A DNA stretch of 64,000 nucleotides, from NCBI RefSeq assembly GCF_921293095.1, contig NC_060246.1, positions 83,945,030-84,009,029 on the forward strand. The letters are read 5' to 3'. This document shows, in pieces, positions 1 through 64,000 of this stretch; positions within the stretch are counted from its first letter, which is position 1; each line of letters begins with the position of its first letter. The notes below the pieces were generated by a model that saw only the letters and a list, made by a program, of their open reading frames with translations, was not told the origin of the DNA and did not search any database. This DNA comes from Ischnura elegans. Lineage: Eukaryota; Arthropoda; Insecta; Odonata; Coenagrionidae. The position numbers and the translations under genes are program-made.

Positions 1-887
1 GAGTGATGACCATGATCTCTTACAGAAAAACAGCTTCCACCAATTTTAAAAAATCTGAGCACATCAACAACTTTTCGTTTCGTTTTTGGTAGGGAGTTAA
101 TCCAAATGATGCCTCCACCAACACATCAACAAGTATAATCCAAACTATTTATTCAAATTATATACATAGGAAGACATGGTACACTTAAAAACACTACAAA
201 ATTTGCTAACAGAAGAGTTATTTTAGCTTTCAAATTCCTTACTCATTTTCTTAGTTAATAAAAATATTTAAGATCCATCAAAAATTGTCACTTTAAGTTC
301 AGCTTCGAGCATTAACCATTTACAATTCAACTGTGCTTATTATGTTTTCAGCATCATTATCACGAGTAAATTAAACACAGCTGAAATTTAGTCTTGATGC
401 ACTCACTGAATGAAGTTACATATACCTTTGATGTAGAGGTCATTTTGATTATGGCAGTCAATGTAACACCGAACACAAAATGGCATTTTTTAGAATACAG
501 TTGTTTTCATCTAAACTCAATTACAACCACCTGTTTGTGACTACGATTAATGAAAACTTCATAGCAGAAGATAATTAGGAGGCCAGAGTAGGAGGCTATA
601 TTTTCATAAGTGGAAAGTAAAATTGACATATTTTCACATCCTAGATTTTAATTTTCTAATAATGCAAAAAAATCTTTAGAATTAATTTAAATTAAGGTCC
701 CATTATTGTAGAGAAAAACATTACTACTGCAGGACTTTGACTGCAGACATTCCTCTATCCTCGCATATTTATCCTCTGCTGGGTGCCTCAAATATTTAAG
801 TCAAATAAATGCCACATTTGCTTTTATAGAACAGTCGGGCGGCATATTTGCTGACGGTATCAACGATAAGAAAAAAGATGAACTCAC
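1..887 (-). other. Intron 1 of the Draper-like gene (partial), no other feature
   Basis: AT-rich sequence downstream, on the minus strand, of the exon ending at 888. That exon is followed directly by GTGAGT at 887-882. I found no second EMI or EGF exon here, so the next exon is probably beyond the left edge. No repeat was recognised. Confidence 0.4.
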
Positions 888-1012
888 GTTTCTTGTCGAA
901 TACAAACATTCGGGCCAGTGAGCGCTGATACAGCAGGAAAATGTCCACTCAGCACAACCGCCGAAATCACAAGTAGGCTGGCGACGATATGACCCTGCAG
1001 TAAGTTCGCCAT
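888..1012 (-). CDS. First coding exon of a Draper/MEGF10-like engulfment receptor (partial)
   Basis: The exon encodes about 42 residues. They start MANLLQGHIVASLL..., a hydrophobic signal peptide ending near AVSA, followed by LTGPNVCIRQE. Drosophila Draper begins its mature EMI domain with a very similar GPNVC-[KR]-R-x-E stretch after its signal peptide. The exon stops inside a codon at a perfect GTGAGT donor (887-882), the place where the EMI domain would continue. The ATG at 1012 has G at -3 and G at +4. An in-frame ATG at 1093 would add 27 residues rich in glycine and put the signal peptide internally, so I prefer 1012. Draper-family receptors are single-pass membrane proteins with EMI and EGF repeats that recognise apoptotic or degenerating cells. 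The rest of the gene is off the left edge. The call rests on a short motif and is moderate. Confidence 0.55.
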
Positions 1013-1093
1013 CGCAGAGACGCCAATCCCACGTCGTATTTCCGCTGGCAGATCAACACCGTATCCTCCCCCACCACCTAATTGAAGAGGCAT

Positions 1094-2994
1094 ATTCGAA
1101 AAATGTCACTCAGTACGCGGTTGCGACACAGATGCCCCAGGGAAATTTTAAAAGGGCTCTCATTATCGCTTCAAAGCGCGGCCGTCACAACACAGGAAAT
1201 CGGCCTCTACGACGGACCGCCTTCCACCGCACGCCCACATAACAGCTCCTCTTGGCATTGTTCACTTTAGCGCAAAAAAAACACGCATATATCCACCTCT
1301 TAAATAGATTTTTTCCTGTCGACGCACAATAATGCGAGCCGAAACGCACTCGGGCGGCGGGCAGATTGAGAATAGGGCGAAGAATGTAGAAAAACAAACC
1401 AAGACGGCAAAAAACAGGGGCGATTCGACCGAGAGTTCCTCGCAAAAATGGTTATGGTTTTGATGACTTCAAAACAAAGCCGAGGCGACAGCGACAACCA
1501 ATCGAGCCGTCGACGGCTCGGTTATTGAGTCAGTTTAAAAAAAAACACTGGGTGAGAGGAGGGCACTGTTGCCAAGTCAGGCATACACTTGCCCGTCCCC
1601 CTACGGGACCTTGCGGATGGAAGAATTTATTACGAACGTCGAGGGTAAGTATTCTACAGCGATGGATAGTTGACCAAGAGTGTGTGAGTCAGGGGTAACG
1701 CGCGATGAGACTCGTAAACGATTACGAACAAAAGGCCTTCCTGCACTGATTCATGCCCTACGGCTTCTTCGGATTGACCGCGGAAGAAAAACAAAACTCA
1801 GAAGCGAAGAGAATGACGTTCACGCTGAGGATAGTTCCGAGACGGAGCGCAGAAAGTACCGCTGAAATCAGCACAAAAAAAGTTAAAAGATGACGTAAAC
1901 ACCCGCGAGCAGATCTCTGGTTGACGAATCCGGACGAAGATTAGCACGTCTTCGGCGCAAGATCGCGATGCGTGCGGCCCAACTATTGCCCGCAAACCAC
2001 AGCACTTTTCGGCTAACCTCAGCTACCGAGGACCACCCGTTACGTCCGCAAAACCTAGATAGGAGGAGGCCCTTGACGCGTAAGGCAACAGTGAGCTTTT
2101 AATAACGGAGGATCAGAACTCGTATGGGCGGACTAGTGTGCCCACGTACGAGAGATCAAGAGCCCCGTGAAAAATCAACCGGAGGGGAAAGTAAATTTTC
2201 ACGCGATAAATGTGACAGTACAATATTTGTATTGGGAAAAATATTATCGGAATCGCGCATTGGAATTGATAAGATAATGTTGGAGAGAAATGCATGGTAT
2301 GGGAAGACGGTAAATGATTAATGAAAATAAATAATTAGCAGGAAGAGAAGCCACACATGATACATCACACCCCAATATAACGACCTTTCCGAGATGACAT
2401 TTAAATGCAGCATCCTAAGGCACTCCGGTCCCCACAGAAGTACAGTGAACCGCTCCCTTATGTTGCGGGACGGGGGATGTGGGCCTCTATTACAGCAGCA
2501 GCAAAAGCGATGCAAAAATTACTTGAGGTTAAGTAACTATTTTTCCTTAGCGCTTTGCTGGTCTCGGTGGCGGAGGGGATGAGCCCTAGCTTGGTACACT
2601 CAAGGTCGGGGTTTCGAGTGTCCTGAGTGTCCAAGGCACGGGTGGTTTTGTAAGAACTATTACTTTTCGTCAATATCGGGACATCTGTTATCATAACATA
2701 TATTATTATCGATTGACCGGAGATTATCCCTAGTGAAATGAGTTATCAGTACAACTCCACGCAACGCCGAAAGACCTACACAAAAAAATATAAAACTTCG
2801 AAACAATGCTTAGCCATCAATAAGTTTCGCAACAACTAATTAGAATCTCAGAAATTCAGAGTCAACGAATTCATTGACGACATTGGTTAAGTAAACGTCG
2901 CACATTTTCTCAAAAGCAAGCATAAGAGCATGCTAGACCATGGCGCATATGCAGGGCAGCCGAAAAAACCCCTACATCTGCGCGGAAAAGACCC
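1094..2994. other. 5' flank of the Draper-like gene: CpG-richer DNA, no gene
   Basis: This stretch is visibly richer in CpG than the AT-rich remainder, which fits a promoter and 5' UTR for the minus-strand gene, but I could place no TATA box or start site. Near 2,565-2,640 on the plus strand is a degenerate tRNA-like stretch with the look of a SINE head. All open frames here are short and unlike any known protein. Confidence 0.35.
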
Positions 2995-3220
2995 TAAAGG
3001 CCGTTTTACACGGTACACGGAATTGCGCAGTCTGACGTACGTGTGAAGGCGCACTCAAAATTGCGTCGTGTAAAGCGGTGAATTGCTAGAACACATGCGA
3101 GAATGCGTGGATGCGAGACGGCAAAATAGCCCCTGTTCTAATTTGAAGCTCGCATTCTCGCAATTTCAACATTTTTTTTCCCGATAGATGTCGCAGTGGT
3201 AACAGCCGGAGGAAAATTGA

Positions 3221-6200
3221 ATGACGAAACGCTCGAGTGATTATACCGTTAACCTGACGGATTGTGAAGTGAGAAGTTGTTGTTGCGATTTTTTTTATCA
3301 GGCGACTAATATCATGAGCTGGTTACCTAAGGATGTTTATACATTGATTTCGTTGGTCAGGGAGAGACCGTACATGTACGATCCGAGGAATATCCTCTAT
3401 AAAAACAAGGGGAAGAGGCTACAGGGGTTGAAGGATATAGCGGAGCAGATGTCCCTTTCAAGGTTAGTGTTTCGTTGGGTCAATTTTATCTAAAATAATT
3501 TTAAGGACCAGAGATCAGTAATTTACGATTTAATTGAAATGCACGACAGTGAAAATTTTTCGCAATTCGGACGTAATGAAGTGTTCATACCACTGTGGTA
3601 ATGAATTACTCATTGTTTTTGGAAATACTTCGTTTCCGTTTGAATAATGATTGGTGATCTCATAGTGATGGTTATGTCGATGGACAATGTTAACTTTTAT
3701 GTTAGTGGTAATGCCCTTTAAAAAGTTGTAGGCGTTTAAATTGAAACTGAGTTCCAAAATACATTACTTCTCAGGCCGAACACGAATGCGGAAGACTGCC
3801 GGAAGAAATGGCATTCCATAAGGACTAACTTCATGTCCGAGAGAAGGAAGGTGTTATCTTCAAAGAAGAGCGGAGCAGGAGTAGATTCCGTAAGTATGAA
3901 AGAGCAAATGTAAATTGATAAATGTTCTGCAGTCATCATTCAGCAATTAACTCTTAATACTGACTTTTCAGGTGTACGTGCCGTCCCTATTTTATTATGA
4001 CGAAATGGGATTCATCGAGGATCACGTAAGCGCGCGTGAAAGTGTTTCCTCCCTCGACGAAGATTCCGAGGTAATTCCTAGCATTTTCAGCAATTAAACC
4101 ATGTTTCAAAGTTTCCTTTTCATTACTATAAAACCATCGGCCGTTGATGACTTGCCCGATTGATTTTTTTGTCAATCGGAATAAACTTCACCCATATTTA
4201 ACCATAAAATGGACAAAATGGAAGGTCCACTAATGAAAAGGGTATATCGCACACAGCACAGTTAATTCATCTTTTGAGAATGGGTATATTAACTAGCAGC
4301 TATCAAGTCGAAAACATTAACAAAACACTCCAATGCTTGGTAACAGGTTTATCTACGTTATACCCGTCCAACACTGGCTTAAAATTTAAAATCGATATGA
4401 AAACATCATGAAGCACTTGAAAACCAATGTCCATTATAACAAAGTGACTAATAGTGTGTGTTTCACTTTACAAATCAAATTTAAACATTGCATTTGCCAA
4501 TCCATTGTATAAGTTGAGTTTGTCGGGTGGTTTGGACAGTCTATGAGGCCTATTCAAAGCATTTGGTTCACATTTTCTATCATAATCCGTTTCTGAAAAG
4601 GATGTTGATAGAAAGGATAACCTTGTCTTGGGTTCACGTCCAAAAATCAATTTGGCAAGAGTCTCATTAGAAGCACAGTGAGGAGTTGTGCAGTATGAAA
4701 ACATACTTGCTCAGTGTGGAACATATAGTTTACCCTGTCTGCCTCGCATCCCCTGAATCAATGCTGCTAGAAGGAACATGAACAATATTTCTAGTTCCTG
4801 TTTGTGGATTAGTAAGGCCTCCATCGTCTCCAGCTGGTGAGGTCGTTTTCTTAACCACAGTCTTTTTCTAAGATGGTTTAATTTTTTTCCTCGCCGCAAA
4901 TCTGTAATATTGCACACACCTTACTTCATTTGAGAAGGAATCAACTGGCATAAGTCAATTCCAATACATAAGCAAAACAATCTGATACTTTCCAACAGGT
5001 TCATCTATTTACAATTTTCATACTTTACAAAAAGTAATTTTTAATTATAAATAAAGTGGGCAGAGAGGACCAAAGCATAGAGTATATTAGTTGGTTACAA
5101 TACAGTTTCATCCAATCGCCATTATTTTCATTGCAGATAACTACAGTGTTAGCTTAGAAAGAAGTAATGGACGACAATATTCAATAATACCTCCTTCTAC
5201 ATGAAGTAATTGTAAATGAAAAGGGGAATTCCTATATGAAATTACATCACAACTAACATATTATTCTTGCCCTGGTCTTGGTTTCCCATCTACATCAACA
5301 AAACAATGGCCACATGCATCATATCCTTCTCATACCTGAAAGACATCGCTTGTTAATTCTATAGTTGTTGTATTTCAGTTTGTTACAGTGAACTCAGCTA
5401 ACAAAATACCCATCCCTCATCAAGTGTTGTTTTTTAATGATTTTATTTCTGTCGCACCACTTTCAGGCATATATTTGTTATTGCTCAGAATGTAAATTAG
5501 TGATAGATCAAAAATTTGCTGTCCATGTGATGCAAATAGAACTCAATTAAACCCTGCTATAACACGTTTGTCATACAACATAGTATTGTCATTGGTTTTT
5601 AATGAATCAGTACAACAGTGACTGGGTGTAACATAAACCAGTTTTTTATGTTTGATATGATTTAGTACGATGCACTACTCCTACAGATATAATTTATATA
5701 ATAAGATAGTAAACTTTGGAGTACTATTTATTTCTTCAATCCCAAATGAGGCTATCTATGATAAAGAGAAAATATAATTTATCCTGAATTTTATGCAAGT
5801 CACATCATTGAAATTAACCAAAAGTGTATTGAAATTTTGCCTACATGGAAGTTGTGATGTTTTTATGCCTTTTGTTGCTTTGTTTCTTTTATTTTCCATC
5901 ATATTGGTGAGAAGGTAAAAATAATTTTTCATCCATAGCGACAATTAAGGTAGGCCAATTTTGTTACAGTTATTGTTAGGGTATATTTTCATTGTTATAC
6001 ATCAATAAGTACAATAGCTACTTTTTAAATTTGAAGAATCAGACAGTACCTGTACATCTATGCAGATTGAGTATTTAAGAAAGTTATGAAATATTAAACC
6101 AAATAGCTTGTCATTTCTGGATGTACTCATAAAGATATGGTGGCACTGGTTCAAGTGCCTTATAAGTACTTCACATACATTTAGAATATATTTGCCACTA

Positions 6201-6663
6201 ATACAAATCTTCATCTTGACTTTCTCAGCTACAGCATGCACATCCTCCGGAAGTGGAATTGGAAGAGGACATACCAATTTTGGAGGAAGGGGATGAAGGT
6301 GCCAGAAATTTACCCGGGCCATCATCGTTAATGGATATAGTCTTCTTGGAAGACACCCCCCGGCCATCAAGTGCTCCTCCTCTAAGGGAGAAAGGTATCA
6401 GGAGTGAAACTCCATCTCCTGGTATTTCACCGGCACCCTCCAAGAGGAGGAAGATTACTTCCCCACAAGAGTCCTCTCTACTGGTGACAGCAGCAGAGGC
6501 TCTGGGTGGACTTTCAAAAAAATTAGAAAACGTCCAGGGTGAGGACATGGAGGCAACCTTTGGGAAGTACTTAGCCAACAGGCTGAGACAAATCAAGAAT
6601 GCCTCACTAAAGCATGAAATAATATTTGAAATTGAGAAAATTTTATATGAAAAAACAAAATAA
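3221..6663 (+). CDS. Harbinger accessory protein with MADF and BESS-like domains
   Basis: Four exons: 3221-3462, 3775-3889, 3972-4070 and 6229-6663, all with GT/AG borders and matching phases, giving 296 residues. Residues about 35-120 look like a MADF domain: DVYTLISLVRERPYMYDP... followed across the first junction by CRKKWHSIRTNFMSE. YVPSLFYYDEMGF then starts exon 3, as in MADF proteins. The middle is acidic and proline/serine-rich. The C-terminal 60 residues (FGKYLANRLRQIKN...IEKILYE) resemble a BESS motif, a protein-interaction helix pair. In Harbinger elements the second protein binds DNA and helps bring the transposase to the nucleus and to the element ends. A later in-frame ATG at 3314 is an alternative start just before the domain. 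Intron 3 is 2.2 kb and holds an LTR-element relic. Confidence 0.82.
4465..4920 (-). mobile_element. Fossil fragment of an LTR retroelement pol (Ty3/gypsy-like integrase end)
   Basis: Minus-strand sequence encodes a stretch resembling the end of a Ty3/gypsy-type integrase, including TPHCASNETLAKLIFGRE, and a basic tail of the kind that ends such polyproteins. It lies inside intron 3 of the Harbinger accessory gene. No LTRs or target duplications were found. It is a broken fragment, and its limits are approximate. Confidence 0.5.
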
Positions 6664-6853
6664 AAATCTTTTAAGGAATATTCTGTTGATGAATTAATTT
6701 TAAATGATTTTATGGTAGAAATATAGTACTTTTTATAATTTAATCCCTGCTTGTACTGTTGCTTTTGTTAGTCAACACTGTAATCTCAACCTTCTTTGGA
6801 CTGAGTTTGCTTATTGTGAGGAAAACTTGAAAACAATTGATATGGGGGCCAAA

Positions 6854-7029
6854 GTTTGTTGAAGAAACACTATCACCTCAGAAGACACAGCAAGATGCTG
6901 GCTGTGAACGCCTCTTGGGCTTCCCACAGGGTTAGGCACTTGAGTGCCTAATCCTGTGGCAAGCCCAAGAGACATTCACAGCCAGCATCTTGCTGTTACT
7001 TCTGAAGAGATGGTTTTTCTCCAACAAAC
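6854..7029. repeat. 176-bp near-perfect palindrome between convergent Harbinger genes
   Basis: Arms 6,854-6,940 and 6,943-7,029 are each 87 bp, align without gaps and differ at 11 positions by my count, around a 2-nt centre. It lies between the stop of the plus-strand gene (6,663) and the stop of the minus-strand transposase gene (7,118). Both genes would transcribe into it, so a role in 3'-end formation or in producing a hairpin RNA is possible. Alternatively it is a small foldback insertion. Confidence 0.9.
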
Positions 7030-7117
7030 ATGAAAGTACGTAATACCTAATTTAAAAAATATCATTTGACAATTCATCATTTAAAACACGAAATAAAAAA
7101 TACATTAAAGGAGCAAT

Positions 7118-9536
7118 TTAGTGCTGAAAATAGGTTTTAAATTCATCCCTTACTTCAACAGCCAAGTTAGTAGGCCTATTACCCGCCTGAGGAGGCATTA
7201 CAATTAAATTACACCCTTCATCTTGGGCATTCTGCAAATAGCGTGCACCATTCTTAACGCACAAAAAATTATGCAGGGCTACTGCAGCAAGCGTAATGTT
7301 CTCCACCTTATGTGGGCTGAGGTTAATTGTGGTTAAAAACACACGGAATCTATTACTTAGTATGCCAAATGCATTCTCCACTACTCTTCTGGCCCGGGAC
7401 AGTCTATAATTAAAAACTCTTTGTGCCTCTGTCAATCCTCTGTTGGGGTAGGGTTTTAAGATGCGGGTGGACAGAGGGAATGCATCATCAGCAACAAAGA
7501 CAAACGGCACCCTCCTCTGCCTGTTGGGTAGTGGTTGGTCTGGAGGGAAATTGAGGGAATTTGTGGCGATTGCTCTACAAAGAGAACTTTCTCGATACAC
7601 ACCCCCGTCACTAATCCTGCCATTCACCCCTACATCAACATACAGAAATTTGTATTGCGCGTCCACCACAGCCAGTAGCACTATGGAATGACTGCCTTTG
7701 TAATTATAGTAATATGAGCCGTCAACTGCTGGAGGTCGAAATACTATGTGTTTTCCGTCCATGGCACCCAAACACATAGGGAAATCCCACATGGTTTCAA
7801 ATTTCCGGGAGACTTCTTCCCATTGCCGAGGGGACCTTGGAATCTGCAAGAATATAGGAGTTATAAGGTTGAGTTTTCCGGTTTCCTTTGGTTCCCACAA
7901 TTCAATTCAATTTATTAGGTCACCATAAGCATATGAAAAATGTAGATATTGTATTGATATTAATTTTATTTTTCCCTGTTTCACTACTTTCCAGATAATC
8001 TTATATTTATTAGATGATGTTGTTATTAATGAGCTGGTATGCATCTTTTTTGTTAGAGAAATAGCAGTTCTCAAAATTTTACAGTAATTTCTGTAGTATT
8101 TTATTAACCCTGGATCATTAGAATCAATGCAATGCTTATGCAACACTTTTCTATCACAAGAAATAATTATTCCTCTTGTTAACCAAGGCCTATTTCTAAG
8201 TTTACTTTTATTATGCTAGGCATTTTTTTAAGGAGGGAATGCTAAATCATGGTAATAAGTGATGATATTGATAAAGCTGTTAACTATGGTATAAAGATCA
8301 GTGGAGTAATTAATATCCTCCCATGTTTCTTCTGACAATAATGTATTACAATATTGAAGACTATAAGGATCATGTGTACTTTTTCAGAATTTATTTATAA
8401 ATAAATTCTGAATTTAACTTTTTATGGTGTCCATCTTCATATGATAGGGATAAGAGAATTGCTCAGTGATCAGAAAGTCCTGTACAAATAACTTCAGAGG
8501 TCTTTTCATAAGAGTCGTTCTAATAATAAATTTATCAAGACATGAGTCGATCCTTGTTGGATCTTTAATCGTTTCTATCATATCACGAGAGCACAGAATA
8601 GCAAGTAAATCACGTTTAATGTTGGAATTTTCAAGAAATCTATATTAAAATCACCACATATCAAAACTGATTTCTTTTTGCTTTATAAGTAACCTCATGA
8701 CAGTGTCTAATTTATTTAAGAATACATCTTCAAGGCTGTTTGGAGATCTATAGAAAAAATATTACCGTTGGGAAGATAGATTTCCACTACAGAATGCTCA
8801 AAGTTTTTTTCCTCATTTAGAAATGAAGTATGGATTGTGTTTTGGCTTTAATATTATTTCTGACAAGAACTGCTGTACCTCCATTTTGCAATTTGTTCTG
8901 CAATAAAGACTAACAAGAGTATACATAATTCTACAAATACAATGACGAAAACTTACCCGAATGTACTGCCCTTTCAAATTCTGGTAAATACTTCGGCATA
9001 CCTCCGGAATAATTAAGCTGATAGTGCTCTCATGAATCCTCGTCGAGTACATGAGGGAACGGTAACTTTCCCCAGTCGCGAGGAATCGCAATGTCAGGGC
9101 CAATCTGTCGACAAAGGATATTGTGTTTAGCGGGAATACGAAATAAATACACACACGGGTAACAACAATTCACCCTCGATTGGGTAGTAAACTGAATTGA
9201 TAAAAAAACCTCTCACCTTTTCTCGGGAGAAATTGCTTCCCTCATCACAGTATCTTGTCGGCTGATGTCCTGCCTCACTAGATTTAATATCTCGAGGAAT
9301 TGCTCTTCCGTCATCCTCATGAAATTCCTGTACGCATCCCTGTCCTCTGCAGCCAACTCCCTGTGAACCATACTTAGGAGTCCCGATCCTTCGTTTCGTC
9401 TCCGTATCCACTCCCTCGTCCAAATGGCTCTCCTAACTCTTCTCCTCCTACGCCTTTGCATTAAATCCGCAGCCCCGATCAGTAAGCCGATGACTGCAAG
9501 CTCGGCAGCTATCACCCTCGCAACGTCTACATCCAT
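7118..9536 (-). CDS. PIF/Harbinger transposase (DDE_Tnp_4 type), 3 exons
   Basis: Exons are 9217-9536, 8957-9104 and 7118-7843, with GTGAGA/AG and GTAAGT/AG junctions that stay in phase, giving 397 residues. The N-terminal third is basic (a run of arginines near residue 30), followed by the helical region FMRMTEEQFLEILNLV and the conserved SPEKR-LALTLRFLATGESYRSL segment across the first junction. Exon 3 carries the catalytic core: AMDGKH (Asp about 185), GRISDGGVY (Asp about 235) and RRVVENAFGIL (Glu about 312), then AAVALHNFL near the end. All three acidic residues are present. The protein would cut and rejoin the element's ends together with the MADF partner. The ATG at 9536 opens the longest frame. 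Intron 2 is filled by a LINE fragment, so splicing keeps the gene intact. Confidence 0.9.
7900..8910 (-). mobile_element. Non-LTR (LINE) fragment, APE-endonuclease to RT-linker region
   Basis: Minus-strand translation, moving between frames, gives GGTAVLVRNNIK (the start of the second half of an APE endonuclease), YLPNG..., a stretch ending LVNTRGI-like, and then DPGLIKYYRNYCKILRTAIS, typical of the linker before the reverse transcriptase. The fragment lies wholly within intron 2 of the Harbinger transposase, in the same orientation. It has many in-frame stops and frame changes, lacks the N-terminal endonuclease half and the reverse transcriptase core, and is dead. The clade is not determined. 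Confidence 0.7.
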
Positions 9537-9842
9537 CGTTTCACCCCAATGTTATTCCTTCAATCGTACTCCTCGAAATAATTTTGTCGCGTCAGCAAAT
9601 GTACACAAAAACACAGCGTTGTCAACAGCGTTGCGCACAGAATTTCGTTACTTCTTTGTTAACAAGCAACTCGCCACTCGCGCACTCAACAGACGACGAA
9701 ATTTCGTGAATAAATGCGTGAATGCGAGTACCGTGTAAAGCGGTCCTCGCATTCGTCTGCGCAAGAATTATTGCGCGCAAGATTTCGAAATCAATGAAGT
9801 TCTAACCTGCGCAATTCCGTGTACCGTGTAAAGCAGCCTTAA

Positions 9843-12800
9843 AAAACAGCGAAGAAGGGAACTCATCGTCGCTGTATTACTTTTTTGTGACCGCAAAAGA
9901 AGACTAGAATAACAGCAGCCTTCGGGGAGTCATCATACCGAAACATTCACGCACTGATGTCTCACATTTTTACGAGGAAAGTAAAATATAATTTGAAGAA
10001 CAAGGACTCTCGTATTCAATTATGAAATTAATAGAACGCAAACTTGGGGAGGGTAACTCAACGTAGAAATTGTTAAGGAATGTTGAACTTCTTTTACAGC
10101 ATTATTTTTTAATTGAAACGTCGCTGGATGATTGCGATATACATCCTTCACGAGCCTCATTTCTCAATCCATTCACTCCACTCGCCAGTCTCTCAAGATT
10201 GTTTAAACGCGGCCTTCAAGTGAAATGACATTTGCTACAACACCCAACACTGGACTGCATACCCAGCGATGCGGGTTGCAGGCCAACAAATACTTCGGTA
10301 GATACAGAGGCAAGCTTGGGGCTCACGGTCATGAGAGAGACAGATAATGCACGAGAGGACAAAGGAAGGAAAAAGGCTTCCAATGGAAGTGGACCCCTAT
10401 TCATAACGACTCCCCCGGGCATGAATGCGCTTCAATTCGTGAGTCACGAGCGGACCACAGGAAACAGCAGTGCGGAAGTAAGCACTAATGACGCATGTGA
10501 TAAGTGATTCTTGGGTCCTTATCAATATCATGGAATTGACTTTCTCGGAACTAAACTATTATAAATGATCTATGAAAAAATTAAAAACACCCAATTAACT
10601 TCAATAAATTCGATCAAAAATGACCAATATCCCACAAGAAGTTCGACATCGGTCGGGGGATACAAATTTTTCTGGGGTTGAGAGGCTTCATTTGTTGAGA
10701 GTCCAAATATTCTGAGGGATTTGAACCCCTCGACCCCGCAGGCCTTTAAGGTGTGTTATACAATTAGAAGTTTTAATGGGTGAAATAAATTCCCATTTTA
10801 CCACATAAACATCAAGCGAGGTGAATTTCGATTCCTAAGAAAAACAAGAGTCGTAAAATTCGTAACGGAAGTTCTCGTCTACATAAAAATTTGTGGGCGC
10901 ATGCAAGAAAATTTTATGAGTGCACTTTTGAAAAAGATACGCGTCCCCATTTCTCGAGTTGACAAGACCATAAGCTCACAAACAACATGAATACTCAAAT
11001 CAATGAAAATAATAGAAACTAATCCGAAAACAGAAAAATGAACATCTAAGTGGCTCTCAATATATTTTTAAAGGGATACAGGGTATTGCACTTTAACATC
11101 AAATTCAACAGCACGTAAAAAAATTCCGCCTTAATATAAAAACAATAACTTTCCCGACAAATCCATGTCTTAAACGTTAAAAATGAGTAAAAGGAGTATT
11201 TAAGATACTATTTTGATGAGTGCAGCAAAGTTTCAGGGCAATGTCTTAAGAAACACACACATTAAAAAACCTTAATCTCTCAATGGATAGCTTAGACCAA
11301 AATATGGAGACTGGGGGCAATCAACACAATGTAACATTCATAATCCTTGAATGTGATATTTCCTTGCTTGGGTATTCCATATTGCGAAACTGGTACAACT
11401 TACACATCGTTCCTGGATGCTTAACACCTTCCCGAACGAAACCCTACACTTGACAGCAAAATACACAATTCAGGATAAATTACAAGATGTTAGAGACAAA
11501 ACAATTAGTTTATCATTAAATGTAAAAGGAAAATACGACAGCTGGTTTACGACTGTAGCTTAGGGTTATAATTGGTATAAAAAACAGCCCTTGAATCTGC
11601 ATAAACCACCAGCAAAACTTATTATAAAACAACGAAAATTAGCAATCGGGGAACCCATGGATTAGAGCTAGTAACGTAAGTAGTACGAAAATCATAACTG
11701 ACTTCCTTGCTCCCCCACTTCATGTTTCACAGGAATTATTGAGTAACTGACATTAAAACAATAAAGTTTTTAGATAAATATATAAATCCCCTGATTATAA
11801 TTCTAAAAATGCCCTAAAATTGAATTCTGACGGCTTCTTTTTCTCCTAAAGTTATAAACAACACAACAGATTGACACTTTCGAACAACTAAGAATACAAG
11901 TTTCAAAACGAATTCGTCCGAGTTATTTGGATTCTAGACTTAAAATGAGGTTTCTAAAAACGTTTTCATCAAAGGAATACAGAATATTACTTACATTTCT
12001 TGATAAACTCTCTCTGTTTTGGTGACGAACTTAATAACAGTACTTACGCTAGAAAAAATGCGTAACGTAATATTTCTACGAAAACAGTTGACAACCGTAA
12101 TTGTTTTTAATGGTGGGAGTTTGAATTCGACAGAAGACATTCACTGTCTGCGTAAACATTTAGTCATTTTTATATTTATCCGCTATATTAACATTCAACA
12201 AATAATAATAAAATAATTAAAATTTTCATGACTAAACATTAATGGTGAATGATTAACTAACAACACAAGGTCAATAGTCCAAAAATAAAATACGAGAGAG
12301 ATGGGCGAGTGTGGAGAAATACGATTTTTCGAACATAGCTCATTCCCTCCAGGTTTGGAATGAAATTTTGACTAAATAATTTATTGAAACAATTTTATAG
12401 CATAAGGATTTAGGGAATTAAACTATTGGGGTTGAAAGAAAATTAATGAAAATAAGGTAATTTTTCACAAAATTATTAAGCAATCCAAACAGCTAAAATA
12501 AAAAAAATTACTTTGAAAATGACGTGGCAACAACATATGCACGACGTTAAATGCTTTCTACGGTGAAAATTGAGAGTATTAAAGTTTATACAATGCAAAA
12601 CGTAAATAGAGCTGAAACAACTCGTTACAAATTGCTATAGCACTACTTTTGATCGACGATGACTCGAGTCAAAACCTGAAGAAGCTTTTATCAAATATGG
12701 TGTTGTTTGTGCCACGGCCTTTCAAACAACAAAACCTAATAATGAAGGTAGACTGTTGCATTCACTGTGAAATAATAATCTCTTCCACACAGAGATTTAG

Positions 12801-13866
12801 AAACCCAATTTTAATAAAGTTTATGAAGTAAATTTTTCGAAAAAAGCATTTCTCAAAATTCTTCTTCTTCTAAAAGTTAGTGACAACTTAAAAAGTTACT
12901 TTTGGGTAGAAATATACTCAAGCATTATCTTATATTTCCAAAACAATTTCTAATGCCATAATTTGGGAAAAAACAAGAGTGTACTGAAAAATTTGACTCA
13001 CCCATATTTGGAGGCAGCTCATTCACTTACCAAAGATAAAACAATATTTTCAGCATAAAAAAAATATTTTTCACTTCTTCCTCCTTTTCTACTATTTGGC
13101 ATGCCCATTTCTACAAGCAAATTTTTGTGAGATCCCAACTAGTTAGCTGTGTAATTCTGACCTTATGATATTATACGTGAAAAAAATCTTAAATTGTGTA
13201 TCCTATCAATTCTTGAAGTACTGAACATTAAATTTTATAACATCCCATAAATACACATTTTGAGTGTTATACAACCATTTTACACCTGAAATTGTTATTG
13301 AAGGTAACTGACCCATAAAACTTGAGTTTCCAAGTATTGCAGCAAGCAAATTTATGCAGTTACTTCAACAAATGTAGCATGCTTTGTTAGGAATACCATA
13401 TTTATCTTACTATAGTCCCTCCTTTTTTCCAAAAAGCCAGTAGTAAAAGTAAATGGGGGACTATATTCAAATGCATTTTTTACTTTTTTTCCTGAAACTG
13501 AAGCCTCAAAATAAGGGGGGGGGGGGACTACATTTGAAAAATAGTATGTCATTATATATGATTTTTTTCTCCTAGTAATTGCATATTCTTGCTTTAGAGA
13601 ATGAGGTCCAAAAGAGTTGCAGTAAGGACTACCAATGGAAGTTCACCTTAAAACCGGTAGGTGCCTACTTGACATTACACACATGCAAATATTGTATTTC
13701 CAGTGTAGTGTAATTCATACTTAACCTATCAGAAATCCTCCACCATCGCTAGTATTCTTGTTGGTACACTTGTTCATGTTCTTATATGTAATTGGAATGG
13801 CCCTAGTTCGATCCTTCCTCCCACCAAGACCTACCAGCAGACCTACCAAAATTTTCACTTTTCATT
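9843..13866. other. Intergenic AT-rich DNA, no supported gene
   Basis: About 4 kb between the Harbinger right end and the GC-rich hairpin. Short open frames near 10.2-10.5 kb on both strands resemble nothing and overlap each other. A poly-G run lies near 13,516-13,526. No repeat family was recognised. Confidence 0.4.
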
Positions 13867-14111
13867 TGTGGCGGAGCCCTTCGTTTTCAGTGCCGTCACC
13901 AAGGCCAGCCACCTGGCTGAGGTCGTTGCCCTGGGACCCTGAGGTCCCTGCCGCTGCCGCCAGGGTATGCGTCTCCATCTCGCGGCGCCTTGCTGGCGCT
14001 ATGTCCCGCGTACCCTGGTGGCAGCAGCAGGGACCTCAGGGTCCCAGGGCAACGACCTCAGCCAGGTGGCTGACCTTGGTGACGGCACTCAAAACGAAGG
14101 GCTCCGCCACA
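13867..14111. repeat. GC-rich 245-bp hairpin (105-bp inverted arms)
   Basis: Arms 13,867-13,971 and 14,007-14,111 differ at 5 of 105 positions and surround a 35-nt loop that itself contains a small inverted repeat (GGCGCC/GGCGCT). Base composition is far richer in GC than the surroundings. Transcription in either direction would give a long, stable RNA hairpin. It has no recognisable transposon ends or target duplication. It could be a hairpin-RNA (endo-siRNA) locus or a recent inverted duplication. Confidence 0.92.
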
Positions 14112-15271
14112 TCACAATTTCCCATTCTTTATATTCATCACCATTTTCACTCTGTCACAGAACACAAAGCCTTACATGGTTACGTAACAGCTAAACCAGA
14201 CACACACAGTTCAAATAGCAAATGATTTGGGCATGAGTTTGAGACAAATTCCAGAATGTTGCTCAAGTCTTGATTCTGGCACAGGTTGCTATGTCATGAG
14301 AACCCTCACCTCACCCCAGTCCCTATCCACACTAGATATGTTGAGTCCATACTGAAATTGAGTCGCCAAGTTTCAAGATGCCCACTGTTGTCGCCTCACA
14401 TGTTTTAACTGATATCTCTCTCATAAAATTACTTGTATGATATTGAACTTAATGCTAGTTTTTTATGACAGGAGGACAGCAGTAACAAAATTTTTGGTAA
14501 ATGAATTTTTGTGTCAATTTTCTTCTGACCATTAGCAAAACTATTACAGCTCTAGTAAGTTGAGTTGAAGCTTTTTTTGAAAATATTAATTCTAACTCAA
14601 CTAGAGCCTGAAATCTGAAACACCAATGTAGAGTGAAACTCAAGATTAAATCAGCCCTACCTACAATTCTATCATTCAAGCATTCTAGGTTCGGGCCTAG
14701 AAGTCCCTACAGTGGCAAAGTGTTAAGTTAAAGCTTAGTCATTGGATTCATGGTGAGTGGACCACTTCCAGGGTCTCCTTTTTTCATGAAATTTAACTCA
14801 CATTGATAAAGAAACTCTTAACAATTGTGAGGTAGATGATGGGGTCTTGAAGGGCCCAGGGCCAAAGGCCTTGGATGACCACAGGAAGCCCTGGGTTCTT
14901 CCATCCCTTTCCATTTCCCTCTAGGTGGAAATGGAGACTGCCTCTTTTCACCTGAGGGATGCCTACACAAGGGTCACCCTTACTGGTTCATTTGCAAAAT
15001 GTGGTTTGACACTCAATATAAGCAACCCACTGCACAGGTGGGCCTAGCCTATCTCTGAAAATAAGGGAAGCAGTACTACCTGAGAATGAGAGGAGAGCCA
15101 TGCACAAAGGTTTCCCACACTTGAAGATGGGGGGGAAGTAGGCGAAGACACTAAAGGAATTCTAAACTCAAGTCATACAACATATTGCCAAGTAAATGGG
15201 TAGAAATACCTAGTTTTGAAAGGAAGGGCTATCAGGGAATGAAAACCAGAACACTTTACAAAATAACACTG
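14112..15271. other. Intergenic DNA without recognised features
   Basis: Only short open frames occur here and none resembles a known protein. It lies between the GC-rich hairpin and a hAT-type MITE. Confidence 0.4.
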
Positions 15272-15279
15272 GATGCACC

Positions 15280-15537
15280 CAGGGGTGCCGACTTACAAAA
15301 AATATTGGGGGGCCCAAACCGGGGATCATGCCCCGGGAAATTTTATAAGTAGTGAGTTTTAAATTTTTTAAGCATTTTAGAAGTCATGTGATCAACATTA
15401 GAACCCTGATAACTCGAATCTCGATATCTGGACACTCCGGGGAAAATTGACAAGCCTCACACATTTTTTCCTCTCACCCATAACGAAATTTTGAGGGGGC
15501 TCCGGCCCCCTCAGGCCCCATGGAGTCTGCGCCACTG
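15280..15537. mobile_element. hAT-type MITE, poly-G family B (degraded)
   Basis: 258 bp with imperfect inverted ends (CAGGGGTGCCGACT at the left; the right end reads CAGTGGCGCAGACT in reverse complement). Flanking octamers GATGCACC (15,272-15,279) and GATGTACC (15,538-15,545) are a target duplication with one difference. G-rich and C-rich runs just inside the ends match the family seen at 39,567. Confidence 0.75.
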
Positions 15538-15545
15538 GATGTACC

Positions 15546-16206
15546 GTAATATGAGGTTGTAGGTGAAAGTTGCCTGTCTTCCTTCCACACAATCCGCAAC
15601 AATGTTCCTGAAAGCATTTCAAAATGCATGTCCCCACATGAAAGACTGGGTATTTACTTGAAGCGTTTTGCCTCCCCTCCAAGGCCAGAGGCACCTTCCC
15701 CTCCAATGGCTTTCGCACAACTGCCGAGCGTCCACACAGTTAACCTTTGCTCTCATATCCTAATGAGATCTGCCAAGCATGACCGAGAGAAGCCGAATAA
15801 GCAGGGATTGAGGAGATAGGTGAACAGATTGAGGAGATGGGCACAGGGAGCAGAATCACCTCCACCAGAGATTCTCCAAAATGAGCAAACCCATGGCTTG
15901 TTTTTTATCTTTCACATTGTTTCTTCAGTGACGAATGGTACAACAGCCTTCATGTCCTTCCTTTAAATTGATTTCTGACCTTTTCTTTAGTCTTCTTAAA
16001 ATCCTTCATTTTGGTTTAGGCATTCTGAGATTACCAATGCTTTGCCACTGACTCCCTAGCATCCTCAGACTTGGGCTTGTTGAAGGTCACATGATTTAGG
16101 ATTCTCAGATGGCAATTAATGTGGGATTTATGATGCATTTGTGACTATGATTCAGGTTTTTGAAGGGTATGGAGGGATTGAGCTTTTTCTGTATCATGCA
16201 GCTAAT
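15546..16206. other. Downstream flank of the TRPC gene, nothing recognised
   Basis: No gene or repeat was recognised. It may include the distal 3' UTR of the TRPC gene. Confidence 0.35.
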
Positions 16207-16654
16207 GTCAAAGGATTTTTTCTGTGGGCAATTAAGGACTTTAATAAAAACCCATTTACAGAACAGGCCATTTCCAAAATACAATTGATTTATCCTACTT
16301 AAAATTTGAATTTTAAGGACATGCAAACGATTTTAATTGCTATACTCCCATAAGTGGCATTTCTTTATTAAAAAAGATGAAATAAATAAATGGTACTATC
16401 GTTTTCCATTGAGATTCCAACACTGCAGGGTTTAAAATCTTACTGAAGACAAACTTCCCTCGAAAAATCACAAAACTATGTCATCTATATAAGTTTACAA
16501 CTTTTAATGAGATTAATAATTTTCCCCAAAAAAGTGACAAATTAAGGCAATTGGAGACTTTCCTATATCATTGACCTTACAATTTAGGGCTGAGGAGTAC
16601 TATGTAGTGAATTACAGTAGACCCTCATAAATACGAACAACGATATTACGAAGT
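16207..16654. repeat. Direct duplication, copy 1 (downstream of the TRPC stop codon)
   Basis: 448 bp nearly identical to 17,699-18,142, with a handful of substitutions and a 4-bp indel near the end. It lies 0.45-0.9 kb past the TRPC stop codon, in the 3' UTR or flank. It ends with about 40 bp of the pogo-like terminus (CAGTAGACCCTCAT...), cut off after GAAGT. It holds a minus-strand AATAAA (16,364-16,369). Confidence 0.92.
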
Positions 16655-17101
16655 GTATGAGTGTGAAATATTGAATTTCCACCTCTTAAGAGGCTAATGC
16701 AAAGCTGTGAATGATATTGCGGGTTTTGGCAGGTATGTATAGTTATTTCCCTTATATGTAGACCTCTTTACCTTCATATATTAATCATGGCTACATTGAC
16801 AACTTATGAACTAGAGGATATTTCTTTCAACAAGTTTCAATTTAAAAATATGTACGTCCTTGCCAATAATTTTCTTCCAGGAAACTTTACTATGAGATAA
16901 TTCTGTACAAATGATTACTTTCATAAGAAAATGCTAGTTTTCTTAATGAGATACAAAACCGTCAAGCGGTGATAGTGAGATACTAAACATTCAAGCAGTG
17001 TTTTAAAAAATGACTACAATTGGAAAAACTCTCAAGTAAAAACAATTCTTCATTGATTCAAGACAAAGCCACCAAGAGAAATGAGCCAGTTGATTTTATG
17101 C

Positions 17102-20100
17102 TCATGATCTTGAAGTTAAACATTCCTTCAGAAGAGTTTTCAATTCTGTTATCTCACGCTTAAGATTATCCAAGTTTGAGCTCGCTGGCATGCCACACTC
17201 AGCTCCTCCATCAGCAGGTTGTTTCTCAGTAAAATACCTTTGTGCTAGCATAGAAATTATTTCAGGATATTCTTCCTTCACATTAGTGGGTTCTTCCCTT
17301 TCCTTTAAAGGAAGAAATTGTCAACAAGATGACAAATCATCTTTCATAGTCAGCTCCAATTTAGATCAATTTACAATCTTAATAAACGTAATACTCACAA
17401 CATAACAACAGTGAGAAAGAGAAAAGCGAGCAGTCCGCCCTTTGCTAGGGCGAACACAGACTAAACACCACTCTCCCATTGAAGACAACCCAGAAGGAGT
17501 TGGAAGAAGATTGAAAGGAGGTGGCAATACTGTTTGTGACAGGTACCCCAAGTAAACCTGCAAAAAAAGTAAATGCTTAGTTTAAGATTAGATATGTATC
17601 TTTCAGAGTGATGCTGTGAATCATCATTTCAAAACCACACTGTATTTCTAAGTCCAAAAGAAGTAATAAAATATTAATGACACTTTGTCAAGCAGATAGT
17701 CAAAGGATTTTTTCTGTGGGCAATTAAGGACTTTAATAAAAACCCATTTACAGAACAGGCCATTTCCAAAATACAATTGATCTATCCTACTTAAAATTTG
17801 AATTTTAAGGACATGCAAACGATTTTAATTGCTATACTCCCATAAGTGGTATTTCTTTATTAAAAAAAATGAAATAAATAAATGGTACTATCGTTTTCCA
17901 TTGAGATTCCAACACTGCAGGGTTTAAAATCTTACTGAAGACAAACTTCCCTCGAAAAATCACAAAACTATGTCATCTATATAAGTTTACAACTTTTAAT
18001 GAGATTAATAATTTTCCCCAAAGAAGTGACAAATTAAGGCAATTGGAGACTTTCCTATATCATTGACCTTACAATTTAGGGCCGAGGAGTACTAGTGAAT
18101 TACAGTAGACCCTCATTAATACGAACAACGATATTACGAAGTCCTCATTATTACAAAGCAATTCGTTGGTCCCGAAGAAAAGACTAATCCAATCTACAGT
18201 AAAAGGAATGTAGTTACAAAATTACAAACGTCAGTCCGGTCCCGGCAGTTACAAAAAGAACTTTGTTGCGAAGTTCCACAAATAAGCAACAGCATTTAGG
18301 AGGATATACGCTACGCTATGTTATAATCATTGCGCTACCTTTAAGTTCTCCTTGTGCATTGTGCCCAAGAGCATCAATTATGATTCTTTCTTCAGTAGGA
18401 GATATTTCAGTATGCACGCAACATCATATAATATGAAGTAAAATCTGATGCTTTCCCGGCGAATATGTTCAAAAAAGGCAATTCGGGCTTCCAGCCGGGT
18501 GGTCTCCCTCCATTCTGCCGACGTTTCGGAACACGAGTCGGGTTACGAACTTTCAGAGATATGAAGGTTCGAAACATTCAAGCGTCCCTGAAATTTCAAA
18601 TTTAGCACCTTTGGAGTTGGCTGATGAGACGCGGTGTGTCATAAAGGAACTCACACTTTGGGCATAACACACTGAACACAGCATAATTTAATCTGTAGAA
18701 GAATCGTTGTGAAGTCGGGAACTGTTCAGCGTTTCGTTTTGTTTCTTCCTTCTTGAGGATAGCGATATTTTTCTGCTCCAGCTGCGTCGCACTCGCAGCT
18801 ACACTACCTCGTCACAATCATGAGTTAACCCACAATTGTAGTGTAGTGTTGCATTCTTAAGGATAACAGCACGTTTTGATGCCTTGCACAGGTTAATAAA
18901 CCTATGAAAAAGGTCTTGTAATGGATTTAGTTCGTATACCGAGGACTTAAAAGTATTCGAGAAGATTTGAACCCTCAATTGCGCCATACTGGATTCCTCT
19001 TCTGATAAAACCAAGTGAATGTTCCCATTTTCATATATTTGCGCGTAATTTAATAGTGTCCCATGCGGAAAAATCCCAGTACTGGGCCAGTATTGGCCCA
19101 GTACTGGGATACTTCCAAAATTGGCAAGAAAAATCCAGTATCGGCCCAGTACTGGGCCGGTTCCGGGCCGGTACTGGGCCGGTTAATGGCCGGTACTGGG
19201 CCGGTTCCGGGCCGTTACTGGGCCGGTTCCGGGCCGTTACTGGGCCAGTTCCGGTCCGTTACTGGGCCGGTTCTGGGCCGTTACTGGGCCGGTACCGGGC
19301 CAGCTCCAAGCGGTACTGGGCTGGTTCCGGCCTAGTGCTATAATCAAATTTGAATAAAATAATCGCATTGAAAAAAAAACATTTTAAAGGTTTATTTCAA
19401 GTCATATAATTCGGTTACATAGAAAGATATATGGTCAAAAAAGATAGTAATTAAGAATTAATATTTCATTAAATAGACGTATTTAAGTTTGCCTTTGCCT
19501 TTTTTCGAATTTCGCACAATCTCGTGTACAATTGCTTCTTGACACAACTGTGATCTTCCACCTTTATATTTCTGGCTCTCGCGTAGTGTTCTGCATAGTC
19601 TGAAAATGAAGGATGGAGAAAGCATAAAAGCATTGAAATATCTTTATCCTCTCCATTAATTTACTATCACTATTGTTTTGACTTTCATTGTTTCATTAGT
19701 GTTTGGATTACTGTGTATGCAATAACCAACGAAACAATAACTAACCTGTAATTATACTCTGTCCAAAGCTTAATCGGCCCCAAGAAAATTATTTAAGACC
19801 TTATAAAAGGCATTTTTTTATACTAAGGCCTTTTAGGTGATTCATCGAAGCACCAGTGATGGCATATGGCCCAGCTATTAATAGGATTATAGTTGTTTTA
19901 AAGAACTTACTTCTAAGGAAGTTTGGTCCAATGGTGTCAGCAACCCACACATTTACAGCTCCAGCTGGAAGAATTTGTTCACAAGGCAAACTGGTATATT
20001 TACGGGAGTGCAATCCTTGATGATTTTCTCCACGGGTCTCCGAGGAGCCTCTCTTCTTTGAGAACGATACCTAGCCATGTTGACACACGCACACCACAAG

Positions 20101-23100
20101 CGAGACTGAACGATCTATCTACACCGGAAGTAGCGACGCTGGCTCGAAAGTGGGAGTGGGATAAGGACCGGAAATTGACGTTACCATAGGGCATTTACTC
20201 TAAAATTGAAAAAAGTGATTTTCCCGTACGCTCTATGGTTATTCTAGAGAGCATACGGGAGTGAAATTTTTCGAAGTCCAGAGAATCCAAGATGGCGCCG
20301 AGCTCAATGACAAAAGACAATGCGCTACGCGCATGGAAATCAAAGAATGATTCAGATGACGTAATGCACTAATCATCAACCTTTAACTTCCTCACTAGAC
20401 CAAACTTCCATGAAAGAAACATGTAAAATAGTATTATTCACTGTAAGATCTTAGTTAAAATTGTTGATAATATTTATTCTGTGAAAACGCAATGAATACA
20501 TTAAAAATGCATATTTATAACTTTTCGTTGAAGCATGTTTTTAAAATTATATGGCAAAAATTGAAGGTTTAATTTCTGTGCATGCATTAATTTCCCAATC
20601 TGGACTGGAGATTCTGGCCCAGTTTTGGCGTATCTGGCCCAGTACTGGTCGGTTCTGGTCCAGTACTGGCCGTTTCTGGTCCAGTACAGGCCGGTTCTAG
20701 TCCATTACTGGTTTATTACCGGCCGGTTCTGGCCCAGTACTGGCGTTTCTGGCCCAGTACCGGTCGGTTCTGGTCCAGTACTGGCCGGTTCTAGTCCATT
20801 ACTGGTTTAATACCGGCCGGTTCTGGCCCAGTACTGGCCGGTTCTTGTCAAGTACTGGCCGGTTCTTGTCAAGGACTAGCCGGTTCTGGTCCAGTACTGG
20901 TTTAACACCGGCCGGTTCTGGCCCAGTACCGGCCGGTTCTGTTCCAGTACTAAATCAATACTGGTCGGTTCTGGCCCAGTACTGGCCGGTTCTGGTCCAG
21001 TAATGAATTAATACTGGCCCAGTACTGGCCGGTTCTGGCCCAGTATTGGCCGGTTCTGGTCCAGTACTGGATTAATACTGACCCAGTATAAATCCAGTAC
21101 TTAACCAGCATGAATCCAGTACTGGACCAGAAAATTTTTCCACATGGGGTATATCATTCATATTAGTCTGAAGCTATTCTGCAGGGTGACTATAAGTACA
21201 GGATATTGAAGAGACAAGAAATTTTGACGAAATTGTTTTTTGTGATGATTCCTAAAAGAAACATTCATACAAACTTCGTTATTATGAACATCCGGTTTTT
21301 CGGTCCCATGAACTTCGTATTAATGATAGTCTACTGCACACATCTCTTTCTACTGAATATATGAAAAAAAATTTAACCATACGTTGAATAAAAGTCTTCA
21401 ATTTTGTAAAACCTAAAGACTTAGTGCATGCAATGAGTTAAAATTCATCAATAATAACTAAATTAATATAAACAGATACTCATAAAAACTTTGTTGGAGC
21501 ATAAAATATACATTATAAAATTGATGGAAATCCTAATAAGAAAGTGGGGTACAAATATAATTCTTTTAAAATGTATTAATATTTTGAATAATTTCCTTTA
21601 TCACATTTAGACATATTTTGTACTTACCTGAGAGCGACCAAAAGTCCATTCTATATCCACATTATCAGCCACTTTTTGGTAAGTATTAGACATAGCAGCA
21701 ATGAGCATATTTAGTATGACTATTACTGACATGACTTCAAACACTGAAATAAAATTACATATTTTACTTACTCTAATTATTAATTCACAGGCATCACAAT
21801 AATTGCTGCAATAACATATTCTTGAGCATGCACAAGCAAGGGCGTACCCAGAATCATAACTAGGGGGGGCAAGCCATGGTCTAGAAGGGGGAAAACTGAG
21901 TTGTGACATTAGTTTATGAGATTATTTCCTTGAAAAAAGTTTTATCTTAGTTACATATCTTGTACTAATACATATCATTTTTGTGGGTTCAAAGAAAATT
22001 TGTTGAATGCTTTCGTTTCAATTCAGTATACTGATTTTGCTTAAAGACTTTTGCGATTTTTGCTTCTAGGGGGGCAGCTGCCCCCCTGCCCCTTGCTGGG
22101 TACACCCATGTGCACAAGGGGAGAGAGCAATAAGTATTATTTACCATCCTATTCCTGGAAATTTAAAAAATATTTTTTTTAAACAGAATTTGATTGAGGT
22201 GAATATCACCATGAAGAATTCTTTTTCTCATTTTCATTTTTCTTTGCTACAAAACATATTTTCCATGACTTAAACAGGTACATTCAAGCATAAGGTAATT
22301 ACTTTGAGCAACAAGTACATATCTATAGCCAGCAGGGCCGGTTTAAGTGGCATGCTAAGTACACAGCCATGTAGGGGGCCAAGAAAAATATAAATAGAAA
22401 ATTGGTTTTTAAGCCCTAAAAATATTGCATTCAATTTACAAGAGCAAGAACATTTTAAGTTCACCCAATTATTTAATTCTCAACAATTACTCTTTAAGTA
22501 TTTTCTATTTATTTAACAATGAATCCTGAGAGAATCCCTACTATGTACCTCTCAGGTTATTTTTGAGGGGGGTGGCGGAATGTTGTTCAATTACACCAGA
22601 AAAATGTCTATAACTGGCTCTGATTGCCAGCTTATATAAGTCTATGACTTCCAAGTGGTAAACCACCAGAAAGTTACCAGAGGTATCAGTTAGATAAAGA
22701 GGGCAGTACCAACAACCATAACACACCCCTTCCTCATCAGCCAAAAATTCCAAGTTCAGTTTTCAATGAGAAAATCATAGTATCCATCATTAAGGCCCGA
22801 AAATAAATATAATCGGTCAAATTTTATGCCCACTCTACGATGATTAAAAGCAAGGTCTATGCTTGTCGTGGGAAAAAATCAGATATAGCCTCAAAATAAA
22901 GAGTGCTTCATAATGAAAATTAGACAATGGACACCAACTAGTAGCATGCATTTAAATAAAGGCTATCTTTTATCAACAAACTTACACCCAAATGCAATAT
23001 ATCCAACAGTCTCCGTGAAAACATGCTTATTTATAACTATTGTACTGCTATCGCCAGACGGTAAATCTTCAATGATTACATCAGCTGACTCAAGAGGAGC

Positions 23101-26100
23101 CATGCATAAAATTGCCCAAAATAAAGTTTTCACAGTTTCTCCAACATTCACAAAAGAACTGACTTGTGTAGTTTTTTGACCACTAGCAACATCAGTTTGT
23201 ATCATTCCTTGATAGTAATGGTACAGTCGGCATAACCCTGGAATAAAGATTAAAAATCACATTTAATTCTAGTGTGGTGCTGACAGGAACACACAGAAAA
23301 AATTTCCTGCATTAAGTCTATTGAACTAACCTGCAGTAAATGATATAATAATGACAATAAAAATTACCAGAAATTTGGCTAAATCTTTAGTCATTTTGCC
23401 CAAAGAAACCTGAAAGAAAAGAAATTTTTAAGGCCAAAAAATTATATTTTGAACTAAAATTATTGAATAACGACTAAAAAAATGATATTTAAACTAAAAT
23501 GAGCACGACATCAAGTGATACATGCACACATTAGTGCTGGAGAATTCAATGGAAAACATTCAACATTCTTTTTTTTTTACATTTTATTTCAAGACAACAG
23601 CATGACGAAGAAGTCAGATGGGAGCGACGGAGGACAGAATAAGCAAAAAGATGGCATTTCTCTACCCTCAAATACTTGAGGAAATGAGACTGTAAAATAT
23701 ACAATAAGAAACCTTAAACTTTCAAAATAAGCCATTAACTTGCTGGGTTGTAAATTCCTAATGTAATGAGATTGAGAGGGCTCCATACATATTTTCATTC
23801 ACCTAGATGTCTTCTAAAACAGATTTTTATCATGAATTACTTCAGCATACATTTATCAGCTACACTTTTTATTTCATGCTGAACTGCAGCAACTAGTTAA
23901 AGGTTAATATGTCTAAACTCATCATTATGGTCTCCTGATGATGGAATTTATATTTGGCCTAACACCTAATTTATTCTCTGCATGAAGTCATAATTCATAA
24001 AAAAACAAATAAAAATGATTGTCCCTCTTAACATAATTAGCAAGGTGCCAAGGGTGCTTACGGAGTTAGTGCTAAATAAGTGACATAAGATGCCAAAGGC
24101 TATGAAGGTACTGTTAGAGACATTTTCCATCATAAATCAGAGAGACATTTTCCATCTCTTTATAAATAATATGGAGATCAAAACAGACATCCTCTTTGCC
24201 ACTAATGATAAATTCTTAATTAAGACATCATAAAATCATAATTATCCTAGTATTGCTGACAGAGGTAGGGCACATTGCCCATCCATTAGCAAAAATATAA
24301 ATGTTATTTATAAAAATTTAAATTGACCTGTAGAGGTCCTAAATAGAAGTTTAGTTGACATAGGAGAAGGAGCTTCGAAAAGGACAAGATGGTCGCCACA
24401 GCAAAACAGCCCTCAGCCAGAAGTGTTGGGTCCAATGGATCCCAGTATTTCCTTTCAAGGGTTAAGCCTCCATTCTTATGGACATCTATTAGAGCTGCCA
24501 GCCAGAATAAAAAAGCCAATACAAAAAGTAGTTGGTTGATCAAGTCATACCTAGAAGGTTAATTTTGCAACCAAATAGTGAGAAGCCAAACTAATGGTAT
24601 CAAACCCAAACATCTTAAAAGCTGAAAAGCAGTTAAATTTAAAGCATGGACCCTTGTAATGGATGAGAACTGATATTGTTAACGTCTCAAGCTGGTTTTT
24701 TGCTGCTTAACTTTACAAGAATAACAATGATTAGTTATAAGAAGCTAATACAGCACGTACATTGCTGAAGTTTTACTTATGGAGCAAAAACTATTGAACA
24801 TTTTAATAAATTAAAAACTTTCTAAATGAGCTGGTGTGCCACTTAAATTCCCTCCCTAACATAAGGGATTTCCTTATTTTCAGAAATATTGAAAACATGA
24901 CCTTAAATTTGATTATATGTGCTTTCAATTTAATAAAATATTAAAATGAATTTTGAAGAATAGGTTTCATTACTAAATTTGATAAAATTTAAGATTTTTT
25001 AAAATTCATAAATAATTCTCATGATTCTAGTCGAGTAAGAGAATTTATAGCTGACGTTTCAATGGAAAACTATTCCATCATCCTCAGAAGAGTAACAATA
25101 AAGTTACTAACGGAGTAATACAGGAGTGACAAATTGTTGAAAAAGACAAATGAGGGCATTGATACACACAAGTTTCAAGCAATGGCAGTTTACATTTTCG
25201 TAAGTAAAATAGTGAGAAATGACATATAATGGATTCATACTTACCAGTTCCACAAATGACGGAAAAATCGACGAGGTCCTTGAAGCAAGCACAATCTAAT
25301 TGAGCTGAAAACATGTGATACCACAAATAAGACCAAAATGCCCTCAAGACCTATAACACAAAAGGAAATGAGATCAATCATTATAAGCTCAGAAATACAT
25401 ACTACTTTTAGCCCTGTCAAATTAGCCCAAAAAATAGGGGTACCCTTGCATAAATTGCCAACAAGCTGAAAATTCTCATGAACCTCAGGGATACCACTCT
25501 AATGAAATCCTGAAAAGTCCCCATCGATCCCGTGTGTGCAAAAAATTTTATTCAAGGTCAAAGGTCACAAAAATGAGTTTTTTGCATTTTTTGACCAAAC
25601 GGTTAGTTTTATGATAAAAATTGCTCAGATGAAATTTGTAGATCAGAATATTATCTACAAAATTGTCATTTCTATTTTTTCTCTAAGATTTACCGTTTCT
25701 GAGAAAAAACCTTTTAAATAATAATTAATAATGTTCCAATAATGTTCGGAGAACGCAACAATATAGTCAAGCATATAAAGGAGAGTAAAGCTCCAGCCTA
25801 CATTCGAAAGGCTTTTTCTCAGAAACAGTAAATCTTTGAGAAAAAATAGAAATGACAATTTTGTAGATAATTTTCTGATCTACAATTTTGATCTGAGCAA
25901 TTTTTATCATAAAACTAACCGTTTGGCCAAAAAATGCAAAAAACTCATTTCTGTGACCTTTGACCTTGAATAAAATTTTTTGCACACACGGGATCGATGG
26001 GGACTTTTCAGGATTTCATTAGAGTGGTATCCTTGAGGTTCATGCAAATTTTCAGCTTGTTGTCAATTTATGCAAGGGTCAATGTCTATTTTGACCGGGC

Positions 26101-29100
26101 TATATGCAGTAATTCATGCATAATAAAAAAATACAGCAACTCCCGTTTTCCTACTATTATAACGTTACTCTATCTATAGGTGTATGGAAACAGCCTAACA
26201 CCTAATATGCATGAGTGAACTGAATGCCCTGCCAATCTGTTACTAGAATAGCTATGAATATATTCATTTAGCTCACACTTAATAAAATTCCATCCAAATT
26301 TTGTGTTGATTCAGCACCCAAAATATACTGAAAATACATAATATTTAACATTATCTTCCCTCTCAATATAAAAATGGGCATCCTATTTCCCTCATTGAGA
26401 AAAAAATTTTCTGGATGACAAAAATGCCCAGACTATTCTCTTCCATCAATTCCCCCTATGTTTTTTGGTATCAATCTTCCACTGCAAGACCGTCTTTATC
26501 TTCACCACCACCATTCTCACCTCAATCTGCCATTTCATTTCCCAGTATGTAGTACAGCACTAGAATAACTATGAATACTTATGCTTGCATACATACTAAT
26601 ATGTATTTATTCGTACAAAATAAAAAAGTCCATTTCTTTTTCCATTATATGTTCCTATCCCTTTCTTTCCTTCTCTATGAATTTATTTGTATGTTTGAGC
26701 ATCCAGCCGGCAACTGGGAGGTTCTGGGTTCGAGCCCCAGTCAGGCCGCATTTTTACCCTCTGATTTTCTGGCTTTTTTTCATCTACCACAGCACCGTTG
26801 TCCTCGTCCTTTCTCCATTATATGTTCCCATCTCTTTTTTTTACTTTAGTTTCCAAATCATACTTTCTCAATTACTTCCTTTGCATCCATACCATTGAAA
26901 AACTAATTTTTTTTACCAGGAAGAGTAGAGCAGGGAGATTAAGGGACAGTTCTTTGGGACTTGCTTCAGAGGAGGTAACTGGGTAATCTAGCCAATAGTT
27001 CATTGAACAATGGGCAATTGAGATTCTACTGTACTTTCTTTTGTTTACATTTTTCTTTAGAGCTTCATCTTGTGTCCTCCTTTGGCTTCTGGAGTTCTTC
27101 TCAGCCTTGCTTTAGCTTGGCCCTCATTTCAACCCAGCAAATTTTGAGGTTCTCTCTCCTTTTCCCTCCAATAGATTCCATACCTTCTTCCACATGCCAT
27201 GTCATCAAATTTTTTTCTACATCCCTCTATTCAATCTAAATGACTTCATTATTTTGTCTCTCATCCTTTCCTCCTCATCTCCCTTCCCTATTGCAAATGG
27301 CTTTATGCTCTGATTTCTCAACACTTCTCTCTCAAAAAATAAAATTGAAAATGCTTTTACCAGCATCATCCTCCTATCCCCTAAAACTGGGCAATTCTTG
27401 TATTTCCAATGTTTTTCCAGAATTCCATTTCTGTCAATCTATCCTGATTCTCCACATTCTTCAGTGGTGCAAGCCTTTCATCACTTCAGCCATCTTATTG
27501 TACTATGCTATTTAATAATCTATCCCAAGTGTCAACAGTCTTTTGCAGAGTTCATATCCAATATGTTTTTGCAACATCAGTACATCACTCTGGATTCCAT
27601 GGGTGGGACAAATCACACTTTTGAAGAAATTTTTTACAATCACTGTTTTCAAATGCATTAAAAATGCAGTTGAAAACAGAGCTAAAAATGAGCATAAAAA
27701 AATGAGACGTGAATTAATAACATCAAAATATACCTGATTGAGGAGGTCCTCTTAATTGCTTCTTCTTATCCTGGTTAGATTCTATAAAAATCAAAACAAG
27801 GAAAACAAGATATGATGCCAAAGAGGAAATCATCCTATTTACAGGTAAGCTCCAATATTTTACTTGTTTGCTGGTTGGTGCTATCATGCACATGAGCACA
27901 ATGACTGGAATCATTGGAATACGTGGAAGAACAGACAACGCTTTTGCAGTATAATTCTTCGTATGCCACTTGTAATAGTCGCCAAGCCAAGCACGCCTCA
28001 AAGCCTCAAAGAAAAATTGATAGATTACATGAATTTGATGGAAACAAAAGGGAAAAAACAACATAACCGAAATCCATTTAATATGTTATGAGGTATGAAA
28101 AGCATTATCCAAAAACTAAAGAAACTTAGTCAATAACTTAAAAAAACAATTTTCAATGTAATATTTTGGGCTCCTTCCATAGCCTTACAAAATGAATATT
28201 GGCAATGAAGTTCACCTTTTTAATTAAATCCAACATCAAGATACATATTTCAACAATTCTTAATAAAATGTCCAATAATATGCTCCTATTCATCAATACC
28301 AAAACTACAAAAACCCAACAATGCAACTATCTCTGGATTTTGATGTCAACTTACATGCTGTACATTTGGGTGAGCAACAAACTCTTTTTGGTAGCAATCC
28401 ACAGCCAATTCCAGCCTTGGAAACTGGAACTGGCCAGGACAATCACAACCAGCAGACAATGAGAGCAGCACTTCAACCTCCTCTTCTGTGCGACAGCAGC
28501 CTGGAAATTATAAATAAATTTCATGATTTCCCAATCAAAACGTCACTCACGCAAGTGTGGACCTTACACAAAACTAAGCCAATGGATTTCAAATAACAAT
28601 CCCGAAGTAGGAGGCCAGTCCTTTCCTGGGCCAATCTCGCACCTTATGGATTTGTTTGAGGATGCCTGTAGGCTGCACACTAAGATTTTAATATGAGACC
28701 CTTCAATTTGCAGCCAGGCACTCAAACCACTAGACTATCATGCACCCCTGTGTTTTGGTAACCAAACCAAAGGAAATGAAATTGCCTATCTTATCCTAAA
28801 AGGTGGATTTTTCCAATTTGCTTTTACTTTTGGTTGTGATAGAATTTAAAAAAAACTCATACTTTTCCCATTTTTCAACACATCGCCTTCTTCTCAAGCT
28901 TTTCCAAGCAAAATTTTTCTGGTCTTGATCATTACACATGCAAGTTGATACCAATTGGGTCATCACCTCTCAGCTACCCCTTGACTCTGTACATCAACCT
29001 TGTGTGGGTCATAATTGTTTACACTCTTAACCCTTTTAGTGCTATCCTTCTTCCCGGGGTACAGTCAAAAAATGTGGAGGGTATTTTAATAAAATGTAGC

Positions 29101-32100
29101 AACCAGGAAAAATAAACATTATATAGTTAATTTTTTAGATATCTTCAAGCAGTTTCTTTTATTTAATAAGATTAAATTGGACAATAATCAGAACATTTTT
29201 ATATGTTTACTGATATATAAGTTTTTTAAATTTCAATGTCCTCAAATTTAACAACAATAACGTAAAATCCGATATGTCGGCGCGCTGCACTTTTCAGCTG
29301 AACAGTAAAAGCTGATATATTGGAGCACCGCACTAAAAGGGTTGAGAACGATTCCTACCTTCAATGAGCGGTTCTTCTTGAATGAGCCAATGAACCTGAG
29401 CTCTAATGTCGTCACCAACTTAGGAAAAGTTGATGGTAAATTCTGCATTTTCTTTATTTTTATCTTACAAGACAATAGCTGAACGAGGAAGATTTTTTCA
29501 CTGTAAGGAGTCATTACCTTCCATTTTGCGAATTCTACAAATATGTATTGCTATTTCAGATCCGTGTGAATGACGCCATTGCTTAATGCACCATGCTCTT
29601 TATCATTGCATATCAATAGTAACCCAAATTGGTGTGATTCAATACAGTAACATTTAAACCTCCTTCACATGCATGAATAAGTTACCCAGCACAAATATAA
29701 AATAATGAAATAAACAAGCCAAGTAGAGCGAAAATTTTATGGTATAGAGCGTTCCACATTTAGTTGACAGTATGGGCTCTTATGGAGAATCGTTTCCCAT
29801 GCTAATCTCCATAAGGCCAGGAGGACAGTGTTGTCAATAAGAGCACGAAAATTAATGTTGCGTTATGCACTACGTAAAAATTGCAATCTCATGTAGGATG
29901 AGATGCTGCATTCATTGGTGCCAATAGTTTTTCAATAAAATTTATAACAAAAGCTATAAAAATCATTTCCTTAAATTTCCGTCAGAAAAGTGTATTTTTT
30001 TACTTTATCTTCTTCTCGCAATTTCTGCCTGACCGTTGTTTGTATTGAATTGAATCTTCCGCCAAAAATTCTTCACTCTATTTTCTCTTTGAAGATCTTC
30101 ACCAATTGTACAAATATTGAGTTAAAATGTTGTTATGCCGACGTAACACCCTTTAGGACAAGAAAAGTTTGATTTTTGCAAGGTAAAAAGTAGTTGCTTA
30201 CTAACTTACGTTTCTTACGTCGTAGATCCCTAAATGCTGCGTATCAAATGTGAAGAAAACTACAAAGTTATTTTTCGTGAAAAAATAATTTACTTACATC
30301 AATTCTGAAGCGAGTTACAAGGTTTTGATCTTAAGAAAAAATATTACGGCGCCGCTGGGCTGGGCTTCTTGCTTTTTCTTGCGCGCAGAGGGAAAATTCT
30401 CGGGCGGAAAAGAAGTTTTTTGTCAATGCATACTATGAAATGTATTTATCTATTCGTTTGATATCCTTAACAGAGAATACTCATACGTCGTAACAGAAGT
30501 GTTTTTATCTGAATACATTGATACACGAAAGTAAGCAAGCGGCTTGGAAATAAGACGCTTTCGCCTTGGGTGTTTCGGTCCCATCGCGGAAACCAAGAAA
30601 GAGAATCTCATAATCTGTGCGAAACACTACCCCATCCAGGGCACGCCTTTTACAAAAGGAGGCCTGGATTTTTTCTGAGTTTCTTTCATAGGGTACCATA
30701 AAACCTGCACCAGAATCGACCCTTGCCGAAGGGGCCGTGGGAAGAATTTATGAAGGCGTTCAGTTTGTCATTGCATTTTTTTGGAGTGAACAAGTGTTTT
30801 GAGGTCTGCTGAATTTGAGAATTGTGATGTGTGTTTTACACTTATCTCTGCTGTAACATGCCCAATCAATATGTCCGATACAAAGAAAAGGAGAAAAGGT
30901 GAGAAGCTCATAAGCCGCGAAAGACAGTTGGTGCTCAAAGCCTCCTCGTACTTATTTAAGGAAATCTCTCAGCATTAGTGAGGCCTGCCGAGAAGCTTCG
31001 AAGGCTACTGGGTGCTAGGAGTCCACTATTTACAGAGTGAGAAAGGAAAGCTCCCGTGGTCCATTAGTAACTCATTCAAAAACCTAAGAAATTAGACAGC
31101 CTTACAAAAATTCGAGAGCAGTGATTTTCGACGATGTTCTGTGATCAGGAATTAGAAGGAAGGTACATGAATCCTTCGTGTAAAATATTCCTCCGACTTT
31201 AAAATCCATCTTAAACTCGGTAAATATGAATAGTATTCTCCCAGATTACAAAAGGACAACACTATATCGTCTTCTTTTGGACATTGGCTTCGTGTACGAA
31301 CGCAGGGGGAAAAGAATCATCCTTATCGAAAGGGATGATATTTTTCGCTGGTGGCACAATTAATTAGTTAAGGCAGCTAAAAAATATCGTCGCGAACACA
31401 GGACGAGTGTATTCACAGGCGAAAGTTGTATTAATGTTGGACAAATTGTGAACATTAGTTTGCGAAACAAGCAATTAGAAAATCCGCGTCAAGCTTTCCT
31501 TGCTGGACTAAATACTGTGCTTGGCCCCCACTTCCTGAGGAGGACGATTTACAATTATGCAGGAACGGTACATGGGTTCATAAAAGGAGCATCGCATGTG
31601 TTTCTGTACAAAAAGAACTCAATGGATGAACATGAAGAAGTGGGTGGCGAGTGTTACGAGAGATGGTCTGAGCACTAACTTCTTGCAAACTTACCCGAAG
31701 GATCAATTATAGTGGTAGGTAATGCCTCTTTATTTCTCAAGGAAATTGGAATCCTTGCCTACTACAAGGTGGAGGAAAGAGAACATTAAGGAAATTAGCT
31801 TTGAAGATGTCAGCTTGAAAAGAGATCTTTAATTTACAATAAACCAAGTACGGGAAAATTTTGAAAAATTAAAGATTGATGATGTCTTATACAACATCGC
31901 CTTTCATGTAATACTAGCCAGAGCCAAAAAATATTGCATAATATGGAAGGAATAGAAAACATGTCTCATTCAGGAGTGGCGATAATTTGTATTATGCTTC
32001 AATTTATTGTTATTTTTAACATTACAGATTATTCATTATTCAGCTTGTGCATTGAATAAGTACATACATAAAATAACAAAAGACTTTTCCTTTTATATTG

Positions 32101-35100
32101 CAGCAAAGGTATTGTAATTTACGCTAAAAAATTCCTTAATTTACGCCGTCTTTCGTGCGATCCCTAACTCCTTTTTGAACTAAACCATTTTGGCGCTCTA
32201 TTATGTGTGGTTGCATACGCTGTTAGGATGCCTGCCAGCGGAGCGGAAGCTTGGCAACACTGTTATCCATAAGGCCCGTACTGTCAAATAAATGTGGAAC
32301 GCTCTATAGCAATTGGTGGAAAAAAATCAAACTAAATCACTGCAATTAGCACATGTACCTATGGAAATTCTAGATCCATAGTGGATATATGCAACCACCT
32401 AAAGATAGGTGTTATGAGGGTTGCATGATGTAAGGATATTGGAATGAGTTTTACCAGAGTTTTTTTTACATATCCTGTTAACTTTCCTTGCAATTACATG
32501 TTATCAATCTAAAGATTGCGATAGCCTTCGCCAGGAGCAATGGGAGGTTTTCGAGAGTTATAAATGCCAGCCTTCCTAATCCAAAACAGTTCCAAACCTC
32601 AGCTTATTGTTGGTGGAAGTTCTACAATCCATTATAACTTCCAAAAAAGCAAAGGTTTTATGAATCTCCCTTCTTCAAGTTCACTTATATAAAATACTTC
32701 TCTCTACTAGAGAATTTGACTGAATTTCACCGGAATAACCAATCAAAAAGCCTAATTTTCTGTCCCTAAATTCTTTCATCCCAAAATGCAATATTAAGAC
32801 TCAATTACTTATCCTTCTAGACTCCTATAATTCATGCTTTTAAGTACAGTATTAAGGATTCATCATCATCCTCAAAAAAATGAAATATAACTTTGTAAAA
32901 TCCACGTAACTGAGTTGATATTTCCTCACTCATAGGTATCTGTAATTGCTACTTCTTGAGTAGAAAAACCCTTTGCAGAAAGCAGATTGGCCAATGCCCG
33001 AAAGAGTGAACACTTCGACCTATAACCCTTCTGAACTCAAACTGCTCAACTGAAATACCTTTATAGGAACTGGGAACAAAATGGGGAAAAATACGATATT
33101 GCTTTCAAAGAAGTAGTAACTAGAAAAAATTAAACAAGTCAAGGGAATTACTATAGTGAATCACACATTATATTCTTTCTTCGATACTTAAAAATTTGAT
33201 AAAATATAAAGCTGACACTACGATCAATGTCTCTTATAATAAATTTGCTCTAAAATAGAGCTATTATCAATTTCCTGATTCATATAACCTGTGCTGATGG
33301 ATATACATACATATCTCACAACTGCTTCTATTTCTAAAACAGGTACTGAACTGAAATTGAATTGTACTACACACTTAATTATCTTGTTTTATAACACTCA
33401 CCAATCAAAGCAACAGGAAAGGCCCGAACTTCTTTAGCCAACTCAACATACACAGAGCGAAATTCTTCCTCTATATTACTCCTTTGCTGAAGTTCAACAC
33501 ATAGTTGAAAAGCAGTGAGGATTGGATCTGAGGATGTGTGGCAAATATATGCCGGACTTGCCAATGCTCTATAAAGGTTCAATCTTTCATATTTTGTACT
33601 CAAGCGAAAGAGTTCATCCTGTCTAGCTCTGTAATAACAAAGTATGGTATCAAACAGGAAAGGAGAGAAAATATTGGGTCTAATTCTATTGCACTTCACA
33701 TGAAGTATTCACGCATATAACCAGGGCTGTCCAGAAAGTATAAGACATTTTGGCATGGCGGGGCAATGGGCGAGACTAGCGCCGCTATCTTAGTGATAGA
33801 GTATTTCTACACTCTGTACACAACCAGCTGTGGTAGTTTGCATATCATGCTTATTGTACTTTGTATAGAGTGTAATGTTATAATGAGCACTGCAATAAAA
33901 AATTCTGCCAGTTGTGAGCTGTGACATGGTTTTTGATGGTAAAAGATCACAAACCAATTGAAATTTATCGCCAGATTTGTGATGTGTACGGTAGGTTAGG
34001 ACGAAAAAACTCATTACACAATAATACAACTTCAAAATAAAAAAATAAGTTTTTTTGGGCCACCCTAGTGTGCGGTCAAGGAACTTGGAAAATTAAGACG
34101 TGAGATACAAAACAAGCATCAAAGAAAACCCAGCAAAAAATTGTTTCTCCACAACAATGCTAATCTATTCATGGCCAATCGTACCCAAGAGCTCTTGGAT
34201 GGGAAGTTTTCAATCATCCGCCATACAACCCAGATTTGGCACCGAGCAACTAACATCTGTTCCCAACAATGAAGACGTGGCTCACTATGCAATAATTCTA
34301 CACTTATGTTGAACAGAGTTCCTGTGCAAACCTGGGCTTGAACAGCCAGGTGGTATATTTCTACAAAGAGCTTATAAAAGCACCAACCGTATTATGATAA
34401 ATGCCTTAATTTAAATGGCAATTATGTAAAAAAATAACCCAAGAGTTTAGCTGCAAAATGTTTATAGTAAAAATTGTTATTTTTTTCAAAACGTCTTACA
34501 TTATGGGCAGCCCTGATACTTCAATTTTCAGTTGTATATGTACATATGTTAGTAAGTTCATAAGGAACTAAGATATGAAAGAAATTGTTTGATAGAAGGA
34601 AAAAAGAAACTGAAAAAATATGAGACATTAATGAACAATACAAAAGATGAACTAATATTATACAGTATGTCATCATTGCCAATTCCTTTCACTAACAATA
34701 TTAAGCATGGAATGCAGTGATACATAATTCAGTGAAAACATTTGGGGTCAAAGAAACAAATGCCCCATTAAAACTTAGCTCACAAAAGTCGCCCATGCAA
34801 AAATATTAGCACTTTAATTAACAGTATTCAATCTGGATTGAAACGTTGGCAAAATCCCAGAACTTCAATGGAATAAGATATCTTGGAAGAGCTGAAAACT
34901 CCTAAATTTAAACTGATTTTCAAAGGAGAATGCATTAAAATAATGCTTAATTTTTAACATATTTTCAATAGATATATGAACCAAGGTTAAAAACTATGTA
35001 TTTAAAAAACATTAAAGACTAATAGAAGATAAGGCTAACTTTAATATTCTTCACTTTTAACAGCCATTACTTACTGACAAACTTCCTTACAGGTGCATCG

Positions 35101-37508
35101 AGGATGGTGAGGAGGGACCAGCTTATGACCTCGCTCTAGAAGCATTCCTATAATCTCATAATGTCCACAATGAGCAGCCAAAATTAAAGGAGTTATGTCC
35201 GATGAAAAATCTGATGAGTTGGGAACACCACAGAACTCCAAATTTGGGATTTGTGATGATAGCTCGTCCAATAATACAGTCACCAAATTAGCATTCCCCA
35301 AGCGCACAGCATGCAAAGCACAGTCACCAACTTCAATATGCCGTTGCTCCAAGAGGAAGCTCACCATGGCCTCATCACCGTTATAAACAGCAACATGAAG
35401 AGCCGAGTGACCCTTAATTGCAAAATCAGCATAATATTACCACACAGCAGTCAATTAACTGATACACATGTGATTATTAATCAGTATCTCAACAGCAGCT
35501 GATGATAATCTCCGACCTTGTTCACAAAAAATTGGCTGTAGAGCTTAAGCAGAGTAGTGCACCAAAATTATTTTAACCCTTTTCCACACTCACAAGATTG
35601 ATTTGAACCCGGCAATGGTCGCGTGGGGTGTCCCAGGCATCCCAGCCTTATATTAGTCCTATTTTTTCCAGCAGCACTGGCTGTAGTGATGTATAATTTC
35701 CTCTAGCTGAGTTTTTAAGCTTTGTGAAGGCACCAGTGAAATACTAGTATAGCGAGTATATAGTGAATAATTAAGTCACTGCATGTTTAGATACAAAATT
35801 ACTTTCGTTTAAGCTCCACAGAGAGGGGAGTGCTAGAATTTGCTGACGGATACCAATCCGTATCCAAAATGGTGGAGAAGTTTTCTTCATGAGATAGCTC
35901 AATCTGTAACTTTTCAGAAGATCAAAAATGAACATGATCCCCAAAGACTTGAAAAAAAATGTAGAGTAATATGCATAAAATGAGTCTGAGGAAAAGGATG
36001 AGGTGAAAACAAGGAAAAAAAGTAGATGTGTTGTTTGCCCAAGGGTAAAAATATAAACACAAAAGTTTGTTGTGAACTGCATAAAAAATTAATGTGTGGT
36101 AAACATTTGCTGAAAAATTTCAGTGACTTCTTTAGAAGAAAAATGGGCAGAAAAATTAATGATCAATGAAGAAAAGAACATTTAACAAACAATTTCATCC
36201 TATCTCAATACCATTTCAATTTAAAATTATGAAACAAAAATACCTATATCATCAAAATTTACTATTTTTAAAATTTAGATAACTGTGCTAATATAAAAAT
36301 TCAATTGTAAATGATGAAAAATAGATACTCAAAATTTATTATTTTTAAAATTTAGATAACTTCAACCCACAAAAAAATTGTTGCATAAAAGCAGAACAAT
36401 TCATGATCAATGAAGAAAATATGCATATCACGCAACAATTTCACTGTGTTAATACCATTTCAATTAAAAATTATGAAATAAAAATAATCAAAATTTACTA
36501 TTTTTAAAATTTAGGTAACTTCAACTCACAAAAAAAATTGTTCAAGAGAGATAATCTCACCTCAAAATCAACACAGTTGATATTGAACCCAGGGCTGTCT
36601 TTAAGAAATTCCTTCACTTGATTCACATCACCAGAGCCAACGAGATCAAAATACAAACGCTCTCTTTCAGCCAAAATTGGTAAAACAATACTTGGTTGCC
36701 GATCTAGAGGTATCTCTCGAAGAAATTCTTCATCGTCTTCATCATTAAGCCTCTGATAATCACCTAATTTTCTATTACCAGAAAAAAGGCTGTGACGAGA
36801 TCTGAGAAAGGATGGCTTAGCTTGTGAGTGAGGGACTTCCAAAAGCTGTTTGGACATTGGTCTCCAAGGTTCTTTAGACTCATCAGCATTTGGAAATGAT
36901 CTAACCTGAGAAGTTCCTAAATGTGTGTAGGAAGACCTTGATCCAACTTTAACTGTTTGGGTCTCTGCAGAGACCAGGTAAGGAGGAGAAGGCCTAGAAA
37001 CAATTTGAGACTGCCTAGGCTGCGATGACATACCATAATCATCACTGTTACGAACTTTTGGATAGCCTTGTGATAAAAGTGATGGTCTCGTACGTACCAA
37101 CCTTGGAGCATCAAGAGGTGGTCCATTTTTTGAGTCCCTAGCATTATACAATGACCTGACCTGAGGGACTTTAGTAGCATCTTCGGAAGTTCTCTGCTGA
37201 AGTCCAGCAGCAGCAAAGTCCTCATCAAGGGCAGTATAGAATCTAGATTCTCTACCTTCAATGCTGGGGCCTGAAAGATTTTGAGCACTCTCTCCTCCAT
37301 AATAACTAACGTTAATGGAAGGGACATTAACCATTGGCACTTGATCACTTTCATTTTGATCATTCTCCATTGGGGGAGGAGATTCAGGTGGGGGTGGTGG
37401 CATTTCGTCTGGATCAAAATTTGATCGGAAAGTTCCGGCAGGACCAGAAGGAATAAGGTCTCTCTCATCTTCATCCTCTGACTGCTTTCTGCTGAAAAAC
37501 CTATCCAT
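17102..37508 (-). CDS. TRPC-family cation channel, 12 exons, complete
   Basis: Exons: 36561-37508, 35075-35412, 33402-33628, 28355-28500, 27734-28004, 25245-25350, 24328-24550, 23331-23409, 22986-23237, 21628-21743, 17399-17557, 17102-17302. All junctions are GT/AG and in phase, giving about 1,021 residues. Residues 1-285 are a long low-complexity, proline/serine-rich tail. Next come ankyrin repeats (about 290-425; GHSALHVAVYNG, DITPLILAAHCGHYEII) and a TRP_2-like segment (YRALASPAYI...DPILTAFQL). KEFVAHPNVQ leads to the pre-S1 elbow and S1, then S2 with LQGPRRFFRHLWNW, S3, S4 and LGPLQVSLG, then S5. The pore helix carries the TRPC LFW triad (KTLFWAIL), then S6 (VILNMLIAAMSNTYQ), the TRP box EWTFGR, LPPPFNLLPTP and a C-terminal coiled coil. 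It would form tetrameric plasma-membrane Ca2+/Na+ channels acting downstream of phospholipase C. The pore (CMAPLESADVI) differs from Drosophila TRP, TRPL and TRPgamma as I recall them. Confidence 0.93.
17699..18142. repeat. Direct duplication, copy 2 (TRPC intron 11)
   Basis: 444 bp, partner of 16,207-16,654. It sits in the intron before the last two TRPC exons. Here the sequence continues from the pogo-like end into the body of that element, so this is likely the source copy. It carries the same minus-strand AATAAA as copy 1. Confidence 0.92.
19069..19335. repeat. Left minisatellite arm, 22-bp unit made of two 11-bp halves
   Basis: A tandem array alternating ACTGGGCCGGT and TCCGGGCCGTT, so the true period is 11 bp with a 22-bp higher-order unit. 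Units are slightly diverged and the outermost ones are CCAGTACTGG-like. The glycine/proline open frames it creates are artefacts of periodicity. Confidence 0.9.
19340..20591 (-). other. Unique core of the foldback-like element, possible captured promoter and exons
   Basis: The core holds promoter-like motifs near 20,100-20,300: CTTCCGG (ETS type) and AAGATGGCGCC (YY1 type). On the minus strand, an ATG in good context at 20,078 opens 41 codons. A GTAAGT donor near 19,910 could join in frame to a last exon after a TTTTCAG acceptor near 19,600, whose translation begins YAEHYARARNIKVEDH. The start codon and the donor are not in the same frame, so no whole product can be offered. No family was recognised. 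A short perfect-loop hairpin lies at about 20,222-20,262. Confidence 0.25.
20592..21130. repeat. Right minisatellite arm, 21-bp unit, inverted relative to the left arm
   Basis: A tandem array of about 25 diverged copies of CCGGTTCTGGCCCAGTACTGG. The reverse complement of the left-arm unit is CCGGAACCGGCCCAGTAACGG, clearly the same repeat inverted. Confidence 0.9.
21837..22110. mobile_element. hAT-type MITE, poly-G family A
   Basis: 274 bp with ends CAAGGGCGTACCCAG and CTGGGTACACCCATG and a perfect 8-bp target duplication TGCACAAG (21,829-21,836 and 22,111-22,118). G-rich and C-rich runs lie just inside each end. It is in TRPC intron 9, about 90 bp upstream of exon 10. Confidence 0.9.
25555..25567 (+). 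promoter_or_regulatory. DR1 nuclear-receptor motif in the left MITE arm
   Basis: AGGTCA-A-AGGTCA, a perfect direct repeat with 1-bp spacing, the consensus for HNF4 or RXR/USP-type dimers. It is preceded by TCA, which also makes a monomer (FTZ-F1/ERR-like) extended half-site. Whether it is bound is unknown. Confidence 0.5.
25954..25966 (-). promoter_or_regulatory. DR1 nuclear-receptor motif in the right MITE arm
   Basis: The inverted partner of the motif at 25,555, with both half-sites unmutated (TGACCT-T-TGACCT on the plus strand). Confidence 0.5.
26700..26755 (+). repeat. tRNA-like (SINE-type) fragment
   Basis: It contains a B-box-like GGTTCGAGCCC within CTGGGTTCGAGCCCCAG, which folds as a T arm. 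The A-box side is poor. It lies in a pyrimidine-rich part of TRPC intron 5. Confidence 0.4.
28670..28760 (-). repeat. tRNA-like SINE head
   Basis: The minus strand reads GGTGCATGATAGTCTAGTGG, with an A-box-like TAGTCTAGTGG, as in many tRNA-derived SINE heads. The B box is degraded. It is in TRPC intron 3, just upstream of exon 4. Confidence 0.4.
29031..29341. mobile_element. piggyBac-type MITE
   Basis: 311 bp. The ends CCCTTTTAGTGC and GCACTAAAAGGG are inverted and flanked by TTAA at the left and TTGA at the right, as expected for piggyBac with one mutation. There is no coding capacity. It lies in TRPC intron 3. Confidence 0.75.
29359..29418 (-). other. Candidate 60-nt cassette exon of the TRPC gene
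   Basis: A 60-nt open stretch bounded by an acceptor (TTTTCCTAAG) and a GTAGGA donor. It enters and leaves in the same phase as the exon 3 to exon 4 junction, and would insert 20 residues including GDDIRAQVHWLIQEEPLIE before CCRTEEEVEVLL. TRPC relatives have no insert here, so it may be a chance frame. Confidence 0.25.
29745..32306 (+). mobile_element. IS630/Tc1/mariner-superfamily transposon relic
   Basis: 2,562 bp with inverted ends TAGAGCGTTCCACATTTA (one mismatch) and TA on both sides. The plus strand holds a decayed transposase. MSDTKKRRKGEKLISRERQ (from 30,871) is the N-terminus; later come RLLLDIGFVYERRGKRI and NYAGTVHGFIKGASHVFLYK, resembling IS630-like transposases of arthropods. 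The first catalytic Asp site reads FTGES instead of DE[TS] and the second VVGNAS instead of VMDNA[PS], and several stops and frame changes are present, so it is inactive. It lies in TRPC intron 3. Confidence 0.75.
33720..34516 (+). mobile_element. Mariner relic
   Basis: About 800 bp, with ends CAGGGCTGTCC and, inverted, CAGGGCTGCCC. The plus strand retains pieces of a mariner transposase: HKPIEIYRQICDVYG near the N-terminus, then the region around LFLHNNANLFMANRTQELL and NHPPYNPDLAPS, which includes part of the D,D34D core. The region between is deleted and the frame changes. It lies in TRPC intron 2. Confidence 0.85.
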
Positions 37509-37824
37509 TTCGTAGAATAATAACTCACTAATAGCTCTCTCTAATTTTTTGGCTAGATAGCAAATTTCAGCACCTTATTCACATTCAGTTATGCCACCAA
37601 ATCACAGCAGAGGAAAATATTATCCTCTTTTACATTAAAACTGGTATAAAAAGTTACCTATCCATGATGTTTACTCAGGTTGACCTCACTTCACTCAACT
37701 CATCATGATTGACACATAAGTAAACAAACATCCCTATATCAACAACTACTTGAAGGTCACCAGCACCAACAATGACTATAAATATGTAAATATAAATAAA
37801 AAATCTGATAGCATTATAAATATT

Positions 37825-37830
37825 TTTATT
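37825..37830 (-). terminator. Possible poly(A) signal of DNAJC9
   Basis: AATAAA on the minus strand, about 300 bp past the DNAJC9 stop codon. It lies within the 618-bp gap between DNAJC9 and the start codon of TRPC, so the two genes sit head to tail at close range. Confidence 0.35.
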
Positions 37831-38126
37831 ACAATGGTATTACAAATTAATAACATGGACTAAAATGTTTTCTTTTAAAATAAGACTAAATATTTCAAAG
37901 ACTTGAGATTTCAAAGACCCTTTAAAAATTGTGAAATATCTTACCAAGAGGTGAAACCTTGAAAAATTAGAATTCAACATAAAAACTACATGTATTTTAT
38001 GCAGTGCTCAAACAATAAATAAAGAATTTGACTTTGAATTGATATCTTCAAAGTTGCATTTCCATCGTAAGTTGTCATTTTATGAACACATTGAAACACT
38101 GGAAACATAATTTAGATAGCTTACAA

Positions 38127-41100
38127 TTAATTTCTTTTCCCTTTGCCTTTTGTTTTGCTGGTCTTATTTTTCCCACCATACTTCTCCGCAAGAGAATCAT
38201 AAAAGGAATTCATTTCCTGCTCTCGGTTAGTTTGCTTCTTTCTGATCAGAGCAAATAGGTCTGATTCCTTATCACCCAGTCCAAGCTCTTCCTTCATCTC
38301 TTCAGCTTCCTCTGCTTCTTTCTCCACCTTGAAGACAACAGAATAAAATATTAAAAATTCTGCAGCACTTTTTCCCTAACATTTATGTCACAAAACTGAC
38401 TTTCCCAGATATTTTCCTAAAGCAATAATCTGAGAAAAGAGTAGTGAAAGTTCTTACTAAATATGTATACTAATATGATAAATGTCAACAGGTGAATCCT
38501 ACCTGAAAAAAGACAAGAAATTCTGGCTATAAGTAATAAAATAAATACAATTATTAAAAAACTAATTCAAGATGAAGAGGAGAGCAACATCAATTCATTA
38601 GTTAATTTTAAAAGATAAAGGGCAAGGAGGCTAAAAAAAATCACAAGAGGAGAAGAACGGCAGCAGTGATATGTTGGGATTCCCCAAGGTCAGATGAAAT
38701 GAGATACAGCAGTGTTTCATAAGTATTACTAAGTAGACAGAATGAGTATGTATATATTTTATTACATTTTTCTACCTATGTAAAATAAAATGTTAATGGC
38801 AGCATTTGAACCCACAGTGATAGAGTCCTCCAAACTCAAGTCTTCTAATTTACCACCGAGGCATTATATATGATAACACAAGTTTATTCTCATGTATCAC
38901 ATTCTTATGATTTTTCTTGATTCAACACACGGTGATGAACCCATGAACGAGCTAGCCTGCAAGTTAGACAAGAGTGTATGAAACTGTATCAGAGTGGTAT
39001 TATTTATATTTTATGTTCATGAGTTGAATTTTAATGGTAAGAAATTATTTCTGAACTGATCCACTGGTTTAAAAATGCAAGTGAAGTTTAGTTCTAGTAT
39101 TTGATTTAACACAAGCATGAGCTGCACCATTAATGAAAACTATTGAATGAAAAAATATCATGAAAAGATTAATTTTACAAATCCCTTCAACTAGTCCTTT
39201 AAATTATGCAATAAATACAATAAACATGGGAGATGTGAATGTTATTTGAATTATGCTCTTTACGTAAATCCCATTTCCATACTTTGGCAAAAGTGGCACG
39301 GCTCAATTTTTTGGCAATACTTGAACTTGACAGTGCCCAAGTAGTTTAGGTTAGGAACGATGTCAAAAGCATGTGCAGCCTAAAGAGAAAGACATAGTAA
39401 GATGAAAATTTAGTCCTCAAAGTATGAGAGGTTCTGATTTCAAAAGACTTAAGTTAAAAAGGAAATACGGAGGCTCTAAGCAGGTTAAAGGGCATTCACA
39501 GACAGAAAAGAGGGCAAAAAAAGGAATGATAGATCCAAGGTGGGATAGCCTAAAAAATGAGACAAGCAGTGGCGCAGCCAGAAATTTCATTCGGGGGGGG
39601 GGGGAGGGGGGGGGGGGTCCAAAACCAGGGGGAAAATTTTTTGAAAAACAGAGTACTAAGTAATGGGTTTTTAACTAATTTCAACACTTTTCATAATCGA
39701 GAATACTTCATTTGTTAAAGAAATATTTTGTAAATTCCTGATTTTTCAATACATATTTTGTTTCCTTTTATGAAGGAAAATAATTGTGTTTGTATATTTC
39801 GGGGGGAGGGTCCGGATCCCCTGGACCTCCCCCCTGGCTACGCCACTGGAGACAAGCAACCATGATAAAATGCAGATTCAAGAAAATGATATGGATAAGG
39901 AAACTAAACACCACCAAGGAAATGCCTGCAAAACTAGAATGTTTCATTTAACTTATGAATGTGAGCTAAAATGGAGGAAAGAATAATATATACATCTATA
40001 TAAGTAAATTTATATAACGAAATGTGTAAATAACTTTGCCAATCAATACAGCAAAGGAACAACAATGAAAAGGATAGTAAAAAAATGAGAGAGCAGCAGG
40101 AATGGGAGAGAGAAACAGGAACACAGAAAGCCAAGGTTTAAAATGCAATCAAACCCATAGGAGGGAGATGGAATACCAAATATTAAGGAAAATGAAGTGA
40201 GGACACCAGTGAGATGTGAAAAGTTCCAAATTGAATGAAAGTATTACTTTGAAGCACCGTAACAAATAGACAATCGACCTCAGTCACATAGGTAAGGGTT
40301 ACAAACCTAGAAATGGAGACAATACAATTATGGAGAACAATTATCCTCAGTAATAAGATGCAGAAATGGAAAAAAATTGGCAGCAGCCAGTTAACATAGA
40401 CTTTTGGACAAGGAGGAGAAAAATGTTTAAAAAATCTAATTCCCATGATATAAAGAAGAGAGCACAAACTAGACATTTTGAAAAGCATTGGAATAGATGT
40501 CCAATTGAGGAAAAAGCTATAAAACAGAGAATACACTACCATGATTTTGCGCAGTATAAAGGCTAAATAGGCTGAAAACAGCAAAGAGGTAGCCAAAGTC
40601 ATTTAAATATGTTTCACTGTTTGATGTCCATCTTGACCTGATGAAAAGTAAGGCAAGCAAATTTGTAACTACTCTGAAAAGTCAATATCAAAATTGCAAC
40701 AAGTCAGGACAAAACTGATAGTTAGACAGCTTTTTACAATGTATTATACAGTCAATTGGAAAAACTAATGAAGAAAAGTAGGAACGCTACTGGAGAAAAG
40801 TAGGAAAACTGTAGGAGAAACTTTGGACAGCACATTGTAAGGATAGTACTCACTGACAACTTGTGGTGCGAACTTCACAACCAATTGTGGTTGATAGAAG
40901 TTGGTCATGCATTCATGGTATAAAAAATGAGGTGAAATCAGATGTAGTCACCTATACTCATTAATGATTAATATGCAGAGAAAATGGTAGGAAGACAAGA
41001 GTCATGCAAGTGAATCGGCAATCAAGTCTGTTGGATCCACGGACAAATAAGCAGTTAGTAGTAAACTTATAATAAAGTTTTGCAGGTTGATGCATGAAAA

Positions 41101-42767
41101 AATAAATGCAGCAAATACAAAATAAAGATAAACCATGGAAAGAATAAAGAGAACAACTCCTCAACAATTACACTCGAGGAAGAAGATTAACAGAATTAAG
41201 TAGTTCGTTTGCTGTAATGGCCTGGTTACACGGTACATTAACACGTTCAAGTTAATGTACGTTTGCGTGAATGATTTTGGTGGACCGGAGCGGAACATGA
41301 ACGAATGCATGAACCAAATTAGAACAGGTTCTATTTTCCGTTCATGCATTTGGGTGTTCATTCTCGCGTTCATACATTTAGACATTAACCCATACGTGTA
41401 AATGTATCGGGTAACCAGGCCTTTAGACACCGTTGAAGCATCTACTAAAGATATCAAGAAGAGACGCACAATAATTAGAAAAGGATACAAATACAATAAG
41501 TTACCCATGTAGGTAAATCAGTAACTCAAAAAGCAAAGGACATGTAATTACATCAATTCCAGATAAAAATACAATGAATGGAGTAAGTATACAGAAGGAA
41601 ACGAAAGCAGAGGTTAGGCGATTAGCTGTAAGATCAATAAACTAACCTTCCAATTGGCCTGATGACTTACCACTAACTAAACTAATTATCAAATGGAATT
41701 GTGGTTCTCACAGCTCAAATGCACAGGAAATGCATTACTATAATACCTCGCCCATTATCACAAGAAATGGGTCCAAATAGATAATATTAACAGTGATCGT
41801 ACTAAACACTGGACTTTGGAGGTAGGTATATAAACTTTTGGGTCGGCTAGTTATCATGGGATGGCCAATTACCTTCCGCTTCCTCCTCTTCTTTTTGCTT
41901 TTGCTTTCATTGGTAAACTTGGCATACGCAGGAATTTCTTCGTCATCTATCATGTTTTGGAGCAATTCCCTTAATCGTGGCTCATCATCCAAAGTCGCAC
42001 ACAATACTGTTTCCAAAATATAATCCATTTCTCCCTCGCCTTCCAGGTATGCTTTACGGAGATCTTCCAATTCTTCTTTGGATCCTATTCACGGATTAAT
42101 ATTAAACACATTTGACCATTACAGTTATTGTCAAAGTGCCGCAAAAGGTGCAGTATTCCGAACAAAATATTACGGATTACATACAAAATCACAACTGCTG
42201 AAACAACTTTTTGAAGTATATGCGCGCAAAAAACTCACCCTTATACTTGGTTTCAAAATTCTTAATATCTTGCAACGTTATCTTTTTAAACAGAAGCCGC
42301 CAGTACTTGGTCCAGTTTCTTTCTGAAAAGTCATCTTCCCCGATGTCTCCTGATGAAAGGAAGGAAAATTGATGAATCTTCGAGCCAGCAAATAAGTCGG
42401 TGAAAAAATACCGAACTTCTTGAAGCCTTACCAGTTTCATCGTAAAGTGCACGTTTGTCAGAGTCACTAAGAATAGAATGAATTTTCCCAATAATTTTGA
42501 ATTTTTCAGTGCATTCTGTCTTTTCTGCAGCATCCACTCTGTCAGGGTGAACTTTTAATGAAGCCTTATGGTAGGCCTTGCGAACTGGAATCATCAAATA
42601 CACAGATGCCGAGTGAGGTCCATATTTCAAGATGTATTAAGTTGACGTAAGATTATGGAAATGGAATAAATACCTTGGCTATCAGAAGCATCCTTCGGAA
42701 TACCAAGTACTTCATATATATTTCTTGTCTTAAAATATTTTTCGCAAAGGTCAAAAAATCCAGACAT
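38127..42767 (-). CDS. DNAJC9: DNAJC9-like J-domain co-chaperone of histone H3-H4, complete
   Basis: Exons 42674-42767, 42432-42584, 42239-42349, 41873-42084 and 38127-38327, all in phase, give 256 residues (human about 260). The N-terminus MSGFFDLCEKYF..NIYEVLGIPKDAS leads into a J domain with HPD at residues 44-46, followed by KFKIIGKIHSILSDSDKRALYDETG. Next comes the family-specific WTKYWRLLFKKITLQDIKNFE segment and a helical region (LEDLRKAYLEGEGEMDYILE). The acidic/basic tail contains EKEAEEAEEMKEELGLGD and is lysine-rich at the end. Human DNAJC9 binds H3-H4 and recruits HSP70 to it, acting in the nucleus during histone supply. Intron 4 (3.5 kb) hosts a hAT MITE and a Harbinger MITE. Two E2F-type motifs lie upstream. 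Confidence 0.95.
39567..39848. mobile_element. hAT-type MITE, poly-G family B
   Basis: 282 bp with ends CAGTGGCGCAGCCAG and CTGGCTACGCCACTG and a perfect 8-bp target duplication GAGACAAG (39,559-39,566 and 39,849-39,856). A run of G with a single A follows the left end. It is in DNAJC9 intron 4. Confidence 0.93.
41218..41422. mobile_element. Harbinger-type MITE related to the element at 2,998
   Basis: 205 bp with inverted ends GGCCTGGTTAC[AC]CG[GA]TACATT. Flanks are TAA at the left and TTA at the right, a plausible but mutated 3-bp target duplication. An internal block (AAATTAGAACAGG with similar flanks) matches the subterminal region of the full-length Harbinger near 3,122-3,160. It is in DNAJC9 intron 4. 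Confidence 0.75.
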
Positions 42768-42957
42768 TGTAGTGATGCTCTCAGAAGATACCTGCTCACA
42801 ATGCAGGTCAAGATAGCACAAATTACAAGTAAACGGACCTAATTCAGCAGATAAATCAGTCTCTAAATAGTTTCCAAAGTGACACGACTTTCAACAGAGA
42901 ATTCAAGTACCTCAAAAGAGCTGTGCAATCCAAATCGGGGTAGGTCTCAAGGCAACT

Positions 42958-42966
42958 GCGCGAAAA
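42958..42966 (-). promoter_or_regulatory. E2F-type motif upstream of DNAJC9
   Basis: TTTTCGCGC on the minus strand, 191 bp before the DNAJC9 ATG. It matches the E2F consensus TTTSSCGC. Confidence 0.55.
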
Positions 42967-42982
42967 TCTGGCAGAAACTAAC

Positions 42983-42996
42983 TTTTAGCGCCAAAA
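42983..42996 (-). promoter_or_regulatory. Second E2F-type motif upstream of DNAJC9
   Basis: TTTTGGCGCTAAAA on the minus strand contains TTTGGCGC, again the E2F consensus, and is nearly palindromic. It is 17 bp from the first. A CRE-like TGACGTTA follows at about 43,000. Confidence 0.55.
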
Positions 42997-43009
42997 CAAT
43001 AACGTCATT

Positions 43010-46000
43010 CCTTTGTCAAAGAAAAGTGGATTTCTTAAGGCGGTAAATTTGGATTTCATATGTTATGAGTCAGTTTAAAATATTGTCTATTGCTGACAAT
43101 TTGATTTAATAAAATTTTCACATTTCTTCTAGAAAGTAATATTATTAATACAGCTCCAATTTCATAATAGTTACAATTTTCAGAAAAACTTTATTCCTAA
43201 TGCTAATTTACCTCAGAAAATTACAGGATTAACAAACAGCTAAGTTTCTATAAAAGGTGTAAATACCGTATTATTAAAATGCAAATACAAATGTTAATGA
43301 GATATTGTTGTATATACTAAATAAAATCAGATTTGATCAGATCATTTCATATATCTCATTATCATGGCCCAATATGTCAATGCATACCTACCTTAACCCT
43401 TTCGTGCTGAACGTCTTGTGGAGCCGACGGGCATTTTCATACTCAGAAGACCAGACGTCGGGTATAGCTGTCGTGGATTTTTCGTAGCAAACTTAGTGAG
43501 ATCTTAGGGCCACTCCTTGGCAATGAAGGCCAACCCTCCCACTCATTTATGATCATCCTCACTACATCAACGCAGGAATCTGTTGCAAAGTGGTTATATT
43601 GCCATTGGTGTTTGCAATGATATATTTTGTTGCATGCTACAATTTTTTAATACTTTGAAATGAATTTGTTTTGTTCTGTTCATAAGGAACTTAAAAAAAA
43701 TTTAGCATTAAAAATAATGGACTTTCGGACTTATAGTCTTAGTACCTTGTGCTCACTAACTTTGTTGTTATTAATGCTAGAAATCTGTTTAAAATTCACA
43801 GTGCTTACAAAAATGTTAGTAATTCTTTTATAATGGTAAATTATTGAAAATCAAATGCAATATTTGGTTGAAAAAAACAATGATAACGCAATAAGTTGAC
43901 CCAGGATTCGTGCTAAGATAGGGTTACAGGGTCTAGTCCAATGACCAGGGTAATGGCCAGGCACCCCTGGCCAGGTTGAGTTGGGTCCCAAATCATAGGG
44001 ATAAGAATACCAGGGTAACTCCACTCCAAAAAAGAGCTCCACACAGAGAGGTTTCAAATATTCTTTTACTACTTGTAGCACATAAAACGTTTTCCTAATG
44101 TGGGCGCCAGCTGGAAAGGTTTAAGGTTAATTAAGGTTAAGCATAATTAGATCACTATAAATATACAGGGCCGAAAAAAATTGTATCCAAGGTGGCTCAC
44201 TTGCTCAATGGTAGCGAGTCAGCCTTCAAAAATATATCGCAATCTCTGGCAGGCAAAGCATTCGAAGTCATGAGTTGTCCGGAGCATCCGGCAACAGCGC
44301 AAAGTCAAAGCCATTTGGAGTGCCTTGGTCAAAGTTTTTCTTATTTAAAAATGGTTTGTTTTCAGCCTAAAGATCATAAGTAATTTTGGTTCCTACTGTC
44401 ATCAGTTATCCAGGGACACAATTTGGTGACAATTTTTCTCCACCTGTATATTGATGCAAGTAGAACCTATATTTGTAAGGGTCATATTTGCAATGTGTTG
44501 GAATACTAAAAAGTATGTAATTCAAATGAACTCCATTGAAAAATTACCTATTAAAACTCATCACCTATTCAAATTACATGCCATCTTAATTTAACTTTGA
44601 GTCATCAGTTGCTAAGGTTGCTGTTGGATATTCTGGATTGCAAGGTAGGTTATCGTGCATTTTATTATAACCACTAAATAAAGAGGCCTTATTGGTCAGT
44701 GCTGCTGTCAGTCTACTTCTCTCTGATACACCTCATCCTATGAATTTCTAACTTCATATGTATTACCAGTGGTAGCTGGTGCAGAAAATCTCCAATGAGC
44801 TTCCCTTCCTTCCATCTCCCTCCAGCATTTCCCCCTCCCATCCTACCCTCCTGACTCCCACCCCTACAATGAAATGAGTGTAAATTTAATATTTTCCAAC
44901 TCCATGGCAAAAAAAAGCCCAAATGCCACTTCTTCCAACCACAGAATTCATCAACCATCCCAGCATTGAACCCTTGCATAGTGGAGGTCATCTACTTTAC
45001 AATGCTAGTACACTCAAACACACCTGTGACGTGGTATTCCATGAGAAGGCTAAAAGATCTGCTTGAGCGATGAGAAACACCTCTTGTGCAAAAGATTGCA
45101 CAATTGAATGCACAGAAAAAATTCATGGGAATGTGCATAGCCACTGTGGATTTTGAAATGAGGGGGTTTAGCAGAGATGTTGAAGCCCTTCTGGGATGTA
45201 TGGAAAACAGCCCTGGTCAAGAGGGGATCTGGGGGTCCTCCCTTTGCCTCTTTTAAAGGCTCAAGGAGGGGTTGTAACCCAGAAAAGCCCCCCATGGCTA
45301 TGCCACTGTATGGAGAGAGCCCCTGTGAATTCTTGATGACTGTGAAGCATACAGCATACCACCCCTCATCTAGAGGTGAAATCTGAAGACTTGATGCCTC
45401 CATGTACAACAAATCAGCACAGATAAATCACTCTGAATGTATTCAGAAAGGACCCTATGAGTCTTATTTTCATACTCATTTTTCTTACTTAGTGAGTTTT
45501 ACACAAATTGTCAATATAACCTAATACATACAATGATTAATTTTTAGTTTAAAATTATTAGTAACACCAAAAGCCAGGAAAAAGGAAAATGGGGAATGCA
45601 AAAGTTTTCATCTCAAATCAAGGTATATCTAGTTAGTTAATTTAGCACCTCTTTCAATCTAATGTATATGTTCCTGAATGTTAAGACAAGATCAGCAGAT
45701 AATATGGAAAAAATATTAGCAGAGCCTTTGAACGATATTTTGGTACTTGGGCAGTGGCGGACACATATGTGGGGTGCAGGGGGTGCGCCCCCTCTCCTTG
45801 CGGGTCCACACGCATTGCCTAACATTGTAGAACCACAATTGTAACTTTTTATAGCATAAGATGGCATTGTCTCTAATAAGTGTATAATCAGTTTAAACAA
45901 ATAAATCTTTCTTAAACTTTATATGTGACTTGATTATTTTTCATTAGGATAAAAGTAAAGGTAGCTCAAGATATCTTTGCACCCCCCACCTTGATTTTCG

Positions 46001-48690
46001 TTTTAGCTACAGCCGCCCTTCTACTAAGCGCAACCAAATATTGCAGACTCGATGACACTTAGGGATCATCATGTGGATTTTCATGGTGCAGAAACCCTTC
46101 TTAATTCTTTGTACTGCACTAAAGCATTAGCAAGTAGTATAAATAATGATTTCAAACACCTATGATTATTTTTACATATGTATAATGCTCACGCAATAAA
46201 AAATGAGCTTATATATTAGCCAATAGAAATATTAGGATTTAAAAAGAGCTAAAAATTTTGAAGACTTTTGAGGTATTTTGAGACCTTTTTTTAAATGCAT
46301 TCTTCCATTGAAGTAGAGCTGGTACTGGGAATTTTTCAAGAGTAAGCAAAATATAGTTTTATCGCCCCATCCATAAATATTACCACTGCCTATTCTATAC
46401 CATTACTATGCTGTACCCCATTATTTAGGTAGAGGTTTAATTACTTGGGGCAGGGTTTTTGCCCCAAACAATTCAAATTAAATGCTACCTAAAATACCTT
46501 TTGATTGCAAGAGGATTTCAATAAGCTTGAAAATTTCTTTTATATGGATAAAATCTAGTCTCACTATGTGTCCTAATTTCTCCTGGTATTTTAAGTCAAC
46601 TTTCAACTTGAGCGAATACAAATATGTTATTAGAGAAACCATAATTATATGATGGAAAGATAGGTTCTTTTCTATTGTGAGATGTCATTAACTTGTTTTA
46701 AGTATTTCAACGCTAGTGTTAAGAAGTCATTACATACATACTTACCTCTCAAAAAAGTTGAATTTCACACAGGCGATGGCATATAGGGAAACAGAATTTT
46801 TATCTTTTTCAATTTAGGTAGACTAATCAAGGGTAACAACTTATGCTTAGCTCAGGGCAAAGGACTTCATAATAGTTTAACAAATTTATGCAGTGTTCCT
46901 TTAAGTAATTTCATATATATTTTTTAAACAGAAAATCATCAGAAAAAAATTCAAAGAGAGATATACTCAGTAGAACCTTAAAAATCCATTCTAATGAGGA
47001 GGATAGTACAATTGTATAATAATAATAGAGGAATAATGCATGCATTCACAACCATTTTCTTAGCAATTTTTACTTTTTTATTTCATGCTTTCTCAAAATA
47101 TTTTGCTCTGATTAAATTTTTTTTAAAATAGTGGATTTGAGGTGAAGAAGGGTAGGAAAGTGCGAATAGGGGAGAGTAAAAAATGGAGAGTCAGTTAGTA
47201 TTTGGGTTGACTGATTGGGGAATATATAAGTGAATAATCCAATGAACAGTTAATCAGATAATCAAGGAATCCAATAATAGATACTCGAAACTCCCATGAA
47301 TAACCACAGCATGAAAAAAACATCATTGAATGGTATTAGAGTTTTGACGGTACTAAAGTTTCTCTATTTCCCTGTGTCCTATTTTTTCATGGACTGCTCT
47401 CCTCTTATGTTATCCAATCACCAATTACTACGTGGACCTTAGAGTTGAGCTGAAGAAAATTGAATGCAGAATCTGGGGAAAATTGGCCTTACATTGTTTA
47501 TAATGCAAGGAAAATAAACAAAATTTCAGGGTACACATATGATTTTATTAATAAAATTTTTCCTACACGCTGGAGTTTCCCACAACCTGAAGATGTATGC
47601 TTGATAAACTTCCTTGGGCTGGACTCACAATTAGTGATTACTCATCTTTTCCTTTATTCATATTATACTATATTTACTCAGCATAAAGGGGCAATTTAAG
47701 TTTATGAGAGCAACAAAATTAAAATTCGTAACATATATACATTTTTTTACATTTAAAGAAAACAATGGCTTCAACTCAATATTAAAATGACATTCATAAA
47801 AAATCAAATAAAGAAATTTCTTTTCCCCAACAACACCAAATATTGATTCGATAAGAACTGGATAAAACTATTTATAACAGCATATAAATTTCCTTTTGCC
47901 ATTAAAAATAATCATACTATTACAATGAGGATGTTAAATATATTATGTACATGTTTTGATTTTGATATTAATAACTGTGCTGTTAAATCATATTTCAAAC
48001 ATATCAGCTTATCAATTTGCATAAAAATATAATGATTCTCTCTTAGATGACATCTTTAAAAATACAGAATGAGGTTTAGTTTACAGTGATGAAAGTCTGT
48101 ACAGTATATACAAAAATAACACAACACATACATGCATACTTTCCTCAACAGAAGAACAATTCAAGGAGTTGAAGATAACAATTACTATTTTCACACAGAT
48201 GAACTTAATAGTGCATCCACTAGGGCAAATGAGAAAGCACAGTCTGATGCTTCTGCAAATTGGATGTGTAACAGATAGATACACAGTCATTTCCCACGTA
48301 GAAAAAGGCACTTAATTATTTGGCATTCAACTTAATGCCATAGCGAGTCCTTTCTTTTTTTTCAGATTTTTCTTAAACAAAACAAATAGTAAAAAATATG
48401 CTTTCATAAGTGGAAGAAACCTCTTTGCATCAGTGACAAATGCGTTTTTCATTTGTAGAAATATAACAGTGACTTTGGTTGAGTATATTTAACCAGTAAG
48501 CAATGCCATTGCTTATTTGCTTATTTCCAGTTGAGATAGAAGAAAATTTCTGTTCATGCAAAATGGTGACTATACTCAAATGCAACAATGCATTAGCTTA
48601 TAAAATTCATCACGTGAAATGCCAAGAACATTTCATACCACGATAACACTAGAAAACAACGTTAAGTGGTCAGTTTTTTGGGAGAGAAGT
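43010..48690. other. Intergenic region between DNAJC9 and PDSS1
   Basis: No gene is supported. It contains a TTAACCCTTTCGTGC end at about 43,394 resembling a piggyBac-type MITE without a partner end, a hAT-type MITE at 45,752, and another fragment of that type ending at about 45,309 (GGCTATGCCACTG). A tRNA-like stretch lies near 44,190. The PDSS1 3' UTR must lie in its right part. Confidence 0.45.
45752..46021. mobile_element. hAT-type MITE, poly-G family B (decayed)
   Basis: The left end CAGTGGCGGACAC is followed by G-rich sequence. The right end gives GAAGGGCGGCTGTAG in reverse complement after a run of C. The flanking octamers TACTTGGG and TACTAAGC agree at five of eight positions, so the limits are tentative. 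Confidence 0.45.
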
Positions 48691-48693
48691 ATC

Positions 48694-51600
48694 TTATTTA
48701 GTGCGATTAAGAACTAGACCACAGACTGTTAGAAGACCTGAGCGGTATGGTGAAGAGGCCAAGGAGCGTGCTAAACGTGCTGCTTCAGCACAATGTTGCT
48801 TTGCCAAGAAACGTGTCTGGTCGAGGCCATGTGACCGATGCACATAGTCAAATGCCTTCTCCACATCCCCAGGCTCCGAGAAACGACGCATAATCATCGG
48901 ATTCAACTCTGGAAACTAGAATGAGAGGAAAAAATTTTATTATTAATAAAAATATTAGAGGGTAAGTGATTAAATTTGAAGATAGCACAAACAATGCATC
49001 AATTAAAAAAAGAACCTATGTCCTACTTACCAAATTTAGCAGTATTTTTGGTATAAAACAAGGTAAAAAAGTGCATTAGCCGAATATTATGTATTATTCA
49101 TCTCTCATTAACACAGCTAATTCAGACAGTGTGGTAAAATACAAATGAAGAACCAGATATACTTCCATTTTTTTATGACTCCTATTAATAGGGTCATTCA
49201 CTCAGACCCAAAATTGCAATTCAATAAAATAATTCTGTAGATGAAAGGGAATGATAAGTAACAGCAAAAATATCATTCTCATTTAACCTTTTCCTGGTAA
49301 GATTAAAATAAGAAAAGGCAATATCTGCCGCCATTCATATATAAAAGATCTGACTCCTTCAGCTGTTCAGGGAGAACCTTTCAATAAGGAAAATAATTGC
49401 TCTCAAGAGCACAAACAACAACAAACTACTCAAGATGAAACACAGACTTGCAATTTTCCACAAAAATAAAATTTTACTTCGACTCGAGTTTCAATGATAC
49501 TACATACATCATTTTCAAGGTACAACTGAGAGAGGAGAAATGGGGTGGAAGGTCCTCAAGGAGGTGGCTGGAATGCTGGTGGCCTTGAGGACCTTCCACC
49601 CCATTTCTCCTCTCTCAGTTGTAAGGTACAAGATCATTTTCAAGGTGCAACTGAGAGAGGAGAAATGGGGTGGAAGGTCCTCAAGGAGGTGGCTGGAATG
49701 CTGGTGGCCTTGAGGACCTTCCACCCCATTTCTTCATGCAGATCCAAATCGACTATTCCCTAACAAGGGTACATTTGGAAAATTCAAATAAAATTTCTAG
49801 TTTTCTCACTTTAACAAAATAAGGCATCAATAGGAGGCAGAAATGTATCTGACATTTGAATAACTACATATGATTTTGGAACAGGAATGTTTTTTCTCCT
49901 CGTGCAATTTTTATTTGTATGTACCTCGTAGTTAATAAGTGTTGATTAATATTTTACTTATTGATTACTTATTTAAATATAATAACAATTGAATGAAACT
50001 TCAAATGAGATCCATAGTCACAGAGAAAAATGACATCATGTAATATCATAAATTTGTTTAATAAAACTGATGTCCCTTTGCATACCTTCTCACATGCAAA
50101 TAAAACAGGAGCTGTTGCAAGGCCCAACTGCAGGTCAGCACAAGCTGGTTTTCCAAGCTCAGCAGCAGATGAGACAAAATCTAGAAGGTCATCAACTAAC
50201 TGGAAAGCTAAGCCCAAGTTTCGACCATACTGGAAGGCTAGCTCTATCGTGGGCTCATCTGCTCCAGAAAGCATTGCTACCTTTTAATGTAAAATTAAAA
50301 ATGAAATTTCAGTGATTAAAAAAATTAAATGAAATGATAGCATTATCAAGGAAAAATTACTACTTTTCCCCAACATCATTTATCAATGGATTTCAACATT
50401 TATAGTGATGTAAAAGTTGGGTGGTTTCTGGAAAATGATGCAATAAATTGATGCTATAAAATGTACAGCAATTAATATAACATTTAAAAGCCATTCCATA
50501 ATTACAAGAAGGTCTTCCAAAACAATAACTCATCAATGATATAATCAATCAATAATAATCATCTGAATGTTACAGCTCAATTTATATGCTGACATAATTG
50601 TAAGCCAAAATGTGAATCATCCATAAAATATTATGATTTTACTAAAAATAGAGTATTTTATTAAACATAGAGTAGATGCTCATTAGCTCCAAATATATGC
50701 ACTTTCCCTGGAAGTCAGTAGTAGAGGCATAGCATCCACTTCTCCTTCATCTAGTGAACTTTAGCACCACTATCTCTAATTTTAAAAGGAGGATTTATTT
50801 CAAAATCCTGAGGGATTTAACTTCAAAATTATACCAGATATATTGAAGTCTAATTTTTTGCAGAAACTTACTCTGACTTTAAATGTATAACTAATAGCAT
50901 TATTTCAATAACATTTTTTACTTACTGCTTTAACTGAGTTCGCTATTAAACTGGCGGTTTTCCTGTATGTTTTGGTGAGGTAGTGAGCAAATCTTTCATT
51001 TTCAGTCTCCTTTGATCCAAGCTGCATAAACTCACCTTGGACTAAGTCAGTTACAACCTAAAAAGAGAGAAATGGAATAAGCACAAGGGAAGACCAAGAA
51101 ATCAGCAGAAAAACTGAATGGAGATTCGACGAAACAAAAATAAGACACTGAACATACAGAATTAGAGTTTGAGGAATGGTAAAAGAAGACAACAAAAAGG
51201 CCTACGCAACCACATCAAGGTTTCCTCAGACTTCAAAAGTTGCAGGCTTTCATTTAAAATATGTACTCAAATTTGTTCATATGCTCATGAGGACATGGGC
51301 GTACCCAGTGGGGGGGGGGGGGGAGCTGCCCCCCCTCCCCAGAAGCAAAATTAAATGTAGTTCCAAACAAAAATTTTGATCAAATTTTCTTTAAATCCAG
51401 GAAAAGTGATATTGGTATAAAACACATATAAAAATAAAATTAAAATATCTTATTTTCGAGCAAACAATTTTAAAAACTAATAAAGAGCTGTTACAATTTT
51501 CTAGAAGTTTTAGTTTCCTTACCCTATTCTGTGCAACAACTTGAGTGATCATGGCTTGCACCCTCTAGTTTTGATCCTGGGTACGCCCTTGCATGAGGAG

Positions 51601-54600
51601 TCACCTTCAGGAACCCATGCTCTGACTCCTCATTACATGGCCATATTCAGAAAATGTTTTGGGGGTTTTCATATGGAGATTATTACATTTTGGGGGTGAA
51701 TTTAGAGGGGGGGTACATTTTCTACGAACACTTTTCCTCCTAACATAAGCAGCTATTTTCAATTTTGCATGCATTATTCCCATGTACAAAATAGGTTTTA
51801 AAGATCACAGAGCTAAAGAAATCACGGCAGTACACAAGATTAACACAGCTAATGGTATCATTGGTCACCAATCCAACCTTAGCCCGGGCCCAACATTAAT
51901 TAACTTTGGTGATCTAGTGCGAACTGGTATGTCGATGTGTATAGGTCCTTTCCTTAGGTTCGAGTAAAATTAGCAATAGCATTTTTCCAGCATTTTAGCC
52001 AACAGAGACAATGAGTCACATATGCTAAAATTTAAGGAAAGAGAAAAATAAGGTCAAGATACATGGTAAGCATATCACATTAATCACAAAGTGACTCAAA
52101 TGGTGATTGATGCTAAATAAATATCAAAGAAGTTGGTCTCATTATAAGCCCGAGTTGAGACTGGGATATCTGAGTCTTGATTATAATTTTTCCTCAAATA
52201 AATTTTCAGCTGTGATAAGAACGTGGAACTTTGGAATGGGCTTGGGCGGCCAACATATTAGCCATCACACCGATTCCTCCAGCAAGTTTACCAAAAGGAT
52301 ACTCAGGGGGCAAAAGTGTAAAATATTGGATCTTTAATATTCCACACTCATCAAATCTTTTGCAGATGCATTACATTGGAAACCTTCTACCTTCAATTCT
52401 AATTCAAATATAGGTTACAAAATTCAGGTCACTCACTTAACAGGCCACTCAGGCAGAGCCTCTTGGGTTCGTCAAGCAAAGCTCTCCCCCAAATGAGGAA
52501 AAGGGTGAGACAGTTATGAGCGATGACAGTTTAACAATCCCTTATACTCTGGCAGCAGCTTTTTCGTGAGGATGTAGTGAGGGAATTTTTGCAGGTGTGC
52601 AAAATTCAGACAATACATTAAAATGAAAAAGAAATGATTATACCAAATTGATGATAAAAAACTTGAAATAAAAAAATGTCCATCGCCTAGCACTGTCATT
52701 TTTTGGGAGAGGGCTTTTAATTACTTCTGTTTTCACGTAAAGATGATAGAAAAGTTGCACTTAAAACTTTAGTAAAATGTGTTGATTACAATTATAACTC
52801 ATTACACCTTACTTTGAACCAATTTGGAATCTTAATAATTTATTGTTATCTGGAAAGAATAATTATCTTGCGAAAGATCCACAGAGAAAAAAATCATTCG
52901 CCTTGACCGGGATTCGAACCCGGTCGAGTACTTTAGCCAGTTAAGCTACCGAGGCGTCATTCTTCCCTGTGGATATTTTCGGACACTACCGGACAAGATG
53001 TTGCTGGACTGCAGAGCGTATGATGCCACAAGCAGTCCAAATCGTGCGCACAGCGCCACAGCCGGAGAGCAGGCCCGGACATAGAACACAAAGAGGCGTT
53101 CGCTCTAGACTAGTTCAAAGTATACCGCGGCTAGTCCCGGTATACTTTGAATAATTATATGTCAATTTCGGCCCATTCGAAATAGTTTTCGCGCTGCAAA
53201 GCTGTGGATCGCGGAAACAACTCTCGAATAAGATCGATTCAATAGACACGACTCCTGGATTTGGCGAAAATGTTTCCTCAACATGTACAAAAGATAACGA
53301 CTTACATAACTCCTATTAGCGCTTTTAAAGAGAATATCAATCCATAATACATTTTTTCCAAACCGAAAAATTGTAAAGTGGATCTGTGCATAATCATTTG
53401 AATTCTTGAATTTTTAAAACAATTTTTCAATGAGCATTGCCAGAAAACCCACGATAAAACAGGGACACAGGTAATATGAAAGTTAAAATTATTTTAAAAA
53501 CACGCTAAGGTTATTCAGGAATGCTCTAAATATGGCTTATTTTACATCAACGTAGATTTCAGTGAACTTGACGAATTTAGAAGTGACTAAAACTACTCGA
53601 TGAATTCAACCCGAAAGAGATTCCATACTTGAAGTTACGTAGCCTAAAAAAAGTTTTCAATTTGCGCCAAGGTGCACGTTTAACATCGAAAAGACAGCTG
53701 TTGAGAGGAAGAGCGCATTCATTGGTGGTAGTCGCTCCTGGACGAATATTGATTTCCCTGTTCGACCTACTCTTGACTCAAGGACGATGAATTTTCTACT
53801 AATATTTATCCACCCACTTCTCCGCTAATTAATCTCGAGGCGCTCAGAGAAAACTATTCTCACGTGTGGTGACGTTGACCAAAGAATCGCCTCTAGCACG
53901 ACTAGCCCATGGTTCCATGACAGGCTTCCTGATGGGAGTGGTGCAGCAGCTCATCTTGAGACGACATTGGGAGTTTCTCAACGTAAAATTTTCCTCAGAA
54001 GTTTTCCTACCACGAACAATGGTAGTTTATTTTTTGGTATATTTGGATTAATGGTAGTTTTAGGATTGATATCGAACCAACTCGTTTAAAATACTTTGCA
54101 ACCTTGTTTAAAAAACTATAACATTAGAATTTGGCAAACGTATTCAATGAACGATCAATGCGCTGATTTAAAATTAAAAAAATTCAACAACAAACAAATA
54201 ACAATAATCCTCTGGGGTGTTGAAGCCCTGAAAATCCCACTCTGCGCCCCAGGACAGGTGCGTTTGCAATTTTACTCAGGATACTACAGATTTTTTTCTT
54301 TTTCACCTTAAGGTGCAATGTCATTAAATTTGTAGTTTTGGATATTGCAACTTCCGATGCATCACAATCAAAATTTACAACCATTTTTGCTAATAGCTAC
54401 GAACGAAGACCGCTCAACATCCATTCTCCTATGCGGCATACCCTGATTTATCGATAATATTCAAAATTACATAACGATTGGGGGTGCATATCTTAAAAAA
54501 AATAATCATATAGTACATTTGTAAAATGCCTGCATAAACAGCCACTACAGGCACACTGTAAAAATTTTAATTTTCTGACAGGAAAACTTTCGATAAATCC

Positions 54601-57600
54601 GCGCTTCGTTGGACCGGTGTTCGAGCAACAGGGTGGTTTCCTATTATTTTTTTATTGCCTAAATCGAAAGATTATTACTCCTGGAGTACGTATTTCACGC
54701 TTTTAGATTTTTAAATGACTGTGTCTATTTTTCGCGATTAAATGAAAAGTGAAAAATTTCAAGCGCGCGAAAACGCGACGCGTAAGTAGGAATGATGGGA
54801 AAAAGTCCGTGCGACGCATTTCTGGTTCCCCCTCCCGCCTTGAGAGGTGACCTTGATCGAGGCTCTGAGCGCTGATAGGACGCAGGATGCTAGCGGGTAG
54901 CTGAGTACCTTGCTGGCTGGTAGCGCTTGGCTTAAATAAGGATTATTAATACCTTATCAAACGAAGAAAACTTTCCGACCTTAGCCAGTTTTAATAGGTG
55001 ATTATTAAGACATGTTTCCCTGAGCTCTGTGCCTCATGCATGCATTGTTAACCTCAGTCGATGTATAACTCCTATCCTCTCGTGTAGAAACTAGGTCCCT
55101 GTGACGTCACGTAGAGTGGAATCGCATGGGCGCCAATCTGGCCTTTGTCAAATGAGGATAAAATTTGACCCTTGCCATTCGTCTAAACCGGTATTTCAAA
55201 AACCAAATTATTTGTGTATTATGAATACACTGATGGTGGGTAACGAATCGCAATCAATGCCTTCCGTTTTCTTTGATGAAGGAAACTACCCTATTGGTAT
55301 TTCAATTATGCAAAAATCCTTTCCGGAGCCTAGGTATGTTAGGAGCTAGGTTCACTCGCGGTCAGTTTCAATTGCGGCAAGGGAGTCGCGAGATTTTACG
55401 CGGAAGATTTTCACTGGACTCCTTTCACTGAAGAGAGAAGGTCCCCTCACTTTTGCGGGCTACAAGGGGGGACAAAGGGGGGGGGGGGAGAAAGAGGGGT
55501 GAAGAGGACGCTGTAGAGAAACACAGAGGTGGGAAAAGGAGCCCATGGCCGAGGAGGCCAGCGGTCAATGCCTACATTTACTAGCTACGCAGGCCATGGC
55601 ACTGATGAAAAAGGAAGATCAATGACGATATTTCACGTCTATTTAAACTTCATCTACTCACGCCATATTCATATTTAAACATCTAATACCATCAGCCTCG
55701 GTAAAATTGCTACGGGAGCACAGAAACCTGGACAGCGTAGTGGTCTTCGCAGTAGCCCGAAAAGCCAATGGTCCATGGTTCGATTCCCTGTCCATGGGAT
55801 TTTTATCTCGTGGAAATTCATGTATATTAAAATTTAAACTTTGAGCATCAAGGCTACAATAAAGTGGACTCATAATGAGAGACTTATCAAGGGGATTTGG
55901 AAGGATATGCAATTACCCCCATTATACTCATCATACAGATGGTTTGGATGGAGAGAGTACTGAGCGGGGAGGAGATGTTAAAGGGAAGAATGTTAGGTTA
56001 GTGATGGAGGGGAAGGAACAAAATATGATTTATAGTTAGGATATAGGAATAGTTAATATGAAAGGGATTAGGCCTTATGGTGAATCGAAGAGGAGTGTAA
56101 AAGTTGGTAGGGAGAGAGGCTGGAGTGATCCGTAAAATGCTTCATGTAAACCTTCCTAACCGGTATAATAATTTAATAATAAAAAACGAACTGGTCCATT
56201 TTCCTCCGAATATCTAAAATTCAACCCTAATAACTCTACAAGCACGTTCCGATCAAAGTAAAAAAAACTACGCAGCACGCGATATACTGCTTAAATGGTA
56301 AAAAAATATCCCTATTTCGGGCGGCGAAAGGTCGAAATGAGGAATATTTATACAACGAATCAATTTATATCAGGTGTATCCTTGAACGTAGTTGTTGCTT
56401 CACTCGCACGGGCGAGAATAGAAAGTACCAACCCGTAGCAAATTTTGAAAGTCTTTTCTGTAAACTAGAATGATGACCCAGTGAATTAAATGACGTCTTC
56501 ACAAATACCCTAGCACAGAAAACACTGATTTTCGTGAGCAAGGTAGAGTGAGCGACCTCTAAAGGTCAGTCGTTTCTTCCACACCAGCTGGTCGATTTGG
56601 TTCTCAAGGAGACAGATACACGTCATCCATAATCTGCTACGAGAATTATTGCAACTTTCTCCTCGGTCAATTCAAAGGAAAAGTATAGGTATCCACGCCA
56701 GGAGTAGAGATTCCATGTTTTCGCAGGGTCAGACTTTTGAAGGTCTTATACCCTCGGACCCTGAATAACGCAGCTGCGAGTAAAATCTTGAGGTCCAAAA
56801 GTAAAAAAAAGAACAGTAATAAAAAATGTAAGACTTTTGGCCTTTTCAGTAAAGCTTAGGTACTTTTCCCACAAAAAGTACGCGAATACTTGGAGGAGCA
56901 CTACAAGTGGTAACATAATACATAGCGACTAAACACCAATACAAATCCTTGAGAATTTTACCATCTAATTGCATCTCCTTATCAAAATCACTCACTTTTT
57001 CTGGTACATTCGGTGGCGTAACATTATTACATAATTAACTTTCATTAATGCCATTTGAATTTTATTAAAACGCGACCTGGGTTTCGATTTGTTACGACGT
57101 GAGGGGCAGCTAGAATATCATCAGCAGCCTGATCTTGAGGAGGCTGATTTAAAAAAATATCTAATGATACAATACAATGCTCTATGAATACTTATCGACA
57201 AAATGCATCTCTTCCTCACTTATTAATCTCAAAATATTTTGGATGAATTAATACTAAGTTTCTCTTGGAGATTTCTGGCTACTACCACGGGCGATAAAAA
57301 ATATTTAAATTTTTATATTATTTAGGCACTTTCTTCAATAGAAACTTATCTGAAAGAAAATAATTTCCTCCCTTTATTATTAACCCTACTATCGAACATT
57401 TAAAAAAAATAATACCTACCAGAATTCTACTTCTGAAATCCGTGTGATAGATTATTAGGATTTTTGGGACACACAATCCACGATAATTATCATGATCTCA
57501 CGAGAAAACAAAAACGCTTCTTGTCCATTGCTCCCTAATTATCTAAGTTAATCAAGATAAGTGTGGGTTGAGTCTTATTATTGACAAGAGGGAGGAGTTC

Positions 57601-58245
57601 CGAGTTGAAATTCCGTGCAAATAAGAGAAGAGTTTGTCTCCTAGATCAAGTCGGAGGTCTTGGTCAAGGAGGATGATTTTTCAAGGATAAATGTCTTTTT
57701 TCATGAGCAGGGATGTGACGCACGGTCACACAGATTAAATGATGCTACGGCAAAGGGCCAGAAAATTAACGCGTCAATCGCTAACTTATCAAATAATCCC
57801 CTGGATCGTTCTCGCTTACGATGCCCCATTAACGATTAAGATTGTAACCGCAATGATTACGGAGATTACGAATAAAGTGGTAAGCAGTTTAAAGTCATCC
57901 TTCGTATTTCTAGAGCTAGGTCATGGAAAAAGTGCATTAGGTATTTATTTCTCACTATCCCCATTAACAGAACAAAAAATATTCGGCGAGGTTCTGCGTT
58001 ATTTTCCAAAAAGGATTAAGTATCGAAATCCACTTATAGAGCAGATGATTTAATTTTCTTACACAAATAAATATATTATTAATGATGACTCCGTTAGTTT
58101 TTGCTGCATAATTGCCATTCCTATCACAAAATTGGAAAGGTTCGGTCATACTCACTTGGCTTAAAACAATTGTGACGTCATTGTCCCGCAAACGAGCAAT
58201 CATCATAGACGCAACCGCTAAGATGAAGTCGCCGGCCATCGCTAC
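48694..58245 (-). CDS. PDSS1: Prenyl (decaprenyl-type) diphosphate synthase subunit 1, 3' part
   Basis: Four in-phase exons: 58156-58245, 50926-51057, 50086-50280 and 48694-48915 (stop), giving 212 residues of the C-terminal half. Visible family features are VAMAGDFILAVASMMIARL, then DLVQGEFMQLGSKETENERF, then RKTASLIANSVKA, then FQYGRNLGLAFQLVDDLLDF with the second aspartate-rich DDxxD motif (DDLLD) that binds Mg-diphosphate. GKPACADLQLGLATAPVLFA follows, then the end ELNPMIMRRFSEPGDVEKA. Together with PDSS2 the enzyme builds the polyprenyl tail of coenzyme Q in mitochondria. The exons with the first DDxxD motif and the targeting peptide were not found up to 64,000 and are probably off the right edge. 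The second visible intron is 0.6 kb and the first 7.1 kb. No lesion was seen. Confidence 0.95.
49510..49736. repeat. Tandemly duplicated miRNA-precursor-sized hairpin
   Basis: The unit is about 125 bp. In copy 1, arms 49,522-49,560 and 49,584-49,622 are perfect 39-bp complements around a 23-nt loop. Copy 2 (from 49,635) repeats the arm-loop-arm with the same loop but loses pairing at its right edge. It lies in the last PDSS1 intron. Confidence 0.92.
51294..51591. mobile_element. hAT-type MITE, poly-G family A
   Basis: 298 bp with ends CATGGGCGTACCCAG and CTGGGTACGCCCTTG and a perfect 8-bp target duplication CATGAGGA (51,286-51,293 and 51,592-51,599). It has a poly-G run, then GAGCTGCCCCCC. 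Same family as 21,837. It is in the PDSS1 7-kb intron. Confidence 0.93.
52873..52980 (-). repeat. tRNA-like module flanked by short inverted repeats
   Basis: The minus strand reads CCTCGGTAGCTTAACTGG (A-box-like) and, 30 nt on, GGGTTCGAATCCCGG (B box and a paired T arm). Flanks ATCCACAGAGAAAA and, inverted, ATCCACAGGGAAGA bracket it. It is a SINE or foldback derivative rather than a working tRNA gene, because the acceptor stem does not pair. Confidence 0.6.
55715..55805 (+). repeat. tRNA-like SINE-type sequence
   Basis: GCGTAGTGGTCTTCGCAGTAG (A-box-like), then CATGGTTCGATTCCCTG (B box) 35 nt on. The T arm pairs as TCCATGG/CCATGGG. It lies in the PDSS1 7-kb intron. Confidence 0.45.
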
Positions 58246-61200
58246 CTGAAAAGAAAGAAAGACAAAAATTAGTCAAATTTTATCGCCGAATCCACGGCCA
58301 AGATGATGGGAATGCCATAAAAATAGACAAAAGTCATCGTGCAGGCACAAATTTTCCACAAAACGTTTTTCGAGAAATGACGAAAAACATGAAGATTATT
58401 GGGGATAAAATAATTTATATTCGGCGGTACAAAATTAGTAAATGTGTTATTCGAAGATCCATATGATTTTTTTCTATCCTCGATAATAGCAATACACCCG
58501 AGGGCTCAAAAAATTCATGGCTACAACTATAGGTTACTTTTTTATTTAGGAGATTAACGAAGCCAAAAATTTTAGCCGCGATTTGACGTTCAAAAGCTAT
58601 CACAGTATATATTGAAAGATCATGACAACGATAAAGGAGAGAATCGAAAGTGTGATATCATCACGAATATTGAATATTCCGAATTGAATTTATATGTTTT
58701 TGCATTCAGCATGTAACTGACGATGGTTAGGTGGAAGATGGTATGGTCAAAACCTCGCCAGAGATATAGACAAGCAGTGAAAATTATTTCTGCATAACTA
58801 AAAGTAGCAAGCGAGTGGCACTCATCTACAAATTTCCGAGAAAATGTAATAATTATTAATCACATGAAAGATCTGCGTAAGTTGAGGAGATTGAGAGAAA
58901 ACGGTAGTTGAAGATAGGATGCATGGATAGTAGATCACCGAGTGAAAACTAAACTCAATTATGGGCGACATTCTTTCACATTGAGAAGTTAGTTTCTACC
59001 ATTGTACCACAAGTAGTTTATCACAAAGCCCTAGGACCGAAAATGCCACTCTTTTCTAGTTAATCGGACGTTATTTGAGGCTGCACCCCCCATGTGAGCT
59101 CGGGAACACCGGGAAAGTGGCCGCTAGTCCACTCGACTTACGACTACCAGCCACTCCTCTGTCTTATTCTCTCCGAGAATCGCTACAAATCAGCTCGGAT
59201 TTAGCTTTCACTATTTGTTACTTGGTCTTCGGAAACATGTCCTTCTCGAAGGCTACTCATCCGAAGTTCATCATTCAGGAACTCTCTCTAGAGGAGTATT
59301 TCGATCTCCGAGAGACAAAACAGCGAGATTTCGAGTGTATTTATTGAGATTTCACACTTCTAGTGACATACGTAAGAGCATTCAAACTGAGGCACTAGAA
59401 TGCTTCCCATCTTCCACCTAAAATCACTCATCAAGATTTATTTCATTTTTGTCACAAATACTCTCGCGGAATATACCGCCTCTACCACAGTTTCACATAA
59501 ACGCTACATGCAGCGTGATTGAGGTCTGACGTACCTATAAATCGGACATGAGGACCAAATTAACCTACATCTAACGACAACGAGTGATATGTCACGCTAT
59601 TTTAAATTAATTTAATAATAAAACATTACAACCGATATATCTCTCTAGTGCGAAGATTTATCCAGTATTACATTCTCATTCCATCGATTTTGTACGCATT
59701 AAACGGTATCTTCAGGTCTAATCAGAAGTCTTTTCGCCAGCAAAAAAGTGTATATCCCGGGAATAAACGGATAAATTTCACAAAAATATTTTCCTATTTG
59801 TTATATACCATTTTGCCTCATTGTCCAGCATTGTGATCCGTTAATCTCAGGGCCAATTGATTCAAATTTAACCCTCCGATAACTTCTCTTAGAGGAGAAC
59901 ACGGAAGAGATATCTGAAAAGGTTACAAACAGCATTCTTTTAGTTATAACGTTCATGCTGTACTCATTAAGCTCCGACTATATTCGAAGTGCTCTCGACT
60001 CGACACATCCTTAGGAAAAAGCTTACGATATAAGAAACACTTTTTTAGCCCCCGTTGAAAGAGTGATATTTTTTCGGACGATTAAATAATGTATACAAAG
60101 GCTTATACATGCTTAAGGAAAAATACGAATTCGATTTTAGGACTGACACCAAATTGTGATCAAATCTAAAAAAAAATGGCGCCTTCATGAATCATTTTCC
60201 CCGGGTCCCGTTAACCGCTCGCAAAATTAGAAGATGACCTCCATTTCTTTCGGGGAAGAATGACTTTTGCGCAGGTCATGGATATTCCATTCTTTCGACG
60301 CTACACCTGCTGCTTCCACCACCTTCACTGCCTTCGCGGGCACCAAACACACCATCCACCCCACAGCACAACGCCACCACCTCATCCAGGTAATGGGCGG
60401 GCGGAGAGAGTAACAATTCCGGCCGACCCCAAGAGCCCTTCATCCCCCACACTGCCGCGCCGCCCGGATTCCGATTCCTTTACAGGACCAGTCGTGGAGG
60501 GCCATTTCGGTCTCCTTCTCCCTATCTCAAGACGCCCTCCTCCACAGGCAAACCCCACCTTCCGCCGGTAACAGCGCCTCCTCCATAACCCCAGAGCGGT
60601 TTTTAAGGATGGATAATGATGGGACTATGGAGGGACAGGGTTGCCGGGCTACAGAATTCGAGGTCTCGAAGAAAATATCTATCCTCTCCAGAGATCGAGC
60701 TGCATCGTTGGCTGTTGACTGAGGCACCTATTCCAAGGACTAAGAGCTGAAGCTCGTATTTTGCTTTCCATACGAACGCCAATCAATGAAAGCTTTAGAG
60801 GAAATGCTATGAATGATGGAGCATTTCAGTAACCTGGTTTCTAAGAATTGAGTAAATAAAAGTAGATAAGGTAAATAACTCCATTTGGGGAGGCTTCCAC
60901 GAACTGCGAAGAAAGCCTGTTTTAATTTGAGGATTACATTCCTAATTGGAATCCTACGGAAAATAATTACGCCTACGTTAATTTTATATTAGGTCAGTAC
61001 AATAAAACTCCAGAAGGGCCAAGACGCTCACAGTGATATAGCCCAAACATTTCGGTCGAGTTTCGTAGTAAGTAATGAATCTGTATTGGAAGAGGAGACG
61101 TCTAGATACAGCATTCAGCGCATTATTAAGTAACATACTGGATTTAATGAAGATTTTTCCCTCTGTCAGTCTTTACTTTTAACTGCAATTATGGCTTCCC

Positions 61201-61638
61201 AACCGTTCCCTCTAGCCGATCTTCCTTCCAAACCTTCATCCCACCATTATAAATACGATGCCTCCTAAAAATACGCATGTAAACCTAATGGTAAATATGA
61301 ATAGCTACTTAAGCCACGATTTAGAAATTAAACATAAATCCTTGTGTATCATACAATTCATCAAGCAGACGATTATGCAAATTTAACTGCTTTCAGGGGT
61401 TTAGTCGTTTCACTTTAAAAATGCAGGCCAGAATGGATTTGAAAGAAATTGGTACAACTTGGCAGGAATTGGGGAAAAGGCTGATTTGGAGCTCATTCAG
61501 ATGGTCTTCAAATCGAAGAAGATAAAAATCAACATTGCAAGGAGCTTGTACTTAGTATCAGAAAAGGTATGATACTCCACATAAACTATGATAAGGATAG
61601 TTCGCTGTCTCCGGCGTGACTTCATGGAATCGACTTAA

Positions 61639-61728
61639 CATAATGAAATGTAAAAAACTTTCTAACTCCACATTAAATTCCATATTAAATTTATGTGGAA
61701 TTACAAAGTTTTTTTACATGTCATTATG
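61639..61728. repeat. Short hairpin, 34-35-bp arms
   Basis: Arms 61,639-61,672 and 61,694-61,728 pair almost fully around a 21-nt loop. The sequence is AT-rich and could be the remnant of a small foldback insertion or a miRNA-like precursor. Confidence 0.7.
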
Positions 61729-62924
61729 ATAAAAGCTATTCAATTTGGTGGAGTTTTGAAATATGTTCCAAACAGCAAACAAAGCGGATTAGCAAAAAAT
61801 ATCGATCTAATAAAAAATGAAAAGGAAATAAAATGCAACAATTGCTTTATAATATTTATCGTCATCAACCCAGGTCTCGCCGTGTTCGGAATGTTGTCAA
61901 GTAGAAAACAAATGTTGAATAACTTAAATTATTAGGGCATTTAAATTTCCCTCTATACTTCAAAGAAGATTCTTTTCGAATCGAACCGGAACACTTGAAA
62001 AAAATGACACATTCAATCTTCTCTCAAAATGTGAACCCATCACCATTCCGAATTTCAAATTCGAGTGCTCCACGCCGTGCTGCTATCATTACTAACAATA
62101 CAAGAAAAGGCATATTGTAACCCAGGAAATATACTTGTGTTTTATGTGGGATTTATTTTGCAAGCGTGTCTCTTAAAGATAATATTTTTAAAGATTCTAT
62201 GTATTTTCTGTGAAAGCCTCCGGCTTCACAAAAAATCTTTCAATTTCTTTCACTTTACAAACGAACACACATAAAATACGGGGAGTACTGGAGAACATGT
62301 TATAATAACAAATTACATCGTAAACGTGACTTTAAATGCACATAACCAACGAATTATTCAAGCTTGAAATGCGAGAAAACAGCTTTCTCAGGTAGAGCCG
62401 AGCCGAAAGTTTTTCGTGAACGTGATTCCCTGGCGAAGAGAAACCATAAAAAATGTTCTCGGTGCATTTTTTGTCGCATCATCTCCCTGAGGTTTACCGA
62501 TCCGAGCTGCACATCTCCAAAATTACTCTCGTGAGGGTCTTTTAGACATGCGGATCGTGAATAACCGCGAGCGTAATTCGCCTGGGAAAAACTAGCACAG
62601 CTGAAGGAGCGGTTGCGTTAAAATCTGGGATCGAGCGGGCGGGAAAGGAGCTCGTTCATTAACGGTAGCTCGGCGAGCCAAAACGTAGTTTCATCACATT
62701 CATTACATCCCCGTCGCAGGTGGACTGACGGCGGGCGCGTAGATTACGAAGTTTCATAGTCCACGAGGGCTGAGGTTCGAAGCTTGGCGAAGTATATACA
62801 TGGTTCCACCCAATTGACATAACAGCTCACCACGCCCACCAAGGGCAAAGATATATGGACTGCTTGGTACCTCACGCGGAGTAATGCGAAATCCAATGGA
62901 AAGCACGTCCTCAGTTTCGCAAAG

Positions 62925-63050
62925 TGCGAAAATTCCTCAGAGGAAAATTAATTTGCCTTGACCAGAATTCGAACGTGGATCTCCCAAATTCGCGACAGGT
63001 GTTCGACCGCTCGAATGCGAGGCGGCTGAATTTTTCCTATACACAATTTT
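62925..63050 (-). repeat. tRNA-like module flanked by short inverted repeats
   Basis: The minus strand reads GCCTCGCATTCGAGCGGTCG and then ACGTTCGAATTCTGG, a weak A box and a B box. The flanks AGAGGAAAATTAA and, inverted, ATAGGAAAAATTC are related to those of the module at 52,873. Confidence 0.5.
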
Positions 63051-63317
63051 GCACAAAACATTTGCCTTTACCTCTACTAAATTTAAAAGTCAATCAATAT
63101 ATTTTAAGGGAATCCATAGACGTCAATAGAACTCTGGAAAGTCAGATAAGCTATAGTAAGTGAATTCGTTGTTGCAACAGAGGACTCAGTGCTATCCTCA
63201 TTTATTAATTTATTTATATAAATTACCCCAGAAAACAGAACAATGTGGCCTTTACATCATGAGTTTAAAAATAAAAAACATACGATCACACACATCCATA
63301 TCCTGGAAGGAGCAACC

Positions 63318-63385
63318 TATCTCCATGCGGGGCTCGAACCCGCGACCTTCGGTGTGGTATGCGAGGACTTATCCCCGCCGCAGAA
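63318..63385 (-). repeat. tRNA-like SINE-type sequence
   Basis: The minus strand contains GCGGGTTCGAGCCCCGC, a good B box with a paired T arm, about 35 nt after GGCGGGGATAAGTCC. The acceptor stem does not pair. Confidence 0.5.
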
Positions 63386-64000
63386 TTGTAGAATTTGTAG
63401 AATTCATGTGGGTGGGTTGTGAGAAGCTCATCGTCCGCGATAGCTGCCAAGAGATAAAACCTCACCTAACGGAAGGAGTACGGTATTTGAAGTAATATCA
63501 TACAGAAGCAAGGCTTGAGGCTCATACGATTTATCTCCAACGATGCCGCGATTTAAACTCGGGCCCATAGGACGAGATGCCAGAACTCCAACCAGTACAC
63601 CGAATTAACAATCATCATTACAGTATCAAAATGCTTTTTCATTGCAATAAATGCATATAAAATACTTTGGCAAAAGAGAGAGCTTTGGGTTAGCAATAAG
63701 GGGAACCTCTATTGAGGTTACAATTAAATCAATTCCATCATAATTCTTTCTATATCAAAAGAAAACATCCCGACATTTTAAAAACGATAATTTAAAAATA
63801 AATGTGCTCTGTATTCTGACGAGTAAATAGCCGGTAATGCCCACTGTCAATGACATCAAACGTCACAACACTCAGTTCCCGCCCATCAAACATAATCGAT
63901 TCCGTGGCAGCTGCAACTAACGATAAATGAACAATAAAAAGTTATGGTACCTTTACACACGATTTATTCAATACGACCGGTTTCGTCGCAGAGGCGACAT

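Follow-up and report, generated by a model that had tools for sequence, protein, structure and literature searches.

The 2,089-bp element found at 19060-21148 of the window, the 64,000-nt stretch of Ischnura elegans DNA analysed here, is with high confidence a non-autonomous cut-and-paste DNA transposon of the CACTA/EnSpm superfamily, of the TRC type found in animals. The assignment follows from CCC termini, 2-bp target-site duplications and a Transposase_21 domain, all marks of TRC/CACTA elements, the last of which is carried by a larger relative. It represents a clean new family within a known superfamily, and not a new kind of element. What had looked like an odd foldback with minisatellite arms turns out to be an identified, apparently recently active, family of DNA transposons with a likely large relative.

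Extent, copies and mobility

The element is delimited by 15-bp terminal inverted repeats (CCCATGYGGAAAAAT), inside which lie two subterminal arrays and a 1.3-kb core. The inverted ends reported in the earlier note are indeed present. Reading of the sequence places the left repeat, CCCATGCGGAAAAAT, at 19060-19074 on the plus strand, and the right repeat at 21134-21148 on the minus strand (ATTTTTCCACATGGG if read on the plus strand, CCCATGTGGAAAAAT on the minus strand), 14 of the 15 positions being the same at the two ends. On either flank, at 19058-19059 and 21149-21150, sequence and flank comparison identified the dinucleotide GT as the target-site duplication. The element ends at 21148; base 21149, at which its end had been set, is part of the duplicated GT.

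Copies of the element were searched for in the 1.72-Gb genome (110 contigs). At least 113 matching pieces were found by scoring 40 of 182 candidates, and the same scoring gave at least 15 single matches, one of them the window copy itself, which cover 1,577 or more genomic bases with 84-100% identity. Pattern searches allowing up to 3 mismatches detected 20 left and 22 right end sites genome-wide, and none for the control. Some end sites with altered first bases are also present in the genome. Both ends were located in 15 loci, which include 11 uninterrupted 2-kb elements, three elements carrying insertions (L024, L025 and L035), and one element of 25 kb. Pieces L008, L013 and L016/L018 are parts of L025, L024 and L035, respectively. 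The 15-locus duplication test leaves aside loci in which one end is missing or out of reach (L012, L014/L026/L027, L017/L034, L028, L029, L030, L031 together with L019 and L020, L032, L033, L037, L038, L039 and L040). Further end sites lie outside the locus set, among which those at 9.49 Mb on contig C4, 114.34 and 114.36 Mb on C8, and 2.06 Mb on C14.

All 15 loci with both ends start with CCC and finish with GGG, as CACTA/EnSpm elements of the TRC type do. Comparison of the flanks revealed an exact 2-bp duplication, the size proper of TRC/CACTA elements, in 14 of the 15 loci, a 3-bp duplication in none, and a 4-bp duplication in one. In 100,000 permutations of the flanks, loci with a 2-bp match averaged 2.1 and never exceeded 9. 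The only locus in which flank comparison found no 2-bp duplication, L009, has an altered left end.

For each of the 14 loci with a duplication, about 75 bp of flanking DNA per side were joined, keeping the 2-bp target single, and compared to the genome, 40 candidates being scored in each search. Element-free sites were found elsewhere for nine of them (L002, L003, L006, L007, L010, L011, L025, L035 and the 25-kb element). The best matches, 98-100% identical, span the junction and carry a single 2-bp target; identity is 100% across all 150 bases for L002, L006 and L025. Searches of the same depth failed to reveal an empty site for the window copy or for L004, L005, L015 and L024. As to the genomic surroundings, L002 finds its match inside a tandem repeat array near the insertion, and the 25-kb element has its matches less than 100 kb away.

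A search for further copies with clean junctions and empty sites had been proposed in the earlier note, and several such copies exist. The opposite reading, that of a local rearrangement of satellite DNA unrelated to any mobile element, could appeal to the minisatellite-like look of the arrays, but many dispersed copies share the same ends and are flanked by 2-bp duplications, and the empty sites refute it. Copy number, clean junctions, duplications and empty sites together denote a mobile element, and the probability left to a satellite rearrangement is negligible. Two copies, L003 on contig C6 and L004 on C3, show no difference across 2,066 bp, and both contigs and flanks differ. Identity at different places suggests that transposition was probably recent. 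Gene conversion could in principle also yield identical copies.

Structure and orientation of the subterminal arrays

Both arrays previously described, with a 22-bp period and an 11-bp substructure at the left, and a 21-bp period at the right, were detected by Tandem Repeats Finder, at 19149-19301 and 20612-21070, respectively. As delimited by the repeat finder and motif counts, the left array covers 19075-19330 of the plus strand, and consists of 11/22-bp near-palindromic units (CCGTTACTGG, CCGGTTCYGG and CCAGTACTGG). The right array, at 20612-21133, has a 21-bp period resolvable into 10+11 bp, and is made of CCAGTACTGG and CCGGTTCTGG units in the same orientation as the left array. The subterminal unit is thus a near-palindrome of about 11 bp, of the CCAGTACTGG type. 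With no more than 2 mismatches allowed, the left arm contains 15 sites matching the 10-mer CCAGTACTGG, the right arm 29, and the core a single one. In 500 shuffles per arm, the mean number of sites was 0.16 for the left arm and 0.24 for the right, and the count never exceeded 2 in either. Spacing between sites is mostly 11 or 22 bp at the left, and 10, 11 or 21 bp at the right. Repeated subterminal motifs, found here by array finder and motif count alike, are a further trait of CACTA/EnSpm elements of the TRC type.

Because the unit is nearly palindromic, the orientation of the arrays must be judged from asymmetric units. On the plus strand of the window copy, CGGTTC is found at 4 places in the left arm and at 15 in the right. 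The arms of 9 elements, drawn from the 15 loci in which both ends were located, were compared, and the reverse form, GAACCG, is missing from both arms of the window copy and of the other eight. Direct alignment of the arms prevailed over inverted alignment in eight of the nine elements, the exception being L015, where the scores are 75 and 79, respectively. The claim that the two arrays are the same repeat in opposite orientation has therefore to be dropped, and, the asymmetric units being co-directional in both arms, the true terminal inverted repeat is only about 15 bp long.

In foldback elements, tandem arrays build up long inverted repeats, and the presence of large repeat arrays around a core is what the family described here has in common with them. 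Were this a true foldback-type element, as had been proposed, long inverted arrays would pair into a giant hairpin, itself a component of the mechanism. The outermost parts of the arms, 141 and 149 bases long, do each self-fold strongly as single-stranded DNA (z -9.6 and -7.3), and the inverted arm alignment, at 63, exceeds that of shuffled arms (mean 18, maximum 30 in 100 shuffles), so that some arm-to-arm pairing is possible. Yet, both self-folding and the excess of inverted alignment are explained by the near-palindromic nature of the units. In contrast to foldback elements, the arrays are direct, the inverted repeat does not exceed 15 bp, and a transposase frame of the CACTA, Transposase_21 type is found in a larger element sharing these ends. 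Classification as a foldback is on these grounds very improbable. More generally, tandem units which are nearly palindromic are able to mimic inverted arms.

The best reading of the arrays of this CACTA-type element is as binding sites for a protein of the element, and the suggestion already made that the units form a binding-site array is a reasonable one. According to this view, an element-encoded DNA-binding protein would bind the subterminal near-palindromes, as TNPA does for maize Spm, and the 21-22-bp spacing, corresponding to about two helical turns, would align the sites along a single face of the double helix.

The 25-kb relative and the origin of the core

The 25-kb element (C6:79006124-79031251; 25,128 bp) has matching ends, arrays of the same kind, and a 2-bp duplication, TT. 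It includes an 846-aa stop-to-stop open frame (C6:79012801-79015338), which matches Pfam Transposase_21 with an E value of 1.1e-6 and a score of 28.4 bits, 0.2 below the curated cutoff of 28.6. A homologue encoded in the same genome, 38% identical to this frame, scores 33.4 bits with Transposase_21, above the cutoff, and has in addition a weak, sub-cutoff Pfam match to Plavaka, another CACTA-like family. The link to Transposase_21 thus passes through the 25-kb relative and the homologue, the 2-kb elements themselves being devoid of the domain. Where the two were compared, the 25-kb element and the 2-kb family are only about 73-86% identical, so that the former is a relative, and not the direct parent, of the latter; searches of this genome found no direct parent.

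The core (19340-20611), as defined by frame scan and alignment of the copies, is common to the aligned copies. It contains no open frame that starts with ATG, GTG or TTG and reaches 150 aa, and no tandem repeats detectable by Tandem Repeats Finder. Though it had been called unique, in the genome it is not: it recurs with the element, and a portion shows kinship to a different repeat. On the minus strand, the segment 19491-19909 matches the left interior of the 25-kb element at 84% identity, and includes a putative 3'-terminal exon. On the plus strand, comparison of the sequences revealed an 85.5% match of 20467-20610 to the right interior, and a weak (73%) match of 20343-20434 to the 3' end of the transposase frame. 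With the exception of this weak match, the stretch 19927-20387 has no counterpart in the 25-kb element. It is related, on the minus strand and with a broken frame, to another, dispersed, genomic repeat, to which it is 69% identical over its whole length in L056, and 70-79% over parts in L057-L059. A promoter-like stretch, recognised by eye, and a start exon (MARYRSQRR...) reside in this segment.

Interior matches on both sides of the core are as expected of an internal-deletion derivative of a relative, and the 2-kb element is probably such a derivative. Internal deletion of a larger element, with retention of both ends and of interior pieces, would have originated the 2-kb family, which may have picked up, or retained, part of another repeat. 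Larger relatives in this genome would probably supply the transposase that recognises the 15-bp ends and moves the 2-kb element in trans. Alternatively, the element could be a composite, in which two CACTA ends captured a segment of an unrelated repeat, and no simple internal deletion took place. The match of 19927-20387 to a different repeat, and the weak resemblance, limited to 92 bases, to the 25-kb element fit such a capture. The interior matches on both sides are, however, those predicted by deletion, and a parent not seen here could already have hosted the segment. Capture is a sizeable possibility, though one falling somewhat short of probable.

Whichever way the core was formed, its minus strand could still encode a functional small protein of a CACTA-type element, such as a shortened regulator. 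In favour of this reading, the core retains, as judged by eye, a stretch resembling a promoter, a start exon, and a putative 3'-terminal exon containing AATAAA, and 16 of the 17 family matches to the first core piece are free of stops. When L001 and L015 are compared, the start exon is the least divergent segment, though the figure rests on few bases (3 differences in 75, 4.0%); the middle stretch differs by 6.7%, the last exon by 11.5%, and the stretches taken as non-coding by 7.7-15.1%. By eye, the start exon is open onward in one frame in L056, L057 and L058, but the frame of the window copy is shifted relative to these relatives, and stops after 41 codons. Indels also disrupt the putative last exon (about 19480-19601, boundaries set by eye). 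Of the 14 aligned copies, 6 have lost a single base of it and L025 has lost 10 bp; in L009, 2 extra bp are present where the exon begins. Neither a 97-aa conceptual join of the two core pieces, nor the open pieces of L058 and L059, from the repeat related to 19927-20387, match Pfam entries, and the L059 piece has one, not meaningful, PDB match (a nanobody, E 0.61). Given the frames and the divergence by segment, a functional core gene is highly unlikely; the core genes look broken, plausibly remnants.

The minus strand of the 25-kb element carries a gene including an exon which by eye looks like a coiled coil, and a C-terminal exon. The coiled-coil-looking exon has no Pfam match, and is found, 99% identical, at one other genomic place, on C6, about 5 kb from another left end. 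Tentatively, this lineage may have a distinct mode of end recognition, in which direct, helix-phased arrays of palindromic 10-11-bp units on both sides are read by an element protein unrelated to TNPA. The idea is rather doubtful; the minus-strand gene would be the candidate reader. A further exon of the 25-kb element matches Pfam THAP, and a THAP-domain protein was considered as a partner of the arrays. A genome search with this exon gave at least 151 matches when 150 of 484 candidates were scored. As many of these are 91-97% identical, the exon is a nested repeat, and the candidate was dropped.

Comparison with known systems

The animal TRC elements described in the SmTRC1 paper have CCC as first bases, Transposase_21 and shorter deleted copies, and 2-bp duplications flank 7 of the 14 copies analysed (PMC1636069). 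The family described here resembles SmTRC1 of Schistosoma mansoni in all these respects, Transposase_21 residing here in the larger relative, and SmTRC1 also features a tandem-repeat region (PMC1636069). As far as the two can be compared by description, they differ in the inverted repeat, 15 bp here and 54 bp in SmTRC1, and in the long arrays of a palindromic 10-11-bp unit which here adjoin both ends (PMC1636069). Spongebob, or EnSpm-4N1_HM, of Hydra has been assigned to TRC/CACTA on the basis of CCC termini and a 2-bp duplication, both shared with the present family; its terminus, CCCAGCCAACATTGAC, differs, and the excerpted account does not mention arrays (PMC4298943). Among the open-licence literature matches listed, as represented by their excerpts, no animal CACTA element with long palindromic minisatellite arms was found, which is weak evidence of absence.

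In plant CACTA elements, subterminal repeats act as cis-determinants to which TNPA-like proteins bind, and deletion derivatives are moved in trans (PMC2613891). Unlike in plants, no TNPA-like protein was identified here. For CACTA biology, the Ischnura family provides a non-plant case in which subterminal sites are strongly periodic, and which lends itself to testing what protein binds the ends. Short inverted termini accompanied by reiterated subterminal motifs are shared with maize En/Spm and soybean Tgm, whereas plant elements have CACTA termini and other motifs, and soybean Tgmt* a 3-bp duplication (PMC2613891).

The THAP exon and insertions within copies of the family

The THAP-domain exon of the joined locus L021-L023 (positions 16476-16895) was recognised by a Pfam THAP match, and has at least 151 matches in the genome, 150 candidates having been scored. 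The exon is part of a nested repeat. Insertions reside also in copies of the CACTA-type family. A 737-aa open frame, possibly hAT-like, lies at 3670-5880 of the genomic locus L024, within an insertion in a family copy; the copy at L035 is interrupted by an insertion of about 2.5 kb (2297-4844), near a TTAA.

A dispersed repeat with a promoter-like stretch

Another dispersed repeat, found at L036 (1761-2569) and at the loci L056-L059, includes a short gene and a promoter-like stretch, which at L036 flanks the gene sequence in inverted orientation. The L058 piece starts with MPKYRSVRRWAPRRPVEKIIKDCT, the L059 piece ends with VFGDVQFYVKG. Pfam scanning of the pieces tried from this group returned zero matches.

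Contig distribution and other sequences in the window

The genome search gave 55 transposase matches, of which contigs C13, C14, C16 and C17 together host 23, many relative to contig size; C13 (21 Mb), C14 (19 Mb) and C17 (10 Mb) are short, and C16 was likewise called short. A tandem repeat (125-bp unit, 1.8 copies, 99%), with an apparent inverted repeat inside the unit, occupies window positions 49508-49733. On the minus strand, at 7118-7900, a 260-aa open frame matches Pfam DDE_Tnp_4 (E 8.9e-32). The frame encodes a transposase separate from the CACTA-type family, and presumably Harbinger-like.
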